Assembly: GCF_900141895.1 (NCBI RefSeq)
Contig: NZ_FQYT01000013.1
Span: 1 to 64,000, forward strand
Length of the DNA: 64,000 nt
Direction of reading: 5' to 3'
From: Parasporobacterium paucivorans DSM 15970
GTDB taxonomy: Bacteria; Bacillota; Clostridia; Lachnospirales; Lachnospiraceae
The notes beneath the pieces were generated by a model. It searched no databases, had not been told where the DNA came from, and saw only the letters and a list, made by a program, of their open reading frames with translations. Positions 1-64,000 of the stretch are shown here, piece after piece. How positions within the stretch are numbered: position 1 is the stretch's first letter; each line of letters opens with the position of its first letter. The position numbers and the translations under genes were made by a program.

Positions 1-94
1 GTTTATGAAAACTAAGGAACCGCCGTGTACCGAACGGTACGCACGGTGGTGTGAGAGGACGGCTAATCAATTAATGGTTAGCCTCCTACTCGAT
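1..94 (+). mobile_element. 3' end of a group II intron (domains V and VI)
   Basis: Positions about 17-54 fold as a domain V-like hairpin (CCGCCGTGTACC, a GAAC loop, then GGTACGCACGGTGG). It is followed by GTGTGAGAGGACGG and a domain VI-like stem (GGCTAATC pairing with GGTTAGCC, 60-82) and the typical 3' end CCTCCTACTCGAT. This arrangement is familiar from Clostridia group II introns. The maturase gene and 5' part lie outside the window, so the intron class and activity cannot be judged. The 3' exon starts directly with the palindrome at 96. Confidence 0.78.
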
Positions 95-95
95 T

Positions 96-110
96 GGGGG
101 TCAGACCCCT
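96..110 (+). repeat. REP-like palindrome, TCAGA orientation
   Basis: GGGGGTCAGACCCCT is a near-perfect inverted repeat with an asymmetric A at the centre, which gives it an orientation. It is the first of about ten copies in the window. It lies immediately after the group II intron end and upstream of the RAYT gene, with an opposite-orientation copy at 789. Confidence 0.9.
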
Positions 111-252
111 CGGTTTCACATTACTCCTATACAACTCTTTACATTACAATCGCAATAAGTTACAATATTTTCATATCTTTTACATTCTGATCATATCTTT
201 TTTAAAACCCCAACATTTCAGCAACAAAATCGAAAATCTAACAGGAAAGGTG

Positions 253-798
253 ATGATGAGTATTGCAAGAAAACCGCGCATTTGGTACCCAGGTGCAAAA
301 TATCATGTGGTAAACCGAGGTAATCATTCAGATGATATTTTCTGGGAGGAGGAAGACTATCTTGAATTTCTGAAAATCCTCGAAATTACGGGAGAGCAGC
401 ATCCTTTTTCCCTACTGAGTTTTTGCCTGATGTCAAACCATATTCATTTACAGCTTGAAACGAAAGAGGAGCCTATTTGGGAAATTATGAAGGCCATCAA
501 AATGGATTATACACGTTATTACAATAAGAAATATTCATTGTCGGGGCATCTATTTCAAGGCAGATATGGATCGAAAATCATTGAAGATGTTTATTATTTA
601 CTGGAGTCTAACCGTTATATACACCAAAATCCGGTAAGGGCCCAGATGGTAAGCAGACCCGAGGAATATCCCTGGAGCAGTTATGGTATTTACGTCGGGA
701 TGAGAGAATGGAATTTTCTACAGACTCAGGAAATACTTGATTGCTTCAAAAATGGAAGTCGTAATTTGTATAGAGAATTTATTGAGAAGGGGGTCTGA
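253..798 (+). CDS. REP-associated tyrosine transposase (RAYT, IS200-like Y1 family)
   Basis: The protein has about 182 residues from the start used here. It carries the HUH-type histidine pair in the segment CLMSNHIHLQLE and the RAYT signature YIHQNPVRAQMV, whose Tyr is the likely catalytic nucleophile. EYPWSSYGIYVG near the C-terminus is also typical of the family. RAYTs are domesticated relatives of IS200/IS605 transposases that recognise REP hairpins. The start at 253 is preceded by AGGAAAGG. An upstream in-frame extension to 94 has no ribosome site and is not favoured. The gene is bracketed by inverted-orientation palindromes at 96 and 789, and its stop codon lies inside the second. It probably acts on the palindrome family seen across the window; that link is inference. 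Confidence 0.9.
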   Translation: MMSIARKPRIWYPGAKYHVVNRGNHSDDIFWEEEDYLEFLKILEITGEQHPFSLLSFCLMSNHIHLQLETKEEPIWEIMKAIKMDYTRYYNKKYSLSGHLFQGRYGSKIIEDVYYLLESNRYIHQNPVRAQMVSRPEEYPWSSYGIYVGMREWNFLQTQEILDCFKNGSRNLYREFIEKGV

Positions 799-803
799 CC
801 CTC
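789..803 (-). repeat. REP-like palindrome, TCTGA orientation, overlapping the RAYT stop
   Basis: GGGGGTCTGACCCTC is the reverse orientation of the copy at 96, with one mismatch. The TGA of the RAYT stop (796-798) is the centre of the palindrome. Confidence 0.88.
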
Positions 804-859
804 CATAGATACATAAAATATGATATAATTATCATAAATTATTCAAGGAGACAAAAAAT

Positions 860-1288
860 ATGTCGAATCAGCCATTTAAAGAACTTACTCGGATGGAAAA
901 GGCGGAAGTACTGAAAAAGAAAATCGAAGAGGTTTCGCCAGCAATCGTGAGTGAATATTATAACCTGTATGGGAACAGATTGATCCAGTTGGATATTAAT
1001 GTCACGGAATTTATGAATGCTCTCGAATTTATGGACGTATATTGCCAAAGGGTTATAAAGTCCTCTCTCCCATGCGAAGTTCCTGAATCCGAAATCAATT
1101 CAACGCTCAATCTGTTCAATGCCATTTTATTGGAGGATTCTAAAAATATTACCCCCGAAGATGTTAGGAATATGAAACCGGTTTGTAAAGAGATGTATAA
1201 GAGTACATCTATAATGAATTCTGCAATGGCAAAGAGATTCAAAGATTGTTACCGTGGATTTTTTAAGAAACTGGATGCAGGACTCTGA
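860..1288 (+). CDS. hypothetical protein, 142 aa
   Basis: I do not recognise this family. The protein is soluble-looking, mostly helical and charged, with no signal peptide or membrane segment. It has scattered Cys residues (for example near 61 and 73) but no clear metal motif. The start is well supported by AAGGAGA 9 bases upstream, and an extended -10 (TGATATAAT, 821-829) precedes it. It lies between palindromes at 789 and 1448 in a stretch of unrelated accessory genes, so it may be a passenger of that region. Confidence 0.7.
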   Translation: MSNQPFKELTRMEKAEVLKKKIEEVSPAIVSEYYNLYGNRLIQLDINVTEFMNALEFMDVYCQRVIKSSLPCEVPESEINSTLNLFNAILLEDSKNITPEDVRNMKPVCKEMYKSTSIMNSAMAKRFKDCYRGFFKKLDAGL

Positions 1289-1314
1289 TTCGGATTTGAC
1301 GGAAGGAGAGCCTG

Positions 1315-1440
1315 CAAGAATATAATTCCTGCAGGCTTATGAAAAAGATTTATATTAACAAAGTCATCCGCTTTGATATTATAAGAATAAAAGATTTAAG
1401 TGATAAGATAATGGTTGCAATATGAAAAGTGCGTGAAATT
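1315..1440 (+). repeat. dispersed two-box intergenic element, copy A
   Basis: A hairpin (GCCTGCA pairing with TGCAGGC, 1309-1336) is followed by ATGAAAAAGATTTATATT plus ACAAAGTC (from 1339). A short stem CAAAG/CTTTG then closes the loop. About 83 bases after the first box comes a second box, ATGAAAAGTGCGTGAAATT (1422-1440). The same two boxes with nearly the same spacing recur at 51120-51220, while the sequence between them differs. The function is unknown; a structured RNA or a non-autonomous element is possible. Confidence 0.6.
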
Positions 1441-1447
1441 CGCAAAT

Positions 1448-1462
1448 GGGGGTCAGACCCCT
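1448..1462 (+). repeat. REP-like palindrome, TCAGA orientation
   Basis: GGGGGTCAGACCCCT sits four bases beyond the stop codon of the minus-strand NudC-like gene. With the copy at 2368 it brackets that gene, both copies in the same orientation. Confidence 0.9.
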
Positions 1463-1465
1463 TAG

Positions 1466-2314
1466 TCAATCTTGTAATTTGACTGTACCGGTCCTGAAGG
1501 CTTCCATCATTTCACCGGTGAGGCTGATTTTGAGTTCCTCTTCAGTGATATCATCCCTATGCATCCACACGGCCAAAGCAAGTTCATCCTCTTGCAACGT
1601 GATAACATCATTTCCATCCAGTTCTGCATAAAATCCTGCCAAAAGACTGTCAGAGAAAGGCCATGGCTGGCTCTTATAGAATTTCAGGTTTTTTACCTGT
1701 AATCCGACTTCTTCCTTTACTTCACGGATAACCGCTTGTTCCAGGTTTTCTCCAATTTCGACAAAACCGGCCACGAGAGCATAACGGTTATATGCGCGAC
1801 CAGCGTATTTTGTCAGAAGCAGGCGATCGCCATCATAAACTGCCACGATTACACAGGGAGAAATAGTCGGATAAGCTTGGAAGCCACAGGATTCGCAGTA
1901 AAGCGTCCGCTCTTTTTCTGAACGTTCCATTTGTTTCCCACACTTACTACAGAAATGGTGGTTGTCATACCAGCGGTTCAGCTGCCACCCCACTGAACCT
2001 GCGAAAGAACGCCAGTATTTGGGCTCAGTACGGAACCTTGACGTGGTTGCATACGTCCACCCATCAATCGAATCCAATCCTTTTTTGCTTACAAGATAAT
2101 AATTAATAGCATCAATGGTAAAGAGAAATTGGGCCTCCTCCCTCAGCCGCGGAAAATGATCTTCGAAATCAGAGAATGACGGATACCAAAGCTTATCCCT
2201 GTCTTCGTGAATGAGTATGTTTTCCCCATCGTATGCGAGAAATAAATCTTGTGGCTGGGCTGGAATATTTTTGAAGATATTATTAAATATTCTGGGTTCA
2301 ATATCCTGAATCAT
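1466..2314 (-). CDS. nudC: NAD(+)/NADH pyrophosphatase, NudC-like Nudix hydrolase
   Basis: The 282-residue product matches the NudC layout. It has an N-terminal domain, a four-Cys zinc ribbon (C122, C125, C140, C143), a Nudix box beginning GFVEIGE at about 183 with REVKEEVG at 197-204, and the SQPWPF motif at 215-220 that separates NudC-type enzymes from other Nudix hydrolases. The family hydrolyses NADH and NAD to NMN(H) plus AMP, and also removes NAD caps from RNA. An AGAGGAG ribosome site precedes the start. The gene stands alone, flanked by palindromes at 1448 and 2368, which suggests it lies in a repeat-bounded accessory segment rather than an operon. Confidence 0.92.
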   Translation of the reverse strand: MIQDIEPRIFNNIFKNIPAQPQDLFLAYDGENILIHEDRDKLWYPSFSDFEDHFPRLREEAQFLFTIDAINYYLVSKKGLDSIDGWTYATTSRFRTEPKYWRSFAGSVGWQLNRWYDNHHFCSKCGKQMERSEKERTLYCESCGFQAYPTISPCVIVAVYDGDRLLLTKYAGRAYNRYALVAGFVEIGENLEQAVIREVKEEVGLQVKNLKFYKSQPWPFSDSLLAGFYAELDGNDVITLQEDELALAVWMHRDDITEEELKISLTGEMMEAFRTGTVKLQD

Positions 2315-2367
2315 GGTACTCCTCTTTCAAAATAGGTATTTGTCTTATATTATAGCACAACTACTAT

Positions 2368-2381
2368 GGGGTCAGACCCCC
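2368..2381 (+). repeat. REP-like palindrome, TCAGA orientation
   Basis: GGGGTCAGACCCCC lies in the upstream region of the NudC-like gene and ahead of the terminator at 2399. Confidence 0.9.
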
Positions 2382-2398
2382 ATCCTTCTAAAAAAATA

Positions 2399-2427
2399 AA
2401 AATGCCGGACATTACATCCGGCATTTT
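2399..2427 (-). terminator. Rho-independent terminator of the small protein gene
   Basis: AAAATGCCGGA (2399-2409) pairs perfectly with TCCGGCATTTT (2417-2427). On the minus strand the stem is followed by a T-rich run, so it ends the 2441-2545 gene. Confidence 0.85.
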
Positions 2428-2440
2428 ATTGTTGACACGA

Positions 2441-2545
2441 CTAGTTGATAGTTTTTGATTTTATGATTCGTGCATATAACAATCCGACCTGAAAACCAGT
2501 ATATGCTAAGCCGAAACCTTTTTGAAATAGATTCATTTTATTCAT
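2441..2545 (-). CDS. small hydrophobic protein, 34 aa
   Basis: The short product begins MNKMNLFQKGFGLAYTGF and has a mildly hydrophobic centre followed by a basic tail (ARIIKSK). The start is chosen because AAGGAGG stands at ideal distance upstream (about 2552-2558). The longer in-frame reading to 2635 has no such site. A strong terminator follows directly, so this is probably a real monocistronic gene. The family is not recognised; a peptide lying at the membrane is plausible. Confidence 0.6.
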   Translation of the reverse strand: MNKMNLFQKGFGLAYTGFQVGLLYARIIKSKTIN

Positions 2546-2675
2546 GTAGACCTCCTTGGTATTGATTTGATTCATTCCCGACCAGTTCTTTATGACGTAA
2601 TTATAGCATGTTAAATATCGTGCAGTTATCCACAAGGATATGACATTAATGATGTATGTGAATAAATATAACAGA

Positions 2676-2690
2676 GGAGGTCAGACCCCC
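2676..2690 (+). repeat. REP-like palindrome, TCAGA orientation, one mismatch
   Basis: GGAGGTCAGACCCCC differs from the consensus by one base. With the opposite-orientation copy at 3952 it brackets the GTPase gene, as the RAYT gene is bracketed. Confidence 0.85.
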
Positions 2691-2806
2691 TATTTACACA
2701 TCAACATCGACGGTATTTTATATAAATGGTATAATATAAGCAGTACCAGGACAAAAATCTTCAATTCACCGACGGGGACCCACATTTAAAGAAAGGTTGT
2801 TGCTAT

Positions 2807-3961
2807 ATGAATATAAAAGCAAACGTACTAGTGGTGGGAAATTCAGGGGTTGGGAAGAGTACCTTGATAAATACGGTATTTGATTTTGAGCGGGCTGCAG
2901 TCGGGGAAGGTTCCACAATCACCAGAAAAATGGCAATTTACGAAACCGGGAAAACGAATTTTCGTTTGATTGACACCAGAGGCCTTGAATATGGATGGCG
3001 GGCACAAATTCAGACTAAGAATGCCTTAAGCAAGTGGTCCAAGGATAGCGTGAAGAAAAATGAAGAAGAAAAATACATCCATATTATATGGTATTGTATA
3101 GACGCCACTTCGAAGCGGGTTTTTTCGAAAAATCTGGATTTATTAAAAAATGTGGCCAGGTTATGGAAAAATATACCAATAATCATTGTCCTGACAAAAT
3201 CCTATTCCGAGAAGGAATTGGAAGAAAATTTCAGGATGGTAAAGATAAGCCTTGAAAAATATAAAACTCAGCATCTGCACATAGTTGGAATCATTCCAGT
3301 TGTGGCGAAGCCCTTTGCGGTCAATGAAGAAATTATTATTCCCCCAGTCGGGGTAGACCATTTGATTGAAAGAACAAACGAAATCATACCTGAAGCTTTT
3401 AGAATAAATGAAAAATCAGTCAGGGAACTGAGTCTGCGGATTAAACGAACAAATGCGAATTCACTTACAATTGCAGCTACTTCAGGGGCAGCCGTGATCG
3501 GAGCTGTGCCGATACCTGTTGCCGACTCGCTGATACTTATGCCACTGCAAAGCGGTCTGGTTATCGGAATATCAAAAATATATGGATTGAACAAAAAGGA
3601 TAGAAATTCCAACAACATAACAAATGCCATAATAAGCAGCGGAGCAGTTACTCTTGGGGCCAGGACTGTCATATCCGGATTGAAAGCAATTCCGGGTTTG
3701 AATATTGCAGCTGCGTTGATAAATTCAGTTGTAGCGGCAGTCATTACTGCGGTGATAGGAGAGATAACCATCAAGATTATGGAAAAAATGCAGAAAGGAG
3801 AAGTACAACCGGAGAATCTGGAATGGATTAGAAAATTTGCAGAGAGCGAATTTCTTAGCAGGACCGGAAAATATGTCGGGAAGTTAGGAAAGAGTTTAGA
3901 GGGAAAAGACCCAAAGCATGTAGGTAAGGTGATTTCTGAAATATTCAAGAAGGGGGTCTGA
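2807..3961 (+). CDS. Era-like GTPase with C-terminal DUF697-like hydrophobic region
   Basis: The 384-residue product has a P-loop GNSGVGKST at 11-19, a G3 motif DTRG at 56-59 and a G4-like TKS at 130-132 in place of the usual NKxD. After residue 205 it turns into a glycine- and alanine-rich hydrophobic region resembling the DUF697/YcjF-like part of membrane-associated GTPases. The exact role is unknown; related proteins bind membranes or ribosomes. A -10 box TATAAT (2730-2735) stands upstream with only a weak -35. The stop codon is supplied by the palindrome at 3952, and the last residues (KKGV) mirror those of the RAYT (EKGV) for the same reason. Confidence 0.8.
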   Translation: MNIKANVLVVGNSGVGKSTLINTVFDFERAAVGEGSTITRKMAIYETGKTNFRLIDTRGLEYGWRAQIQTKNALSKWSKDSVKKNEEEKYIHIIWYCIDATSKRVFSKNLDLLKNVARLWKNIPIIIVLTKSYSEKELEENFRMVKISLEKYKTQHLHIVGIIPVVAKPFAVNEEIIIPPVGVDHLIERTNEIIPEAFRINEKSVRELSLRIKRTNANSLTIAATSGAAVIGAVPIPVADSLILMPLQSGLVIGISKIYGLNKKDRNSNNITNAIISSGAVTLGARTVISGLKAIPGLNIAAALINSVVAAVITAVIGEITIKIMEKMQKGEVQPENLEWIRKFAESEFLSRTGKYVGKLGKSLEGKDPKHVGKVISEIFKKGV

Positions 3962-3966
3962 CCCCC
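3952..3966 (-). repeat. REP-like palindrome, TCTGA orientation, overlapping the GTPase stop
   Basis: GGGGGTCTGACCCCC is a perfect copy. Its central TGA (3959-3961) is the GTPase stop codon. Confidence 0.92.
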
Positions 3967-3999
3967 TTCTTAACGTAATCCTTTTCTAGAATATCACAG

Positions 4000-4039
4000 A
4001 AAAGCGGTGCCAGGGCTTATATGCCCTAACACCGCTTTT
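4000..4039 (-). terminator. terminator downstream of the UroD-family gene
   Basis: AAAAGCGGTG (4000-4009) pairs with CACCGCTTTT (4030-4039), with an inner GGGC/GCCC stem. On the minus strand it ends in TTTTCTGTG, just downstream of the 4053-5369 gene. Confidence 0.75.
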
Positions 4040-4052
4040 GAAAGTTTTCTGA

Positions 4053-5369
4053 TTATCTGTTTTTTCCGTAGGTCATGACAGTATCGAACATGGCCTCGAC
4101 GTTTTCCCTTTTGGCATTGTCAATAGATCCGTCTGTATCAAAAATATAACCGCCGCCAGGAGCGCAAATGTCGATAATTCTTTTGCACTCATCGATAACC
4201 TGCTGTTTTGTGCCATATTCCAGCAGATATATTGGCAGGTTGCCGCTGATGCAGGCGATGTCACCGAGTACTTTTTTTGCCTCAACCATATCAGTCTGCT
4301 CGAAGTGAATGATGACCTTGCCTTTCGGAAGATCCGCAAGCTGCTGAATACGAGTGAAATACTTACCTTCTGTATACAAAACAGGAGTCACTCCCATGTC
4401 AACAAGAGCCAGGATAATCTTTTTGAGCGGTTTCCAGTATAGTCTCTCGTACATTTTGTCGCTCATGAATCCGTCCATTCCTTTGTGCATAGGGAAGAAT
4501 ACCCTTTTGACAGGCAATGGAACATGCTTGAAGTATTCATAGGATGCAATCTGGATGTCAGCAAGCATATAGCAGGCTGCTTCCATTTCATCCGGGCATT
4601 CCAGCTGATCCGTGAGGGCCGCAAGGGTGCCGCGGAAATAATCACCTAAAATATCAAAAGGAACTTCGCCAGCACCTGTCATGAATGGAGGGAATCCCAT
4701 GGAAACCAGCTGGTTTGTAACGGCGTTGGACGCCTCGGCAGCAAGTCCATCTTCTTTGCCAATTTGGGCAAGCAGTGAAAATGCTTCCTGGGCGGCGGGA
4801 GAATACAGGGAGCCCATCGGTGTCGTATTCAAAATTATAGAAGGAACGATCCGCACATCGGAAAGACCCTGTAGGGCTGGAAAAGCGCGTGGAATGTATT
4901 TTCTCAGCATGAAACCGGTGTAATCCTTCAGAAGTTCCGGATACTCATCCTGGGTCATGTACTCGTATTCTTTCACCTGGTAAGTGGAAAAATCTGGAAC
5001 CCTTGTTCCTGGGCGACCCGGCCAGTCAATCATTTTAGACTGGGCAATTTCGTTTGAGCGGCCGCTGGTGAATGCGAGATGGGTCGTTGCATCCGGTTTG
5101 AAATCATTATAAAATTTTATAAGGGCTTCGCCTGCGCGTGGATAATTATACATGGTATCTTTATAGGTGCAGTTATCCAGAAAAAATGGCAGTGCACCAA
5201 TCATGGGAGCGATAGGAATCCGATCGCTCTCCTTTAAGGCCACGGCATCCTCTACTCGCTGAATACGCTCGTTGAATAACTCTTCTGCATTCTTTTCCAT
5301 GCCTTCAGTGTTTAAATCCTTGACAAACCAGGACGAGCTGGCTGTTTCATTAACGTTTATTTCCGACAT
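4053..5369 (-). CDS. uroporphyrinogen decarboxylase (URO-D) family protein, probable methyltransferase
   Basis: The 438-residue protein belongs to the URO-D superfamily, whose MtaA/CmuA-like members move methyl groups between corrinoid proteins and cofactors. Features include a C-terminal GKVIIHFEQTDM segment and ISGNLPIYLLEYGT, the barrel-end pattern seen in methyltransferase-type members. No haem pathway genes are nearby, so decarboxylation of uroporphyrinogen is unlikely. The start follows AGGAGGT. It is transcribed divergently from the PucR-type regulator at 5525, an arrangement repeated at 55633/56789. No corrinoid protein gene is visible, so the methyl donor is unknown. Confidence 0.82.
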   Translation of the reverse strand: MSEINVNETASSSWFVKDLNTEGMEKNAEELFNERIQRVEDAVALKESDRIPIAPMIGALPFFLDNCTYKDTMYNYPRAGEALIKFYNDFKPDATTHLAFTSGRSNEIAQSKMIDWPGRPGTRVPDFSTYQVKEYEYMTQDEYPELLKDYTGFMLRKYIPRAFPALQGLSDVRIVPSIILNTTPMGSLYSPAAQEAFSLLAQIGKEDGLAAEASNAVTNQLVSMGFPPFMTGAGEVPFDILGDYFRGTLAALTDQLECPDEMEAACYMLADIQIASYEYFKHVPLPVKRVFFPMHKGMDGFMSDKMYERLYWKPLKKIILALVDMGVTPVLYTEGKYFTRIQQLADLPKGKVIIHFEQTDMVEAKKVLGDIACISGNLPIYLLEYGTKQQVIDECKRIIDICAPGGGYIFDTDGSIDNAKRENVEAMFDTVMTYGKNR

Positions 5370-5452
5370 TTGATAGCATACCTCCTAAATGAAATATAAA
5401 TTATTGAAAAACTTAACAATACCTATATTACAAGAATAAATGCAAAAAAGAA

Positions 5453-5500
5453 ATACTACAGAGTTGTTGACATTTATAGCATGCTTTCCTATACTTTATA
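5453..5500 (+). promoter_or_regulatory. promoter of the first PucR-type regulator with possible operator
   Basis: TTGACA (5467-5472), a 17-base spacer and TATACT (5490-5495) form a strong sigma-A promoter. ATACTACA (5453-5460) and the extended TATACTTTATA (5490-5500) recur in the same places at the paralogous promoter near 56709-56755, which suggests shared control. Confidence 0.8.
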
Positions 5501-5524
5501 GTAATAGGAATTTGGAGGACGAAT

Positions 5525-7084
5525 ATGCGGTTGAACTTAACAATTTTAGAAGAGGAATTGTCAAAGAAGTATACAGTAAAGAGTTTCTTGCATGAAATTG
5601 ATCCCATGCGCTATATCGGCGTTCAGGCACTGGAAGATGACATAATACCTCTGGAACAGCACATCCTGTTAATCGGAGCAGGCTGCCGGAACGCGGCAGT
5701 ATTAAGGGGGGGATACGGGGTTATCAGCCTTGGGGAACCAGACAGCCGGATTATCCGGAAAAACGAGTGTCTGATTCTGTCCGAAGATATCCCGCTGGTA
5801 AAGCTTTTTTCGGAAATACAGAGAATCTACTTCAAATATACCATTTGGGCGGAATCCTTACATGAGGCGGTCAGCAAGGGAGCGGGGCTACAGGAGTTAT
5901 GCGATTTGAGTGCGGAAATATTTGAAAACCCCATTCTTGTCTATGACAACAATCTCTTTCTGCTGGCAATCAGCAACGATGCACAGGGACTTCCGGTGTG
6001 GGATTACGATGAAAAAAGCGGGAAGCGGACACTGCCCCTTGAGGTATTGAATGACTTTAAACTGAACGAGGAATTTCAGCAGACGATGCTGACTACAGGA
6101 GCAAAAATGTGCTCCGAAAACGTCATCGGTTATAAGGTCCTGTATCATAATTTCTGGGTGAATAATTTTTATGCCGGCCGGATATGTATTAACGAACTGA
6201 AGCGCGAAATAACCCCAGGAGAATATTCGCTGCTGGAATATTTCTCCAATATTTTGGAGCCGGTACTTCAATACAGCAAGGTTCGCCAGAACGAAAGAAT
6301 CAAGGCCTTCGAGCAATCCTTGAAGGATATGCTTTCTGGAAATGCAGTCAATGAAATGCTGTTGCTTGCTGGTCTGACTGATATCGGGTGGGGACGTAAT
6401 GACCGTCATTTTTATATCAGAATTATTACGGAAGACCGGGATTCCAAAACTTTTTCGGCAAACTACACCTGCAACCAGCTGGAGAATCATTTTCCACACA
6501 GCTTTGTATTTCCTTATGACCAATCTATCCTGATGATTATCAATCTGGAAAAGAACCGAAAGGAACTTTCCATTCTTTTGTCGGAAATCAAGATGTTCTT
6601 GAGGGAAGGACTTTTTAGAGCCGGAATCAGCCGGGTATGCAGTGATTTCTTCAGACTCCGGGAATATTTTTTTCAGACTGCCCTTGCGGTGCAGGTCGGC
6701 GAAAAAAGGGACCCGATGTATTGGTATTATTATTTTGGGGACTATACCATTCCTGCAATGTTCCATGAAATGACCCGTAACATATCTTCGGACATATATT
6801 GCGAGAGGGGGTTGTTTTCCCTCCTGAAATATGATGAAGAACATGGGACCCAGCTTTATGAGACCCTCAGGACATACCTTGACTGCAACATGAATATCAC
6901 ACATACTTCCGAGAAAATGTTTATACACAGGACGACCCTGATGTACCGGCTGGAGCGCATCAGTTCGATGGTAGGCGCGGATATTAAGAACCCGGAGGAA
7001 CGGTTCCGGATTCTGCTTTCATATCACTTGCTGGATTGGACCAATGGGGGTCAGACCCCCAAGTTGACCCCACAGTCAAAATAA
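5525..7084 (+). CDS. PucR-family transcriptional regulator
   Basis: The 519-residue protein ends in the PucR-type helix-turn-helix domain, about residues 455-505, with NITHTSEKMFIHRTTLMYRL. The long N-terminal part probably senses a ligand. It is a paralogue of the protein at 56789-58312, sharing blocks such as FENPI, GRICxNEL and REITxGxY. It probably controls the divergent UroD-family gene. The C-terminus is odd: the paralogue stops soon after the LLxxN region, whereas here the frame runs through the palindrome at 7046 and adds about a dozen extra residues. The start follows TTGGAGG at good spacing. Confidence 0.85.
   Translation: MRLNLTILEEELSKKYTVKSFLHEIDPMRYIGVQALEDDIIPLEQHILLIGAGCRNAAVLRGGYGVISLGEPDSRIIRKNECLILSEDIPLVKLFSEIQRIYFKYTIWAESLHEAVSKGAGLQELCDLSAEIFENPILVYDNNLFLLAISNDAQGLPVWDYDEKSGKRTLPLEVLNDFKLNEEFQQTMLTTGAKMCSENVIGYKVLYHNFWVNNFYAGRICINELKREITPGEYSLLEYFSNILEPVLQYSKVRQNERIKAFEQSLKDMLSGNAVNEMLLLAGLTDIGWGRNDRHFYIRIITEDRDSKTFSANYTCNQLENHFPHSFVFPYDQSILMIINLEKNRKELSILLSEIKMFLREGLFRAGISRVCSDFFRLREYFFQTALAVQVGEKRDPMYWYYYFGDYTIPAMFHEMTRNISSDIYCERGLFSLLKYDEEHGTQLYETLRTYLDCNMNITHTSEKMFIHRTTLMYRLERISSMVGADIKNPEERFRILLSYHLLDWTNGGQTPKLTPQSK
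7046..7060 (+). repeat. REP-like palindrome, TCAGA orientation, inside the PucR gene 3' end
   Basis: GGGGGTCAGACCCCC is perfect and encodes part of the C-terminal extension (from about residue 507) of the regulator at 5525-7084. Confidence 0.92.
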
Positions 7085-7090
7085 AAAAAC

Positions 7091-7119
7091 TTGAAATTCA
7101 CAGATATTAAGAGTATTAT
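7091..7119 (+). promoter_or_regulatory. promoter of the riboswitch transcript
   Basis: TTGAAA (7091-7096), a 17-base spacer and TATTAT (7114-7119) lie just upstream of the aptamer. Confidence 0.65.
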
Positions 7120-7123
7120 TAGC

Positions 7124-7230
7124 TTATAATTAAATAAATGGGCAAAGCCGATGAAAATTGGTGACGCAAAGCTTTAGTCTAAGGCGGTACTAATAAGTGT
7201 TCCGCTAAGATTGTCAGGTTGCAATTATAA
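7124..7230 (+). ncRNA. cyclic di-GMP-I (GEMM-I) riboswitch aptamer
   Basis: The core GGGCAAAGCCGATGAAAATT (7140-7159), then GGTGACGCAAAGC (7160-7172), followed by AGTCTAAGG, matches the class I consensus: GGCAAA, a GAAA tetraloop, GACGCAAAGC and CTAA. A second hairpin (GGCGG with CCGCT) and the closing CAGGTTGC follow. P1 can form from TTATAATT (7124-7131) and AATTATAA (7223-7230). The GEMM-Ib variant that binds cGAMP cannot be excluded by eye. Confidence 0.88.
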
Positions 7231-7265
7231 TTTCTGCTTCAAGCAGAAATCATGATTGCTTTTTT
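7221..7265 (+). terminator. riboswitch expression platform: terminator
   Basis: ATTTCTGC (7230-7237) pairs with GCAGAAAT (7243-7250). The base extends through GCAATTATA (7221-7229) and CATGATTGC (7251-7259) and is followed by six T (7260-7265). Its left arm contains the P1 3' strand, so P1 and the full terminator exclude each other. Ligand binding would therefore be expected to favour readthrough. Confidence 0.85.
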
Positions 7266-7315
7266 ATTTTAACCTAACATTTACGTACTATTACAGAATA
7301 ATAAGAAGGGGTTTG

Positions 7316-7468
7316 ATGAAACGACTAAGACTAAGAAAAAGTATTCTTGCTCTGGGGTTATGTGCGGTAATTGCATTTACACCGTCCGGTTCGATATTTG
7401 CATCTGAACCGGTGGACGAAACCGGCAACGGCTCTGTGTCTCAGGATATTGTCGGCAGCCCAGGATAA
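7316..7468 (+). CDS. short secreted protein, probably truncated, under c-di-GMP riboswitch
   Basis: The 50-residue product starts with a signal peptide: basic MKRLRLRK, a hydrophobic stretch, then a likely cleavage after SIFA at about residue 30. AAGAAGGGG precedes the ATG. Only some 20 residues of mature protein remain before a TAA at 7466. The frame then continues open for 63 more codons, so this is probably the front of a gene interrupted by a nonsense codon or deletion. Riboswitch control suggests a surface or biofilm-related protein, but the family cannot be named. Confidence 0.6.
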   Translation: MKRLRLRKSILALGLCAVIAFTPSGSIFASEPVDETGNGSVSQDIVGSPG

Positions 7469-7660
7469 AGTATTCAACCAGGATATCGGAGGCATGCCAA
7501 ACTAAATACGCTGGATTTAACTGATGACTGGAAAGATCTAGGCACTTTTTTAGCGACAGATACCTGGTCTGCCGAAGAAGAAAAAACTAATGTAAACAAT
7601 ATTTTAAAGTGCAGTGAATACATGCCGCGGATTTGCAAAGAACCATTCACGGCACGTTAA
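7469..7660 (+). pseudogene. in-frame continuation of the riboswitch-controlled gene, broken
   Basis: Reading on past the TAA in the same frame gives 63 codons, including LNTLDLTDDWKDLGTFLA and CSEYMPRICKE, up to TAA at 7658. There is no start codon with a ribosome site. The words QDIVGSPG-stop and QDIGGMPN-stop occur about 40 bases apart in two frames, suggesting a small duplication or deletion. The remaining bases to 7777 hold nothing I recognise. Confidence 0.45.
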
Positions 7661-7777
7661 ACAGCTGTCAGGGAATACTGGTTATTTTTGCCCCAGCATG
7701 TCACAATAATTCTGTAAAGTACTTATCGATGTGGTTCCTGCAAAGGCATGCCTTTTAGAAGGAAGCGTGAGTGCTCC

Positions 7778-8284
7778 ATGAGAAATCGTAAGAAAATAAT
7801 TGCCATAGGTCTGGTTGTTCTCTGTATGCTCCTGATCTTCCTGTTTTCGTCACAGCCTGCCCCTCAATCATCCGAATTGAGCATGGAAATCGGAGAAGCG
7901 ATTGGGAAGGTTTTTGTGGAAGGCTTTGATGAAATGACAGAGGGTGAGCAGGCCGACTATGCGATGAATATTGATTATGCAATTAGGAAGGCCTCACATG
8001 CCTTGGAATTTGTACTATTGGGCGGACTGTTCATGGCTGTTTTTGGAATATACAGGCTCAGAATACGGATGCCGGTCGCCCTGCTGGGCACCGCATTATA
8101 TGCTGTCAGTGATGAACTCCATCAGCATTTTGTAATGGGGCGTGCCGGACAGGGTAAGGATGTTCTGATAGACAGTATTGGAGCAGTGCTTGGAATACTT
8201 GTCTACGCGGGAGTTGTTCTGCTGAAAAAGAGACGGACAAAAACCAAAGTCTCCCGGCAAGAGGGCAAGCGGCCCATTGAATAA
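7778..8284 (+). CDS. VanZ-like membrane protein
   Basis: About 168 residues in the VanZ-like family: an N-terminal membrane segment followed by FLFSSQP, then KASHALEFVLLGG, then DELHQHFVMGRAGQGKDVLI near the last membrane segments. The family is named after a teicoplanin resistance accessory gene, but most members have no known resistance role. The start is uncertain: ATG at 7748 is in frame, while 7778 is preferred because the protein then begins with the usual basic MRNRKK before the membrane segment. It lies just upstream of the polysaccharide operon promoter. Confidence 0.8.
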   Translation: MRNRKKIIAIGLVVLCMLLIFLFSSQPAPQSSELSMEIGEAIGKVFVEGFDEMTEGEQADYAMNIDYAIRKASHALEFVLLGGLFMAVFGIYRLRIRMPVALLGTALYAVSDELHQHFVMGRAGQGKDVLIDSIGAVLGILVYAGVVLLKKRRTKTKVSRQEGKRPIE

Positions 8285-8298
8285 GAAATCCTTAATTA

Positions 8299-8327
8299 TT
8301 GATATTATTGTATATTTGGGGTATAAT
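8299..8327 (+). promoter_or_regulatory. promoter of the exopolysaccharide operon
   Basis: TTGATA (8299-8304), a 17-base spacer and TATAAT (8322-8327) precede a leader of about 200 bases before the first gene. Confidence 0.8.
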
Positions 8328-8531
8328 TAACACAAAGAATACTAGCTTTTGACAATTCGCATTTTCTTGCTTGGTGGGGAAAGAAGGTTAGAAGAAGATG
8401 GAGTAGCAGGAAATCATACGTGTTTTTGAACATGAAGATGGTTGACTGCTATTTTTGTCTAAAAGTATCAGACGGTTATTTGACAGGGAATGGAACAGGT
8501 AAACAATTACCTTGATGGGGGTTATGATTAC
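8328..8531 (+). other. leader region of the exopolysaccharide operon
   Basis: This is a transcribed stretch of about 200 bases with no clear terminator. It holds a possible 27-codon ORF (8432-8515) without a convincing ribosome site. No known polysaccharide-operon RNA element could be recognised. Confidence 0.4.
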
Positions 8532-9284
8532 ATGAAACATTCAAATAAGGAAACCGAAATTGATATGAGAGAAATATTGAGGATACTGCGTGACAGGCTC
8601 TGGATTATTCTGCTTGCAGGAATTGTCTTTATGATTGGAACCTACTCGTTCAGCAGGTTCGTTCTGACTCCTGTATATGAATCCACTACAAAGATATATA
8701 TTATAAACGTGGAGGGAACCGGAACATCGATAACCTATTCGGATCTGCAGACGGGCAGCCAGCTCACGCAGGATTATATGCAGCTCATCGTGAGCCGGCC
8801 GGTGACGGAGCAGGTGATCAAGGACCTTGACCTGAACATGTCGTACGGGGAACTTGCCTCGCTCATAACCGTCAACAATCCAGCGAATACCAGAATACTC
8901 GACATTACTGTGAAATATACGGATCCAATTATGGCAAAAGAAATCGCGGACGCCGTAAGGGGCGCAGCGGCAGACCAGATTCTTAAGATCATGAACATCG
9001 ATCAGGTCAATGTGGTGGAGGAAGCAAACGTACCAACATCGGCATCCAAGCCCAACATTTTGAAAAATACAGTCATCGGAGCTTTTCTCGGTATCCTGAT
9101 TGCCTGCCTGATTGTATTCACTGGATATTTTCTGGACGATACGATAAAGACCGGCGATGACGTGGAAAAATATCTTGGAATAAGTGTATTAAGCGCAATT
9201 CCGGCTCAGCGCAGTATGGTTGAGTCTGGGAAAAAATCAAAAGCCAGAGCAAAGGCGGAACAAGCGGAAAACGCAGCTGAATAG
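8532..9284 (+). CDS. polysaccharide chain-length/co-polymerase protein, Wzz/CpsC family
   Basis: The protein has about 250 residues with a membrane segment near 20-42, an extracytoplasmic Wzz domain, a proline-containing segment (VPTSASKP) and a second membrane segment around 175-197, then a basic tail. In Gram-positive bacteria this CpsC/YveK type partners a cytoplasmic tyrosine kinase, which follows directly here. Start 8532 is chosen over 8490 because TGGGGG stands before it. It begins the main polysaccharide operon. Confidence 0.9.
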   Translation: MKHSNKETEIDMREILRILRDRLWIILLAGIVFMIGTYSFSRFVLTPVYESTTKIYIINVEGTGTSITYSDLQTGSQLTQDYMQLIVSRPVTEQVIKDLDLNMSYGELASLITVNNPANTRILDITVKYTDPIMAKEIADAVRGAAADQILKIMNIDQVNVVEEANVPTSASKPNILKNTVIGAFLGILIACLIVFTGYFLDDTIKTGDDVEKYLGISVLSAIPAQRSMVESGKKSKARAKAEQAENAAE

Positions 9285-9299
9285 AAAGAGGTCGTGCGT

Positions 9300-10022
9300 A
9301 TGAAAACCGTAAAGATAAACAAGCTGATTAAACTGGATTATTATGCGGACGAAGCATATAAGAAATTAAGAACCAATATTCAGTTTTCCGGTCATGATAT
9401 CAAGACTGTAGGTATCACAAGCTGTCTCGATGATGAGGGAAAGAGCAGTATAGCCTTTAACCTTGCCCTTTCGACAGCCAGTGCAGGTAAAAGGACTGTA
9501 TTTGTGGATGCGGACTTACGGAAATCCGTAACAATGGGCCGATACAGGATCGAGGAAAACGTTGAGGGCCTCAGTCATTATCTTTCGGGAATAGATGCTG
9601 AAGAATCCGTATACCCGACAAGCATTAGCAATCTGTATATGCTATTTTCGGGTCCCCTTCCACCGAACCCGTCCGAGCTGTTGAACGGGGAGCGTTTCCG
9701 GAATCTGGTCAGGAGACTCAGACAGGAATATGATTATGTAATAATCGATACACCGCCTTTGGGGAAAGTCATCGATGCTGCCGTAGTGGCAGGTGTCTGT
9801 GATGGCGTGATACTTGTCATATCTACAAACAGAGTAAGCTACAAATTCGCACAGGCTGTCAAGGAACAGCTTGAAAAAACCGGATGCCGTATTCTCGGAG
9901 CGGTGCTTAACAATGTGGAGATATCCAAATCAGGATTATATGGAAAGTATTATGGCAAATACTATGGTAAGCACAATGAAAAGTACGCAGGAGATGAAAG
10001 TCCTGGAAACGGGGGGAGTTAA
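9300..10022 (+). CDS. polysaccharide tyrosine kinase, CpsD/YwqD family
   Basis: About 240 residues of a BY-kinase. A Walker A-like DDEGKSS (around 45-51), Walker A' VFVDADLRKS and Walker B VIIDTPP are present. The C-terminus has a tyrosine cluster (YGKYYGKYYGKH) that is the usual autophosphorylation tail. The P-loop is slightly unusual, with CLDDEGKSS where PGEGKT/S is common, but the key Lys and Ser remain. It forms a two-component pair with the upstream CpsC and controls chain length and assembly. AGAGG precedes the ATG at 9300. Confidence 0.9.
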   Translation: MKTVKINKLIKLDYYADEAYKKLRTNIQFSGHDIKTVGITSCLDDEGKSSIAFNLALSTASAGKRTVFVDADLRKSVTMGRYRIEENVEGLSHYLSGIDAEESVYPTSISNLYMLFSGPLPPNPSELLNGERFRNLVRRLRQEYDYVIIDTPPLGKVIDAAVVAGVCDGVILVISTNRVSYKFAQAVKEQLEKTGCRILGAVLNNVEISKSGLYGKYYGKYYGKHNEKYAGDESPGNGGS

Positions 10023-11960
10023 ATGCGGAATATCCTTGCCGGAAAAACAAATGTAATCAAAAGAGTGCTTAAGGCAGCCAGTGATGCACTTGTTATAATC
10101 GTGTGCACATACCTGTCCCTTTTTATTCGGTTTGATTTCAAAATTACCCAGGTCGATTTCCAGTATCTGGATTCATTGGGGCGCTATCTGCCATTCAATA
10201 TAGTGATGACAATCCTTGTTTTTTATCTATTCAGGCTGTATCACAGCATCTGGAGTCTGGCAAGCATATTGGAAATGAGCAGGATTTTCCTGGCATCCCT
10301 TATTTCATCGGCTATTCAGGTTGTTGGAATCCTGCTTATCGGTTACCGTGTGCCGGTAGGCTATTATCTTATATACACGTCATCTCTGTTTGTCCTGACA
10401 CTGATGACCAGATTCATGTACAGATCCATCATGATGATACGGAGCAGAGTGCGCTATGGAGACTCTAGTATTGTCAATACTATGATAATTGGAGCCGGGC
10501 ACGCGGCGGGTATCCTTATCCAGGGAATGGATTCCGAAACATTACACCAAAACCGGAAAATATGCTGTCTGGTGGACGATGCACCGGAAAAACAGGGCAG
10601 CTATATCCAGGGAGTTAAAGTGATGGGAACCAGAGAGGACATTCTTTCTCTGGCATCCAAATATAAGATTGATGAGATAATTATTTCGATTCCGTCTGCC
10701 ACAAAAGAAAATGTTGCCGAAATAATAGACATATGCAATGAAACAAAATGCGACTTGAAAATCTTTCCAGGTGTCTACCAGATGGTCAACGGGGAGCACG
10801 GGGTTGGCAAACTCAGGAAAGTCAAACTGGAAGACCTCCTCGGCAGGAGCCCGGTTGAAGTGGATCTTGTCAGAGTGAAAAACAATATACGTGGAAAAGT
10901 TATCCTGGTAACAGGCGGAGGAGGGTCAATCGGCAGTGAAATATGCAGGCAGATTGCCATGGGGGAGCCGAAACAGTTAATCGTATTGGATGAATATGAA
11001 AATGGTGCCTACGACCTTCAGCAGGAGATCGTGTCAAATTACCCGGAGCTGGATCTGGTGGTTCTGATCGCATCCGTACGGAACAGGGAAGGAATATATG
11101 AAATATTTAATGCATACAGACCGGATATTGTCTACCATGCCGCTGCCCATAAGCATGTGCCCCTCATGGAGGCCAGCCCGAATGAAGCTATAATCAACAA
11201 TGTGTTCGGTACTGTGAATACGGTAATGGCCGCAGATAAATTTGATGTCAGGCGATTCGTCATGATATCGACGGATAAGGCGGTGAATCCGACCAATATC
11301 ATGGGTGCATCCAAGTGCATCTGTGAGATGATCATCCAGGTATTCAACAAATATTCAGCCACAGATTTTGTTGCGGTCCGATTCGGCAACGTGCTTGGTT
11401 CAAACGGAAGTGTCATTCCCCTGTTTGAAAAGCAGATTGCCAATGGCGGACCGGTCACAGTGACACATCCGGATATAACCAGGTACTTCATGACCATACC
11501 GGAAGCGGTGTCGCTGGTTTTGGAGGCAGGAGAATTTGCACTGGGAGGAGAAATATTCATCCTGGATATGGGCGAACCGGTTAAGGTCCTGGATCTGGCA
11601 GTCAATATTATCCGACTTTCCGGTCTCAAGCCATATGAGGATATTCGAATCGAATTCACGGGACTCAGACCTGGCGAAAAGATGTTCGAGGAGCTGATCA
11701 GAAATACGAACGGTCTTGGAGAGACACCTAACCGGAAGATTCACGTTGAACAGCCCTTTGAGATAGATATGAAAACTTTCATCAGGCAGTTAAAGAGGCT
11801 GAAACGTGCGTGCTACAACGACACGGCGGACATTCGGAAATTCGTGCAGCAAATCGTGCCCACCTACAGATATGGAACCGAAGAGACAAATGGACAGACA
11901 AACGAACAGGGCGGACGGCCGGCAAGTACTGCGCATGATGTGGACAGAAAAAACAAATAA
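10023..11960 (+). CDS. membrane-bound nucleotide-sugar 4,6-dehydratase, CapD/PglF/WbpM family
   Basis: The 645-residue protein has four N-terminal membrane segments (about 15-145), a CoA-binding-like domain and a C-terminal SDR dehydratase. The NAD motif is TGGGGSIGSE, and the catalytic region MISTDKAVNPTNIMGASK has the STDK-Met-Lys variant of this family. Such enzymes convert UDP-GlcNAc or UDP-GalNAc to 4-keto-6-deoxy sugars, giving QuiNAc or bacillosamine precursors. It overlaps the kinase transcript with no gap, so it is co-transcribed. The exact sugar made cannot be read from sequence. Confidence 0.9.
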   Translation: MRNILAGKTNVIKRVLKAASDALVIIVCTYLSLFIRFDFKITQVDFQYLDSLGRYLPFNIVMTILVFYLFRLYHSIWSLASILEMSRIFLASLISSAIQVVGILLIGYRVPVGYYLIYTSSLFVLTLMTRFMYRSIMMIRSRVRYGDSSIVNTMIIGAGHAAGILIQGMDSETLHQNRKICCLVDDAPEKQGSYIQGVKVMGTREDILSLASKYKIDEIIISIPSATKENVAEIIDICNETKCDLKIFPGVYQMVNGEHGVGKLRKVKLEDLLGRSPVEVDLVRVKNNIRGKVILVTGGGGSIGSEICRQIAMGEPKQLIVLDEYENGAYDLQQEIVSNYPELDLVVLIASVRNREGIYEIFNAYRPDIVYHAAAHKHVPLMEASPNEAIINNVFGTVNTVMAADKFDVRRFVMISTDKAVNPTNIMGASKCICEMIIQVFNKYSATDFVAVRFGNVLGSNGSVIPLFEKQIANGGPVTVTHPDITRYFMTIPEAVSLVLEAGEFALGGEIFILDMGEPVKVLDLAVNIIRLSGLKPYEDIRIEFTGLRPGEKMFEELIRNTNGLGETPNRKIHVEQPFEIDMKTFIRQLKRLKRACYNDTADIRKFVQQIVPTYRYGTEETNGQTNEQGGRPASTAHDVDRKNK

Positions 11961-11995
11961 CGGAAAACGCTGTGTTGGTAAAGGGGAGCTCAGGG

Positions 11996-13801
11996 ATGAA
12001 ATATCTATGGGTAAAAAGACTGTTCGATATACTTCTGTCATTGTTTGGGCTGATTGTCTTTTCGCCGGTTTTTCTGGGGGTCGTTATCGCGATTAAGCTC
12101 GACACGGAGGGCCCCGTGTTATTCAGGCAAAAGAGGGTCGGTATCCATAAGACCAATTTTAATATCCTCAAATTCAGGACAATGCGGATAGATACACCTA
12201 AGGATGTACCGAAACACATGCTGATAAATCCTGAGCAGTGGATCACCAGGACGGGAAGGTTTCTGCGCAGGACAAGCCTGGATGAGCTGCCCCAGATATG
12301 GAATGTCCTTACCGGACAGATGACCATTATCGGTCCGAGACCGGCTCTGTGGAACCAGGAGGATTTGATAGCGGAACGTGACAAATACGGAGCCAATGAT
12401 ATCAAACCGGGGGTCACGGGATGGGCACAGATAAACGGACGGGACGGGCTATCCGTTGAAGTTAAGGCAAAAATGGATGGAGAATATGTCCGAAAAATGG
12501 GATTTTGGCTTGATTTTAAATGCTTTTTCAAGTCATTTATAAAAGTATTCAAACACATAGGAGTGATAGAGGGAAAAAGACAGGAAGAGAAGAGGAAGCA
12601 TATTTTAATCGTTTCCCAATATTATTATCCGGAACAGTTCCGGATAAATGACATTTCTACTGAATGGGTAAAGAAAGGATACAAAGTAACAGTCGTCACG
12701 GGCATACCAAATTACCCTCAGGGAAAATTTTTCGAAGGGTATGGACTGTTCAAAAAAAGAAAGGATGAAAACAACGGTGTGAACATTATAAGGATTCCAA
12801 TTGTGCCAAGAGGGAAGAATCCGGTATTCCTGGGCCTGAATTACATATCTTTCGTCATATCCGGTTTTTTCTGGAAGATATTCACAGGTATCAGGGCCGA
12901 TTATGTGTTCATCTTTGGGCTGTCCCCAATCCTCCAGGCTCTTCCTGGCGTATGGTATGCGAGGAAGAGAAAGATTCCCTGCTATCTATATGTGCAGGAT
13001 CTCTGGCCGGAGAGTCTGGAAATGGTTTCCGGGATATCGAATAAAAGGATTTTGGGCGTTATTGGACGGATTGTCGATTATATTTATCAACACTGCACTA
13101 TGATATTCACAACATCCGAAAGCTTTCTTGAAGCTATTGCTATGCGGAATATTCCGCGAAACAAGCTGGAATACTGGCCCCAATATGCCGAGGATTTTTA
13201 TATGCCAATTCCAAAAAAGAAAGTAGGAGAAATTCCAGAGGACGGAGCCTTTAACATAATTTTTACTGGAAATATCGGCAATGCCCAGGGGTTGGACATT
13301 CTGCCGGAGACGGCTGAACGTCTGAGAGCAGCAGGATTTGAGAAAAAGATTCGCTTTAATATCGTCGGGGACGGTCGCTACAGGGAAACCCTTGAAGCAC
13401 TTGTGAAAAACAAGGATGTGGGAGGTATGTTCAATTTCATTCCAAAGCAGCCCCCAGACCGGATTCCTCACCTTCTGGCAGCCAGTGACGCAGCGTTCCT
13501 TTGTCTTACACCAAGTCCGGTATTTGCCAAAACAATTCCGGCGAAGCTTCAGTCCTACCTTGCCTGTGGGATACCTGTAATCGCTTCAGCAGAAGGAGAG
13601 ACGGAAAAAATTCTTCGTGTATCAGGTGCAGGCGTTTGTGTTCCCCCAAAAGATGTCGGGGGACTGGCAGAAAAGATTATAGAGATATGCAGCAAGCCAA
13701 AAGAAGAAATGTACCATATGGGAAACAATGCAAGCAATTTCAGCAGGAATTATTTTTCCAAGACAGAGCTGTTAAACAAAATGGACCGTTACTTTGAGTA
13801 G
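11996..13801 (+). CDS. fused initiating sugar transferase (PGT) and GT4 glycosyltransferase
   Basis: The 601-residue protein joins two enzymes. Residues about 1-190 are a monotopic phosphoglycosyl transferase (WcaJ/PglC type) with an N-terminal membrane segment, KFRTM, DELPQIWNVL, GPRPA and PGVTGWAQINGRD. From about 205 to the end it is a WbuB-like GT4 enzyme starting ILIVSQYYYPEQ and containing FTGNIGNAQGLD and GIPVIASAEGE. The first half would load a sugar phosphate on undecaprenyl phosphate and the second add the next sugar. WbuB is a putative FucNAc transferase, which fits the CapEFG genes downstream. The reading frame is uninterrupted, so this is a real fusion. Start 11996 follows GGGGAG. 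Confidence 0.88.
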   Translation: MKYLWVKRLFDILLSLFGLIVFSPVFLGVVIAIKLDTEGPVLFRQKRVGIHKTNFNILKFRTMRIDTPKDVPKHMLINPEQWITRTGRFLRRTSLDELPQIWNVLTGQMTIIGPRPALWNQEDLIAERDKYGANDIKPGVTGWAQINGRDGLSVEVKAKMDGEYVRKMGFWLDFKCFFKSFIKVFKHIGVIEGKRQEEKRKHILIVSQYYYPEQFRINDISTEWVKKGYKVTVVTGIPNYPQGKFFEGYGLFKKRKDENNGVNIIRIPIVPRGKNPVFLGLNYISFVISGFFWKIFTGIRADYVFIFGLSPILQALPGVWYARKRKIPCYLYVQDLWPESLEMVSGISNKRILGVIGRIVDYIYQHCTMIFTTSESFLEAIAMRNIPRNKLEYWPQYAEDFYMPIPKKKVGEIPEDGAFNIIFTGNIGNAQGLDILPETAERLRAAGFEKKIRFNIVGDGRYRETLEALVKNKDVGGMFNFIPKQPPDRIPHLLAASDAAFLCLTPSPVFAKTIPAKLQSYLACGIPVIASAEGETEKILRVSGAGVCVPPKDVGGLAEKIIEICSKPKEEMYHMGNNASNFSRNYFSKTELLNKMDRYFE

Positions 13802-13832
13802 AGATGAATTCATGGATGCAACAGAGGAAAAT

Positions 13833-14975
13833 ATGACGAATATAAGCGAAAAATCCACAAAGATTCAAATTGCTGTTTTATGTTTTGCTACTAACATTTC
13901 GCAGCTTCCTATTCTTGTGGAGCGGGGACTGACTACAATCGTCGCTATGCCGTTGTGGGTTGTTGCATTGCTGCTCATTGTCTTCAAAAACAGATACAAG
14001 TTAAAAAAAGAGATATTCTTCCTTTTGGTCATGGCAGTTCTCTTTCTGATCGGTCAATGCTTAGCCACTATAATTAACGGGAATGATTACCTGATCACCA
14101 GCCTTTCCTATCCGTTCTATCTCAGTATATTTATGGTTTTAGTCATATATTTTTATTCGGGAAAGATGACCGAAAAAGATTTTGGAATAATTGCTGCCGG
14201 GTATATTTCAAGCACAGCCATCGTTGCATTTGCAGTATATTTCACCTATTTTCGAGGTGGTTTTGACTGGAATTCGATCCAATACGTGTACAGTTCAAAA
14301 AATTCAGTCTCCCAAATAATTTTTACGGCAATTACGCTGCTGATATTCTGTATCAGGCCAACCAGGAAGTATCAGAGGGTGTTTAAATATGCAGGTGTCC
14401 TGTTGTTTACAGTTTTTCTGCTTGCATTAAGAAGCAGGGCAAGTATTTTAGGCCTCCTGATCATAATTATCATTGTCGTATTCTTCAGCAGGGCAGACTG
14501 GAAAATCAAGGCGCTGATAATGCTGGTAATCGTCGGTTTTGCGATTGCACTGTTTTCAAATGATTCCCTGTATAATTTTTTAGTCAATAATATTCTGCTT
14601 GGAAACAGGGATATCAAGAATCTGGATGAGGTCTCTTCCGGACGCTTGGATATACTGAGTACATTTCCAAGTCTGATTGAAGGGAACGGGTTGCTTGGAG
14701 CAGGCAACCGATATTATGAATGCTTTTATCTGGCTGCGTTTTTGCAGCACGGATATATATTTGGAAGCATTCTGATTATTGTGGCAATATATCCGGCGAT
14801 ATGGGCTGTACGCCACTTGAGGATGGACGAAAGCGTGAACATCATGTTTCTGGTTCTCGCAGTCAGTTATTGTGTCAATGGCATATTTGAGGGAGTTGCT
14901 CCATTAGGACCAGGAGTCAAATGTTATTTCGTATGGCTCATGCTCGGACTGATGTTAAAGAGAGAGCATAGTTAA
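13833..14975 (+). CDS. O-antigen polymerase/ligase-like membrane protein (Wzy)
   Basis: About 380 residues, almost wholly hydrophobic with roughly ten membrane segments. A long extracytoplasmic loop near the C-terminal third contains SSGRLDI, typical of Wzy/WaaL-type proteins. It probably polymerises repeat units on the outer face of the membrane. AGAGGAAA precedes ATG 13833; in-frame TTG 13794 and ATG 13812 are alternatives. Confidence 0.78.
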   Translation: MTNISEKSTKIQIAVLCFATNISQLPILVERGLTTIVAMPLWVVALLLIVFKNRYKLKKEIFFLLVMAVLFLIGQCLATIINGNDYLITSLSYPFYLSIFMVLVIYFYSGKMTEKDFGIIAAGYISSTAIVAFAVYFTYFRGGFDWNSIQYVYSSKNSVSQIIFTAITLLIFCIRPTRKYQRVFKYAGVLLFTVFLLALRSRASILGLLIIIIIVVFFSRADWKIKALIMLVIVGFAIALFSNDSLYNFLVNNILLGNRDIKNLDEVSSGRLDILSTFPSLIEGNGLLGAGNRYYECFYLAAFLQHGYIFGSILIIVAIYPAIWAVRHLRMDESVNIMFLVLAVSYCVNGIFEGVAPLGPGVKCYFVWLMLGLMLKREHS

Positions 14976-14986
14976 AGGTGGGAAGA

Positions 14987-16042
14987 ATGAGGATAGTCGT
15001 AAATGATATAGCTGCAAGCTCAGGGGGAGCACTATCGATTCTCAGAAGTTTTCATGGTTTTCTTCAAAAGTCAGATTATGGAAAGGAGCATGAATGGATA
15101 TTCCTGTTGGGAGACCGCCATATAGAGGAAAACGGAAATATCAAAGTTATTGTACTGGATAAAGTCAAAAAAAACTGGTTTTCACGTTTGGCTTTTGACG
15201 CAGTTTCAGGAAGCCGGTTTATATCAAAATTGAAGCCGGATATCATCTTTTCCCTTCAGAATACCATGGTTTACGGCTTGGCTTGCCCCCAGATTCTATA
15301 TGTGCACCAGTCAATCCCCTTTCAAAAAATAAAAAAGTTCTCATTTTTTAAGCCTGAAGAAAGAAAACTGGCGGTATATCAATATCTGATCGGCACAATG
15401 ATCAGAAGTTCGATAAAAAGAGCCGATGGAGTTATCGTGCAAACTCGATGGATCAGGGACGCAGTTATTGAGTCAACGGGGATTTCGGAGGGACGGATCA
15501 ACAGCATTTTCCCTGAATGTGATTCTCCGCCTCCAAACATTGAAAAAATCCAATTTGACCGGCATAAATTCTTCTATCCAGCTTCAAAGGATATATACAA
15601 AAATCACAAATGCATCTGTGAAGCCGGTGAGATTTTACGAAAGAAGGGCATAGCAGATTTTGAAATATTTCTGACACTTGAGCAGGCAGAGCCAGGGCAG
15701 AATATCACATATCTGGGGGCTATATCGCGGGAGTCCGTAATGCAAAAATATAAAATGACTACCCTGATTTTTCCTTCGTATATTGAAACTGTTGGTCTGC
15801 CCCTTTTGGAAGCCCGCATGTCTGGAAGCATCATAATTGCTTGTGATTGCCCGTTTGCACATGAAGTTCTCGATGGATATGAAAACGCCTATTATTTTGA
15901 TCCATTCAATCCGGAGGAGCTGGCGAGGCTGATGGAAGGGGTGCTAAGAGGCGATATAATCCGAAAAGCGACAAAACGATGGGAACCGGATACGACGGGA
16001 TGGGAAGGCGTTGTGCAGATTATTCTTGAAACAGCAAATTGA
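14987..16042 (+). CDS. glycosyltransferase, GT4-like
   Basis: About 351 residues with a GT-B layout. It starts MRIVVNDIAASSGGALSIL, contains YVHQSIPFQ, and has a C-terminal donor-binding part with FPSYIETVGLPLLEARMSG, the E-x7-E-like element of GT4 enzymes. It probably adds one sugar of the repeat unit. AAAGGTGGG lies before ATG 14987. Confidence 0.82.
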   Translation: MRIVVNDIAASSGGALSILRSFHGFLQKSDYGKEHEWIFLLGDRHIEENGNIKVIVLDKVKKNWFSRLAFDAVSGSRFISKLKPDIIFSLQNTMVYGLACPQILYVHQSIPFQKIKKFSFFKPEERKLAVYQYLIGTMIRSSIKRADGVIVQTRWIRDAVIESTGISEGRINSIFPECDSPPPNIEKIQFDRHKFFYPASKDIYKNHKCICEAGEILRKKGIADFEIFLTLEQAEPGQNITYLGAISRESVMQKYKMTTLIFPSYIETVGLPLLEARMSGSIIIACDCPFAHEVLDGYENAYYFDPFNPEELARLMEGVLRGDIIRKATKRWEPDTTGWEGVVQIILETAN

Positions 16043-16074
16043 ACAAGTGAACGCTCTTGGGAGGGGAGGATCCT

Positions 16075-17139
16075 ATGAATTTTGAAATCATTGATTCGGA
16101 AGAAGAATTTCTGCAATTAAGAGAAAAGTGGAATTCGATAGCCGCTTCCATGGAGGATGCCACGCCTTTTCAAACCTGGGAATGGAATTTCGCCTGGTGG
16201 AAAAATTCGGAGGATGAAATCCTTCTGCATATCATTAAAGGTTACGAGGGAACAGAAATATATGGAATAGCGCCGCTGGTAATTCGAAACGGAACTACTT
16301 CTTTTATCGGAGGGGAGCATATTGACTACGGGCTATTTCTTATCCATAAAAAAAAGTATGAGGTGATATCGGGTTTCGTAGACATGCTGCGAAAGGACGC
16401 AGATGCTTTCGTCCTCCAGCAGATGCCTTCCCATTCGCCTCAGATTCATTCCATAAAACGGATTCTTTCCGGGAAAAACAAGTGCTTGATTCGTGAAATG
16501 ACGCGTACCGCGTATATTTCTTTGAGAGAATATGAAGATTTTGATGATTATTACACTTTACTGAGCAAGAATTTACGACAGAACACGATCCGCCCGTCGA
16601 TAAAATCCGGGATAACGTTTCAGCATGCAGAAATCAACGATGACATTCTGCATACGATACTATCATTGTATGAGGAGAGGCAGCGAGAGCGGATTAACAG
16701 GTCCGGGCTGTCCTGGCTGCCAGGGATGTTGAAAAATAAGGATGCACAACCCCTCTATTCCGTCTATATCGCCAGGATTGAAGACGACGATGCTGCCTTT
16801 ATGGTAACCATGACATATAACAACAGGATTTTTCTGTGGTTAACCGCCTATGCTCCTGCACATGGGAATATCTATCCAGGCCAGGGGCTTTATTACCATA
16901 TCATCCGATACGGTTTTGAACAGAAGATTGATGTCATATCCTTTATGCGGGGCGATTATGACTTCAAGTTAAGGTGGAACTGTGACATGGATACCAACTA
17001 TTCTGTTTACGGGTATCCAACGCATATCAGCTGCCTGAAGGCCAGGATAACATTCTTTTTGCGACAGAGGCTTCGAAAACTGGTCTACAGCAATCAGACA
17101 ATACACAGGTTTTATCAAAAACGGGCGGGAGGAAAATGA
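16075..17139 (+). CDS. GNAT-type acetyltransferase, CelD/BioF2-like
   Basis: About 354 residues with the pattern of the CelD/FemAB-like acetyltransferase group: an N-terminal TPFQTWEWNFAWW motif, a middle helical segment (LYEERQRER) and a C-terminal GQGLYYHIIRYG with FMRGDYDFKLRW. These proteins often sit in polysaccharide loci and are thought to acylate sugars. GGAGGGGAGG upstream fixes the start at 16075. It overlaps the next gene by four bases. Confidence 0.8.
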   Translation: MNFEIIDSEEEFLQLREKWNSIAASMEDATPFQTWEWNFAWWKNSEDEILLHIIKGYEGTEIYGIAPLVIRNGTTSFIGGEHIDYGLFLIHKKKYEVISGFVDMLRKDADAFVLQQMPSHSPQIHSIKRILSGKNKCLIREMTRTAYISLREYEDFDDYYTLLSKNLRQNTIRPSIKSGITFQHAEINDDILHTILSLYEERQRERINRSGLSWLPGMLKNKDAQPLYSVYIARIEDDDAAFMVTMTYNNRIFLWLTAYAPAHGNIYPGQGLYYHIIRYGFEQKIDVISFMRGDYDFKLRWNCDMDTNYSVYGYPTHISCLKARITFFLRQRLRKLVYSNQTIHRFYQKRAGGK

Positions 17140-18254
17140 GAATGAAGATCCTGGCTGTTTTTGTAGAGGTTACCTCCTATATAATCTCCCTGATTGAAAA
17201 TGTATACCACGTATCCACGGATAATGACATCACCTGTGTCTTTTGCAGCCAGTCTGTAACCGGTCATATTCCGGATGCAGAACTGCCTTCAAACTGTTTG
17301 ATACTAGAAGGGAGCATCTCCAAAAAAATCTGGCATCTGCGAAAAGAATTGCACCATCAGCACTTTGACCTGATGATCATTAATGGATATTCGGATTTTA
17401 TCCGCAGCGGATTGATTCAGTATTGCCGCTGTAAGAAAATACCATATTGTATCGAAGTGGATACACAGCTGATGCTGCCTTCCAGTCGGATCAAGGCACA
17501 GATCAAATCTCTGTACCTTCATAGGATTTTTGAAAATCAGGCATATGGTTTTGCAGGGGGAACAAGGCAGCGCAGATTGTTTGAGTATTATGGAATGGAC
17601 AGCAGCCATATTTTCACGATGCCGATGACCATAGATGTGGAGTATTTCAGAAAAACGGTCGAAGACTGCCCCGGCAGAGAGGAATTAAAGGAAAAATATG
17701 GAGTCGGATCCGGACCTGTCATTCTCTTTGTAGGAAGATTGACCAAGGTTAAGAATATTCCTCTTCTAATGGAGGTATTGTCGAAGCTTGAAAAAGATAC
17801 CGTTCTTGTTATTGTCGGAAAGGGAGAAGAAGAAGCGAGACTGCGTAAAAAGGCTATAGAGCTACGGGTGGATGACAGAGTATATTTCTTTGAATATCAG
17901 ACCATGCCGTGTCTTGCTGAATTTTATAAACTGGCGGATGTTTTTGTACTGCCTTCTTACTTTGAACAATGGGGTCTTGTAATAAATGAAGCTCTTTCCT
18001 GCGGAATCCCTTGCGTTGTGAGTGATAAAGCCGGAGCTGCAGACGACCTGATTATGAAAAACCGTAATGGATTCATTTTTGAAAGCGGGAACGCGGAGGA
18101 TCTGGCGGATAAGATAGTGCGGGCATTGAAGGCCAGTTTTTGCCAGAAAGAGATAAGCGCTTGTATGGACAAGTGGAATTATGAAGTATACGCCCAAAGC
18201 TTCAGGAATGCTGTTAACCTGATTCAAAAATATAGCAGAGATGGAAAGGAGTAA
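17136..18254 (+). CDS. glycosyltransferase family 4
   Basis: The 372-residue GT-B enzyme has ILFVGRLTKVKNIPLLMEVL in the donor domain and LPSYFEQWGLVINEALSCG, the classic GT4 acidic motif, near residues 270-290. It probably adds a repeat-unit sugar on the cytoplasmic face. It is translationally coupled to the acetyltransferase by an ATGA overlap. Confidence 0.9.
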   Translation: MRMKILAVFVEVTSYIISLIENVYHVSTDNDITCVFCSQSVTGHIPDAELPSNCLILEGSISKKIWHLRKELHHQHFDLMIINGYSDFIRSGLIQYCRCKKIPYCIEVDTQLMLPSSRIKAQIKSLYLHRIFENQAYGFAGGTRQRRLFEYYGMDSSHIFTMPMTIDVEYFRKTVEDCPGREELKEKYGVGSGPVILFVGRLTKVKNIPLLMEVLSKLEKDTVLVIVGKGEEEARLRKKAIELRVDDRVYFFEYQTMPCLAEFYKLADVFVLPSYFEQWGLVINEALSCGIPCVVSDKAGAADDLIMKNRNGFIFESGNAEDLADKIVRALKASFCQKEISACMDKWNYEVYAQSFRNAVNLIQKYSRDGKE

Positions 18255-18259
18255 AAATT

Positions 18260-19207
18260 ATGGTCCGGACGCTTCCGATTTCATTCGTAATTCCGACAAT
18301 GAACAGGCCTGACGCTTTTAAAAGAACCATTGATGGACTGATGGACAAAGAATATATCCCTGCTCAGATTATTGTGGTGGACCAGTCTTTGAATGATACG
18401 GAAAAGGATTTGAACAGAAGCTGTTTGGGGTTTTATAATGACAGGATAGAAACTGAATATATCTTTCAGGAAAAGCCTTCACTTACAAAAGCCAGAAACA
18501 ACGGGTATAAACTATGCCGTCATGAAATCATAGTATGTTCAGATGATGATGTTGATGTTAAAGAGGATACGTTAAAGAATCTCTTCAATCTCATGCAAAA
18601 TGATAATGTTGCGATGGTGGCTGGAATAAATGAAAACTCTGGACATTCGCGGACAGATCTGGGATATCTGTTTGGGACAAAGTCCTTTCGGAACCGTAAA
18701 ATCGGGCACGTCACCCTTTCTGTACTGGGCCGCTATCCGGATGATGTGAGGGGAGAAGTCGAAACGCAATGGGCCATGGGATATTTTTTCGCTATCCGCA
18801 AATCATTAAAGGACAGGTGGAATTTGGAATGGGATGAAAGACTAACGGGGTATGCTTATGCGGAGGATCTGGATTTCAGCTACGGATATTACAAAAAGGC
18901 ACAAACAGAGAAACGCAGATGCATCATAAACGAACAGGTCAGGGTAAGACATCTCGTTTCGAATGAATACAGGGTGCCAACCCTGAAGGGAACGTACATG
19001 TATGTCATCAACCGGGAGTATATCAGCTATAAACATAAAATGGGAGCGGCATCCAGAGTCGTTTCCAGATGGACCAATACAGGGCAGTTTCTTCTCAGAT
19101 GTATCAAAAGAGAAAGGCCAATGGATATGTTAAGGGCTCAGGCCCGCTGTGAAAAAAACAGGAAACTAATAAAGGCGGGTATTTTAAGGGAAACCTTCTA
19201 TGAATAG
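18260..19207 (+). CDS. glycosyltransferase family 2
   Basis: The 315-residue GT-A enzyme begins ISFVIPTMNRPDAFKRTI and carries the metal-binding acidic cluster CSDDDVDV at about 94-101, with a catalytic-region YAYAEDLDFS later. It follows the GT4 gene by five bases with AAGGAG before the start, so it is in the same operon. Confidence 0.9.
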   Translation: MVRTLPISFVIPTMNRPDAFKRTIDGLMDKEYIPAQIIVVDQSLNDTEKDLNRSCLGFYNDRIETEYIFQEKPSLTKARNNGYKLCRHEIIVCSDDDVDVKEDTLKNLFNLMQNDNVAMVAGINENSGHSRTDLGYLFGTKSFRNRKIGHVTLSVLGRYPDDVRGEVETQWAMGYFFAIRKSLKDRWNLEWDERLTGYAYAEDLDFSYGYYKKAQTEKRRCIINEQVRVRHLVSNEYRVPTLKGTYMYVINREYISYKHKMGAASRVVSRWTNTGQFLLRCIKRERPMDMLRAQARCEKNRKLIKAGILRETFYE

Positions 19208-19227
19208 CGGGGAAGGAGTGTTGAAAA

Positions 19228-20334
19228 ATGAAAAATATAGGTATCATAACTTTCCACAGAGCTCTGAATTATGGTTCAGCCCTGCAGGCATATGCATTAA
19301 ACAAATATCTCAATAATCAAGGATACCGGGCAGAAACGATTGATTTCCAGACGAAAGCCCAAAAAAATCTGTACAGCCTTATGGAATGCTCACATTCAGT
19401 TATGGGGAAGGCAAGAAACCTGCACACCATGCTTTTTTTACCGGCTGTACTGGTCCGCAGGAGGCGGTTTGACCGGTTTATCGAGGAAAATGTTAAACAC
19501 AGTAAAAAGAGATACCATACATCTAGTGAACTGTACCGGATTGGGAAAAAATTCGACTATTACATATGTGGCAGCGACCAGATATGGAATCCATACTGTA
19601 CGGACTTTGATGAAGCATACATGCTTCCTTTCGTGGAGGATAAATCAAGATGTATTTCGTATGCGCCCAGTATAGGAACCAGCCAGATAGAGGAAAAATA
19701 TCATTTTCTGTTTCGAGATAATCTGAAAGGCTTCAAAGCTCAGTCAACCAGGGAAGAGGCGGGAGCCCATATCCTTGAAGAAATTACCGGCACCAGACCG
19801 GCGGTGCTCCCAGACCCGGTATTTCTCCTGAGCCGGAGGGAATGGAAAAAGATAATCCCCGCCAGAAAAATCAAAAAACCGTATATTTTTTGCTATTTTA
19901 TCGGAAATGTAGCAGGAATGCGGTCGTTTGCCATTAATATGAGGAAAAAAACCGGAATGCCACTGGTAGTTATAAATAAGAATCTGCGGGATTTGCTGTA
20001 TTGGAATAAAAAGATGTATGACGCCGGTCCCAAGGAGTTTCTTTCCCTTCTGTACTATGCAGATTTCATCTGTACGGATTCATTTCATGCGGCGGCTTTT
20101 TCTGCAATTTTCAATAAACAATTCTGGATATTTGTTGATAAAGATAAAGCCTTTTCCTCTAAAAGCAGAATTTATAACATCGCCAATAAATTGGGCTTAG
20201 AAAACCGGGTGCTGACGGAATGCAGCCGGAATATAAGAGTCGACGAACCGATAGATTTCAAATTATGCAATGAAAGGATAGAACTGGAAAGGGAAAAAGG
20301 GAAAAAATATTTAGCGGATGCGCTGGGGGACTAA
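19228..20334 (+). CDS. polysaccharide pyruvyl transferase family protein
   Basis: The 368-residue protein starts MKNIGIITFHRALNYGSALQ, has the YICGSDQIWNP motif and a C-terminal TDSFHAAAFSAIF, all typical of the pyruvyl transferase (CsaB/WcaK) family. It would add pyruvate ketals or a related group to the glycan. GGAAGGAG precedes the start. A second family member is fused to another domain at 30444. Confidence 0.88.
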   Translation: MKNIGIITFHRALNYGSALQAYALNKYLNNQGYRAETIDFQTKAQKNLYSLMECSHSVMGKARNLHTMLFLPAVLVRRRRFDRFIEENVKHSKKRYHTSSELYRIGKKFDYYICGSDQIWNPYCTDFDEAYMLPFVEDKSRCISYAPSIGTSQIEEKYHFLFRDNLKGFKAQSTREEAGAHILEEITGTRPAVLPDPVFLLSRREWKKIIPARKIKKPYIFCYFIGNVAGMRSFAINMRKKTGMPLVVINKNLRDLLYWNKKMYDAGPKEFLSLLYYADFICTDSFHAAAFSAIFNKQFWIFVDKDKAFSSKSRIYNIANKLGLENRVLTECSRNIRVDEPIDFKLCNERIELEREKGKKYLADALGD

Positions 20335-20338
20335 GTGG

Positions 20339-21895
20339 ATGAATACTGATTCAAGGGCCGTGAATTCCATACGCAATACTATATTCGGAGTTATAAATCA
20401 GGTGGTAAAAACCCTGCTTACCTTTGTGTGCCGTACAATACTCATAAAAACGCTGGGTGCCCAATACCTTGGAATAAACGGCCTCTATCTTAATATTCTC
20501 TCTATGCTTTCCCTGGCAGAACTTGGGGTCGGAAATGTATTGATATATACACTTTATAAACCGATTGCTGCGCAGAACACCGATAAGATACGTAATCTGC
20601 TCATATTCTTCCGGAGGATTTATTCTTTGATAGCAGTATCCGTGCTGGTTCTCGGACTGATGCTTGTTCCCCTGCTGAAATATCTTGTAAAGAGCGAGCT
20701 GCCTTATCGAAGTCAGGTTATATATTATCTGATTTTTCTTCTGAATTCGGTTATGTCATATTTTGTGGTTTATAAGTCCATACTGATTAATGCGGATCAG
20801 AAGAATTTCATGGTGAATATAATTAATACGATTTTGACAATCATTCAGAATGGGGCTCAGATAATAATTCTGCTCTTTTTCAGGAACTACACTGCTTTTC
20901 TGTTAGTTTTGGTATTTTCCACAATTATGAATAATCTGACTATAAGTATCATTGCTGATAAAAAATACCCTTTTCTGAAGCAAAAAGCCAGATTCCAGAA
21001 GGAAATCGAAGAAAAGAGAAAGCTCGTCGACAATATAAAAGCGACATTTTTTTATAAAATCGGTGGGGTACTGATGACCTCTACGGACAATATTCTGATA
21101 TCCATTATGCTTGGAACTGTTGTCGTCGGGTATTATTCAAACTACAGCATGATCGTGGTCATGGTTGGCACATTCATAAGCATTCTGACAGACGCCTTTC
21201 TCGCATCCCTGGGAAACCTGAATGCCCAGGATGACAAAGAAAAATCTTACCAGATGTATAAGACAATGACCTTATTTTTTCATTGGATCGGAGCTTTCTG
21301 CACCATCGCTTTTCTTCTGGTTTTTCGCGATTTTGTTGCCATATGGGTAGGGGAGGAATACATACTGGATATGCCTACAACGGCTGCAATTGTAATCACC
21401 TTTTATCTGTCCTGCATTTCAAATCAGAACTGGATGTACAGGGAAACGATGGGGATATTCATGAAGGTTAAATATCTGATGTTCATCGCAGCCATGGTCA
21501 ATCTGGTGTTCTCGGTTATACTTGGTTTGATAGCCGGACTTCCTGGAATACTTATTGCCACGGCCATCGGAAGGGTAACGACTATTTTCTGGAGAGAGCC
21601 GCTGATACTGTTTAGGGATATTTTCGGCAAAAAGGTCCGGGAGTATTGGATAAAACAGCTAAAGTATTTTTTGATGACGGTGGCGTCCTTTGGAATCTGC
21701 ATGCTGATAACTTATCGGATTGCGGGGGGACTGATCGTGGTATTTTTGAAAATTGCCATTGCATTTGTTATTACCGGAATCATTTTTGTGGTTTTCACCC
21801 GAACGAGTCCGGAACTGAAATATCTGAAGTCACTCGCAGAAAAGATTCTGAAAATGATTGCAAATAAAAGGAGAACCGGAGATGGGGGACAATAA
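20339..21895 (+). CDS. polysaccharide flippase, Wzx/MATE-like
   Basis: About 518 residues with 12-14 membrane segments, starting NSIRNTIFGVINQVVKTLLT. This N-terminal pattern is common in Firmicutes Wzx proteins. It would flip lipid-linked repeat units across the membrane for the Wzy protein at 13833. Start 20339 is chosen after GGGGGACTAAGTGG. An in-frame ATG at 20318 overlaps the preceding gene. Confidence 0.88.
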   Translation: MNTDSRAVNSIRNTIFGVINQVVKTLLTFVCRTILIKTLGAQYLGINGLYLNILSMLSLAELGVGNVLIYTLYKPIAAQNTDKIRNLLIFFRRIYSLIAVSVLVLGLMLVPLLKYLVKSELPYRSQVIYYLIFLLNSVMSYFVVYKSILINADQKNFMVNIINTILTIIQNGAQIIILLFFRNYTAFLLVLVFSTIMNNLTISIIADKKYPFLKQKARFQKEIEEKRKLVDNIKATFFYKIGGVLMTSTDNILISIMLGTVVVGYYSNYSMIVVMVGTFISILTDAFLASLGNLNAQDDKEKSYQMYKTMTLFFHWIGAFCTIAFLLVFRDFVAIWVGEEYILDMPTTAAIVITFYLSCISNQNWMYRETMGIFMKVKYLMFIAAMVNLVFSVILGLIAGLPGILIATAIGRVTTIFWREPLILFRDIFGKKVREYWIKQLKYFLMTVASFGICMLITYRIAGGLIVVFLKIAIAFVITGIIFVVFTRTSPELKYLKSLAEKILKMIANKRRTGDGGQ

Positions 21896-22922
21896 TATGT
21901 TTAAAGACAAAACCTTATTGATCACGGGAGGCACAGGTTCCTTTGGGAATGCAGTCCTGAATCGGTTTCTTGATACTGACATCAGGGAAATTAGGATTTT
22001 TTCCAGGGATGAGAAAAAACAGGATGAGATGCGTCATATTTACGATAACGGCAAAATCAAATATTATATCGGTGATGTGAGGGATCCGGGCAGCATTCGC
22101 AATGCCATTTTTGGGGTTGATTATGTGTTTCAGGCAGCCGCTTTGAAACAGGTGCCTTCCTGTGAGTTCTTTCCAATTGAAGCTGTAAAAACGAACATTC
22201 TTGGAACAGATAATGTACTGACGGCGTGTATTGATGAAGGAGTCAAAAAGGTCATCTGCCTGTCAACGGACAAGGCCGCTTATCCGGTCAATGCCATGGG
22301 AACTTCCAAAGCAATGATGGAGAAGGTTTTCGTGGCCAAGGCCAGAACGGTGGATCCGGGCAGGACACTGATATGCGGCACCAGGTATGGCAATGTATTA
22401 TGTTCCCGGGGTTCGGTCGTTCCCCTTTTTGTTGAACAGATTAAAGCAGGGAAGCCCATGACTGTTACAGATCCAGCCATGACCAGATTCATCATGAGTC
22501 TTGAGGAAGCAGTGGAATTGGTTCTGTTTGCATTTAACAATGCTGAAAGTGGTGATATAATGGTGCAAAAGGCACCTGCAACGACCATCGGGATTCTTGC
22601 ACAGGCAGTGAAGGAGCTTTTTGAAGCTGATAATGAAGTGAAAATCATAGGAATCCGGCACGGTGAAAAGATGTATGAGACGCTGCTTACCCGGGAAGAA
22701 TGCGACCATGCCATTGATATGGGGAGTTTTTTCCGTGTTCCTGCAGACAAACGTGACCTGAATTATGACAAATATTTTGTTGAAGGCAGGATCAGGAAGA
22801 CAGAGCTGTCCGAATTCAATTCGGAAAACGCCTACCGACTTAATCTGGAAGAAACAAAAAGCAAACTGTCTTCCCTGAAGTATATTCAGGATGAGCTGGA
22901 TATGTGGAGGAATCGGACATGA
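21882..22922 (+). CDS. capE: UDP-GlcNAc 4,6-dehydratase/5-epimerase (CapE/FnlA)
   Basis: About 346 residues of an SDR enzyme. TGGTGSFGNAVLNR binds NAD(P), DEKKQDEMRHIY follows, and CLSTDKAAYPVNAMGTSKAMME holds the catalytic residues with Met-Lys in place of the usual Tyr-x3-Lys, as in CapE/FnlA. It starts the UDP-L-FucNAc branch by making the keto intermediate from UDP-GlcNAc. It is followed, with overlap, by CapF and CapG. Start 21882 follows AAGGAGAACC. Confidence 0.9.
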   Translation: MGDNNMFKDKTLLITGGTGSFGNAVLNRFLDTDIREIRIFSRDEKKQDEMRHIYDNGKIKYYIGDVRDPGSIRNAIFGVDYVFQAAALKQVPSCEFFPIEAVKTNILGTDNVLTACIDEGVKKVICLSTDKAAYPVNAMGTSKAMMEKVFVAKARTVDPGRTLICGTRYGNVLCSRGSVVPLFVEQIKAGKPMTVTDPAMTRFIMSLEEAVELVLFAFNNAESGDIMVQKAPATTIGILAQAVKELFEADNEVKIIGIRHGEKMYETLLTREECDHAIDMGSFFRVPADKRDLNYDKYFVEGRIRKTELSEFNSENAYRLNLEETKSKLSSLKYIQDELDMWRNRT

Positions 22923-24028
22923 GAATTCTGATTACTGGAGCGAGAGGGTTCATTGGTAAAAATCTGGTGACCGAATTACATAACCGCGGGTATGCGGATA
23001 TTATGGAGTATGATACAGATACGGACATGGACCTTCTGGATGCATATTCAAAAAAATGTGAATTCGTATTTCATCTGGCGGGCGTGAACCGCCCGGTGAA
23101 CGACACGGAATTTTTGTCTGGGAACAGGGATCTTACTCTGTTCCTGCTGGACATGCTGAAAAAAAACGGAAACAGGGCGCCAATTATGATTTCCTCCTCT
23201 ATTCAAGCGGCTCTGGATAACCCATATGGAAAAAGCAAAAAGGCAGCGGAAGATCTTTTGTTTGCATATGCAAAGGAAACCGACATAAAAGTTCTGGTTT
23301 ACCGCTTTCCCAATGTTTTTGGAAAATGGAGCAGGCCAAATTATAACAGCGCAGTAGCAACCTTCTGCCATAATATTGCAAATGATCTCCCCATTCAGTT
23401 AAGTGATCCGGATCGGATTATGAGTCTCGTCTATATTGACGACCTGGTTGAAGAAATGATCAGGGCTTTAAACGGAAAGGAAAACAGACAGGGGGATTTC
23501 TGCGATGTTATGATCCATCACACTGCAACATTGAGTGAAATAGCCACTATAATTCAGTCTTTCAAAGAAAACAGGGAAAATCTGCATGTGCCGGATATGT
23601 CAAATCCGCTTGAAAAAAAACTCTACAGCACGTACCTTAGCTTTCTTCCTAAAGAACGGTTTGCCTATCCACTCAGAAGCAATGCGGATGAAAGGGGATC
23701 TTTCACTGAAATCATCCGGACGGATGACAGGGGCCAGTTTTCCGTGAACATCGTAAAACCTGGAGTGACAAAGGGAAATCACTGGCATCATTCCAAAAAC
23801 GAGAAATTTCTTGTAGTAAGCGGAAAGGGTCTGGTCCGGTTTCGTAAGGTGGACTCGGATGACATCATTGAGTATTATGTGAGTGAAGAAAAAATGCAGG
23901 TACTGGATATACCGACGGGCTACACCCATAGCCTGGTCAATGTAGGAGATGTGGATCTGGTTGTATTCATGTGGGCAAACGAGGTGTTTAATCCGGATAA
24001 ACCCGATACATACTTTCTGGAGGTGTAA
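22919..24028 (+). CDS. capF: bifunctional epimerase/C4-reductase with cupin domain (CapF/FnlB)
   Basis: About 370 residues: an N-terminal SDR domain with TGARGFIGKNL and YGKSKKAAE, followed by a cupin from about residue 240 with GNHWHHSKNEKFLVV as metal-binding region. This two-domain layout is specific to CapF. It takes the CapE product to UDP-N-acetyl-L-talosamine. It overlaps CapE by four bases (ATGA) and precedes CapG by one base. Confidence 0.92.
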   Translation: MRILITGARGFIGKNLVTELHNRGYADIMEYDTDTDMDLLDAYSKKCEFVFHLAGVNRPVNDTEFLSGNRDLTLFLLDMLKKNGNRAPIMISSSIQAALDNPYGKSKKAAEDLLFAYAKETDIKVLVYRFPNVFGKWSRPNYNSAVATFCHNIANDLPIQLSDPDRIMSLVYIDDLVEEMIRALNGKENRQGDFCDVMIHHTATLSEIATIIQSFKENRENLHVPDMSNPLEKKLYSTYLSFLPKERFAYPLRSNADERGSFTEIIRTDDRGQFSVNIVKPGVTKGNHWHHSKNEKFLVVSGKGLVRFRKVDSDDIIEYYVSEEKMQVLDIPTGYTHSLVNVGDVDLVVFMWANEVFNPDKPDTYFLEV

Positions 24029-24029
24029 T

Positions 24030-25175
24030 ATGAAAAAGCTTAAAGTCATGACCGTCTTAGGTACCAGGCCCGAAATCATAAGGCTTTCATCCGTCATAGG
24101 CAAGCTGGAAGAATCGGATGCGATAGAGCACATACTTGTACATACGGGTCAGAACTATGATTATGAATTGAATGAGATATTCTTTGAGGATTTCAAATTG
24201 AGAAAGCCGGATTATTTCCTGAAGGCAGCAGGTGCTGGACCGATAGAAACAGTCGGTAATATCCTGATTAATATAGAACCGGTTCTCGAAGCAACCAAGC
24301 CGGACGCATTCCTGGTCCTGGGAGATACAAACAGCTGTCTTGCCGCCATAGCAGCAAAGAGAAGACATATACCCATATTTCATATGGAAGCAGGCAACCG
24401 TTGTTTTGACCAGAGAGTACCGGAAGAGACAAACAGGATAATTGTAGACCACATTGCAGACATCAATCTGACCTATAGCGAAATTGCCCGGGAATATCTT
24501 CTTCGGGAAGGTCTTTCAGCAGACCGGATTATTAAAACGGGCAGTCCGATGATGGAAGTCCTTTATTCAAGAAAAGAGGATATAGATAAATCGAATGTAC
24601 TGGAACGTCTCAGTCTAAAGAACGAAGGCTATTTTGTGGTTTCAGCACACCGGGAAGAGAATATCTGTACTGGGAAAAACTTCTCTGATCTGGTGGAAAG
24701 TCTGAACGCCATTGCAGACACCTATGGCATGCCTGTAATATTCAGTACACATCCGAGAACCAGAAAGATGATAGAGCATAGTGAGGTCGAATTCAATCCG
24801 TTGATCCGCATCATAAAACCCCTGGGATTTAATGACTATATCAAATTGCAGATCCATTCGAAAGCAGTAATAAGCGACAGCGGTACGATAAGCGAGGAAT
24901 CCTCCATTCTCGGATTCAGGGCACTGAACATCAGACAGGCACACGAAAGACCGGAAGCAATGGAAGAGGCGGCCGTCATGATGGTGGGACTTGGGAAGGA
25001 AAGGATTCTGCAGGGTCTGCAGGTGCTGGAGACCCAGAATCAAAGTACTTTAAGACCTGTGTATGATTATCAGGTGCCTAACGTATCGGAAAAAATTTTG
25101 AGAATCATCGTGTCCTACACGGACTATGTGAACCGGGTCGTATGGGGGCGGCAAGTGGAAGCATCCGAACAGTGA
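24030..25175 (+). CDS. capG: UDP-N-acetyl-L-talosamine/UDP-GlcNAc 2-epimerase family (CapG/FnlC)
   Basis: The 381-residue non-hydrolysing 2-epimerase starts KVMTVLGTRPEIIRLS and has GDTNSCLAA, HMEAGNRCFDQRVPEE and ISDSGTISEES, the standard active-site segments. Next to CapE and CapF it would complete UDP-L-FucNAc. A strong GGAGGTG precedes ATG 24030; a longer in-frame reading overlaps CapF and is rejected. It is the last gene before the internal promoter and terminator. Confidence 0.92.
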   Translation: MKKLKVMTVLGTRPEIIRLSSVIGKLEESDAIEHILVHTGQNYDYELNEIFFEDFKLRKPDYFLKAAGAGPIETVGNILINIEPVLEATKPDAFLVLGDTNSCLAAIAAKRRHIPIFHMEAGNRCFDQRVPEETNRIIVDHIADINLTYSEIAREYLLREGLSADRIIKTGSPMMEVLYSRKEDIDKSNVLERLSLKNEGYFVVSAHREENICTGKNFSDLVESLNAIADTYGMPVIFSTHPRTRKMIEHSEVEFNPLIRIIKPLGFNDYIKLQIHSKAVISDSGTISEESSILGFRALNIRQAHERPEAMEEAAVMMVGLGKERILQGLQVLETQNQSTLRPVYDYQVPNVSEKILRIIVSYTDYVNRVVWGRQVEASEQ

Positions 25176-25178
25176 ACA

Positions 25179-25207
25179 TTGTTTCTGGAAGTCATACATG
25201 GTATAAT
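25179..25207 (+). promoter_or_regulatory. possible internal promoter in the polysaccharide locus
   Basis: TTGTTT (25179-25184), a 17-base spacer and TATAAT (25202-25207) lie between CapG and the hairpin at 25308. The -10 is consensus but the -35 is weak. Confidence 0.5.
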
Positions 25208-25307
25208 AATGAAAACAGAAGCTTTCGGATTATAAAAAAAGGCGGGCTGCAGCATGAAGATGGATTCTGGTATTCAGATAAAACTTCATCGAATATTTCG
25301 TAAATGG

Positions 25308-25346
25308 AAAGAGCATATTCCCATGAGTGGGAATGCGCTCTTTTTT
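25308..25346 (+). terminator. terminator or attenuator inside the polysaccharide locus
   Basis: AAAGAGCATATTCCCA (25308-25323) pairs with TGGGAATGCGCTCTTT (25328-25343), with one mismatch, and six T follow from 25341. It ends the CapEFG transcript, or attenuates the short leader started at the internal promoter, 24 bases before the next start codon. Confidence 0.8.
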
Positions 25347-25369
25347 GGTAGAATATCGGGAGGAAAATT

Positions 25370-26167
25370 GTGAATGGATTGATTTTTAAGACTTATCTGG
25401 CAGACATGATGGAGATTCTTGGAATCAATGAGCGAAGACTAAGGGACCTTAATAAAAGTTATAAGAATGATTATATTAGGATTATCAATTATCATCATGT
25501 CCCAGCCGCCTGCCGGAATATTTTCGAGGAACAGGTTAAATGGTATTATTCAGAGTTTGAAAATGTAACAAGGGACAAGTTGGAAAGTTTTTTGGAATCC
25601 GGGTATATTTTCAGAGATAAACCGGGTCTTGCGATAACCTTTGATGACGGCTTTGCGGATAATTATGAGATGTCTTTTCCGATTCTGAATAAGTATGGTT
25701 TTACAGGATGGTACTTTGTATCCTCGTCTCTTGTGGACACCCGGGGATATATGACTGCGGCCCAGCTAAAAACCATGGCAGAAGGAGGGCACATTATCGG
25801 AAACCACACTTATTCCCATCACCGGATGGAGATTACAGACTCTCAGGAACTTCTGAAAAGAGAAATCCAGACATCAAAGGAACAGCTTGAAAAGATGCTC
25901 GGAAGAAAAGTGGAAGCATTTGCCTGGTGCGGAGGGGAAGAATGCCATTACACAAAGGCGGCTTCAGATTGGATAAAAAGAAGCGGATACAGGTATTCAA
26001 TGATGACGAATTCCCAGCCTGTATTGCATGATACCAGTCGTCAGCAGCTGCAAAGAACCAATATTGATGCTGGATGGAAAATGAGCCTGGTCAGATTTCA
26101 GCTTTCAGGAGCAATAGATAAGAGATTCGAAAAAAAACGGATCCGGGTCAACGAACGGATCCAGTGA
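25370..26167 (+). CDS. polysaccharide deacetylase family protein (NodB-like)
   Basis: The 265-residue protein has the NodB pattern: AITFDDGFADNYE supplies the catalytic Asp pair and IIGNHTYSHHRM supplies the two metal-binding His. It lacks a signal peptide, so its action on lipid-linked or cytoplasmic intermediates is possible. The start is GTG at 25370, preceded by GGGAGGAAAA. It opens the second block of the locus after a terminator-like hairpin. Confidence 0.88.
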   Translation: MNGLIFKTYLADMMEILGINERRLRDLNKSYKNDYIRIINYHHVPAACRNIFEEQVKWYYSEFENVTRDKLESFLESGYIFRDKPGLAITFDDGFADNYEMSFPILNKYGFTGWYFVSSSLVDTRGYMTAAQLKTMAEGGHIIGNHTYSHHRMEITDSQELLKREIQTSKEQLEKMLGRKVEAFAWCGGEECHYTKAASDWIKRSGYRYSMMTNSQPVLHDTSRQQLQRTNIDAGWKMSLVRFQLSGAIDKRFEKKRIRVNERIQ

Positions 26168-26183
26168 TGAGGGGGCGTTGTAT

Positions 26184-27140
26184 ATGGAGAGCGTTAAAAT
26201 TCTAAGTATTTGCATGCCGACCTATAACAGAAATGAGCATATCATGCGACAGCTCAAATTCATTCTGTCTGAATTTGCGCCCTATCGGGACGAAGTGGAG
26301 ATTCTTGTGTCCGACAACTGTTCAGAGGATGATACTGCCAAAAATCTGCAGGATCTGCGAAAGCAGAACAAGACTTTTACCTACTGGGTGAACAAAGAAA
26401 ATATTGGATTTATCGGCAATACCAGAAAACTGGCAAAAAAAGCTAAAGGCAGATATATATGGTTCGTTGGGGATGACGATATTATTACCCATGGGATAGC
26501 CGATGCCATCTTTGGAGTTTTTTATTCAGGAAACGATGTTGGTCTGATTGCCATGAACCACAACTTTTTTATGGGAGAATATACGCCCGGATGTTCCAAA
26601 TCGGTCATCAATTTTCCTAAGGGTGGATTGCATAAAAATGGCAAAAAAGCAGCGGTGGATATTTTTGTGCGGAATGACGGCGTATTGATGTTTATAACGG
26701 CTGTAATCATGAAAAAAAAATATGTAATCGAAGCGATCAGAACCTGCACTAGAAGTCTGACGACAAACCTTAGCTGGGCTCTGGCTGCTGCCAGTGATAA
26801 AAATGGCATATGGCTTATTGAAGAGGTCTATATACATGACCGTTACAGCGGGATTTCATGGAGCGAGAAATATCTGGAGGTATTTGCTTATAATATGACA
26901 GTTTCCGTAAAAGAAATGAACAGATTCGGTTATTCGAACGAGCAGATCAAAAAAATGCTGAAAAGCAGGAAGCATTATCAGGAATTCGTAGCCTATATGG
27001 TCAGAAGCCCCAGGACAGGCATTCCGAATTATTTGAACTATCTGTCCCCGGGTCTGCTCCTGAATACGCCCGCCATATTGTTTAAAGCGCTGTTCAAGAA
27101 AATCCGCAGACATTTGGCGGGAGAAAAGGAGGCATCCTGA
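26184..27140 (+). CDS. glycosyltransferase family 2
   Basis: About 318 residues. It starts with ILSICMPTYNRNEHIMRQL, contains LVSDNCSEDDTAKNL and the DxD region WFVGDDDII, all standard for GT2 enzymes. It is tightly packed with the neighbours; its stop codon overlaps the start of RfbF. The acceptor cannot be told from the sequence. Confidence 0.88.
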   Translation: MESVKILSICMPTYNRNEHIMRQLKFILSEFAPYRDEVEILVSDNCSEDDTAKNLQDLRKQNKTFTYWVNKENIGFIGNTRKLAKKAKGRYIWFVGDDDIITHGIADAIFGVFYSGNDVGLIAMNHNFFMGEYTPGCSKSVINFPKGGLHKNGKKAAVDIFVRNDGVLMFITAVIMKKKYVIEAIRTCTRSLTTNLSWALAAASDKNGIWLIEEVYIHDRYSGISWSEKYLEVFAYNMTVSVKEMNRFGYSNEQIKKMLKSRKHYQEFVAYMVRSPRTGIPNYLNYLSPGLLLNTPAILFKALFKKIRRHLAGEKEAS

Positions 27141-27940
27141 TGAAAGTAGTAATCTTAGCAGGTGGGTTTGGTACAAGAATCAGTGAGGAGAGCCACTTAA
27201 TCCCGAAACCGATGATAGGTATCGGCGAGAAACCGATTCTCTGGCATATTATGAAGTACTATTCCTATTATGGATACAATGATTTCATTATATGCTGTGG
27301 ATACAAACAGTATGTCATCAAAGAATTCTTTGCAGACTATTATCTGCATATGTCCGATGTCACCTTTGATTTTACTGCTGAAAACAAGCTGGTGGTACAT
27401 AGCAATCACACGGAACCCTGGAAGGTTACTATAATCGATACAGGACTCAACACTATGACAGGAGGACGTATTAAACGCATACAGCCATTTGTTGGGAACG
27501 AAGCCTTTATGCTGACGTACGGGGACGGCTTATGCGATGCAGACATGAATGTCCTTGAAAACTATCATCATGCCCATGGAAAAATCGCCACGATTACAGC
27601 GATCCAGCCCGGGGGAAGGTTTGGAAGCGTTGATATCGATTCAAACGAGGATATCACCAGTTTCAAGGAAAAGGGGATCGAAGAGGGTGGATGGATCAAC
27701 GGGGGATTCATGGTGCTGGATCCGAGGATATTCGATTATCTTGACGGAGACGACTGCATTCTTGAAAAATACCCTCTTGTAACCCTTGCTGAACAGGGGG
27801 AAATTAAAGCCTTCAAGCATTATGGGTTCTGGCAGTGCATGGACACTATGCGGGATAAAATGCTTCTGGAAAGATTATGGGAAGAAGGCACTGCACCGTG
27901 GAGAATTTGGGAGGAACAGCAGACCGGATTTGTAAAATGA
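27140..27940 (+). CDS. rfbF: glucose-1-phosphate cytidylyltransferase (RfbF)
   Basis: The 266-residue protein begins with the nucleotidyltransferase signature VVILAGGFGTRISEES and PKPMIGIGEKPILWHIMKYY, with the length and spacing of RfbF. It has TYGDGLCDAD in the middle. It makes CDP-glucose from CTP and glucose-1-phosphate, the first step to CDP-3,6-dideoxyhexoses. The next gene is RfbH; the intervening enzyme RfbG is not present in the window. Confidence 0.93.
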   Translation: MKVVILAGGFGTRISEESHLIPKPMIGIGEKPILWHIMKYYSYYGYNDFIICCGYKQYVIKEFFADYYLHMSDVTFDFTAENKLVVHSNHTEPWKVTIIDTGLNTMTGGRIKRIQPFVGNEAFMLTYGDGLCDADMNVLENYHHAHGKIATITAIQPGGRFGSVDIDSNEDITSFKEKGIEEGGWINGGFMVLDPRIFDYLDGDDCILEKYPLVTLAEQGEIKAFKHYGFWQCMDTMRDKMLLERLWEEGTAPWRIWEEQQTGFVK

Positions 27941-27953
27941 TATGGGGGGGAAT

Positions 27954-29291
27954 ATGGGAGCAGATCATTTACGGAAAGAAATTATTGAACTGACAAAAAA
28001 ATATTATCAGGAAGAGTTTGCAAATCATAAGGAATTCTCGCCTGGAGACCGAATCAACTACTCTGGCAGGGTATTTGATGAAGACGAACTTGTATATCTG
28101 GTACAGGCTTCATTGGACTTCTGGCTGACGACGGGACATTATGCAGATGAGTTTGAACAGAATCTGGCCGGATTTCTAGGATTGAAATATGCATCTCTTG
28201 TAAATTCCGGTTCGTCAGCAAATCTGCTGGCCTTTATGGCCCTAACGGCACCGGAGCTTGGCGTGCGCCGGATTGAAGTGGGAGATGAGGTGATTACGGT
28301 GGCAGCCGGATTTCCGACAACCGTTACGCCAATCATTCAGTATGGTGCCGTCCCTGTTTTCCTGGATGTTACAATTCCACAATACAACGTGGATGTTTCC
28401 AAATTGGAAAAGGCCCTGTCCAATCGTACAAAGGCGGTTTTTTTGGCACATACTCTGGGAAATCCATTCGATTTGAAAACTGTGAAGGAATTCTGTACCC
28501 AGAATGGGCTGTGGCTGATTGAGGATAACTGCGATGCCCTGGGGTCCGTGTATTGTATGGACGGGGAATGCAAAAAGACAGGAACCTTCGGGGATCTTTC
28601 TACCTACAGCTTCTATCCGCCCCATCACATCACTCTTGGCGAAGGAGGCGCAGTCTGTACAGACAATCCTTTGCTGAACCGGCTCGTAAATTCCTACCGG
28701 GACTGGGGCAGGGACTGCTGGTGTAAATCCGGAGTCGATAACACATGTGGACGAAGACATGCCGGCCGGTTTGGACAGCTTCCGGAGGGATATGACCATA
28801 AGTATGTCTATTCCCATTTTGGGTATAATTTAAAGGCTACCGACCTGCAGGCATCCATTGGCTGTGCACAGATGAAGAAGCTCCCTGGTTTCATCGAAGC
28901 AAGGAAAAAAAATTGGAATAAGCTGAGACAGGAACTTGAAATCGTTTCGGACAAAATAATTCTTCCAGAGACGGCTTCGAATTCGGATCCAAGCTGGTTT
29001 GGTTTTCTGATGACGGTCAAGGAAAATGCAGGTTTTGCAAGAAATGAGCTTGCAAAGCACCTTGAAGAGAGAAATATCCAGACAAGATATCTTTTTGCTG
29101 GAAATTTCCTCAAACAGCCCTGCTTTGACGCAATGAGAGACGGCAATGGCGGATACCGGGTTGTTGACACCCTGGAGAACACAGACAGAATCATGAGCGA
29201 TTCGCTGTGGATAGGGGTTTATCCCGGGATGGATGATCGGAAGTTGGATTTTATGGTACAGTCAATTCTTGGATTTATACACAGCAGATAA
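27954..29291 (+). CDS. rfbH: CDP-4-keto-6-deoxyglucose 3-dehydrase (RfbH/E1)
   Basis: About 445 residues. It is a PMP-dependent aminotransferase-fold enzyme in which the usual Schiff-base Lys is replaced by His (SFYPPHHITLGEGG), diagnostic of E1/RfbH. Cysteines in DCWCKSGVDNTCGRR and nearby bind the [2Fe-2S] cluster. It removes the C3 hydroxyl of CDP-4-keto-6-deoxy-D-glucose. ATG 27954 follows a G-rich run; ATG 27942 is an alternative. The precursor-forming RfbG must be encoded elsewhere or be replaced. Confidence 0.93.
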   Translation: MGADHLRKEIIELTKKYYQEEFANHKEFSPGDRINYSGRVFDEDELVYLVQASLDFWLTTGHYADEFEQNLAGFLGLKYASLVNSGSSANLLAFMALTAPELGVRRIEVGDEVITVAAGFPTTVTPIIQYGAVPVFLDVTIPQYNVDVSKLEKALSNRTKAVFLAHTLGNPFDLKTVKEFCTQNGLWLIEDNCDALGSVYCMDGECKKTGTFGDLSTYSFYPPHHITLGEGGAVCTDNPLLNRLVNSYRDWGRDCWCKSGVDNTCGRRHAGRFGQLPEGYDHKYVYSHFGYNLKATDLQASIGCAQMKKLPGFIEARKKNWNKLRQELEIVSDKIILPETASNSDPSWFGFLMTVKENAGFARNELAKHLEERNIQTRYLFAGNFLKQPCFDAMRDGNGGYRVVDTLENTDRIMSDSLWIGVYPGMDDRKLDFMVQSILGFIHSR

Positions 29292-29304
29292 AGGGGAGAT
29301 GCGT

Positions 29305-30447
29305 ATGATTATCCGTGCAAAAACAAAGACTCTGTTTTCAGGAAAAGAACTGTCTGAGAGGCAGAAGAAAAATACAGAACTGAATATGTGCGAGCTGGAA
29401 GCTAAAGCAGAGATACTGGAATCTTATCCCAGAAGACTCGTATTTGAGCTGACAAATGCCTGCAACCTTAACTGTATTATGTGCGGGAGAAATGCCGCAA
29501 AATTTAAACCGACAGCGTTCGATATGGAGGTGTTCAGAAGTTTTGAACCGATGATGGACATTGTGGAGGAGGTAACCCTGATGGGATGGGGTGAGCCCAC
29601 CATCCATCCGCATTTTATTGAAATGCTTGAAATTATCCATAGGCATGGAGCCAGAAAATATTTTTGCACGAATGGGATGAATCTAAAGCAGATAAAGAAA
29701 GCATTATTTGATTATGAAGTGGATGTATTTGCCGTGAGTGTGGATGGAGCTACGAAGGAAACCAACAACAGGATCCGGAAAGGATCAGATCTGGATATGA
29801 TTGTCCGGGATTTGAAGGAAATTGAAAGAGAAAAAAAAGAACAGTGCCTGTCCTATCCTTATATCAATTTCGTATTCTGTGCCATGAAGTCAAACCTTCA
29901 TGAACTCCCGGATCTCATCCGGCTTGCCGCTGACATTGGCATCGAAGAAGTGAAAGTCGTTTATCTGACGGTATTTGGGGACGATATTCTGAACGAAAGT
30001 CTATGGGGGCAGGAAGAAGAGGTAAGGAGTGTATTTGGAGAGGCGGCGCAAATCGGAGAAGAACTTGGAATTCTCCTGAAACTGCCCTACATTTCGGGGG
30101 AAGATGAAGCAACCGAGAAATTGCATAAGGAATGTTATGTATCATGGAGAGATTTTTTTCTGGGTTCTGATGGCTATGTCAGACCATGCATGTCTACACC
30201 GGTACAGTTTTTCCGATACGATGTAAAGAACAGACCGGAATTCATGAGCGTCTGGAATGCTCCGGAATATCAGAAATACAGGTCTATCGTCAATGATCCG
30301 GAAAAAATGGAGAACCCATGCAGACGCTGCTATCAGTCATCCTACTGCAACTGGAACAAAAAAGAATCTTTCATACAAATTGGAGAAAACTTTTCTCCAG
30401 AATGGGAAAGTGAGAACAAGGGCCTGGGCAGGGAGGGTTCATTATGA
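29305..30447 (+). CDS. radical SAM/SPASM domain protein
   Basis: About 380 residues. The radical SAM cluster motif is CNLNCIMC (CxxxCxxC) near residue 49, followed by LMGWGEPTIHP. The C-terminal SPASM-type cysteines include CRRCYQSSYC. SAM radical enzymes in glycan loci can epimerise or dehydrate sugars or modify peptides; the substrate here is unknown. AAGGGGAG precedes ATG 29305. It overlaps the next gene by four bases. Confidence 0.85.
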   Translation: MIIRAKTKTLFSGKELSERQKKNTELNMCELEAKAEILESYPRRLVFELTNACNLNCIMCGRNAAKFKPTAFDMEVFRSFEPMMDIVEEVTLMGWGEPTIHPHFIEMLEIIHRHGARKYFCTNGMNLKQIKKALFDYEVDVFAVSVDGATKETNNRIRKGSDLDMIVRDLKEIEREKKEQCLSYPYINFVFCAMKSNLHELPDLIRLAADIGIEEVKVVYLTVFGDDILNESLWGQEEEVRSVFGEAAQIGEELGILLKLPYISGEDEATEKLHKECYVSWRDFFLGSDGYVRPCMSTPVQFFRYDVKNRPEFMSVWNAPEYQKYRSIVNDPEKMENPCRRCYQSSYCNWNKKESFIQIGENFSPEWESENKGLGREGSL

Positions 30448-32732
30448 AAAAAGCAGCCATAATGACTTGGTTTCATTATAATAATTTTGGGACAGCTCTT
30501 CAAGTGACAGCTCTGTACAATTCCATACGGAAAGCCGGTTATGAAGCAGACGTTATCCACTATGTTCCACACGGACGACTGGTGACTTTGAAGGATAAAA
30601 AGCATTTTGCGTATTATGCGAGGAAAGCCGTCAGGAAAATAACCCATGTGCACAAGGATGAACTGGAAATCCGGGATGAAAAACGGAATGCTGCCTTTGA
30701 AAAGTTCCGGGAACAGCATATTACTTTAACGTATAAATGCAGAACGGCTTCGGATTTATACAGATTGAATGACCTGTATGACTCGTTTGTCTGTGGAAGC
30801 GATCTGATCTGGTCGCCGTCCTGGTTCAATCCAAAGTATTTTCTGGATTTTGTCCGTGATACGGATAAGATGATTGCTTATGCACCCAGTATCGGCCAGA
30901 CGGATATACTGGATCCATGCGTGAAGAAAAGAATGAAAGAGAGTATAGAAAGATTCAGACACCTGTCGGTCCGGGAGGAGCAGGGTTCCCGCGCAATCAG
31001 ACAGATATGTGGAAAAGATGCATTTGTAGCCTTGGATCCCACATTTCTTCTCTCGGCGGATGAATGGACTGGTTTTGCGTCAGAAGGCAAGAGTGAAGAA
31101 CCTTATATATTGTCTTATTTTCTGGGGGATGACAACGAAGAGAACTGGCATCATGTGAAGATGCTTTCTGAAAAAATCAAAATCCCCGTGAAGGTCATCC
31201 CGGTATGCAACGATGATTATAAAAGGGGTTTTGCCGCGGAAGACGGAGTAGGCCCGGCGGAGTTCATACATCTGATCAGGGATGCGGCTTTCGTGTGCAC
31301 AGATTCTTTTCATGGCACGATATTTTCCATTATTTTCAAAGTGCCTTTTTATACGTATGAAAGGTATTCCAATAATGATAAAAATTCCCGGAATTCAAGA
31401 ATCCACAATATACTGCAAATATCGGGACTGAAGGAAAGGCTGGTCATAAACAAGTCTCAGGTAAACCCGGAACCGATGGACTGCAGATTTGAGGGGGCTA
31501 TGGAAAGGATTGAGGAGGAAAAACGGAAATCCCTGGTTTTCTTGCATGATGCGCTTTCCAAGAGTATGGCTTCCGAAAATCATCTTTCTTTTGAAATCAC
31601 CAATACCTGCTGCGGATGCGGATCCTGCCAGGCCATATGTGATCAGGGAGCCGTCCGGATAATACGAAACCGGGACGGGTTCTGGGCAGCGCAGGTAGAG
31701 CAGAAAAAGTGTACACGGTGTGGCGTGTGCGTAGAGGTCTGTCCCTTTAATGGGGAGACCACCGGAAATTTGAGTGAAAAGGAACAGGCGCTTTTTGCAA
31801 TCCGTTCCAGGGAAGAGAAAATCAGGAATGCCAGCGCATCCGGAGGAGCTGCGTACGAGATAGCCCGGATGCTCCATACTCGGGGATACATCATATCCGG
31901 CTGTTCATACGATGCCGGGAAGCGGGAGGCGTCCCATGAAATGGCCGTGGAGGGGGAAATGCTAAAATTAGCCAATTTCCAGGGATCCAAGTATATCCAG
32001 AGCAATTCGGCAGATCTGTTTTTGAAGGCAAAGAATATCCGGCAAAAGGCTGCAATTTTCGGAACGCCCTGCCAGATCAGCGGAATGGATAAACTGCTTC
32101 AAAAGGAAAACAGGCGGGATCAATTTGTTCTGGTAGATATTGTCTGCCGTGGGATACCTACCTGGAATCTATGGAAGAAATATCTGCAGCAGGGAGCCCT
32201 GGAACATGGATATGGGTTGGCCCCACGGGTTGTATTCCGGGATAAGTCGGGAGGGAAAAAAATCCACATCCGGATAGAGGGTAATGCAAAGGAGTATACT
32301 TGTACAGAAACGAAGGATTTATTTTACCGGTTTTATCTGCTGGGTCACGTATATATGCCATCGTGCTACGAATGCCTCTTCCGCCGGGGGTCCGCCGCAG
32401 ACATACGTCTGGGGGACTTCTGGGAGGGTCGTTACCGGGAACCCGGGGATAGGGCAACTTTGGCTGCTGCCTTTACCGCAAAGGGAAGAGAAGTGTTAGA
32501 AGAGCTGTGTAAAGGCGAACAGGTTGAGTCTGAAGCAATCCGACAAAAGGATATAAGGTCAGAGGAAAATATGGAAAATCCTATCAGGCCGGTATTCTAT
32601 GAAGACCTGATGAAAGATCTGTATGAGGAAGAGACCTCCTTAAAGGATCTGGCCGACATATACTGTTTAGGTTTTGAATCGGATAAAATCATGAAACCAG
32701 TATTGGGACTGTATGAAAAAATAAAAACCTGA
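30444..32732 (+). CDS. fusion of polysaccharide pyruvyl transferase and FrhB-like iron-sulfur protein
   Basis: The 762-residue protein has two halves. Residues 1 to about 375 are a pyruvyl transferase domain (FHYNNFGTALQVTAL, FVCGSDLIWSP, CTDSFHGTIFSIIF). From about 385 a two-[4Fe-4S] ferredoxin unit (CCGCGSCQAIC and CTRCGVCVEVCP) leads into a coenzyme F420 hydrogenase beta-subunit-like domain with FGTPCQISGM, FRRGSAADIRLGDFW. Both families occur as neighbours in polysaccharide loci, but one continuous chain is notable. It may couple a redox step to glycan modification. Start overlaps the radical SAM gene stop. Confidence 0.85.
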   Translation: MKKAAIMTWFHYNNFGTALQVTALYNSIRKAGYEADVIHYVPHGRLVTLKDKKHFAYYARKAVRKITHVHKDELEIRDEKRNAAFEKFREQHITLTYKCRTASDLYRLNDLYDSFVCGSDLIWSPSWFNPKYFLDFVRDTDKMIAYAPSIGQTDILDPCVKKRMKESIERFRHLSVREEQGSRAIRQICGKDAFVALDPTFLLSADEWTGFASEGKSEEPYILSYFLGDDNEENWHHVKMLSEKIKIPVKVIPVCNDDYKRGFAAEDGVGPAEFIHLIRDAAFVCTDSFHGTIFSIIFKVPFYTYERYSNNDKNSRNSRIHNILQISGLKERLVINKSQVNPEPMDCRFEGAMERIEEEKRKSLVFLHDALSKSMASENHLSFEITNTCCGCGSCQAICDQGAVRIIRNRDGFWAAQVEQKKCTRCGVCVEVCPFNGETTGNLSEKEQALFAIRSREEKIRNASASGGAAYEIARMLHTRGYIISGCSYDAGKREASHEMAVEGEMLKLANFQGSKYIQSNSADLFLKAKNIRQKAAIFGTPCQISGMDKLLQKENRRDQFVLVDIVCRGIPTWNLWKKYLQQGALEHGYGLAPRVVFRDKSGGKKIHIRIEGNAKEYTCTETKDLFYRFYLLGHVYMPSCYECLFRRGSAADIRLGDFWEGRYREPGDRATLAAAFTAKGREVLEELCKGEQVESEAIRQKDIRSEENMENPIRPVFYEDLMKDLYEEETSLKDLADIYCLGFESDKIMKPVLGLYEKIKT

Positions 32733-32743
32733 AAGAGGGAAGC

Positions 32744-33532
32744 GTGGCTGCCATGAAGGAAAAGCTTATCAGGAAAAAAAAACTGCTGACGGGAGCCGGT
32801 ATCGTACTCATACTGGCTGTAGTTATCCTGGCCGTACGGTTAACAGTCTGGCATGGTGATAATGATGAGTCGGGTAAGACAACTGCGGCAACTACTGAAT
32901 CGGCCTCTGCGACTGCTGAAACAGATGCGCAAACCTCAGAAACCACGATAAAGAACTCCTCATCCACTCCAGATCCGACTACTGCACCTACGTCCACTAC
33001 CCAGACAAATCCTCCAGAGAGACCAGACCAGCTGGTTGTATCGTTTTACAAAAGCTATTCCACAACAGAGGCATCCAACCAGTACGCCCTTTGGATAGAG
33101 GACAGCTCAGGAAGAGTTGTGAGGACGATTTTTGTCACCAGCTTTACAGCCACAGGAAACGAGCTGTCAGGCGGAGTGGCCGGATATACTTTCCGGGAGG
33201 ATGCCCTTCCTACTTGGGTTGCTAAAGCCGTGCCTCGCAATTTATCTGAAATCCAGCTCGATTCTATTTCTGGGGCAACACCTCTGGAAAGCGGCACAAG
33301 AGAATATAGATGGGATTTGAGGGATGAAACAGGAAATCCGGTACCGGACGGAGAATACACTCTCCAATTGGAAGGGACGCTGTACTGGTCCAGCGGAGTC
33401 GTCTTTTCAGGGCGGTTTACACTTGGTGCCGGTGCGGTTGGTGATATTGGCATCACAACCGCTTATAATTCCCAGGAACAGCAAAACCGGAATATGATTA
33501 CCGGAGTCCAGGCTTTCTTAATCCATAAATAA
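32744..33532 (+). CDS. membrane-anchored surface protein with DUF2271-like domain
   Basis: The 262-residue product has an N-terminal signal anchor (about 15-34), then a Ser/Thr/Ala-rich linker of about 60 residues and a C-terminal beta-rich domain with YALWIEDSSGRVVRT and YRWDLRDETGNPVPDGEYTL. It lies eleven bases after the FrhB fusion and before a terminator, so it ends the polysaccharide operon. Start GTG 32744 follows AGAGGGAA; ATG 32753 is an alternative. The role is unknown. Confidence 0.65.
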   Translation: MAAMKEKLIRKKKLLTGAGIVLILAVVILAVRLTVWHGDNDESGKTTAATTESASATAETDAQTSETTIKNSSSTPDPTTAPTSTTQTNPPERPDQLVVSFYKSYSTTEASNQYALWIEDSSGRVVRTIFVTSFTATGNELSGGVAGYTFREDALPTWVAKAVPRNLSEIQLDSISGATPLESGTREYRWDLRDETGNPVPDGEYTLQLEGTLYWSSGVVFSGRFTLGAGAVGDIGITTAYNSQEQQNRNMITGVQAFLIHK

Positions 33533-33547
33533 ATACATGGGATAAAT

Positions 33548-33618
33548 CGGAGCGGATGGCAATGTCATTGATTGTGACCAATCGTTGTCATTGCCAAATT
33601 CGCTCCGGTTCTTTATTT
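33548..33618 (+). terminator. terminator of the polysaccharide locus
   Basis: CGGAGCG (33548-33554) pairs with CGCTCCG (33601-33607) and GGCAATG (33558-33564) with CATTGCC (33589-33595). TTCTTTATTT follows. Confidence 0.8.
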
Positions 33619-33769
33619 AGCATAAAAGCTGATATATAATGAAGGTGAGGATAATGGTGGATTTGAGAAGCAGGATGGAATAAACATCCGGAGGTGGTAG
33701 GATATGTAGAATTCAGGAGATATCTGACTGCGATTATTATACCTGAAAACAGGAAAGAGGTGTAGGATC

Positions 33770-34330
33770 ATGAAAAGTAGGAAAAGTAGGAAAATCAGGT
33801 TGGGTATAGCTTTTATTGCCGCGATGGCACTGTTGCTTCCGGTATTGGCTGTCCCGGTATTTGCCGAAGAAATCTGCGTTGATCCAAATTGTGGAGAATA
33901 CTGCTGCTGTATAACGAATGAAACGGCGACGGGCGCCAACAGCTGGATTGACGGAACAGGAACCCGGATACTGCCAAAGGGAAACTGGTTCATGTACAAT
34001 TATTATAATGGAAGCAGGAGCACCTACCCGCTTCAGGCTGGCAATCCAGTTGGTGGACAGTGCCTGGTCGGAATATTCACGGTTGTAAGTCTTGGTGGCA
34101 ATATGTATAGGATTGATTACAATATGGCCCAGGGAATCGAAATGAATGGGGAAGTTTACAATGTCAGTATCATAGATGAACATTTAGGTATCAGTAATAC
34201 AATGAATTTCACTGGAGCTCCGGGAATTGATGACAATAAGGACTTTGGAGTACCATTCTATGATGCAGACGGGGCATTCTATATTTTCGCACACTTTGGA
34301 TTAGCGCTTGAGTGGGCCTGGTGGCTGTAA
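33770..34330 (+). CDS. secreted Cys-rich hypothetical protein, 186 aa
   Basis: A signal peptide (basic start, hydrophobic core, PVFAEE cleavage near residue 32) leads into a mature part with a cysteine cluster, ICVDPNCGEYCCC, then a glycine- and aromatic-rich domain ending FGLALEWAWWL. The family is not recognised. GAGGTG precedes the start and a strong bidirectional terminator follows, so it is monocistronic. It could be a small exported enzyme inhibitor or surface protein; nothing decides this. Confidence 0.7.
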   Translation: MKSRKSRKIRLGIAFIAAMALLLPVLAVPVFAEEICVDPNCGEYCCCITNETATGANSWIDGTGTRILPKGNWFMYNYYNGSRSTYPLQAGNPVGGQCLVGIFTVVSLGGNMYRIDYNMAQGIEMNGEVYNVSIIDEHLGISNTMNFTGAPGIDDNKDFGVPFYDADGAFYIFAHFGLALEWAWWL

Positions 34331-34371
34331 TTTTCAGAAGTCTAAACTCTTAAAATCTTTAATAGATAAAT

Positions 34372-34423
34372 AAAAAGATATCCGCCGGCTGTCGTTTCTT
34401 TAACAGCCGGCGGATATCTTTTT
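34372..34423. terminator. bidirectional terminator
   Basis: A 21-bp perfect stem (34372-34392 with 34403-34423) has A/T runs at both ends. It serves the plus gene at 33770 and the minus sortase operon. Confidence 0.92.
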
Positions 34424-34425
34424 AT

Positions 34426-35268
34426 TTATTTAACAGACTTCTTCATCGAAGCCGTCACCCCTATCAGGAATGCCGAAACGAGAAGCCATAAGAAGCCGAG
34501 TATAACAAAAACCTTTATCCCGCTGGAGAGATATCCTGAGACGAAATGATAGAAGTATTCAGGTTCAAGGTTGATCCTCTTATAGAAACCGGTCAGAAGA
34601 ACCAGCCCTGGAACGATAATGCACAGGAGTCCCGCAGATAAAGTGCTGTAGGTCAGGAAGCGCACAGCCTTATGCTTGAAATGATAAAGCCGGATCAGGA
34701 ACAAGGAAATCAGGATGGAAATCAGGATACTTACCGGGATGCCGATCATCATAACCGGAGCATATATATTCCTTGCCTGCACCAGGTATGTCAGAAAAGG
34801 GACTTTTATTTCATCGGTATAATCAGCTCCTGTCTGTTTTGCAAATTCATCCAGGTTGGCCAGCTGCTCCTGCGTTAAGGAAATACTTTGGCTTTGCATA
34901 TATGATAGGACATTGCTTTTAAGCGTTTCCGATACAGCAGTTGAGTCTGCCTCGTATTCGCGTCCTGCCAGTATGGCTTCAGCGTAAGCCTTAGTATCCA
35001 GGGCAACCATAGTAAGCGGGTAAATATCCGTAAGCGTCTCCAATGGAATTCCCGCCGGAATCGAAGCTGATTCCAGATTGTCGTAAAGCACGGTCTGCAG
35101 GCTTTTGAAATAGGTGCTGTCCAGCCGTTTTAAGACTGCATTGTCATGCAGAAAGCCTGCATAGATTCCTATTAAGCATGTCATGAGCGTCAGGACAAGT
35201 GTCAGGATGAAAGACATGATCAGGCTGATGATGTATCTCGTTGATGAGTTTTTTATTAAGCTCCGCAT
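34426..35268 (-). CDS. membrane protein of the sortase operon
   Basis: The 280-residue protein has an N-terminal membrane segment (about 10-38), an extracytoplasmic part of about 125 residues with many Gln/Ser/Leu, and three further membrane segments. Its family is not recognised. It follows the sortase gene by nine bases in the same operon, ahead of a strong terminator. It may help the sortase or its substrate. Confidence 0.7.
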   Translation of the reverse strand: MRSLIKNSSTRYIISLIMSFILTLVLTLMTCLIGIYAGFLHDNAVLKRLDSTYFKSLQTVLYDNLESASIPAGIPLETLTDIYPLTMVALDTKAYAEAILAGREYEADSTAVSETLKSNVLSYMQSQSISLTQEQLANLDEFAKQTGADYTDEIKVPFLTYLVQARNIYAPVMMIGIPVSILISILISLFLIRLYHFKHKAVRFLTYSTLSAGLLCIIVPGLVLLTGFYKRINLEPEYFYHFVSGYLSSGIKVFVILGFLWLLVSAFLIGVTASMKKSVK

Positions 35269-35277
35269 TCTGGTCTC

Positions 35278-35943
35278 CTATTCGATATCCGGTCCGGATA
35301 AACGTTTTGCATACACGAATAAACGGTCCTGTTTGGAGCCTGTCAGGCTGTCAAAAGGATAACAGGTGTACAGGATAAGCTGTTCAGTTTCGGCCGATAA
35401 ATCGTATGCGGAGGTATCTTTATAGTTGTGGACAGCTGCCTCCGTCACTTCATAAATATATTCTCCGTAGTTGGTCGAGTAGTTTATCCTGTCCCCGGGC
35501 TGGATGTACTGCAATGGCAGAAAGAAAGTGGTGTTATGACCGCCAACAAGAATCGTCCTGTTGAAACCGGGCAGGAAGCTTCCTGAAAACTGCCCTGCGC
35601 CCACCCGAAGTATGGCGTTGTCATCGCCCATATATACAGGAACATCAAGTCCGATCCTCTCGCAGCGGATGTTCCCGTAATGGGTTCCATAGTCGGGAAT
35701 CTGGATGCTGCTCAACGGAATGGTTTGCTGGTCAGAAAGAACCGCTCCGGTATAGATGGAATTCAAATCAGATGAGAAATCCGGAACTTCATCAGCCACC
35801 ATCATTCCTGCGACCGACAAGCCGGTATCTATAAGTGGTTTTGCGGCAAAATATATAAAGGCATATCCTGCTAAAGTAAAAAATAATGGCAGATAAAAAT
35901 ATGCCATTATTTTACTGAGATTTTTTTTCATTATCTTTTTCAC
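35278..35943 (-). CDS. class D sortase
   Basis: About 221 residues. An N-terminal membrane anchor is followed by the sortase barrel with catalytic His in LVGGHNTTFF, Cys in LYTCYPFD and Arg in KQDRLFVYAKR. The spacing and TCYPF fit class D. The start is placed at GTG 35943, after AAAGGAA; ATG 35931 is possible. Class D sortases attach proteins bearing LPxTA/G-like signals to the cell wall. It lies between its probable substrate gene and a membrane protein. Confidence 0.9.
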   Translation of the reverse strand: MKKIMKKNLSKIMAYFYLPLFFTLAGYAFIYFAAKPLIDTGLSVAGMMVADEVPDFSSDLNSIYTGAVLSDQQTIPLSSIQIPDYGTHYGNIRCERIGLDVPVYMGDDNAILRVGAGQFSGSFLPGFNRTILVGGHNTTFFLPLQYIQPGDRINYSTNYGEYIYEVTEAAVHNYKDTSAYDLSAETEQLILYTCYPFDSLTGSKQDRLFVYAKRLSGPDIE

Positions 35944-35953
35944 AATATTCCTT

Positions 35954-36529
35954 TTATGCTGTTTTAACAAAAAGTTTCTTTTTATTGGCAACTGCAATTC
36001 CTGCGATGGCCGCCACGGCTATGCCGGACAGGAGAATGGCCGTCGAATTTGTGGAAGCACCGGTCGCTTTGATGATGTCGGAATTTGAAAGAGTGGCTAC
36101 CACAGCGCCGGAAGAATTTTTAATGGTTAAAATATCGCTGGATGTATTGTAGGTCACGGAGTAATCCACAACTGCAGCAGCGGCAGACGTTTTATCAACA
36201 ATCTGTGTTTTGGCAGAGTTTGACAGCTGGCTGAGTTGAGACACGCCTTCAGCCTTTACGATGGCGGCTGCTGCATCGATTTGTGCATTTATACTAGAAG
36301 CCTCAGTTGCAGTGATGTCTACACCGTCTTTCATCATTTCTGTTTCGGCCATGTTGATATATTCAGCCGGAATCGCTATGTTGGTCCCATTCACGCTGAT
36401 TCCTGCCTTTAATTTTGTCAGTATGCTCTGTTCTGCATCATTGATTCCGGATGCTGCTGAAACGTTCACAGGCATGGCAATCAATAATAGTGTAGCGGTT
36501 AACAGTGCAAATAATTTCTCTTTTTTCAT
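35954..36529 (-). CDS. secreted protein, probable sortase substrate
   Basis: The 191-residue protein has a signal peptide (cleavage near VSAA), an Ala/Ile-rich body with INDAEQSILTKLKAGISVNG, and a C-terminus that looks like a sorting signal: IIKATGAST, then a hydrophobic stretch and a KKK tail. The signal lacks the canonical LPxTG, but position next to a class D sortase makes a variant signal likely. It is the first gene of the operon, with a strong promoter and GGAGGG site. Confidence 0.8.
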   Translation of the reverse strand: MKKEKLFALLTATLLLIAMPVNVSAASGINDAEQSILTKLKAGISVNGTNIAIPAEYINMAETEMMKDGVDITATEASSINAQIDAAAAIVKAEGVSQLSQLSNSAKTQIVDKTSAAAAVVDYSVTYNTSSDILTIKNSSGAVVATLSNSDIIKATGASTNSTAILLSGIAVAAIAGIAVANKKKLFVKTA

Positions 36530-36576
36530 TTTATACCCTCCGTTTTATGTTCTCATTTAAAGGTTATATTTTTCTC

Positions 36577-36605
36577 ATTATAGAAGTAATGTATCGTAAT
36601 GTCAA
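36577..36605 (-). promoter_or_regulatory. promoter of the sortase operon
   Basis: On the minus strand TTGACA (36605-36600), a 17-base spacer and TATAAT (36582-36577) are both consensus. Confidence 0.9.
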
Positions 36606-36642
36606 TAAAATCAAGCATTTGATGTCAGCAGTGATTCATTTC

Positions 36643-36671
36643 TTGACGAATGGATTGATTTTGCCTATGAT
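36643..36671 (+). promoter_or_regulatory. promoter of the pRiA4b ORF-3/DUF1887 operon
   Basis: TTGACG (36643-36648), a 17-base spacer and TATGAT (36666-36671) lead to a short leader and AAGGATGG before ATG 36706. It is divergent from the sortase promoter, 37 bases away. Confidence 0.75.
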
Positions 36672-36705
36672 AAAAAAGTTAGAAAATAAAAAGGATGGAT
36701 CTGTC

Positions 36706-37392
36706 ATGAAAGCGTATATCGTGAAAATTGAAATGAAGGGCTCAGAGCCTCTGGTATGGCGTCGGATCATCATGCCGGCCGGAGCCACATACAGAAGGCT
36801 ACATGATATCATACAGGATGTGACGAATTTTCGGGGAGGATATCCCAATGAAAATTATCATTTGTATGCATTTGTGCTGAGCAAGGAAAATATAAGGGTG
36901 ACTAATGATGAGGATGCGTATGAGGGTCACAAGCATTTTTTGAAAAACAAAAGATTCTACAAGGAAAGGCTGGAGACAATTCCGGATAATCTGGAGGAAT
37001 TTGAGCGGGCCTACCAGGAAAGTCTGAAGGTTGTCATACGTAAGCCAAGTGGGTTGAAAATAGATGGGTATCTGGAGAGACAGGGGGAGATTCTTTATGA
37101 GTATGATTTTGGGGCAGGATGGCAGCTTGTGGTCCGACTGGAGGAGACCGTGGAAGATTACCCCTATGGATACCCGATGCTTCTGGATGGGGAAGGGACA
37201 GCCCCGCCGGAGGATGTAGGTGGATTGGAGGGATTCTATGAATTTCTGCGCATTTACCATGATGAGAGCCATCCGCAGCATGAAAGTACAAAAGTCTGGG
37301 CCACGAAAATGAATTTTCGTGAATATAACAAAGAATGGATTAATTATTTGCTGAAATCGATAAAATATAAAAAAAAGAAGAAAGGTGCCTGA
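36706..37392 (+). CDS. plasmid pRiA4b ORF-3-like protein
   Basis: About 228 residues. It begins MKAYIVKIEMKG and continues SEPLVWRRIIMPAGATYRRL, has LHDIIQDVTNF and ends the domain with EYDFGAGWQLVVRLEE and FYEFLRIYHD, the recognised pRiA4b ORF-3 pattern. The function of this widespread family is unknown. Start 36706 follows AAGGATGG. Its TGA stop is part of GGTGCCTGACCCC, a relative of the palindrome family. It is five bases ahead of a CARF-nuclease gene, so the two are probably one unit. Confidence 0.85.
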   Translation: MKAYIVKIEMKGSEPLVWRRIIMPAGATYRRLHDIIQDVTNFRGGYPNENYHLYAFVLSKENIRVTNDEDAYEGHKHFLKNKRFYKERLETIPDNLEEFERAYQESLKVVIRKPSGLKIDGYLERQGEILYEYDFGAGWQLVVRLEETVEDYPYGYPMLLDGEGTAPPEDVGGLEGFYEFLRIYHDESHPQHESTKVWATKMNFREYNKEWINYLLKSIKYKKKKKGA

Positions 37393-37396
37393 CCCC
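37384..37396 (-). repeat. variant of the REP-like motif at a gene junction
   Basis: GGTGCCTGACCCC supplies the stop codon (37390-37392) of the upstream gene and ends one base before the start codon region of the next. It is an imperfect relative of GGGGGTCTGACCCCC. Confidence 0.55.
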
Positions 37397-37397
37397 A

Positions 37398-38564
37398 ATG
37401 AAGACCTTGATAAAACTATATTCTTCATCCCCAATTCGGAATGTATATGCTGCACTTTTGTTTGAACCGGAACAGATTGTATTTTTAGGCGGTAAGGAAA
37501 TGCGGGAAAAACAGCTGAAAGTTTTCTTCAGGGAAAAGCTTCCTTCTGTGAAAATGGAATTCTATACAGTGGATTTACAGAATCTGGAGAATATTTCGCA
37601 GGTTTTGGAAGAAATTCTCAAAAAATATCCGGAAAGTGCTGTTGAACTTTGTGGAGGTGGAAATCTTCTGTACATTGCTGTTGGAGAGCTTATTGGTGAA
37701 CAAAGAATCCCAGCTTTTTTTTATGACATTAAAAATGCCATGATAAGAAATGTATCAAATTTTAAAATTACAGAAGAAATGAATAATTTAAAAGCTCCAA
37801 AATTACAACTGGAGGATTTTGTCCTGATGGCGGGAGGCTCTCTGGAAGGATATGGACATATCGGAATCAACAAGCTGTCTCCGGAGATGCAGCTGGATAT
37901 AGAATTTTTATGGAATATCTTTTTTGACAATCAGGAAAGATGGAGGAGGCTGATTGATTACCTTCAGAATAAAAGAAACAGCCTTCTGACTGATCCGTCT
38001 CCATTTTCTTTGCATGAACGGATGCAGTATAATGATTTCATTGAGGATAAGCTGTCCACGCTGGCTTCCTCTCCAGGCAAAATAATCCGGGATCTGAACA
38101 TAACCCAGAAGCAGATAAATTTTTCCTATAAAAATGATGTCATAAAAAAATGCCTGAATGATAAGGGCCTTATCCTGGAATTGTATCTTTTTCTGATTGC
38201 GATGCGGATGGATTTTTTTGATGAGGTGCGGATAAGTACGATTATCGATTGGAATGGAATTGGGAATGAAGAGAATAACATAAGCAATGAGCTGGACGTG
38301 ACCCTGGTGAAAGGCACCCGGCCGATATTTATTTCCTGTAAGCTTAAAATAATTACAGTAGAAGATTTGAACGAAATTGATATGCTCGTCAAACGGTTTG
38401 GCGGAGAATGCGGCATTGGAGTAGTCGCCACGGTTGGGACCTTTTCCACAGATTTCCCGACTGTTTACAGGAGGGCCAGGGAAATGGGAATCCATGTAAT
38501 CGAATATGATGATTTTAAATTCAAAAGAGTAGAAAAAATACTCGGGGGTCTGACCCCCGAGTAA
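37398..38564 (+). CDS. DUF1887 family protein, Card1/Can2-like CARF-nuclease
   Basis: The 388-residue protein has an N-terminal CARF-like Rossmann domain with VELCGGGNLLYIAVGEL, equivalent to the TGGTK motif of DUF1887 proteins. A middle helical/winged-helix part (about 160-260) and a PD-(D/E)xK nuclease core follow, with GLILELYLF, NELDV (Asp) and IFISCK (Lys). Card1 and Can2 are cyclic oligoadenylate-activated nucleases of type III CRISPR systems. No CRISPR-Cas genes are in the window, so this is an orphan copy, and the signal it senses is unknown. Its last codons are read through the palindrome at 38540, giving GGLTPE at the end. Confidence 0.8.
   Translation: MKTLIKLYSSSPIRNVYAALLFEPEQIVFLGGKEMREKQLKVFFREKLPSVKMEFYTVDLQNLENISQVLEEILKKYPESAVELCGGGNLLYIAVGELIGEQRIPAFFYDIKNAMIRNVSNFKITEEMNNLKAPKLQLEDFVLMAGGSLEGYGHIGINKLSPEMQLDIEFLWNIFFDNQERWRRLIDYLQNKRNSLLTDPSPFSLHERMQYNDFIEDKLSTLASSPGKIIRDLNITQKQINFSYKNDVIKKCLNDKGLILELYLFLIAMRMDFFDEVRISTIIDWNGIGNEENNISNELDVTLVKGTRPIFISCKLKIITVEDLNEIDMLVKRFGGECGIGVVATVGTFSTDFPTVYRRAREMGIHVIEYDDFKFKRVEKILGGLTPE
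38540..38562 (-). repeat. REP-like palindrome, TCTGA orientation, extended, at the DUF1887 3' end
   Basis: ACTCGGGGGTC and GACCCCCGAGT form an extended perfect inverted repeat around GGGGGTCTGACCCCC (38544-38558). Here the coding frame passes through it and stops at TAA 38562-38564. Confidence 0.92.
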
Positions 38565-38572
38565 CTGAGTAA

Positions 38573-39631
38573 TTATCTGCTGTATAATTCACGGCTCAAA
38601 ACATAGAATAATTCATAGGAATCGAAGGATCTGTCAGGATTCGTTTCGATATAGTATGGAATAAATCGTCCGGTTTTGCCGACCGTATTTACAAGATCGG
38701 TTATCAGTTTCCGGAGGTCCTCATCCGGCAGGGCAGGGTCGCCGACCATAATGGAGACCTGAGCCATTTTATCGCCATAATTTTCCATGATACTAAGTTT
38801 ATTGTTCGCATTGTCCTGGCCTTCCCACAAATCAAATCCGGCTTCTATGAAAAGTGGAATCATTGGTTCGACATTTCCACAGCAGTGATAGTTCACATAC
38901 AGACCCATATCGTGGGCAGCGGCGTTCATTCTCTGGTAGTGAGGCATCATGACTTCCCGGAATGTCTCATTGGACATAAATGGGCTTCTCTGTGTTCCCA
39001 TATCATCATGGAAAGTAATCATATCTGCCCCATAAACTTCTTTTGCAATCTTTATCAGATCGATGTGGAAGTCAGTCAACTTGGTATAGAATGCCTCGAG
39101 AGCTTCCTGCTCTTCAAGCAGATAGCAGAAAGTATCTCCAAAAGAAGTGAGGTCGGCGGTTCTTTCAAAAAGACCGTTGACGATCATGAAAGTGGTGAAA
39201 CGGTCCGGATCGATAGCATCTTTATAATTTTCTTCGTAATCCTTCTTCCAGTCGATAGTATTTAAATCCGGCCAGACAAGCTCTTTCTCCCACTCCGTGA
39301 TATCAGAAAGCCGTCTTGTGTTTGGTCTGACCATGGCAGCATTTGATTTTGGCTCAAATGCCCAGTCAATACCGAACCAGTCAATTCCACCATGGTTTCT
39401 GGCAAATGCATCCGGCATGACCTCAGGCTGGACAATGTTGGAGTCGATGGGAAGTACAGGCATCCAACAGGGCTTTTTATTCTGCATCAATAATTGAAAA
39501 TTCTCTTTTGGGGTGATCGGGGTGTTGAATTTTCTGGCGTGAACCGGCGGGAATCCGTATGGGCTGGGAACATCTTTATACATCCCCATATCTTTTAGTT
39601 CTTCTTCTTTGTTAAATGGATTGCAACTCAT
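38573..39631 (-). CDS. uroporphyrinogen decarboxylase (URO-D) family protein
   Basis: About 352 residues. The body has TPKENFQLLMQ, MITFHDDMGTQRSPFMS and NYHCCGNVEPMIPLFIEAG, with His and Cys in the places used for zinc or methyl transfer in methyltransferase-type members. It is a distant relative of the URO-D genes at 4053 and 55633 and stands without its own PucR gene. Start 39631 follows AGGAGGT. It may act in methyl transfer together with the downstream dehydrogenase, but this is guesswork. Confidence 0.8.
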   Translation of the reverse strand: MSCNPFNKEEELKDMGMYKDVPSPYGFPPVHARKFNTPITPKENFQLLMQNKKPCWMPVLPIDSNIVQPEVMPDAFARNHGGIDWFGIDWAFEPKSNAAMVRPNTRRLSDITEWEKELVWPDLNTIDWKKDYEENYKDAIDPDRFTTFMIVNGLFERTADLTSFGDTFCYLLEEQEALEAFYTKLTDFHIDLIKIAKEVYGADMITFHDDMGTQRSPFMSNETFREVMMPHYQRMNAAAHDMGLYVNYHCCGNVEPMIPLFIEAGFDLWEGQDNANNKLSIMENYGDKMAQVSIMVGDPALPDEDLRKLITDLVNTVGKTGRFIPYYIETNPDRSFDSYELFYVLSRELYSR

Positions 39632-39740
39632 AAATAACCTCCTAAAAATCTGAATTTGTATCTCCATTTTATAACCATAAGTGAATTAACGAAAGTTCTT
39701 ATTAGTCTTATAACCATTCCATAACCGAATGCAAGACGGT

Positions 39741-40694
39741 TTAAAAAAATCTGTTCTCCAGTTCTTTGCATTCTGCGTAAGCCTTTAGATTTCTGTACAG
39801 TGTTTCCTTCATCCTTCCGAATGCATTATCCGAACCGGACATTGTATGGGGATATAGAAAAACATTTTCCAGGTCCCAGAGAGGGCTGTTTATGGGCAGG
39901 GGTTCTTTCTCATATACGTCCAGAACGGCTGCAAGCAGCAGCTTGTTTTTAAGTGCGTCAACCAGCGCCCCTTCATCGCAGACCGCCCCGCGGCCCACGT
40001 TGACAAAGACACTGCCCGGTTTCATGCTGCGGAAAAAATCCTTTCCGGCAAGGTGAAAGGAGTCATCCGACAAGGGAAGCGTAAGAATTACTATATCCAC
40101 TTGGGGCAGAAAATCCCCCGCATGATCAATGGAATGGACTTCATCAAAACAGTCGGAAGGCAGTGGATGGCGGTTGAAGCCGATCACTTTGGCTCCGAAA
40201 GCCTGCAGTCTTTTTGCAATCTGGAATCCGAGGTCGCCGGTTCCCAGAATAGCTGCTGTTTTACCATAGATTTCGATAAGGTCCTGTTTTCGCCTGAAAA
40301 CACGATCTTTTTTCTGAGAATCAAACACCCGGCTCTGTTTATAAACGTTGAGAATACCGGAGAGCACGAATTCGGAAATCGGTATGCCATATACACCCCG
40401 CATATTGGCCAGGATGATTTTTCGCTCCTTGATCTTATCCGCAGGAAAATGGTCAAAGCCTGCAGCCAGTACCTGGATAAACTTCAGGTTTTTGAAATCA
40501 TCAATATTCTCATGCTGGAAGATGCCTACCGTGGCAAGTACTTCGCAGGTATAGGCTTCCTCCGGCAGGGAAAGTCCCTCGGTCGGATGCAGGACTACGT
40601 CATAGCCCAGAGCCGCTATGCGGTTTATATAATCGTCGTCATATTCCCACATATTATAGGAATGCTGTTTGAATAATAAAAGCTTTATATCCAT
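39741..40694 (-). CDS. D-2-hydroxyacid dehydrogenase family protein
   Basis: The 317-residue NAD-dependent enzyme has ILGTGDLGFQIAKRLQ as nucleotide-binding site, NVGRGAVCDEGALVDAL, DVYEKEPLP with the catalytic Glu and YPHTMSG with the catalytic His. The substrate-binding Arg is likely in MRGVYG. It reduces a 2-keto acid or the reverse; the specific acid is not clear. It is divergent from a two-component system at 40827. Confidence 0.88.
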   Translation of the reverse strand: MDIKLLLFKQHSYNMWEYDDDYINRIAALGYDVVLHPTEGLSLPEEAYTCEVLATVGIFQHENIDDFKNLKFIQVLAAGFDHFPADKIKERKIILANMRGVYGIPISEFVLSGILNVYKQSRVFDSQKKDRVFRRKQDLIEIYGKTAAILGTGDLGFQIAKRLQAFGAKVIGFNRHPLPSDCFDEVHSIDHAGDFLPQVDIVILTLPLSDDSFHLAGKDFFRSMKPGSVFVNVGRGAVCDEGALVDALKNKLLLAAVLDVYEKEPLPINSPLWDLENVFLYPHTMSGSDNAFGRMKETLYRNLKAYAECKELENRFF

Positions 40695-40826
40695 ATGAAA
40701 AACTCCTCCGTCCAGACATTAGTTACAATGATTTTAACATATGGAACTGTGAATTGTAAATTTATGACATAAGTTATATAATATACTAAATTATTTCGAT
40801 GGATGGGTGGCATTAGGAGGTATAAA

Positions 40827-41516
40827 GTGGCAAGAGTCTTGATTGTTGATGATGAACCGATGATTCGTGAAGTAATACGTGAATATGCGGAACTGGAGGG
40901 ACATGAAGTCAGGGAAGCGGAAAGTGGACTGAAGGCTATTGAATGCTGCAGGACAGAGGATTTTGATGCCATAATAATGGATGTCATGATGCCGGGGATT
41001 GATGGATTGACGGCGTACGAGAAGATTAAAAAGACCAATTCGATTCCGGTACTTATACTCTCTGCAAAAGGGGAAGAGCATGACAAGCTGTATGGATTCA
41101 GTCTTGGAATAGATGATTACGTGGTCAAACCGTTTTCGCCCAAAGAACTGATGGCTCGTCTTGGCGTAATCCTGTCTAGAAATCGGGGACGACAGAGCAT
41201 ATCAGATGGAGATACTTCTAAGTGCCGCCTGCAGTTCGAGGGGATGAAAATTGACGGAAAGGCATATAATGTATACATTGACGGTGTTAAAGCTGCAATA
41301 ACGATGAGGGAATTCGATTTGCTTTATTTTCTGGCATCCCATCCCAATATCGTTTTTTCGAGGCAGCAGCTGCTGGATAACGTCTGGGGCTATGACTACA
41401 TGGGAGACGACAGGACGGTGGATACCCATGTCAAAATGCTCCGCCATTCCATTGGAGAATACAGGAAATATATCATCACGGCGAGAGGGGTAGGTTATAA
41501 GTTTGAAGTTCTTTGA
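40827..41516 (+). CDS. OmpR-family response regulator
   Basis: About 229 residues. The receiver domain has VDDEP near the N-terminus, phosphoacceptor Asp in AIIMDVMMPG, Ser/Thr and Lys in LILSAKGE and VVKPFSP. The winged-helix domain contains DDRTVDTHVKMLR and ARGVGYKFE. Start is GTG 40827, seven bases after AGGAGGT. It overlaps the kinase gene by 14 bases. The target genes are unknown. Confidence 0.92.
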   Translation: MARVLIVDDEPMIREVIREYAELEGHEVREAESGLKAIECCRTEDFDAIIMDVMMPGIDGLTAYEKIKKTNSIPVLILSAKGEEHDKLYGFSLGIDDYVVKPFSPKELMARLGVILSRNRGRQSISDGDTSKCRLQFEGMKIDGKAYNVYIDGVKAAITMREFDLLYFLASHPNIVFSRQQLLDNVWGYDYMGDDRTVDTHVKMLRHSIGEYRKYIITARGVGYKFEVL

Positions 41517-42882
41517 TTTTAAGGGAATACGTTTCAGATTATATCTATTGTTTATCGGATTTGCGGTAATTATTGTCGGAGTGGTATTCTTCATTCAACT
41601 TTTCAATATAAAGCAAAGGGTAAGACAGGATACTCTGGATTCGTTACGGAACATAACATGGAATATTTCAGCCACATATGGTACGGATGCCTATTACAAG
41701 GCAATGCGGGCTGCAGCTTATTCGGGCGAGTATCAGATTAAGACCATGACAGAGGATGGAGAGGAATTGGACTCAGTCGGAGTCGCCGGACTGGATGCCC
41801 GATGGCCGTTAAAAATTCTAAAAATGGATAATCTGATCGAACAGCTAAAAAACTCCAATGGTTATATAGACTATGTCATAGAAGACGGAAACACGGACTG
41901 GGTCGTGCATGCGCAGGTCCTGGCCAGCTGGGAAGGAAAACGGGAGATTATTTTTGTTGCAAAATCCACAGACCATGAAAAAGCTGTAATCAATAATGTA
42001 CAGCTGCAGCTTCTGGAGATATCCCTCATTGTATTTGCATTCGCCTTGCTGATGTCGTGGTTTCTGGCCAGGCAGTTCTTGAAACCGATAGTTATAATTA
42101 CGAATAGTGCAAAAAAACTGGCCAACGGAGATTACAGCGTGTCATTTCCACAAAATACGTATGCAGAAATCAATCTTTTGTCAGAGACAATGGAAATGGC
42201 GGCACGCGAATTTGCCAATTACGAACAGAACAGAAGGGATTTGATAGCCAACGTTTCTCATGATATGCGGACTCCGCTGACAATGATTAAAGCTTATGCG
42301 GAAATGATATTGAACATTTCTGGTGATAATCAGGAAAAAAGGGACAGGCACCTGGGAATTATCATTGAGCAGACAGATAAACTTTCCATTTTTGTAAACG
42401 CATCCCTGAATCTGGCCAAATTGCAGTCAAAAGAAACGAAACTTCAGTTACAGAAATTCTCACTTGGGAGGCTGGTAAATGAAGTTATAGAACACTTGAA
42501 AGTGATTTATGGGAAAGATGCGGTGTTTGAAACGAAGATTTTTGAAAAATATATGATTAAGGCGGATAAACCCATGATTGAACAGGTGTTGTTCAATGTA
42601 ATAATTAATGCGGTTAAATATTCCGGTGGGCCAATTTATATCAATGTAAGGTGTGAAGGCAAACATATATTATTTGAAGTCATAGACCATGGCGTCGGCA
42701 TCGCCGGGGAAGACCTGCCCAATATCTGGATCAAATACTATAAGATAAATCCCGGTTCAAAAGATTTTGGAAGCACGGGGGTCGGCTTGTCCATCGTCAA
42801 GGAAATCCTGGATCAGCATAATTTCGAATATGGGGTTGACAGTGAGCCGGGTAAGGGCAGCAGGTTCTGGTTTCGAGCGTGA
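41503..42882 (+). CDS. sensor histidine kinase
   Basis: The 459-residue kinase has two membrane segments (about 13-33 and 167-187) enclosing an extracytoplasmic sensor, a HAMP segment, the HisKA box VSHDMRTPLTMIKAYAE and an ATPase domain with NAVKYSGG, DHGVGIAGEDLPNIW and STGVGLSIVKEI. It starts at TTG 41503 after AGGGGTAGG and is translationally coupled to the response regulator. Its stimulus cannot be read from the sequence. Confidence 0.92.
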   Translation: MKFFDFKGIRFRLYLLFIGFAVIIVGVVFFIQLFNIKQRVRQDTLDSLRNITWNISATYGTDAYYKAMRAAAYSGEYQIKTMTEDGEELDSVGVAGLDARWPLKILKMDNLIEQLKNSNGYIDYVIEDGNTDWVVHAQVLASWEGKREIIFVAKSTDHEKAVINNVQLQLLEISLIVFAFALLMSWFLARQFLKPIVIITNSAKKLANGDYSVSFPQNTYAEINLLSETMEMAAREFANYEQNRRDLIANVSHDMRTPLTMIKAYAEMILNISGDNQEKRDRHLGIIIEQTDKLSIFVNASLNLAKLQSKETKLQLQKFSLGRLVNEVIEHLKVIYGKDAVFETKIFEKYMIKADKPMIEQVLFNVIINAVKYSGGPIYINVRCEGKHILFEVIDHGVGIAGEDLPNIWIKYYKINPGSKDFGSTGVGLSIVKEILDQHNFEYGVDSEPGKGSRFWFRA

Positions 42883-42930
42883 AAGTTCCACAGGAATTTA
42901 AAATTAAGATACGGGTAGGGAGGGAACATT

Positions 42931-43368
42931 TTGGATATTCAAAAAAGGATTGATATTGCGATGGGCGGCAGAGGAAAAGGGTATGCCTGTTCCCAGTGTG
43001 TGGTGTGCGCTTTTTCGGACCTGCTGGATACGGACGAGAAAGATCTTTTTAAGATGGCAGAAGGATTTGGAGGCGGAGTCGGAGGTCTTATGGAAGTTTG
43101 TGGTGTTGTCTGTGCAATGGCGATGATTGCCGGACTTATGACGAGTGGAGGGAACATCGAAAATAATACCACAAAAGTACAGACAATTGATCTGACCAGA
43201 AAACTGGCTATGGAATTTAAGGATAGGAATGGCACCATTATTTGCAGGGAACTGCGCGGTGAGGACACAGGCACGCCAATCAGGGATTGTGACCTGTGCA
43301 TTCAGGATGGGATACGGATTATTGCAAAGCATTTCTTTGCGGATAGAGTAGTGGGAGCAGATAAATAG
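42931..43368 (+). CDS. C_GCAxxG_C_C family (redox-type) protein
   Basis: The 145-residue product has the conserved cysteine set with ACSQCVVCAF, GFGGGVGGLMEVCGVVCA and RDCDLCIQDG. The family probably binds a metal or acts in redox reactions; no reaction is established. Start is TTG 42931 after AGGGAGGG. A terminator at 43390 follows, so it is separate from the ABC transporter operon. Confidence 0.85.
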   Translation: MDIQKRIDIAMGGRGKGYACSQCVVCAFSDLLDTDEKDLFKMAEGFGGGVGGLMEVCGVVCAMAMIAGLMTSGGNIENNTTKVQTIDLTRKLAMEFKDRNGTIICRELRGEDTGTPIRDCDLCIQDGIRIIAKHFFADRVVGADK

Positions 43369-43389
43369 ACCAAAAGATATTCACGGTAA

Positions 43390-43416
43390 GGAGTCGTGTA
43401 TGACGGCTCCTTTTTT
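43390..43416 (+). terminator. terminator after the C_GCAxxG_C_C gene
   Basis: GGAGTCGT (43390-43397) pairs with ACGGCTCC (43403-43410), followed by six T. Confidence 0.85.
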
Positions 43417-43455
43417 GTGTCATATGCACAAAAAAACTGAAAAAAATGCAGTATT

Positions 43456-43491
43456 TCACATGGATTTCACAATGGTCACATACTCGTCACA
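43456..43491 (+). promoter_or_regulatory. four phased TCACA repeats upstream of the ABC transporter operon
   Basis: TCACA occurs at 43456, 43467, 43476 and 43487, at steps of 11, 9 and 11 bases, close to a DNA turn. Such direct repeats look like an operator for a cooperative regulator. Confidence 0.5.
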
Positions 43492-43546
43492 CCTGAAGAT
43501 GATAGATTTAGGTAAGCCAAATAATGTAGGAAAAGGAGGAGGCACA

Positions 43547-44311
43547 TTGGACATCCTGAAATTGGAAAAGGTCATCAAGAATTTTGGCGGCGTACAAGCA
43601 TTGCGAGATGTTGATTTGAATATCAGACAGGGAAGCGTCCATGGACTGATCGGTCCTAATGGATCTGGAAAAACAACTACGTTTAATGTCATTAGTGGCG
43701 TTTTTAGTCCGACGTCGGGGAAAGTCATCTTTGATGGAAAGAATATAACGGGCATGACGCCTTATGAAATTGCCAAACATGGAATTGGGCGTACGTTCCA
43801 AATTCCACGTGTAATGCCGCGAATGACAGTTCTTGAAAATGTTATGGCCGGAATGTACCTGCGAACCAGTACAGATATTATGGGAACATTTTTCCATCTG
43901 CCTTTTAAGGAATCGAAACAGGAAAAACATATCAGATACAAGGCAATGGAATTTCTTGAATTTGTCGGTTTGGATAAGTCAGCAGGCAGATGGGCTGGAG
44001 ATTTAGTATGGGCAGAGCAGCAGACCCTCCAGATTGCCAGGGCGCTGGCGGGTGAACCAAAGCTTCTGCTATTGGATGAGCCAACGGCCGGTATGGGTGC
44101 GGAAGAGTCCGAATTTATAGAAAATCTGATAAGACGAATCAAAGCAAATGGAACCACGATTATTCTGATTGCACATGATGTCAAGCTCGTTACCCGTGCA
44201 TCGGATATTGTTACAGCTATCGAGTTTGGTTCGAAAATTGCGGAAGGTTTGCCGGAAGAAGTGAAAAATAATCCGAGGGTGGTGGAAGCATATCTTGGAA
44301 CAGATGAGTAG
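43547..44311 (+). CDS. livG: branched-chain amino acid-type ABC transporter ATP-binding protein (LivG-like)
   Basis: About 254 residues with Walker A GPNGSGKTTT, Q-loop region GRTFQIPRVMPRMTVLENVM, an ABC-signature equivalent WAEQQTLQIARAL and Walker B LLLLDEPTAGMG. TTG 43547 is taken as start because AAGGAGG stands just upstream; the reading frame from 43400 has no such site. It is the first of a five-gene transporter operon in the order G-F-H-M-K. The substrate may be an amino acid, amide or aromatic acid. Confidence 0.9.
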   Translation: MDILKLEKVIKNFGGVQALRDVDLNIRQGSVHGLIGPNGSGKTTTFNVISGVFSPTSGKVIFDGKNITGMTPYEIAKHGIGRTFQIPRVMPRMTVLENVMAGMYLRTSTDIMGTFFHLPFKESKQEKHIRYKAMEFLEFVGLDKSAGRWAGDLVWAEQQTLQIARALAGEPKLLLLDEPTAGMGAEESEFIENLIRRIKANGTTIILIAHDVKLVTRASDIVTAIEFGSKIAEGLPEEVKNNPRVVEAYLGTDE

Positions 44312-45014
44312 AATTTTAAAAATTGAAGAGTTGTCTGTCTACTATGGGCAGATTTGCGCAATCAAGCGCATTAATATGGAAGTATTTGAAGGGGAAATCG
44401 TTACCCTGATCGGTTCAAATGGCGCAGGAAAATCAACATTGATCAATACGATTATCGGACTTCAGAAAGCAACTAAAGGAAAAATTACATTTATGAATGA
44501 GGACATCACTAAGGTGTCGACAGATAAAGTGATTAAAAGGGGAATCTCGGTCGTTCCTGAAGGCAGGGGTATGCTTGCCAGTATGACTGTTCTGGAAAAT
44601 CTGCAGCTTGGTGCCTATCATAAGAAAAACGTGATAGAGCAAAATCTTGAAAAGGTGTATGAACGTTTTCCGATTCTCTATGACAGGCGCCTGCAGAAAG
44701 CCGGCACTTTATCCGGAGGAGAACAGCAGATGCTGGCCATCAGCCGCGCCATAATGGGAGATCCGAAGCTGATTCTGCTGGATGAGCCTTCCCTGGCCTT
44801 ATCTCCGGCCTATGTGGATAAAATCTTTAAAATACTTGTTGAGTTGAAAAAGGAAGGGATGACCATCCTGCTGTCGGAGCAGAATGCAAAAAAAGCGCTC
44901 CAATATTCTGACAGAGGATATGTTCTTGATTTAGGCGAAACTGTACTGGATGGAAAATCAAGCGACCTGGCTGGCAATCCAGCCGTCAGAAGTGCATATT
45001 TAGGTGCAGATTAA
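44304..45014 (+). CDS. livF: branched-chain amino acid-type ABC transporter ATP-binding protein (LivF-like)
   Basis: About 236 residues: Walker A GSNGAGKSTL, LivF-typical VPEGRGMLASMTVLENL, signature LSGGEQQMLAISRA and Walker B LILLDEPSLALSP. It overlaps the LivG-like gene by eight bases and completes the ATPase pair. Confidence 0.92.
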   Translation: MSRILKIEELSVYYGQICAIKRINMEVFEGEIVTLIGSNGAGKSTLINTIIGLQKATKGKITFMNEDITKVSTDKVIKRGISVVPEGRGMLASMTVLENLQLGAYHKKNVIEQNLEKVYERFPILYDRRLQKAGTLSGGEQQMLAISRAIMGDPKLILLDEPSLALSPAYVDKIFKILVELKKEGMTILLSEQNAKKALQYSDRGYVLDLGETVLDGKSSDLAGNPAVRSAYLGAD

Positions 45015-45041
45015 TATCAATAGATGGGAGTGATTTAGAGT

Positions 45042-45917
45042 ATGGAAAGTTTTATTGCCCAGGTAATTAACGGACTGGCTACAGGCAGCATTTATGCATT
45101 AATAGTACTCGGCATGAATCTGTTGGTATTGGTGAGGGATATAGTGCATCAAGGTTATGCCCATATTATTATGATTACGATGGCAGCAGGCTGGATTACA
45201 TTGAATACATCAGGCGGAAACATAGCGATGGCCATCGCTGTCATGGTTGTTGTCGGTGTTCTGGTTACAATGGCGACAGAACCGCTTTTCAGACCGTTGT
45301 GCAAGAGAGGAGCCCAACTTGAGACGATCGTACTTGCAATGAGCGTAGGGATTATATTGACGGAATTCATGTCTCAATTTGTAAACAGTGGAGGAAACTT
45401 TGCGTTTCCAGCCAGTATGAGGGGTGGCGGAATTACATTGACTTTCGGTCTGATTCGGCTTTCGCTTGCGAACATCATTGCCTTGATCAGTGCTGTGGTC
45501 GTAGCACTTGTACTGCTCTGGTTCATGCATAAAACGCAACAGGGACGTGCCATACGCGCTATGGCCCAGAACCTCCGGGTGGCGAAAATGCTTGGCATTC
45601 CTTTTGGAATGACGGGAATGATAGGATTTGGGATAGCCGGTTTTCTGGCAGCCATTATTGCAATCCTTATTATTATGACGATAGGAACCTGCGGTCCCTC
45701 TCTTGGAGATACATTTGCAGTGAAATCCGTAATATTGATGCTTTTTGCAGGCATGGGTAATTTGAAAGGCGGTCTCTTATCTGCTCTGTTCATGGGTCTG
45801 ATTGAAGCGATGGCTCTTGCTTACCTTCCTGGCAGCTGGACGCAGGCAATCTTCTATGGGGTTATCATGTTGGTAATTATATGGAAACCAAACGGGCTGT
45901 TTGGAACGGCCAAATAG
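45042..45917 (+). CDS. livH: ABC transporter permease, LivH-like
   Basis: The 291-residue permease has about eight membrane segments and starts QVINGLATGSIYALIVLG, the standard LivH opening. It contains GRAIRAMAQNLRVAKMLGI, the coupling loop. It pairs with the LivM-like protein to form the membrane channel. Confidence 0.92.
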   Translation: MESFIAQVINGLATGSIYALIVLGMNLLVLVRDIVHQGYAHIIMITMAAGWITLNTSGGNIAMAIAVMVVVGVLVTMATEPLFRPLCKRGAQLETIVLAMSVGIILTEFMSQFVNSGGNFAFPASMRGGGITLTFGLIRLSLANIIALISAVVVALVLLWFMHKTQQGRAIRAMAQNLRVAKMLGIPFGMTGMIGFGIAGFLAAIIAILIIMTIGTCGPSLGDTFAVKSVILMLFAGMGNLKGGLLSALFMGLIEAMALAYLPGSWTQAIFYGVIMLVIIWKPNGLFGTAK

Positions 45918-45932
45918 AAAGGAGGGGATACC

Positions 45933-46778
45933 ATGTCAACAGCGCTTTCATATTTTATAATATTCTGCTGCGTATTCATCATACTGACCTGGGCAGCATA
46001 TGTTCCTTTCCGGGCAGGTCTGTTGTATAATGGCACTGTTTATTGCATGGCGATAGGCGGATACTTTGCGGCACTTGCATCAAAGACATGGCACTGGCCA
46101 TTTTGGGTGTGCATTATCGGGGCTATCGTAGTTGGCGCAATTTTGGGGTTCATACCGGCGTTAGGGTTTTCCAGGACAAGCGGAATCGTTACGGCGGTTT
46201 CCTCCATGGCTCTCATATTCATTATTCAGTCTGTTATCCGCAATATAGATATTTTAGGGGCTGGCAGAGGCATAAGCGGCATCCCGAAGATAGAGAATCT
46301 GGTTCTGTATTCGCTGATTCTTGTACTGATTGTTGCCGTATTCATTTTCAGGCTGGATCATTCCAGACTGGGACGTGCCTTTGAGGCTGTTCAGACAGAT
46401 CCGGATATGGCGGCTACTCTGGGAGTTAACGTAAAGATAATCAGTGTTTTAGGTCTTACGATATCATCTGCACTAGGGGCTGTAGCCGGCGCAATCTATG
46501 CATTTAATATGCGGATTATTTACCCCGAAACTTTTGGATTTTCCCTGCTTCTTTCTGTCATGACAATGCTTTTTGTAGGCGGGCGTTATACCCAATGGGG
46601 GATGTTTATATCGGTACCCTTGCTATGGGGAATCAATAAGTGGATACCATCCAGTCTTGCAATTTATGCGCAGATCATATATGGGGTAATTCTGATAGTG
46701 ATTCTGATGGCACGTCCGGAAGGACTTGTAACCAGAAAAATGGTTGCAGGCGTAGGCAGGGTATTTGTCAGAAAATAA
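45933..46778 (+). CDS. livM: ABC transporter permease, LivM-like
   Basis: The 281-residue permease has about eight membrane segments and the coupling-loop pattern SRLGRAFEAVQTDPDMAATL. It follows the LivH-like gene with AAAGGAGG before its start. It is somewhat short for LivM, which usually carries an additional N-terminal segment. Confidence 0.9.
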   Translation: MSTALSYFIIFCCVFIILTWAAYVPFRAGLLYNGTVYCMAIGGYFAALASKTWHWPFWVCIIGAIVVGAILGFIPALGFSRTSGIVTAVSSMALIFIIQSVIRNIDILGAGRGISGIPKIENLVLYSLILVLIVAVFIFRLDHSRLGRAFEAVQTDPDMAATLGVNVKIISVLGLTISSALGAVAGAIYAFNMRIIYPETFGFSLLLSVMTMLFVGGRYTQWGMFISVPLLWGINKWIPSSLAIYAQIIYGVILIVILMARPEGLVTRKMVAGVGRVFVRK

Positions 46779-46821
46779 GTACGGTTTTAATTAAAATTTT
46801 ACATATAGAAGGAGGAAGTTT

Positions 46822-48027
46822 ATGAAATCGAGATTCAAAAGAATTCTGGCAGCAACATTTTCCATGATTATGGTGTTAGGAAGTCTGAGCGGATGTGGAA
46901 GTTCCGGAGGAGCGGAGACAACCGGATCCGGAGAATCAAGCACGGCACAGGGGGAATTGACCATTTCGGTATTAAGCGCAATAACCGGTCCCATAGCTTT
47001 TGTAGGAAAGCCGGCAGCGTGGGCAGCCGAATATGCAGCAGGAATTATCAATGAAGCCGGTGGCATCAATGGCAAAACAATTAAGATCGACATGCATGAC
47101 ACAAAGTTTGATACTGCGGAGGCGGTAAGTGCCATGAGTCAGGTTGTTGATGATGCTTTGGTTGTGGTAGGTCCGATGGATGCACCGGGCGGTGAGGCTG
47201 CCGGACAGGTTGCATTTGATGCATCTGTTACAAATATTGCAGCATTTTCCTTTCCGGACATCAGGGCGCAGTATTCACCATTTGCCATAGCATATATGAC
47301 AGATTCAGAAGAAGGGGATTTACTGGCAGCAAAACATTGGGTCGAATTAAATCCGGACATCAAATCGATTGTTGTGTTCGCAAATCCAACAGATCCTTCC
47401 CAGATGGCTACTGCGGAAATGCTGGAATCGGGGCTCCCGGAAGTTGGTGTGACAGTGAAGAAAATCATAGAGGTTGAAACAGGTGTCCTGGATGCAGGTC
47501 CAGCGGCAGTCCAGGCAATAAATGCAGACGTGGATGGCTACTATATCGGTATCAGAGCCGATGAGGCAGCCAAGGTAGTGTCCGAATTAAGAACAAGAGG
47601 CGTCGATGAGGGAAATAGAATCTGTGCCACTTTTGCAGCATTCTCTCCTAACTATTCTGACGTTGTGAGTGAGGATGCCCTTAATGGAACGTATATATGG
47701 AATAAGCTGGATCCAAATTATGACGGTGAAGAATGGAACAAACTTGTGGAAGCATACAAAGCCGATAATGAGGGAGCTTCGCCTACCGTTAATCCGGTTC
47801 CTGATTATTATAACGCCCTTATGGCAATTAAACAGTGTTTTGAAGAACTGAACATCACTGGTGACCCCGCCAAGCTTGAAACTGAAAAAGCTGCAATTGC
47901 AGAATGGTTTTATAATTCTCCAGTAATTGAAGGAATCCAGGGAGAATTCCAGTGGGTTGAAGGAAAGAAAGTTGCTCCCGTATATTTTTTCCAGTTTGAA
48001 GGAAAACAGCCGGTAGCAGTTAAATAG
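46822..48027 (+). CDS. livK: substrate-binding lipoprotein of the ABC transporter (LivK-like)
   Basis: The 401-residue protein has a lipoprotein signal peptide with lipobox LSGC near residue 24, a Ser/Gly/Thr linker, then a periplasmic binding protein type I fold with ISVLSAITGPIAFVGKPA and GGINGKTIKI. It captures the substrate outside the cell. Being last in the operon is unusual, as LivK genes often come first. AGAAGGAGG precedes the ATG. Confidence 0.92.
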   Translation: MKSRFKRILAATFSMIMVLGSLSGCGSSGGAETTGSGESSTAQGELTISVLSAITGPIAFVGKPAAWAAEYAAGIINEAGGINGKTIKIDMHDTKFDTAEAVSAMSQVVDDALVVVGPMDAPGGEAAGQVAFDASVTNIAAFSFPDIRAQYSPFAIAYMTDSEEGDLLAAKHWVELNPDIKSIVVFANPTDPSQMATAEMLESGLPEVGVTVKKIIEVETGVLDAGPAAVQAINADVDGYYIGIRADEAAKVVSELRTRGVDEGNRICATFAAFSPNYSDVVSEDALNGTYIWNKLDPNYDGEEWNKLVEAYKADNEGASPTVNPVPDYYNALMAIKQCFEELNITGDPAKLETEKAAIAEWFYNSPVIEGIQGEFQWVEGKKVAPVYFFQFEGKQPVAVK

Positions 48028-48040
48028 CGGATTTTTGCAG

Positions 48041-48076
48041 GATGAGGCTGTATGTTCCAAACAGTCTCATCTTTTT
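48041..48076 (+). terminator. terminator of the ABC transporter operon
   Basis: GATGAGGCTGT pairs with ACAGTCTCATC and six T follow. Confidence 0.88.
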
Positions 48077-48085
48077 TGTTGAGTA

Positions 48086-48100
48086 GGGGGGTCTGCCCCC
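48086..48100 (-). repeat. REP-like palindrome, degenerate TCTGA orientation
   Basis: GGGGGGTCTGCCCCC resembles the family but lacks the A after TCTG. It lies between the operon terminator and the aldolase promoter. Confidence 0.6.
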
Positions 48101-48116
48101 TCTACCTCTTTAAGGA

Positions 48117-48145
48117 TTGAAAATATTAATGAAACGTGTTAAATT
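48117..48145 (+). promoter_or_regulatory. promoter of the class II aldolase gene
   Basis: TTGAAA (48117-48122), a 17-base spacer and TAAATT (48140-48145). Confidence 0.6.
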
Positions 48146-48211
48146 AGAGAACGAAGATGTTTGTTGAATCAAAACAAATAAAATGGAGAAAAACTTTGGA
48201 GGTCAATTATT

Positions 48212-49147
48212 ATGGCATTGGTAACGACTACAGAAATGTTTGAGAAGGCTTATACAGGCGGTTATGCAATTGGAGCTTTTAATGTGAACAACATGGAAAT
48301 CGTGCAGGGTATCACGGAAGCTGCGGGAGAACTGAGATCTCCGTTAATCTTACAGGTATCAGCTGGTGCAAGAAAATACGCCAACCACACATATTTAACG
48401 AAACTGGTGGAGGCAGCGCTGATCGAAAACGATATCCCTATTGCCCTTCACCTGGATCACGGAGATGATTTTGAAATCTGCAAGGCCTGCATCGACGGCG
48501 GGTTCACCTCCGTAATGATTGACGGTTCAAACCATTCCTTTAAGGAAAATATTGAAATTACCAGAAGAGTGGTCGACTATGCCCATGAAAGAGGCGTGGT
48601 AGTGGAAGGCGAGCTTGGAAAACTGGCCGGAGTTGAGGACGACGTAAACGTAAGTGCCGAAGATGCAAGCTATACTCACCCGGACGAAGTTGAGGAATTT
48701 GTAAGCCGCACAAATGTTGATTCCCTGGCCATTGCCATAGGTACCAGTCATGGAGCCTACAAATTCAAACCAGGCCATAATCCTGTGTTGAGGTTTGATA
48801 TTTTGGATGAAATCACGAAGCGCATTCCAGAGTTCCCGATTGTATTGCATGGTGCATCCAGCGTTTCCCAGGAATATGTTAAGATTATACAGGAAAATGG
48901 TGGAAATCTCTCTGATGCTATCGGCATACCGGAGGAAATGTTAAGAAGAGCCGCAAAATCGGCAGTCTGCAAAATTAATATCGATACAGATTTGCGTCTG
49001 GCTATGACCGCCGGAATCAGACAGGTTTTATTCAAAAATCCTGCGATATTTGATCCCAGGGAATACCTGAAGGTGGGAAGAAGCAATATTAAGGACGTGG
49101 TTGCCCATAAAATTGTAAATGTGCTCGGCAGTGATGGAAAAGCTTAA
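48212..49147 (+). CDS. fba: class II fructose-bisphosphate aldolase
   Basis: The 311-residue enzyme has the class II pattern: GAFNVNNMEIVQGI, HLDHGDDFE with a zinc His and catalytic Asp, VVVEGELGKLAGVEDDV with metal-binding Glu, and IVLHGASSVS plus KINIDTDLRLA for phosphate binding. It cleaves fructose 1,6-bisphosphate in glycolysis, though tagatose-type specificity cannot be excluded. GGAGG precedes the start and a hairpin follows. It is monocistronic. Confidence 0.9.
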   Translation: MALVTTTEMFEKAYTGGYAIGAFNVNNMEIVQGITEAAGELRSPLILQVSAGARKYANHTYLTKLVEAALIENDIPIALHLDHGDDFEICKACIDGGFTSVMIDGSNHSFKENIEITRRVVDYAHERGVVVEGELGKLAGVEDDVNVSAEDASYTHPDEVEEFVSRTNVDSLAIAIGTSHGAYKFKPGHNPVLRFDILDEITKRIPEFPIVLHGASSVSQEYVKIIQENGGNLSDAIGIPEEMLRRAAKSAVCKINIDTDLRLAMTAGIRQVLFKNPAIFDPREYLKVGRSNIKDVVAHKIVNVLGSDGKA

Positions 49148-49179
49148 AGTTATTGATTTGCCATAGGTGCCAATTTTAA

Positions 49180-49218
49180 CCCCGGTGCAGGTGCCGATTT
49201 CTGGTACCTGTGCCGGGG
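49180..49218 (+). terminator. hairpin after the aldolase gene
   Basis: CCCCGGTGCAGGTGCC (49180-49195) pairs with GGTACCTGTGCCGGGG (49203-49218). The following T-run is weak (ATTTGT). Confidence 0.6.
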
Positions 49219-49250
49219 ATTTGTATGAGAAGGGATGTCGAAGAAATCAA

Positions 49251-49940
49251 ATGATATACAATAACGTAATTTCCGGGAAATTTATTGACAGGCCAAACCG
49301 ATTCATCGCGAATGTGGAAGTGGAAGGCATAAGCCGGGTATGTCATGTAAAAAACACCGGACGGTGCAAAGAAATTCTGCTGCCTGGCACCGATGTTTTT
49401 CTTCAGCATCTGCCCTCTCCATCCAGAAAAACGAGCTATGATTTAATCAGCGCATACAAAGGAAACAAAATTATTAATATCGATTCCCAGGCTCCTAATA
49501 AAATATTCATGGAATTCCTTCAACAGGGAAAACTTATTCCAGATATCACACACATAAAACCGGAGTGCAGGCATCTGAACTCCAGATTTGATTTTTATGT
49601 GGAATCCGGGGACAGGAAGATGTTCATTGAGGTTAAGGGAGTTACACTGGAAAAAAATGGAGTTATGAAGTTCCCGGATGCTCCTACTGAGCGAGGAGTC
49701 CGTCATGTCAATGAGCTATGCGAATGCATAAGGGAAGGGTTTGAGGCATATGTTATTTTTGTTATACAGATGAAAGGAGCGAAATATTTCACGCCTAACA
49801 TGGATACCCATCCAAAATTCGGACTTGTGCTGGAAGAAGCGAAACAGCAAGGGGTAAAGGTGCTGGCTTTTGAATGTGAAGCGGGGGATGATTATATATT
49901 CATTACGGACGAAGTGCCGGTGATACCTGGAATCGCTTAG
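49251..49940 (+). CDS. sfsA: SfsA-like protein (sugar fermentation stimulation)
   Basis: The 229-residue protein has RPNRFIANVEVEG at the start, HVKNTGRCKEILLPG, SRFDFYVESGDRKMFIEVKG with the PD-(D/E)xK-like acidic and Lys residues, and FPDAPTERGVRHVNEL. This is the SfsA family, a nuclease-fold protein with a role in sugar metabolism regulation that is not settled. Start 49251 is preferred for family length; the ribosome site is weak. Confidence 0.9.
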   Translation: MIYNNVISGKFIDRPNRFIANVEVEGISRVCHVKNTGRCKEILLPGTDVFLQHLPSPSRKTSYDLISAYKGNKIINIDSQAPNKIFMEFLQQGKLIPDITHIKPECRHLNSRFDFYVESGDRKMFIEVKGVTLEKNGVMKFPDAPTERGVRHVNELCECIREGFEAYVIFVIQMKGAKYFTPNMDTHPKFGLVLEEAKQQGVKVLAFECEAGDDYIFITDEVPVIPGIA

Positions 49941-49961
49941 TGGATTCCCTGAAAAGAGAGG

Positions 49962-49992
49962 GAGCCGGTCGGAATTTCTCCCGGACCGGCTC
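49962..49992 (+). terminator. hairpin after sfsA
   Basis: GAGCCGGTC (49962-49970) pairs with GACCGGCTC (49984-49992), but no T-run follows. Confidence 0.45.
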
Positions 49993-50106
49993 AAATGAAA
50001 AATATATATTAAAAGGTATTTGCTTGGTGTATTTAATATAACAGGTGAAAGTGAAAAAAATATGTACAAAAGATGAAAAAACAGTGAAGTTAAAAGGGAG
50101 GATATC

Positions 50107-50451
50107 ATGATAAAAAGAAGAGAAGATTTAACGGCAATACCAAGAAATATCCAGGGTGGCAATGGCGAGGTGATGATGATTCCGTTTTTGACACAGGAGG
50201 AATTTCGTGGAAAGGGCAGGGTTTTTTCGAAAATGATACTCAAACCGGGTGTCTCCATTGGAAATCATCTGCATGAAGGCGATTTTGAGGGGTATTATAT
50301 CCTGAAAGGGAAAGGTAAGATAATCGATAATGGCAGAGAAGCTGAGGTATACGAAGGCGATTTTGCCCTGACTGACGACGGAGAGAGCCATGCGTTGATT
50401 AATGACACACAGGAGGATCTGGAAATAATCGCATTGCTTTTATATATATAA
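50107..50451 (+). CDS. small cupin-domain protein
   Basis: The 114-residue protein is a single cupin with GNHLHEGDFEGYYILKGKG as metal-binding motif and a second motif around DGESHALIND. It resembles cupins of unknown sugar- or metal-related function. AAGGGAGG precedes the start. It stands alone, with a tRNA gene on the opposite strand after it. Confidence 0.85.
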   Translation: MIKRREDLTAIPRNIQGGNGEVMMIPFLTQEEFRGKGRVFSKMILKPGVSIGNHLHEGDFEGYYILKGKGKIIDNGREAEVYEGDFALTDDGESHALINDTQEDLEIIALLLYI

Positions 50452-50466
50452 AAACACACAAAAAAA

Positions 50467-50540
50467 TGGAGCCAATGGGGCTCGAACCCATGACCTCCCG
50501 CGTGTCAGGCGGACGCTCATCCCAGCTGAGCTATGACTCC
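50467..50540 (-). tRNA. tRNA-Val (GAC anticodon)
   Basis: The minus strand folds as a full cloverleaf of 74 bases. The acceptor GGAGTCA pairs with TGGCTCC, the D stem is GCTC/GAGC, the anticodon loop CTGACAC gives GAC, and the T loop is TTCGAGC. CCA is not encoded; a T-run follows the discriminator base. Confidence 0.95.
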
Positions 50541-50622
50541 ATTAGGAGATTATAGCATCATTTTATAAATATGCATAGTAGTAAAATGCAGTAAAATTCA
50601 ATCTTTTGATCGGAGGAAGCAG

Positions 50623-51108
50623 ATGAAAAAAATCCTTGTAAGTGAATGTCTGTATGGGGGCAGGGCAGTTCGATATGACGGAAAGAACATACCGCTGACA
50701 GATAAACGGTTTGCTGGATGGAAGGAAGAGGGGCGGCTGGTACCAATCTGCCCTGAGGTTTTCGGGGGACTGCCGGTCCCCCGTGCAGATGCCCAGAGGG
50801 TGGATGACAAGGTGATTGCAAGGGATGGTACGGACATAACCCAGGAATATATCTGTGGGGCAAAGGAAGCTCTCAGACTGGCACAGGAAAACAGTGCGGC
50901 TTTTGCAATCATGAAGCAAAGCAGCCCATCCTGTGGGAGCAGAACGATCTACGACGGAAGCTTTACGGGACAGAAAATCTCAGGGCAGGGAGTTGCAGCG
51001 GAGATGCTTAGAAATGCAGGGTTCGTGGTCCTGTCAGAAGATGATTTGGATGAAGCAGAACAAATGCTGGCTCGAATAATAAAAGAAGGAGGCCGGCAGG
51101 ATGGCTAG
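50623..51108 (+). CDS. DUF523 family protein (TudS-like desulfidase)
   Basis: The 161-residue product starts with KILVSECLYGGRAVRYDGKN and has VPICPEVFGGLPVPR and KQSSPSCGSRTIYDGSF. The three cysteines match the [4Fe-4S]-binding set of DUF523, which includes the 2-thiouracil desulfidase TudS. It could remove sulfur from thiolated bases. GGAGG precedes the start. It is followed by the second copy of the two-box repeat. Confidence 0.88.
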   Translation: MKKILVSECLYGGRAVRYDGKNIPLTDKRFAGWKEEGRLVPICPEVFGGLPVPRADAQRVDDKVIARDGTDITQEYICGAKEALRLAQENSAAFAIMKQSSPSCGSRTIYDGSFTGQKISGQGVAAEMLRNAGFVVLSEDDLDEAEQMLARIIKEGGRQDG

Positions 51109-51220
51109 TCCCGCCGGCTATGAAAAAGATTTATATTTACAAAGTCAATTGCTTTGTGTAATCAATATACCGCCGGGATGTGTCATGCATTTGGGAATAT
51201 GGTGAAAAGTACGTGAAGTT
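51092..51220 (+). repeat. dispersed two-box intergenic element, copy B
   Basis: A GCCGGC hairpin (51093-51118) precedes ATGAAAAAGATTTATATT plus ACAAAGTC (from 51120), a CAAAG/CTTTG stem and, 82 bases on, GTGAAAAGTACGTGAAGTT (51202-51220). Copy A is at 1315-1440. Here it lies directly before the GDPD gene and could be part of its leader. Confidence 0.6.
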
Positions 51221-51241
51221 TACTCTGTGAAAGGCAATAGG

Positions 51242-53080
51242 ATGATGCGAAGCAAAAAAGAAATCAGGCATAAGAATCACTTTTTTTTGAGTACATGGCA
51301 AAGCCTGCGTCAGATTCTTGGGCTTGCCGTGACATTTAACCTGGTTATAGAAATTCTGATCAGTTTGTTATTAATGCCGCTAAGCAGGAATCTGTTGTTT
51401 TTTTCTTTGGAAAGCGCCAATCTCGATTATCTGACGAATTCCGATCTTAAGGTTTTGCTGTCCGAACCGCTTTCCATGTTGAGCTTTATTTTGTTATTCG
51501 CGATCTTTATGGTTCTTTCCTTGTTCAGGATAACTTCAATGTATACGCTCGCTAATAATCCTTCCATAAGGTCATTGGGAAACTTAGTCAGACAAAGTGT
51601 TGCGGAATTTCATTGTGCGCTAAAAAACCAATCCGTAATCGGTGTAATTATCCTGATAATTGCACATCCGTTCTCGAATTTTGTGTTTCTTCTTTCCTTT
51701 TATTTTCGGTTTGGTCTTGACAGGGTTATTAATATGCAGGACTGGCATTTTGGAACCGCAATAGTTATTATTCTGATAATCAATAGTTTTACGATGTTTG
51801 TTTATCCAATCGTTTTTTTAGAGGGGAAAACGATTAGAAAAGCAATTGTTGAAGGTTTTAGAATAATCTGCAAGCACTGGCTGCGAAATATGTTTTATCT
51901 CGTTGTTGCCTTGTTCTGGGCAAGCATTCTGATCCTGGGAATGTATTTGATCATTTCAATGTTTATAACTCTTGCTTTAGCAAACAACGGCACGGCAGAG
52001 GGGGTTTTTGGCATGTTCCTGTCGGCCGTGCAGATTCTGGAAACGGCGATTACCCTGGTCACTGTGGTGATTTTTAGCATTATAAACAGTTTTGTTGCCG
52101 CCCGTTTGTACCGTCTGTGCAAGAGGGAAGAAATGTTCCCGGATTTTCCACAGATTGATTCAAGGAAAGTCGGAATCAAATACTGGACAATCTCCATTAT
52201 CCTTTTGACGGCTGTGTTCTCCCTTAGCCTCATTGGTCCAAAATATTTCAGGAACACATTTACAAGGTATGCGTATTATCTGGATCTGACATGTCCGGAA
52301 ATAATTGCACACAAAGGATTTTCTTCTGAGGCTCCTGAAAATACAGTCGCCGCAGTTGAATCCGCCATAGAAGCCGGAGCGGACAGAATCGAGATAGATG
52401 TTCAGACAAGCAAGGATGGGGTGGTGTATCTTATGCATGATGAATCCTTGCTGCGAACCACAGGAGTCAATGCCGCCATGTCAGAAATGTTTTCCTGGCA
52501 AATAGACCGGATGGATGCCGGTTCTTGGTTTTCTGCGGATTTTAAAGGGGAGCATGTTCCGAGTCTGAGGGAGATTCTGGAGGAATGCCATGGTAAAATT
52601 GCACTAAAAATTGAACTTAAATCAGAAAATGGCAATGAAATCCGCCTAGCGGAAAAAGTTGTAAACCTGGTACAGGAAGCGGATATGTCTGAATCGGTCA
52701 TGATTAGTTCTTTCAATGGCGGCGCAATCAAGAGAGTCAAAGAATTGGATGATTCTATTATGACAGGTCTAATAGCGACGACGGTGTATGGAAATTACAG
52801 AAAAATAGAGTATGCGGACGCAATCGTCTTAAATCAGGTGTTTTTGAGCGCTGATCGGATCAATACCATACATCAGGCAGGAAAACTTGTATATTGCTGG
52901 ACTTCAAACTCGCCCCAATATATCAGCGGAATGAGCCGGATTGGTGTTGATGGGATAATAACGGATTATCCTGTATCGGCACGAATTTATATTTATGGCG
53001 CCGATTTTGATACTGAGTTAAAGAACATATTGTACAAGCTGCTTGGCAGCATGACAAATCTTAGATATCTGACGCCATAG
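51242..53080 (+). CDS. membrane glycerophosphodiester phosphodiesterase
   Basis: About 612 residues. The N-terminal 330 residues form a multi-pass membrane domain of the type found on Firmicutes GDPD proteins. The C-terminal GDPD domain has IIAHKGFSSEAPENTVAA, ADRIEIDVQTSKDGVVYLMHDE and IALKIELKSENG, giving catalytic His and metal-binding Glu/Asp residues. It would hydrolyse glycerophosphodiesters, perhaps from lipoteichoic acid or lipid head groups, near the outer membrane surface. ATG 51242 follows AAAGG; GTG 51227 is an alternative. Confidence 0.9.
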   Translation: MMRSKKEIRHKNHFFLSTWQSLRQILGLAVTFNLVIEILISLLLMPLSRNLLFFSLESANLDYLTNSDLKVLLSEPLSMLSFILLFAIFMVLSLFRITSMYTLANNPSIRSLGNLVRQSVAEFHCALKNQSVIGVIILIIAHPFSNFVFLLSFYFRFGLDRVINMQDWHFGTAIVIILIINSFTMFVYPIVFLEGKTIRKAIVEGFRIICKHWLRNMFYLVVALFWASILILGMYLIISMFITLALANNGTAEGVFGMFLSAVQILETAITLVTVVIFSIINSFVAARLYRLCKREEMFPDFPQIDSRKVGIKYWTISIILLTAVFSLSLIGPKYFRNTFTRYAYYLDLTCPEIIAHKGFSSEAPENTVAAVESAIEAGADRIEIDVQTSKDGVVYLMHDESLLRTTGVNAAMSEMFSWQIDRMDAGSWFSADFKGEHVPSLREILEECHGKIALKIELKSENGNEIRLAEKVVNLVQEADMSESVMISSFNGGAIKRVKELDDSIMTGLIATTVYGNYRKIEYADAIVLNQVFLSADRINTIHQAGKLVYCWTSNSPQYISGMSRIGVDGIITDYPVSARIYIYGADFDTELKNILYKLLGSMTNLRYLTP

Positions 53081-53270
53081 CTGTGGAGAAAATGCATGTT
53101 CATACAGAAACTGTCATGTATGTCATATAAAACGCTTCAATAAAGCTGACATCAAGCAAGATTCTATATCCAACTATCCCGATTGTGAATATGGAAACCA
53201 GGAATCAGACGATCAGTACATATTTTTGGCTTTTTCTCATATTGATTTCCCGGAAGTGCTACAAACGAGA

Positions 53271-54656
53271 TTATTTTTTTTCGGCTGTGTCTGTATGCAT
53301 TTTTCCTCTGGCAAGGGAGGCGAATATTCCAAAAAAGCTAAGTATAACAAGGATTGTAAATGTTGTTTTAACGGCGGAAAGGAGTTCGGGTGCATTCTGC
53401 GGACTGATCTGCTGGTTTCCGATGATGAGCGCTAAAACCAGGGAGGATATGCCCATGCTGAAAGCCTGACCTACCGTTCTGGCCGCACCCAGAATTCCAG
53501 AAGTAACACCATAGTATTTCTTTTCCACGGAACTCATAATAGCATTTGTGTTTGGAGATGAAAACAGGGCAAAACCAAAACCGAGAATCAACAGAGCCAC
53601 AACAATATAGGCAATGCTGGTGTTTTTGTTCAGAAAGATGAAGAAGCATAATCCCAGGGTTGTAATAGACATACCCAGTGTGGCGACCTTTTGCGGCTCG
53701 ATTCTATCCGACAAAAACCCTGTAACCGGAGAAAAGACTGCCATAACTACGGGCTGGGCAATCAGAACGAGTCCGGCTTTAGCAGAATCAAATCCAAAAT
53801 TGTTTTGCAGATAAATGCTGAGAAGATAGCTGAGTGCAAAGGTAGCACTGTAATTTATCAGGGCAGCCAGGGAGGAAAAAGCCAGCACCTTGTTGTATCT
53901 GAAGAGTGAAATGTTTAGAATGGGATATTTTGTCCGGTTTTCATAAACAATAAAAAAAGCAGTGGCTGCGAGCCCCACCAGAATGAGGATGATGCCCCAT
54001 ATGGACTGGATAAAAGAAAAACCGGAAATAATACCCATTAAGGCTATGCCATAAATGGTTGAGCCCACAAGGTCGAATTTTTCCCCTTTCGCTTCGGCCC
54101 ACTCCTGCTTCAGCCCGATCAGAGAGATGAATATAATGAAGGCAATGACTGCTGAAAAGAAGAATATGCTCCTCCAGCTGAAATACTGAACCAGCAGACC
54201 GCCCAGGTATGGTCCGACGGACAAGCCTATATAGGTCATTGCAACGTTCAAGCCCAAAGCCTTGCCTCTTGAACCGGCTGGAAATACGGAGGTCAGAATG
54301 GAAATTAAAGTGACTGAAATCGCAGAACCGCTAATTCCCTGAAAAATCCGGAAGAAGATCAGCATACCAGGACCGGTAGATAGTCCGCTCAGGATGGAAG
54401 AAATCGCAAATAGGAGCATACCCAAAACAAGGAGCTTCTTCCTGCCCAGAATATCTGCAAGCCTTCCAAATGGAAGAATGAATATTGCCACGGCAAGAGT
54501 AAAGGATAATGGAATCCAGTTCAGAAGGATGGAACCTAATGAAAAATCCCTGCTGATGGACGGGAGTGCGATGTTAATGGCTGAATTGATGAACGGTACA
54601 ATGAAAGCACCCAGGCTGGTCGTGAATAAAATGAGTTTGTTGTGTTTTGTATCCAT
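53271..54656 (-). CDS. MFS transporter, DHA2/EmrB-QacA-like
   Basis: The 461-residue protein has 12-14 membrane segments. Between segments 2 and 3 is GRLADILGRKKLLVLG, and LGLNVAMTYIGLSVGPYLGG is motif C of drug:H+ antiporters. It is probably a multidrug or metabolite exporter. A palindrome at 54708 lies in its promoter region. Confidence 0.88.
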   Translation of the reverse strand: MDTKHNKLILFTTSLGAFIVPFINSAINIALPSISRDFSLGSILLNWIPLSFTLAVAIFILPFGRLADILGRKKLLVLGMLLFAISSILSGLSTGPGMLIFFRIFQGISGSAISVTLISILTSVFPAGSRGKALGLNVAMTYIGLSVGPYLGGLLVQYFSWRSIFFFSAVIAFIIFISLIGLKQEWAEAKGEKFDLVGSTIYGIALMGIISGFSFIQSIWGIILILVGLAATAFFIVYENRTKYPILNISLFRYNKVLAFSSLAALINYSATFALSYLLSIYLQNNFGFDSAKAGLVLIAQPVVMAVFSPVTGFLSDRIEPQKVATLGMSITTLGLCFFIFLNKNTSIAYIVVALLILGFGFALFSSPNTNAIMSSVEKKYYGVTSGILGAARTVGQAFSMGISSLVLALIIGNQQISPQNAPELLSAVKTTFTILVILSFFGIFASLARGKMHTDTAEKK

Positions 54657-54707
54657 AAATGTTCTGTCCTTCTTTCTGAATATCTGAGTGTAAAACTATT
54701 GTAGTGC

Positions 54708-54722
54708 TATACTTGAAGTATA
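54708..54722. promoter_or_regulatory. palindromic operator candidate upstream of the MFS gene
   Basis: TATACTTGAAGTATA is a perfect palindrome around one central base. It lies where the -35/-10 spacer of a minus-strand promoter (TACAAT) would fall. Confidence 0.5.
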
Positions 54723-54833
54723 ACCGGAAAAACCCGATTTTCGGGAATTTTATATGCGTATTATATCATTATACGGGTGCAGTTATCAATGGATATCGGC
54801 GTTATTGCAAACAATGCCGGGCTGATAAATGAG

Positions 54834-54862
54834 TTGAATAATTTTTCCGGTGAGGGTATAAT
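54834..54862 (+). promoter_or_regulatory. promoter of the small membrane protein gene
   Basis: TTGAAT (54834-54839), a 17-base spacer and TATAAT (54857-54862). Confidence 0.75.
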
Positions 54863-54892
54863 TAAGTCAAACAGTAAAAGCAGGGGGATGAA

Positions 54893-55090
54893 ATGGGTTT
54901 AATTAAAAGGATATATGGATTTTTTGGATTTATTGCGGCATTTATGATTATTTTAGTAGGGTGCGGCATTGCCGGAGTCAATCTGAGAACAGCCTTTGTT
55001 GCCGATGTGATCATAATCGTGCTGGGGGGCATCCTGGTTTTTTCAATCTTGAGGAGAAGAAGCAGGAAGGCAGAGGCGGAAAAGGTATAA
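54893..55090 (+). CDS. small membrane protein, 65 aa
   Basis: Two membrane segments (about 8-28 and 34-53) with a basic C-terminal tail RRRSRKAEAEK. The family is not recognised. AGCAGGGGG precedes the start and a good promoter is present. It is followed 50 bases later by a universal stress protein, probably in the same transcript. Confidence 0.7.
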   Translation: MGLIKRIYGFFGFIAAFMIILVGCGIAGVNLRTAFVADVIIIVLGGILVFSILRRRSRKAEAEKV

Positions 55091-55140
55091 ACTGCAAGTT
55101 TGTGGAACGGTGACTTATACTTAATAAGGAGGCTGTTGTT

Positions 55141-55569
55141 ATGAATAGAAAAATTTTAGTTGCTCTGGATAACTCTGATTACGCACCTAAAGTAATGTAT
55201 AAGGCCTTAGAGTTAGCCGGTCTCTATGATGCCCAGCTCATCGGTGTATCGGTAATCGACAATTCGTACCTGGCATTTTGCGATGTCTGCAGCCCTTATG
55301 CTGCAGACACAGAGGGCTTTTGGGACTCGTCATTTCAGGGAGTGTTGGAAAAATGTTCAAAACTGGCGGAAGAGTCCCACGTGGACTATTCGCACGAAAT
55401 GCTCCACGGGAATCCTGCGTGGGAAATTATCAAGTATGCAGAAGAGAAGGGCGTCGATTTTATAGTAATCGGCAATCTCGGAAAGACGGCTCAAGACTAT
55501 TACCTGATCGGCAGCGTTGCGCAGAGGGTCATCTCCCATTGCAAATGTCCGGTTTTTATAGTTAAGTAA
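55141..55569 (+). CDS. universal stress protein, UspA family
   Basis: The 142-residue protein starts KILVALDNSDYAPKVMYKAL and ends with GNLGKTAQDYYLIGSVAQRV plus CPVFIVK, near the G2xG9GS/T ATP-binding pattern. It has the usual length for a single Usp domain. A strong hairpin at 55582 follows. Confidence 0.88.
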   Translation: MNRKILVALDNSDYAPKVMYKALELAGLYDAQLIGVSVIDNSYLAFCDVCSPYAADTEGFWDSSFQGVLEKCSKLAEESHVDYSHEMLHGNPAWEIIKYAEEKGVDFIVIGNLGKTAQDYYLIGSVAQRVISHCKCPVFIVK

Positions 55570-55581
55570 ATCATTGATTTC

Positions 55582-55623
55582 AAAGGGAGCTGCCGGCTCA
55601 ACAGGCCAGGCAGCTCCCTTTTT
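55582..55623. terminator. bidirectional terminator between the stress protein and UroD genes
   Basis: AAAGGGAGCTGCC (55582-55594) pairs with GGCAGCTCCCTTT (55609-55621), with T-rich ends on both strands. Confidence 0.88.
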
Positions 55624-55632
55624 AGTGCAGAT

Positions 55633-56625
55633 TTAAAACATTACTTTACTCATACGATCTATCTCGGAACAGACTGCTTCATAAACTCCTGGATATGTGC
55701 TTTCAGGACCGCCCATGGTTGTGCATGGGATATAATATCTGGTTCCGTTCTCCTGACAGGTTTTTTCAACAAAAGCGGCTACTTTTTCTGGTGTCCAGTC
55801 TTCTCTGTCAATCAGGCCATTGTCCAAGCCACCCATAAATGTGAGCTTTTCGCCATACTTTTCAATCAGTTCCGGAATATTATTTGTTGACATAACGCCC
55901 TGCCAGATGTCTATACCCATGTCAATCATAGAATCGACCAGGTTGGCGGCGTACGAGTCTGAATGGTGAACGATGAGGCATCCCTGTTCCTTAAAATATC
56001 CGTAAATTTTCTTGTAGGCAGGAACAATGAATTCTTCAAACATTTCCGGAGAAATGAAAGATGATTTCTGGCTTCCCCAGTCATCATGGTGGAAAACTGC
56101 ATCCGGCTTCATATGTTTCATAAGTTCTTTCGCGTAGGAAAGTTCCCATTCCGTCAAAAAGTCAATAAGTTCATGCATTGCTTCCGGTTCATCATAAAAA
56201 GCAATAAGGGCATCTTCTATACTCATAAGGTAATGCAGCTTTTCGAACATTCCGGGTGCCATAAACGCCGTGACGAACTGTTCATTCCGGTCAATCGATG
56301 CTACTTGTTTCTTTACATCGGTCCATTCCTCGTCTGTAAGTACCACAGGCGGCGCCTTTACAACCTCTTTCCATTTTGTTATATCTTTGACTAAAACATG
56401 TTTCTCGTCGTGCACAGGGAAAGGACCGGGTGCTCCGACAGGGAAGGTTATGGTAACCCCCCATCCGTTGACTTCTACATCACCAGGTGTCATTGTGTAA
56501 GCAAAACCACCGATTTTTGTCATGATCGGGTCAATTACGAGACCTAAAGCTTCGTACGAATTGACATATCTGTCCGGGTGACCTCCCCTTATGGTTTCCA
56601 GTAAGTTTTCACGTTTCGATAACAT
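55633..56625 (-). CDS. uroporphyrinogen decarboxylase (URO-D) family protein, probable methyltransferase
   Basis: About 330 residues. It starts LSKRENLLETIRGGHPDRYVN, has FHHDDWGSQKSSFISPEMF, LIVHHSDSYAANLVDSM and LTFMGGLDNGLID, which fit methyltransferase-type URO-D proteins. Start 56625 is used because GGAGGAAA stands upstream. It is divergent from a PucR-type regulator, repeating the pair at 4053/5525. A hairpin at 55582 ends it. Confidence 0.83.
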   Translation of the reverse strand: MLSKRENLLETIRGGHPDRYVNSYEALGLVIDPIMTKIGGFAYTMTPGDVEVNGWGVTITFPVGAPGPFPVHDEKHVLVKDITKWKEVVKAPPVVLTDEEWTDVKKQVASIDRNEQFVTAFMAPGMFEKLHYLMSIEDALIAFYDEPEAMHELIDFLTEWELSYAKELMKHMKPDAVFHHDDWGSQKSSFISPEMFEEFIVPAYKKIYGYFKEQGCLIVHHSDSYAANLVDSMIDMGIDIWQGVMSTNNIPELIEKYGEKLTFMGGLDNGLIDREDWTPEKVAAFVEKTCQENGTRYYIPCTTMGGPESTYPGVYEAVCSEIDRMSKVMF

Positions 56626-56703
56626 TGATATTTCCTCCATTTCCTAGATTGTTAAACATCTAAATGCATCACATGAGCTCATTATACAGGTATAGAATGA
56701 CAA

Positions 56704-56755
56704 AGTATATACTACATAGAATTGACAATTTGGAAAAAAATTAATATACTTTATA
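56704..56755 (+). promoter_or_regulatory. promoter of the second PucR-type regulator with possible operators
   Basis: TTGACA (56722-56727), a 17-base spacer and TATACT (56745-56750). ATACTACA (56709-56716) and TATACTTTATA (56745-56755) repeat those of the 5453-5500 promoter. AGTATATACT (56704-56713) is a palindrome. Confidence 0.8.
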
Positions 56756-56788
56756 CCAAACATATTTTCGTGAATCGGGAGGTGAATC

Positions 56789-58312
56789 ATGAGATTGAGC
56801 ATGAATATTCTATGTGAGAGATTAAGGGCATGGAATCCCATAGTAAAGGGAGGATATGCCGGCACACGGCTGGATTTCATCGGATCCCAGTTAATGGAAC
56901 TGAGCTCCGGTCCTATCCCCCAGCACGTGCTTCTGGGGGAGGCGGCGTATTTCAATGAGTCATTGGATATTTCCGGATACGGAATTATATGCATAGGAGA
57001 ACCCCGAAGCAGGGTCTTGAATAAGAATGCCTGTATATGCCTGCCGGAGCAGACATCATTGCATGAAATATATTATGAGGTGCAGAGAATCTTCATGAAA
57101 TTCAATTTATGGGATGAGGAACTGACGAAAGCCCTTTTGTCGAATCTTTCCCTGGAGGAAATCTGCATCATCAGCATCCCCGTCTTTGAAAATCCGATTT
57201 TTATCCATGATACCAATTCGGAAATAATGGCCAGCGTAAATGAAATGCCGGGGCAGTTCAGCTGGAATTCAGATCCGGGTTCAGGCAAACGCCATCTGCC
57301 CGTTGAGATTATGAATGATTTTAAAATTTCACCCGAATACCAGAAGACCATGAACACGAAAGGATCTCAGATGTTTTCGGAGCAGCAGTTTGGATACAGG
57401 ATTCTCTATATCAATCTATGGTTTGAAGAGACCTATCTTGGCAGAATCTGCGTGAATGAATTGGGCAGGGAAATAACGGCAGGAGATTATGCGCTTTTAG
57501 AACACTTTGCGAAAGTTGTATTGTCGGCAATGCGCCAGGGAAATATCCTGCTTCCGGATGTAGCCCTGGACCTCCGACAGTCTTTGACAGAAATGCTGGA
57601 AACAAAAGGCACCAATGAGATGGTGCTGAGAAAACGACTGGAAGCATTCGGATGGAAACTGGACGACAAGTATTTTTGTGTATGTATTTATCTGCAAAAA
57701 CGGGACTATTCCACGTATGCCATCGACTACACCTGTCACCGCCTTGAAAACATGTTTCCATTTTACTGTACGTTTTTATACAGGGACAAGATCATTATTG
57801 TGGTGAATCCGGAACACAGCCAGATTACGCCGGACACTTTTTTTTCAAAATTGGTCATATTTCTTCGCGAAGGCCTGTTTAAGGCGGGGGTAAGCACCAC
57901 GGGCAATGATTTTCGCCAGTTCTTCTATTATTATATTCAGGCAACGGAAGCTTTTAGGATTGGTAGCCAGAAAAATCCTATGTTTTGGCAGTATAAATTC
58001 AATGATTACTTGCTTGCCTATTTTTTTGAACAGGTTTCAGGGGAATTGCTTCCATTCATGCTGTGTGATCCGCATCTTTTAGAATTGAAGAACTATGACG
58101 AAAAACATCAGACAGAGTATTTCAGGACGTTGTGCGTTTACCTGGAAAACGAACGGAACATAACCCAGACAGCTCAGGATTTATTTGTACATAAGAGCAC
58201 GTTCCTGTACCGGTTGAAAAAGATTGAGAAAATGATCAGGACAGATCTGGATAATCCACGGGTCAGACTTCATATGATGCTTTCATTTGAACTGCTGAAC
58301 ACGAATGATTAG
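56789..58312 (+). CDS. PucR-family transcriptional regulator
   Basis: The 507-residue protein is a paralogue of the regulator at 5525, sharing FENPI, GRICVNELGREITAGDYALL and the C-terminal helix-turn-helix NITQTAQDLFVHKSTFLYRL. It ends at LLNTND, without the extra tail of the first copy. It presumably controls the divergent URO-D gene. It ends at a bidirectional terminator. Confidence 0.88.
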   Translation: MRLSMNILCERLRAWNPIVKGGYAGTRLDFIGSQLMELSSGPIPQHVLLGEAAYFNESLDISGYGIICIGEPRSRVLNKNACICLPEQTSLHEIYYEVQRIFMKFNLWDEELTKALLSNLSLEEICIISIPVFENPIFIHDTNSEIMASVNEMPGQFSWNSDPGSGKRHLPVEIMNDFKISPEYQKTMNTKGSQMFSEQQFGYRILYINLWFEETYLGRICVNELGREITAGDYALLEHFAKVVLSAMRQGNILLPDVALDLRQSLTEMLETKGTNEMVLRKRLEAFGWKLDDKYFCVCIYLQKRDYSTYAIDYTCHRLENMFPFYCTFLYRDKIIIVVNPEHSQITPDTFFSKLVIFLREGLFKAGVSTTGNDFRQFFYYYIQATEAFRIGSQKNPMFWQYKFNDYLLAYFFEQVSGELLPFMLCDPHLLELKNYDEKHQTEYFRTLCVYLENERNITQTAQDLFVHKSTFLYRLKKIEKMIRTDLDNPRVRLHMMLSFELLNTND

Positions 58313-58446
58313 GATGTAAGGAAAATAAAAAGCAAAAAAACGGGAAAATGTTGTTCAAACAACAGACGGATGAAATAATGTGTGGTAATTTAGATGCAAG
58401 AGAATTCATAAATATTCATTTTGCAGGTTCAAAAAACTTCGATTCG

Positions 58447-58473
58447 AAAAAAGGCTTTTGCAAGCCTTTTTTT
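58447..58473. terminator. bidirectional terminator
   Basis: AAAAAAGGCTT (58447-58457) pairs with AAGCCTTTTTT (58462-58472). It lies between convergent genes at 56789 and 58483. Confidence 0.9.
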
Positions 58474-58482
58474 GTTGTCTGT

Positions 58483-59148
58483 TTACGGAGCCAGGATGGT
58501 AAAGGTGTTTTTCGTGTAGCGTATCAGACCGTCTTTTTGCATAAGGGAAAGTTCGTGGGATAGGGCGCTGCGGTTTACACAGAGATATTCTGCCAATTGC
58601 TCCCTGTTTAAGGGGATTGTAAATGTCGAAGAATTATATTTCTTTTTTTGGCGTAAAAGATAGGTAATTGCTTTGTCCCTCAGGCTTTTTTTTGCCAGGA
58701 GTTCCAGAGTGTTATATTTTCTCATGTTTTCGTGGGAGATGATTGTCAGGATATTCTCCAGTATGATGAGCCGGAACTTTTCGTCGATTTTACCAGGAGT
58801 TCGGATGACATCATTTGGCAGCAGAAAAATCTTTGAATCCTCCGTGGCGCTTACACTGTAGGGACTTATCTGCGTGCGGGTGAAAACAATGTCAACTCCT
58901 ACGGCATATGAAGGCCCCGCCTTTTGCAAAAGAAACTGAGAACCGTCTAAATACATTTTGGTGACACAAAATTCCCCTTCTAATATGATTCCTATGAAAT
59001 TCTGGAAATCGTCTTCCGACACGAAAATCTCCCCCTTCTGATAGGACTTAATGTTTCCGGAAAAAGAAGAAAAATTCTTTCGAATTGTTTCCTTGCTTAT
59101 GCCCTGAAAAATTTTTGAATCCGCCAAAACTGAAATTATCAAATCCAT
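58483..59148 (-). CDS. Crp/Fnr-family transcriptional regulator
   Basis: The 221-residue protein has a cyclic nucleotide-binding-like N-terminal barrel and a C-terminal helix-turn-helix with PLNREQLAEYLCVNRSALSH. It lacks an obvious four-Cys Fnr cluster, so its signal is not clear. It resembles the YeiL-like branch in layout. It is divergent from the MerR-type gene at 59319. Confidence 0.88.
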   Translation of the reverse strand: MDLIISVLADSKIFQGISKETIRKNFSSFSGNIKSYQKGEIFVSEDDFQNFIGIILEGEFCVTKMYLDGSQFLLQKAGPSYAVGVDIVFTRTQISPYSVSATEDSKIFLLPNDVIRTPGKIDEKFRLIILENILTIISHENMRKYNTLELLAKKSLRDKAITYLLRQKKKYNSSTFTIPLNREQLAEYLCVNRSALSHELSLMQKDGLIRYTKNTFTILAP

Positions 59149-59318
59149 AACTTACACCCCGCTAACTATTTCTCCTATAAATTATAGTACATAACAGGGC
59201 TTTTGACAAATCTGAAAATGCGAATTTCAGAATGCAATCGGTATGTGAATTATATTGTTCAATTTTAAGATGAATATTTTAAGGATTTATGTTATCATCA
59301 AAAAAAGGGGGTTCGGAA

Positions 59319-60191
59319 ATGAGTCACGCGAATGAGGTTAATCACTTGAAACAAGCAAATAATAATGACATCTGGCTTACTATATCTGAAATGGCAAAAA
59401 TACACGGCATATCCAGGCAGACTCTGATTTATTATGACAAGATTAAGCTTTTCAGTCCATCATTTGTAGATGCGAACGGTTACCGCTATTATAGCGCTGA
59501 GCAGATACCTCTTTTAAGGGAAATCTGTTTTTTGAAATCAATTGGCATCAGACTGGAAGATATCAAAATCGGCACCAACATCACGTGTAGTGACGATGCG
59601 GTGGATATTCTGCGAACCCAGGAACAGGAAATTGCAGGACAGATAGATATATTGAATAAGCAGATGATTCAGATCAGGGAACGGATTGATGTCTGCAAGG
59701 AGTCTTTCAGGGATATCCACGAGGAACAAAAACCATCTATCCAGGAATTTCCAGAGAGAAAGGCTGTATGGCTTCCCTGGGATGATGAGGAAGTTACCCA
59801 CCCGGGAATCCATCGAACCCTTTCACGGATTTGGAACATTCTGCTGGATGAAGGATATCTCCCAAACCGTTACTGGGGAGCTGTGCTCTTCCAGGAGTAT
59901 CTGGATTCTGAAAATCCGCTGCAAAATGCCGGAGGATGTACTTTCGTGCCCCGGGAAATGAAAGATGGGCCAAATACGATTATTTTTCCGGCAGGAAAAT
60001 ATGCATGCATGTCTAAGTATGGCATGCCGTATGAAACAAAATATGTGCAGATGCTTCTGCAATGGATAAAAGAGAACGGTTATAAAGTAATTGGCAATAT
60101 TTATGATGCGTGCATCATGGACTCCATCATTTATAAAAACGAAAGAGAAGTGGATTTGTGCCAGCTGCAGATTCCGATTGCTCCGTTATAA
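59319..60191 (+). CDS. MerR-family transcriptional regulator with GyrI-like domain
   Basis: About 290 residues. An N-terminal MerR helix-turn-helix (TISEMAKIHGISRQTLIYYD) is followed by a coiled-coil dimer helix and a C-terminal effector domain with FPAGKYACMSKYG and KVIGNIYDACIMD, in the manner of BmrR-like multidrug sensors. AAGGGGG precedes ATG 59319. A terminator follows at 60195. Confidence 0.9.
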   Translation: MSHANEVNHLKQANNNDIWLTISEMAKIHGISRQTLIYYDKIKLFSPSFVDANGYRYYSAEQIPLLREICFLKSIGIRLEDIKIGTNITCSDDAVDILRTQEQEIAGQIDILNKQMIQIRERIDVCKESFRDIHEEQKPSIQEFPERKAVWLPWDDEEVTHPGIHRTLSRIWNILLDEGYLPNRYWGAVLFQEYLDSENPLQNAGGCTFVPREMKDGPNTIIFPAGKYACMSKYGMPYETKYVQMLLQWIKENGYKVIGNIYDACIMDSIIYKNEREVDLCQLQIPIAPL

Positions 60192-60194
60192 AAT

Positions 60195-60245
60195 AGCTCC
60201 CCCCGCCCTGCGTGAGTAATCGGGTGCCGGCGGGGAGCTTTTTTT
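60195..60245 (+). terminator. terminator after the MerR-family gene
   Basis: AGCTCCCC...CGCC (from 60195) pairs with GGCGGGGAGCT (60229-60239), followed by seven T. Confidence 0.9.
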
Positions 60246-60339
60246 GACTGTGCATGCAAAGCCTCTAAAGGATAGACTGAATGGCGTTATAATGTTATAA
60301 TATGCTAACCTACACAACGTAAAATCGGGAGGTATATTC

Positions 60340-61269
60340 GTGGTGAATCAAAAGTTCAAAGAAGAATTCATCAGGACATACAATAGCGGAAAGTATGAAG
60401 GCTATGTATGGAATATTTTCAAAAAAACGGAAGACTCAGAAGAAAAATTCAAAAAAGATGTAGCCTCTTTTGAATTGAATGAAATTGAAGCGCTGCTGCA
60501 ATCATTTGGTTCAACTTCCATTCAATCGCTCAGGGTGATTGCGTGCATTTTGAGAAAATACACAGCCTATGCGGTCACAAAAAAACTCCCGGGAGTGGAT
60601 TTGAATCACTTTGACGAGGTGACTACGGCTTTGCTGGAAAACTGCGTACACAAATCGGAACGGAACGAAAAATTCATATCCCGTAACCGTCTGCTGAATT
60701 TTGTTGCTGAACTTCCAAATAGCGGGGACCAATTTCTGATTATGGCTCTCTATGAGGGGCTTGGAGGGGATCTGCTCTCTGAAATCACAATGACGGCAGG
60801 CGCTGGAATAAACGAAGACAAAAATATAATCAGCCTGTACGGCGGCAGGACAATCGAATGCAGCAGCAGGCTGATTGCTGTTGCCCGGGATGCGGCGGAT
60901 AATTACCGATATGAAAGTTTAAATGAAAAGTCCTTGAATCAGCGAGAGATGAGGCTGATATCAGACAGGATATTTAAAGCCCGCAATAATGCGACGGAAC
61001 CGGATGCCTATCATGCGTATCACAGGGCATTAAGAAGATTGAATGAAATCCGGGAGTATCTTGGATACAGAAGTCTGAATGTAGGAAGTCTGCGAATAAG
61101 CGGTTTTGCACAGGCCATTTTGGATCTGATGGATGATCAGGACATGCCTTTCAGGGCTGTGTACAAGACGGATGAATTCAAGGAACTGGCCAGCAGATAT
61201 GGCTACAGAAAATATGCTTTCAGCAGGCTGAAGGTCACACTGGGCGAATATATGGATTGCAGTGCCTGA
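60340..61269 (+). CDS. tyrosine recombinase-like protein, possibly MrpR-type
   Basis: The 309-residue protein resembles a degenerate tyrosine recombinase. The N-terminal half is helical, like a core-binding domain. The middle has FLIMALYEGLGGDLLSEIT, close to the integrase LxLxxGLRxxEL box but lacking the Arg. The C-terminus has no clear HxxR or Tyr motif. SPbeta-type phage repressors (MrpR) show such a degenerate integrase fold, so a regulatory rather than recombining role is possible. No phage genes surround it. GGGAGG precedes GTG 60340. Confidence 0.5.
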   Translation: MVNQKFKEEFIRTYNSGKYEGYVWNIFKKTEDSEEKFKKDVASFELNEIEALLQSFGSTSIQSLRVIACILRKYTAYAVTKKLPGVDLNHFDEVTTALLENCVHKSERNEKFISRNRLLNFVAELPNSGDQFLIMALYEGLGGDLLSEITMTAGAGINEDKNIISLYGGRTIECSSRLIAVARDAADNYRYESLNEKSLNQREMRLISDRIFKARNNATEPDAYHAYHRALRRLNEIREYLGYRSLNVGSLRISGFAQAILDLMDDQDMPFRAVYKTDEFKELASRYGYRKYAFSRLKVTLGEYMDCSA

Positions 61270-61341
61270 ATACCTGGTAGGTTTTTTTGTGAAAAGAGTG
61301 AATGATGGCGAACAGAAATAAATCTTTTGCAGGAGAAGAAA

Positions 61342-63762
61342 ATGGGGAAAAATGTACCGAACTTCCATATCGTGAAAAAACTAGAAACCCAGTCTGCCAA
61401 ACGCAAAACAATGATGATAACAGTCGTCTATTTTTTGTTTGGATGCACCTGGATAGTTGTGACTGATTTTGTGGCCAGATCAGTGTCAGGTGAAAATGTA
61501 GAAGCCTTCATGTTCAGTGTCACTAAGGGAATAATATACGTCTGTATAACGGCTGTCCTGATTTACGGCCTTGTTTATTCTGCCTTGCGGAAACTGATGA
61601 ATTCGGAGTTGAGGCTGACAGAAAGCGAAGCTCTCTTTCACACTATTTTCGACCAGTCACCTATCGGTGTGGCCATAATCCAGGACATACCCGGGAAGAT
61701 GACAAACAAAGTCTTTTCCCGTATTAATCCCATGTTTGGGCAAATCACAGGAAGAGACGAAACGGAATTAAAAGCAACAGAATGGGATGCAATAACCCAT
61801 CCGGAGGACCTGGGCAAGGCTCGGGATTTATTCGAAAAGCTGAAATTAGGTGAGATTGAAAGATACACCCTGGAAAATCGATGTATGAAACCGGATGGAT
61901 CTATTAACTGGGTAGAGCAGACTGTTACACCTTTGAATATATATGACAATTCCACTGCCTGCTCCTATTTGGCTCTGGTAAGGGATATCCATGAAAGAAA
62001 AACAACTCTGGACACCTTACGGGAGGTAGAGAGAAGCAAGTCAGTTCTGCTTTCCAATCTGCCGGGAATGGCATACCGCTGTAAATACGATCCAGAGTGG
62101 ACAATGCTGTTTGTATCGGAAGGATGCTTTTCTCTGACCGGGTATACTCCGAAAATGCTTATCGGCAACAGGAATCTATCATTTAAGGAACTGATTGTGC
62201 CCCGATACCGGGATTATCTTGAGGAGGAATGGAAAAAAGCTTTAGTGGAGAAGAAACAATTTCAGGCTGAATATGAAATTCTGACGGCTGAAGGTCAGAC
62301 GAAATGGGTGCTGGAAATGGGTCAGATTATTTTTGACGAAAATAATCTGGTGGAAGCCCTGGAGGGTATACTGATTGACATAACAGCCCGGAAAGAACAG
62401 GAGCGCATGCTTAAATATTTTGGAGTGCATGACCCATTGACAGGCTTATACAACCGCAGGCACCTGGAGGAGCTTCTGGGTGCGTACGAATTGACCGGGG
62501 ACAAGGTTAATAGGGCTCTGGCCGTATTGAGGTTCAAGAAACTCAACTCTCTCAGCTTAGCCTACGGATACCAATTCAGTGAAAATCTGCTCAGGGAGCT
62601 GGCTTCGAGCCTGTCTGTCCTTACCGGGAAAAGCTGCAGGCTTTTTCAGGTATCCTTTGAACGGATGGCTTTTTACATCACAGGATATGATAAGACGGAA
62701 TATCTGTCGGAGTTTTGCGGCAGGATTCGGAACTTGCGGGAAATAGAAAGCGTTTTGGAGCTGACCGGATGCGGGATTGGTGTCTTGGAATTGGATGAGT
62801 GGGATTGTGATGCGGCAGAGGCTATTAAAAATGCATCTATCGCCGCAGAGCAGACTGTCAATGGGGAGGGGAGCGGCAGCTGTTTCTTTACGGAAGACTT
62901 ACGGGGCAAAGTCATACGTGGGGCCCGGATAAAGGCAATACTTTTAGAGGCAGCTTTTACGGAAAATGATGACACCTTATATCTGGAATACCAGCCGCTG
63001 CTCGACCTGAAAACAAATAAGATTGCTGGGCTGGAAGCTCTGGCCAGGCTAAGAGATGAAAAGCTGGGAGTCATTTCGCCGGCGGAATTTATTCCCTTGG
63101 CTGAGGAAATGCAGCTGATACTGCCGTTGGGGCAGAAAATCATCAGGCTGGCATTTGGCTTGATGAACAGACTAGAGAAGTCCGGTTATGGTGATGTACA
63201 GGTTAATGTCAACATCTCCGGTATCCAGCTTATTCAGGAGGATTTTACGGATGGACTTATCCGGATGGCACAGAAAAGCGAGGTTAACTTGAAAAATCTT
63301 GTGCTGGAGATAACAGAATCGGTATTATCGGATAATTATGAAGCGGTTAATGAAAGGCTTGGAAGGATTAAAACATTTGGCGTAAGAGTTGCGATTGATG
63401 ATTTTGGAACGGGTTATTCCTCCTTAGCCAGGGCAAGAGAACTTAATGCGGATTACCTGAAGATAGACAAGTGTTTTGTGGACAACCTGCTCACTTTAAG
63501 TTCAGATGAAACAATCGTGGGAGATATCATTTCTATGGCTCACAGGATGGGGCACTGCGTCGTGGCAGAAGGGGTAGAAGATGAACGACAGTATCAATAT
63601 TTGAAGGAACATGGCTGTGACTACATCCAAGGGTATTATTTCAGCAGGGCCCTGGCCCCCGAGAAAGTAATGGAGCTGATCAAGGGAGTCAATAGTTTAA
63701 CCGTGGCTAAAATTCGAGAGGTAAGCAGGAAAAGAGAACAACCATTATCGGAGCGGTTTTAG
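61342..63762 (+). CDS. PAS-GGDEF-EAL protein, probable c-di-GMP phosphodiesterase
   Basis: About 806 residues: two N-terminal membrane segments, two PAS domains, a GGDEF-like domain and a C-terminal EAL domain. The GGDEF site is degenerate (QVSFERMAFYITG), so cyclase activity is unlikely. The EAL domain keeps LEALARL, ITESVL, IDDFGTGYSSL and DYLKIDK, so it should hydrolyse c-di-GMP. ATG 61342 follows AGGAG. It is the counterpart of the c-di-GMP riboswitch at 7124 in the same window. Its last codons overlap the CAP-like remnant. Confidence 0.9.
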   Translation: MGKNVPNFHIVKKLETQSAKRKTMMITVVYFLFGCTWIVVTDFVARSVSGENVEAFMFSVTKGIIYVCITAVLIYGLVYSALRKLMNSELRLTESEALFHTIFDQSPIGVAIIQDIPGKMTNKVFSRINPMFGQITGRDETELKATEWDAITHPEDLGKARDLFEKLKLGEIERYTLENRCMKPDGSINWVEQTVTPLNIYDNSTACSYLALVRDIHERKTTLDTLREVERSKSVLLSNLPGMAYRCKYDPEWTMLFVSEGCFSLTGYTPKMLIGNRNLSFKELIVPRYRDYLEEEWKKALVEKKQFQAEYEILTAEGQTKWVLEMGQIIFDENNLVEALEGILIDITARKEQERMLKYFGVHDPLTGLYNRRHLEELLGAYELTGDKVNRALAVLRFKKLNSLSLAYGYQFSENLLRELASSLSVLTGKSCRLFQVSFERMAFYITGYDKTEYLSEFCGRIRNLREIESVLELTGCGIGVLELDEWDCDAAEAIKNASIAAEQTVNGEGSGSCFFTEDLRGKVIRGARIKAILLEAAFTENDDTLYLEYQPLLDLKTNKIAGLEALARLRDEKLGVISPAEFIPLAEEMQLILPLGQKIIRLAFGLMNRLEKSGYGDVQVNVNISGIQLIQEDFTDGLIRMAQKSEVNLKNLVLEITESVLSDNYEAVNERLGRIKTFGVRVAIDDFGTGYSSLARARELNADYLKIDKCFVDNLLTLSSDETIVGDIISMAHRMGHCVVAEGVEDERQYQYLKEHGCDYIQGYYFSRALAPEKVMELIKGVNSLTVAKIREVSRKREQPLSERF

Positions 63763-63874
63763 CAGCAATGCCAATATGGTAAATCTGGATTATAAAACGG
63801 TCGGCATCTCCGTATTTGTTGCCAAAACCCCGACAGGTACCGCTTATTGCGCAGTTCAACTCTTTGGATATTAA
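63735..63874 (+). pseudogene. C-terminal remnant of a CAP/SCP-domain protein
   Basis: In a frame different from the EAL gene the sequence reads NNHYRSGFSSNANMVNLDYK, then TVGISVFVAKTPTGTAYCAV and QLFGY before TAA at 63872. This resembles the end of a CAP domain (HxANxLNxxYxxVGIGV ... QLFG). There is no start codon or upstream domain. The fragment probably remained after a deletion that joined it to the EAL gene. Confidence 0.5.
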
Positions 63875-63947
63875 AAACCAGATTCGGAATATCCTGCTGA
63901 AAGCAAAGCTCTAGAACCGGAAAATGTGCATATTATATGCGTTTTTG

Positions 63948-63976
63948 TTGACATTTGATGTTGTATATCATATCAT
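63948..63976 (+). promoter_or_regulatory. promoter reading out of the window
   Basis: TTGACA (63948-63953), a 17-base spacer and TATCAT (63971-63976) near the window end. The gene it serves is outside. Confidence 0.6.
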
Positions 63977-64000
63977 AAAACATAGTTGAACATTTAGCAA

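Follow-up and report, generated by a model that had tools for sequence, protein, structure and literature searches.

An orphan CARF protein with a PD-(D/E)xK fold and an S-C-K motif beside a pRiA4b ORF-3-like gene of Parasporobacterium paucivorans

The second gene of a closely spaced pair in Parasporobacterium paucivorans DSM 15970 (gene 2) encodes a protein with the full-length fold of the CARF nucleases, in which a serine occupies the place of the catalytic Glu of the E-x-K motif. The relatives of this protein carry a complementary Glu on the next helix, no type III genes were found in the genome at the sensitivity used, and the pairing with the preceding gene (gene 1) was not found a second time. 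We hold, with slightly more than even confidence, that gene 2 encodes a stand-alone CARF nuclease with its Glu relocated to E326, probably switched by something other than cA4 and independent of type III systems, and that gene 1 is an unrelated neighbour. The protein belongs to a clade of stand-alone DUF1887 proteins that is large in the Clostridia, and would most likely work as a homodimeric, CARF-gated and metal-dependent nuclease without type III CRISPR. The CARF dimer would sense a ligand and the nuclease cleft would then open, E261, E298, D300, K315 and E326 being the proposed catalytic set.

Positions refer to the window, that is, the whole stretch of 64,000 nucleotides that was analysed. 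Both genes of the preliminary description of this DNA are real open reading frames, and both lie on the + strand. The locus is made up as follows:

36643..36671, + strand: sigma-70-like promoter candidate 5' of gene 1 (TTGACG-17-TATGAT, 10/12 matches)
36706..37392, + strand: gene 1, pRiA4b ORF-3-like, 228 aa, from its PF07929 match
37384..37396, + strand: repeat unit GGTGCCTGACCCC, within which gene 1 has its stop codon
37398..38564, + strand: gene 2, orphan CARF + PD-(D/E)xK-fold protein (DUF1887 / VC1899 / Can2 fold), 388 aa
38539..38563, - strand: palindrome/hairpin of 25 bases followed by a T-run (TTTTTT) on the - strand; it encodes the gene 2 C-terminus GLTPE
38545-38557: palindrome GGGGTCTGACCCC, the core of that hairpin
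38573-39667, - strand: URO-D-type methyltransferase gene, convergent with gene 2

Fold and active site of the CARF protein

The gene 2 protein belongs to the PADLOC family CARF4--CARF_PDDEXK, which it matches over residues 1-373 of 388 (7.2e-41). Its score against Pfam CARF_Card1 was 20.6 bits, below the cut-off of 24.6, and the NCBIfam search gave nothing useful. The AlphaFold2 model, built with 59 sequences, reached a pLDDT of 93.0 and a pTM of 0.91, and its best structural matches were VC1899 (Z 31.1, 354 residues), Cdn1 (28.8), Can2 (28.1) and Card1 (25.1), all of them over almost the whole chain. A single chain thus carries an N-terminal CARF domain and a C-terminal PD-(D/E)xK fold, as in Can2 and Card1, and this CARF-nuclease fold without a type III locus places it among the orphan, VC1899-like DUF1887 proteins. 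The positions that matter for the pocket and the active site are these:

37653..37658, + strand: G86-G87, CARF pocket loop (CGGGN; TGGTK in Can2), by alignment
38178..38180, + strand: E261, a Glu conserved on a helix of the nuclease domain, by alignment
38289..38297, + strand: E298-L-D300, equivalent to Can2 E276/D278, by alignment and an excerpt of PMC7969007
38334..38342, + strand: S313-C-K315, where Can2 has E291-C-K293, by alignment
38364..38375, + strand: D323-L-N-E326, candidate relocated catalytic Glu, on the helix that follows the S-C-K strand in the model

The alignment of gene 2 with Can2 is gap-free from the E-L-D to the C-K motif, so K315 corresponds to K293 and S313 to E291. Gene 2 therefore has neither the D...E-x-K motif of Can2 and Card1 nor the E-C-K motif of the VC1899 type. 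The earlier view of a DUF1887 protein with a CARF-like domain and a PD-(D/E)xK core is borne out by the fold and the PADLOC match, but its third motif is S-C-K and not (D/E)-x-K.

This serine is a property of the whole clade. Among 107 aligned rows (L034 and L158 being the same gene), S313 is found in 106, D300 in all 107, and E261, E298 and K315 in 106 each. A separate draw of PF09002 proteins from the class, for which the best 30 of 34 matches were taken and 29 proved alignable (L183 gave no CARF ORF), has S-C-K in 29/29 and keeps the other active-site residues in 29/29. Altogether, Ser replaces the catalytic Glu in 135 of the 136 clostridial rows (107 + 29). All these 135 rows have a Glu on the next helix, which in the gene 2 model runs from 321 to 338 after the strand 308-315. 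It stands at position 326 in 120 rows and one turn before, at position 323, in the remaining 15; 7 of the 120 rows with E326, gene 2 included, have an acid at 323 as well. The six E-C-K members from other lineages (VC1899, Can2, 8bao, Cdn1, L194 and L195) have Lys at 326. Regarding the alternation between 323 and 326, Fisher's test gave 5.5e-15, but on a tree of 134 rows (the 136 minus L007 and L188) the trait is explained by 2 changes, so one or two events in evolution account for it, and the test value is not independent evidence.

As to the sampling, a protein of the gene 2 type was found in 32 of the 397 family genomes, own genome included, with gene 2 as query, and PF09002 in 33 of the 391 class genomes (34 matches), which is around 8% of the genomes in either case. 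The first scan of genome contigs, with the gene 2 protein alone as query, gave no match. The family search returned 33 matches, 3 of them without a locus, one of which (G266) was later added as L156; further loci came from named records, of which the best 80 of 187 relatives were used. With these there are 105 distinct CARF proteins, own included. Alignment A1 contains 23/29 family loci, and alignment A3 contains 23/29 family loci together with 35/80 named-record loci, L047 and L104 being left out; its 58 other rows are 21-31% identical to gene 2. Rows were chosen for their similarity to gene 2 or PF09002, and the named records are the best 80 of 187, so E-C-K members from this class may be under-sampled. 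The rows describe the clade of gene 2 and are no census of DUF1887.

We suggest that in this clade, where Ser replaces the Glu of E-x-K, a Glu on the next helix, E326 in gene 2, probably does the work of the lost one, by analogy with the PD..K..E site of restriction enzymes of the Cfr10I/NgoMIV type. Excerpts of two papers (PMC4652773, PMC6344858) describe this rearranged PD..K..E order in the CCGG-family restriction enzymes, with the Glu or Asp on the helix that follows the Lys strand, and report that this acid can itself shift by about one turn, as proposed for BsaWI. Our literature search found no paper on the S-C-K variant.

Nevertheless, a Ser throughout the clade may just as well point to a catalysis that is weakened or lost, and gene 2 would then be a catalytically weak or dead derivative of Can2 that has kept its CARF or nucleic-acid-binding part. 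Mutating the E and K of E-x-K together inactivated TsuCan2, and VC1899, an orphan with a pocket unlike that of Can2, itself has weak RNase activity that is not regulated by cA4 (both from excerpts of PMC7969007). Moreover, one relative has lost the site: the gene at 1471-2697 of L007 reads K-C-T and S-K-I-D, and to judge from these residues its protein is likely catalytically dead. However, this relative looks different from the clade, where nearly all of the 107 rows, and the whole of the second set, retain the other active-site residues; as the 58 other rows of A3 share only 21-31% identity with gene 2, this argues for selection on the site. We therefore regard a weak or dead enzyme as unlikely, though deserving some weight, and prefer an active site with a relocated Glu.

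Type III genes and the CARF pocket

The own genome assembly has 52 contigs and is 97.5% complete. The Cas10 palm profile PF22335 gave five matches in it, one above the cut-off. The three best were rejected as signs of a hidden type III system because they are GGDEF proteins, with FGGEEF, LGGEEF and FGGDEF motifs, and the remaining two (L005 and L006) were weaker and had internal stops. The sources of cyclic nucleotides looked for were Cas10 and SMODS; the SMODS cyclase had no match in the genome, and neither had the RAMP proteins (PF03787). With Cas10 and RAMP genes not found by these profiles and with a fold matching VC1899 and Card1, the preliminary description was right to call gene 2 an orphan Card1-like CARF-nuclease, and the search for a Cas10 elsewhere in the genome that it recommended has come out in the same sense.

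The other carriers point in the same direction. There was no RAMP match at E 0.001 in 30 of the 32 carrier genomes (the own one and 29 of the 31 others). The 2/32 positive carriers (G266 and G372) compare with 46/397 for the family as a whole, those 2 included, so the carriers are not enriched for type III; among the PF09002 carriers 2/33 were positive (G730 and G890). In G372, G730 and G890 the CARF gene and the RAMPs are on different contigs. In G266, about 4.5 kb of contig C44 separate an S-C-K CARF gene (L156) from a Cas10 gene; RAMPs and a possible SAVED protein below the Pfam cut-off are encoded there as well, and this CARF gene may be functionally linked to the type III locus.

According to an excerpt of PMC7969007, can2 is typically associated with type III systems, and an excerpt of PMC4324140 reports a DUF1887 gene among CRISPR genes in Syntrophomonas wolfei. 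Gene 2 could be an ordinary Can2/Card1 effector of a type III system that was missed in the assembly, fragmented and incomplete as it is, or that acts in trans, and L156, on a contig with Cas10 and RAMPs, would fit this. The scarcity of RAMP matches among the carriers, with no enrichment over the family, and the cA4 contacts, three of which differ by alignment, make this improbable.

Regarding these contacts, an excerpt of PMC7969007 gives Ser19, Thr42, Lys99 and Tyr118 as the conserved ones of Can2, and the corresponding positions of gene 2 are S9, G32, N89 and F108, so that 1/4 is kept and 3/4 differ, in an alignment whose low identity makes this no more than suggestive. Of the 107 clade rows, 94 have an acid (Asp or Glu) at position 89, the equivalent of Lys99. 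The PF09002 proteins, drawn separately, vary more at this position (acidic in 13/29, Arg or Lys in 8/29), so a changed pocket is likely for many members but need not extend to all. Although the glycine loop is kept, most of the cA4 contacts are, by alignment, lost, and the switch is probably other than cA4; gene 2 would respond to another ligand, or to no cyclic nucleotide.

As a separate observation, the plasmid pSBC2-5 of Caballeronia sp. SBC2 (L195, 7116-8909) encodes a 597-aa DUF1887 CARF protein with E-C-K. Its neighbours are FtsK/SpoIIIE, WXG100, VWA, PP2C phosphatase, kinase and AAA genes, and no CRISPR gene is annotated in that stretch, so this is a different stand-alone CARF setting.

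The gene pair and the palindromic repeat

Gene 1 belongs to PF07929 (PRiA4_ORF3), with 6.4e-41 and 140.4 bits against a curated cut-off of 26.6, and its fold matches MM3350 (PDB 2I1S; Foldseek E 2.5e-13). Only 5 bases separate its stop codon (TGA, 37390-37392) from the ATG of gene 2 at 37398, and co-transcription is therefore plausible. The likely start of gene 1 is the ATG at 36706; no gene starts at 36643, where the -35 box of a site resembling a promoter lies. Counting both strands, 11 such sites are present in 2.5 kb, where shuffled sequence gives 6.6 (sd 2.8), so the promoter candidate at 36643-36671 is weak evidence, not clearly above chance. Thus, of the two-gene operon with its own promoter proposed before, the operon remains plausible but the promoter is doubtful.

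On one side the pair is flanked, at 35278-36529 (-), by a class-D-like sortase gene that overlaps the gene of a possible LPXTG-type surface protein, whose anchor score is slightly below the cut-off; on the other side lies the - strand URO-D-type methyltransferase gene. None of the ten proteins scanned from 33770 to 42882 matched transposase or integrase families. The GC content of gene 1 is ordinary. Gene 2, at 0.39, is below the 0.441 (sd 0.020) of 37 other ORFs picked by hand, a weak hint that its origin was separate. A phage or plasmid origin of gene 2 was considered and discarded, tblastn giving no match in the phage or plasmid collection.

Of the 32 CARF-bearing family genomes, 5 have a PF07929 gene, and the own genome is the only one where it adjoins the CARF gene. 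A local PF07929-type profile made from gene 1 and seven relatives found no such neighbour in the flanks available for the other 104 distinct CARF loci; of the 112 loci, 103 have 1 kb or more of upstream sequence. Conversely, no CARF gene was seen beside the four close relatives of gene 1 (52-59% identity). The genus is represented in the collection by this one genome, so recurrence was checked outside the genus. We found no paper linking PF07929 and CARF, and none containing both 'pRiA4b' and 'CARF'.

To find any other conserved neighbour of the CARF clade, the ORFs within 4 kb were clustered. No group comprised more than 12 loci, and by eye these were mostly ordinary chromosomal genes; both flanks reach 5 kb in only 43/112 loci, which makes it a partial test. 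The same divergent neighbour of the CARF gene is present in 11 Lachnospiraceae records (L097, L106, L108, L109, L112, L115, L117, L118, L120, L121 and L123). They all fall into a single subclade of the tree, which is what vertical inheritance within it would give.

If up to 2 mismatches are allowed, the palindrome family to which the repeat belongs has 8 sites in the window, where 0.79 would be expected. Its core GGGGTCWGACCCC occurs in 32 places of the 2.44 Mb genome and in none of the reversed control. Copies in the window include those at 37384-37396, 38545-38557, 97-109, 1449-1461, 2368-2380, 3953-3965 and 7047-7059, several of them close to gene ends by eye, and genome-wide they are bunched on few contigs (C7, C8, C27, C31 and C46). 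Both genes do end in motifs of this family, as had been noticed: 37384-37396 holds the stop of gene 1 and 38545-38557 the end of gene 2. Gene 2 reads into the hairpin at 38539-38563, and its last residues come from it. Together with the T-run on the - strand, this hairpin can act as the terminator of the convergent gene at 38573-39667, which is the simplest reading of it.

The C-terminal tail of gene 1 is around 15 residues shorter than in its four relatives of 52-59% identity, which share a tail. The stop codon of gene 1 falls within a genome-wide repeat, at which a rearrangement may have removed the tail and placed gene 1 directly against gene 2. Two further observations concern this family. 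One close relative of gene 1, L160, lies just 3' of ORFs with HTH_Tnp_1 and integrase-core domains, and pRiA4_Orf3-like proteins have been described as cargo of the ISAzba1-group transposons (PMC3942029, in excerpt).

The preliminary description saw in the block what is expected of an acquired defence or signalling cassette; the two genes would then form a functional module, conserved as a pair, in which the gene 1 protein could be a sensor, an antidote or a source of signal. Their common strand, the 5-base gap and a possible shared promoter fit such a module, and conservation within the genus is possible, the genus being represented by the own genome alone. However, the absence of a PF07929 neighbour at 104 other CARF loci, of the adjacency in the 31 other carrier genomes and of a CARF gene beside the four close relatives of gene 1 speaks against it, as does the tail of gene 1 shortened at the repeat, and we consider it highly improbable. 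The preliminary description had proposed looking for the pair in other genomes, and would have given up the idea if the pair were confined to one strain. That is the situation in the genomes examined, which hold no second example (0/104 other CARF loci, 0/31 other carriers), and the ten proteins scanned between 33770 and 42882 gave no transposase or integrase match. The pair is very probably not a system, and gene 1 looks like an unrelated neighbour of gene 2, at most co-transcribed with it.

Significance and comparison with known systems

If active, the gene 2 protein could serve in defence or in a stress-induced growth arrest. Stand-alone CARF proteins raise the question of what activates them without Cas10, and an occurrence of around 8%, together with a single diagnostic motif and an exact prediction for mutants, makes this question testable. 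More broadly, and as a tentative proposal that we place clearly below an even chance, Clostridia may have CARF nucleases, forming a large clade and independent of CRISPR, whose site is rearranged to D..S-C-K..E and whose ligand is other than cA4, and which would thus respond to a new signalling pathway. As a caution for annotation, a Card1-like gene is not always a CRISPR effector, and a close gene pair is not always a module.

Among the known proteins, MM3350 (2I1S), a PF07929 member titled 'protein of unknown function', has the same fold as gene 1, which differs by an additional helical stretch in the middle of the protein. The likeness of the gene 2 clade to the CCGG-family enzymes (Cfr10I, NgoMIV and BsaWI) lies in the order of the motifs and the position on the helix. 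Can2 and Card1 (7BDV, 6WXW and 8Q3Z) share with gene 2 the CARF + PD-(D/E)xK chain, in both domain order and fold, whereas in gene 2 the Glu of E-x-K is replaced and no type III locus was found. Finally, VC1899 of Vibrio cholerae (DUF1887, PDB 1XMX), also an orphan CARF protein, has the full-length fold in common with gene 2 (Z 31.1), but combines E-C-K with a Lys at the 326 position, where gene 2 combines S-C-K with E326.
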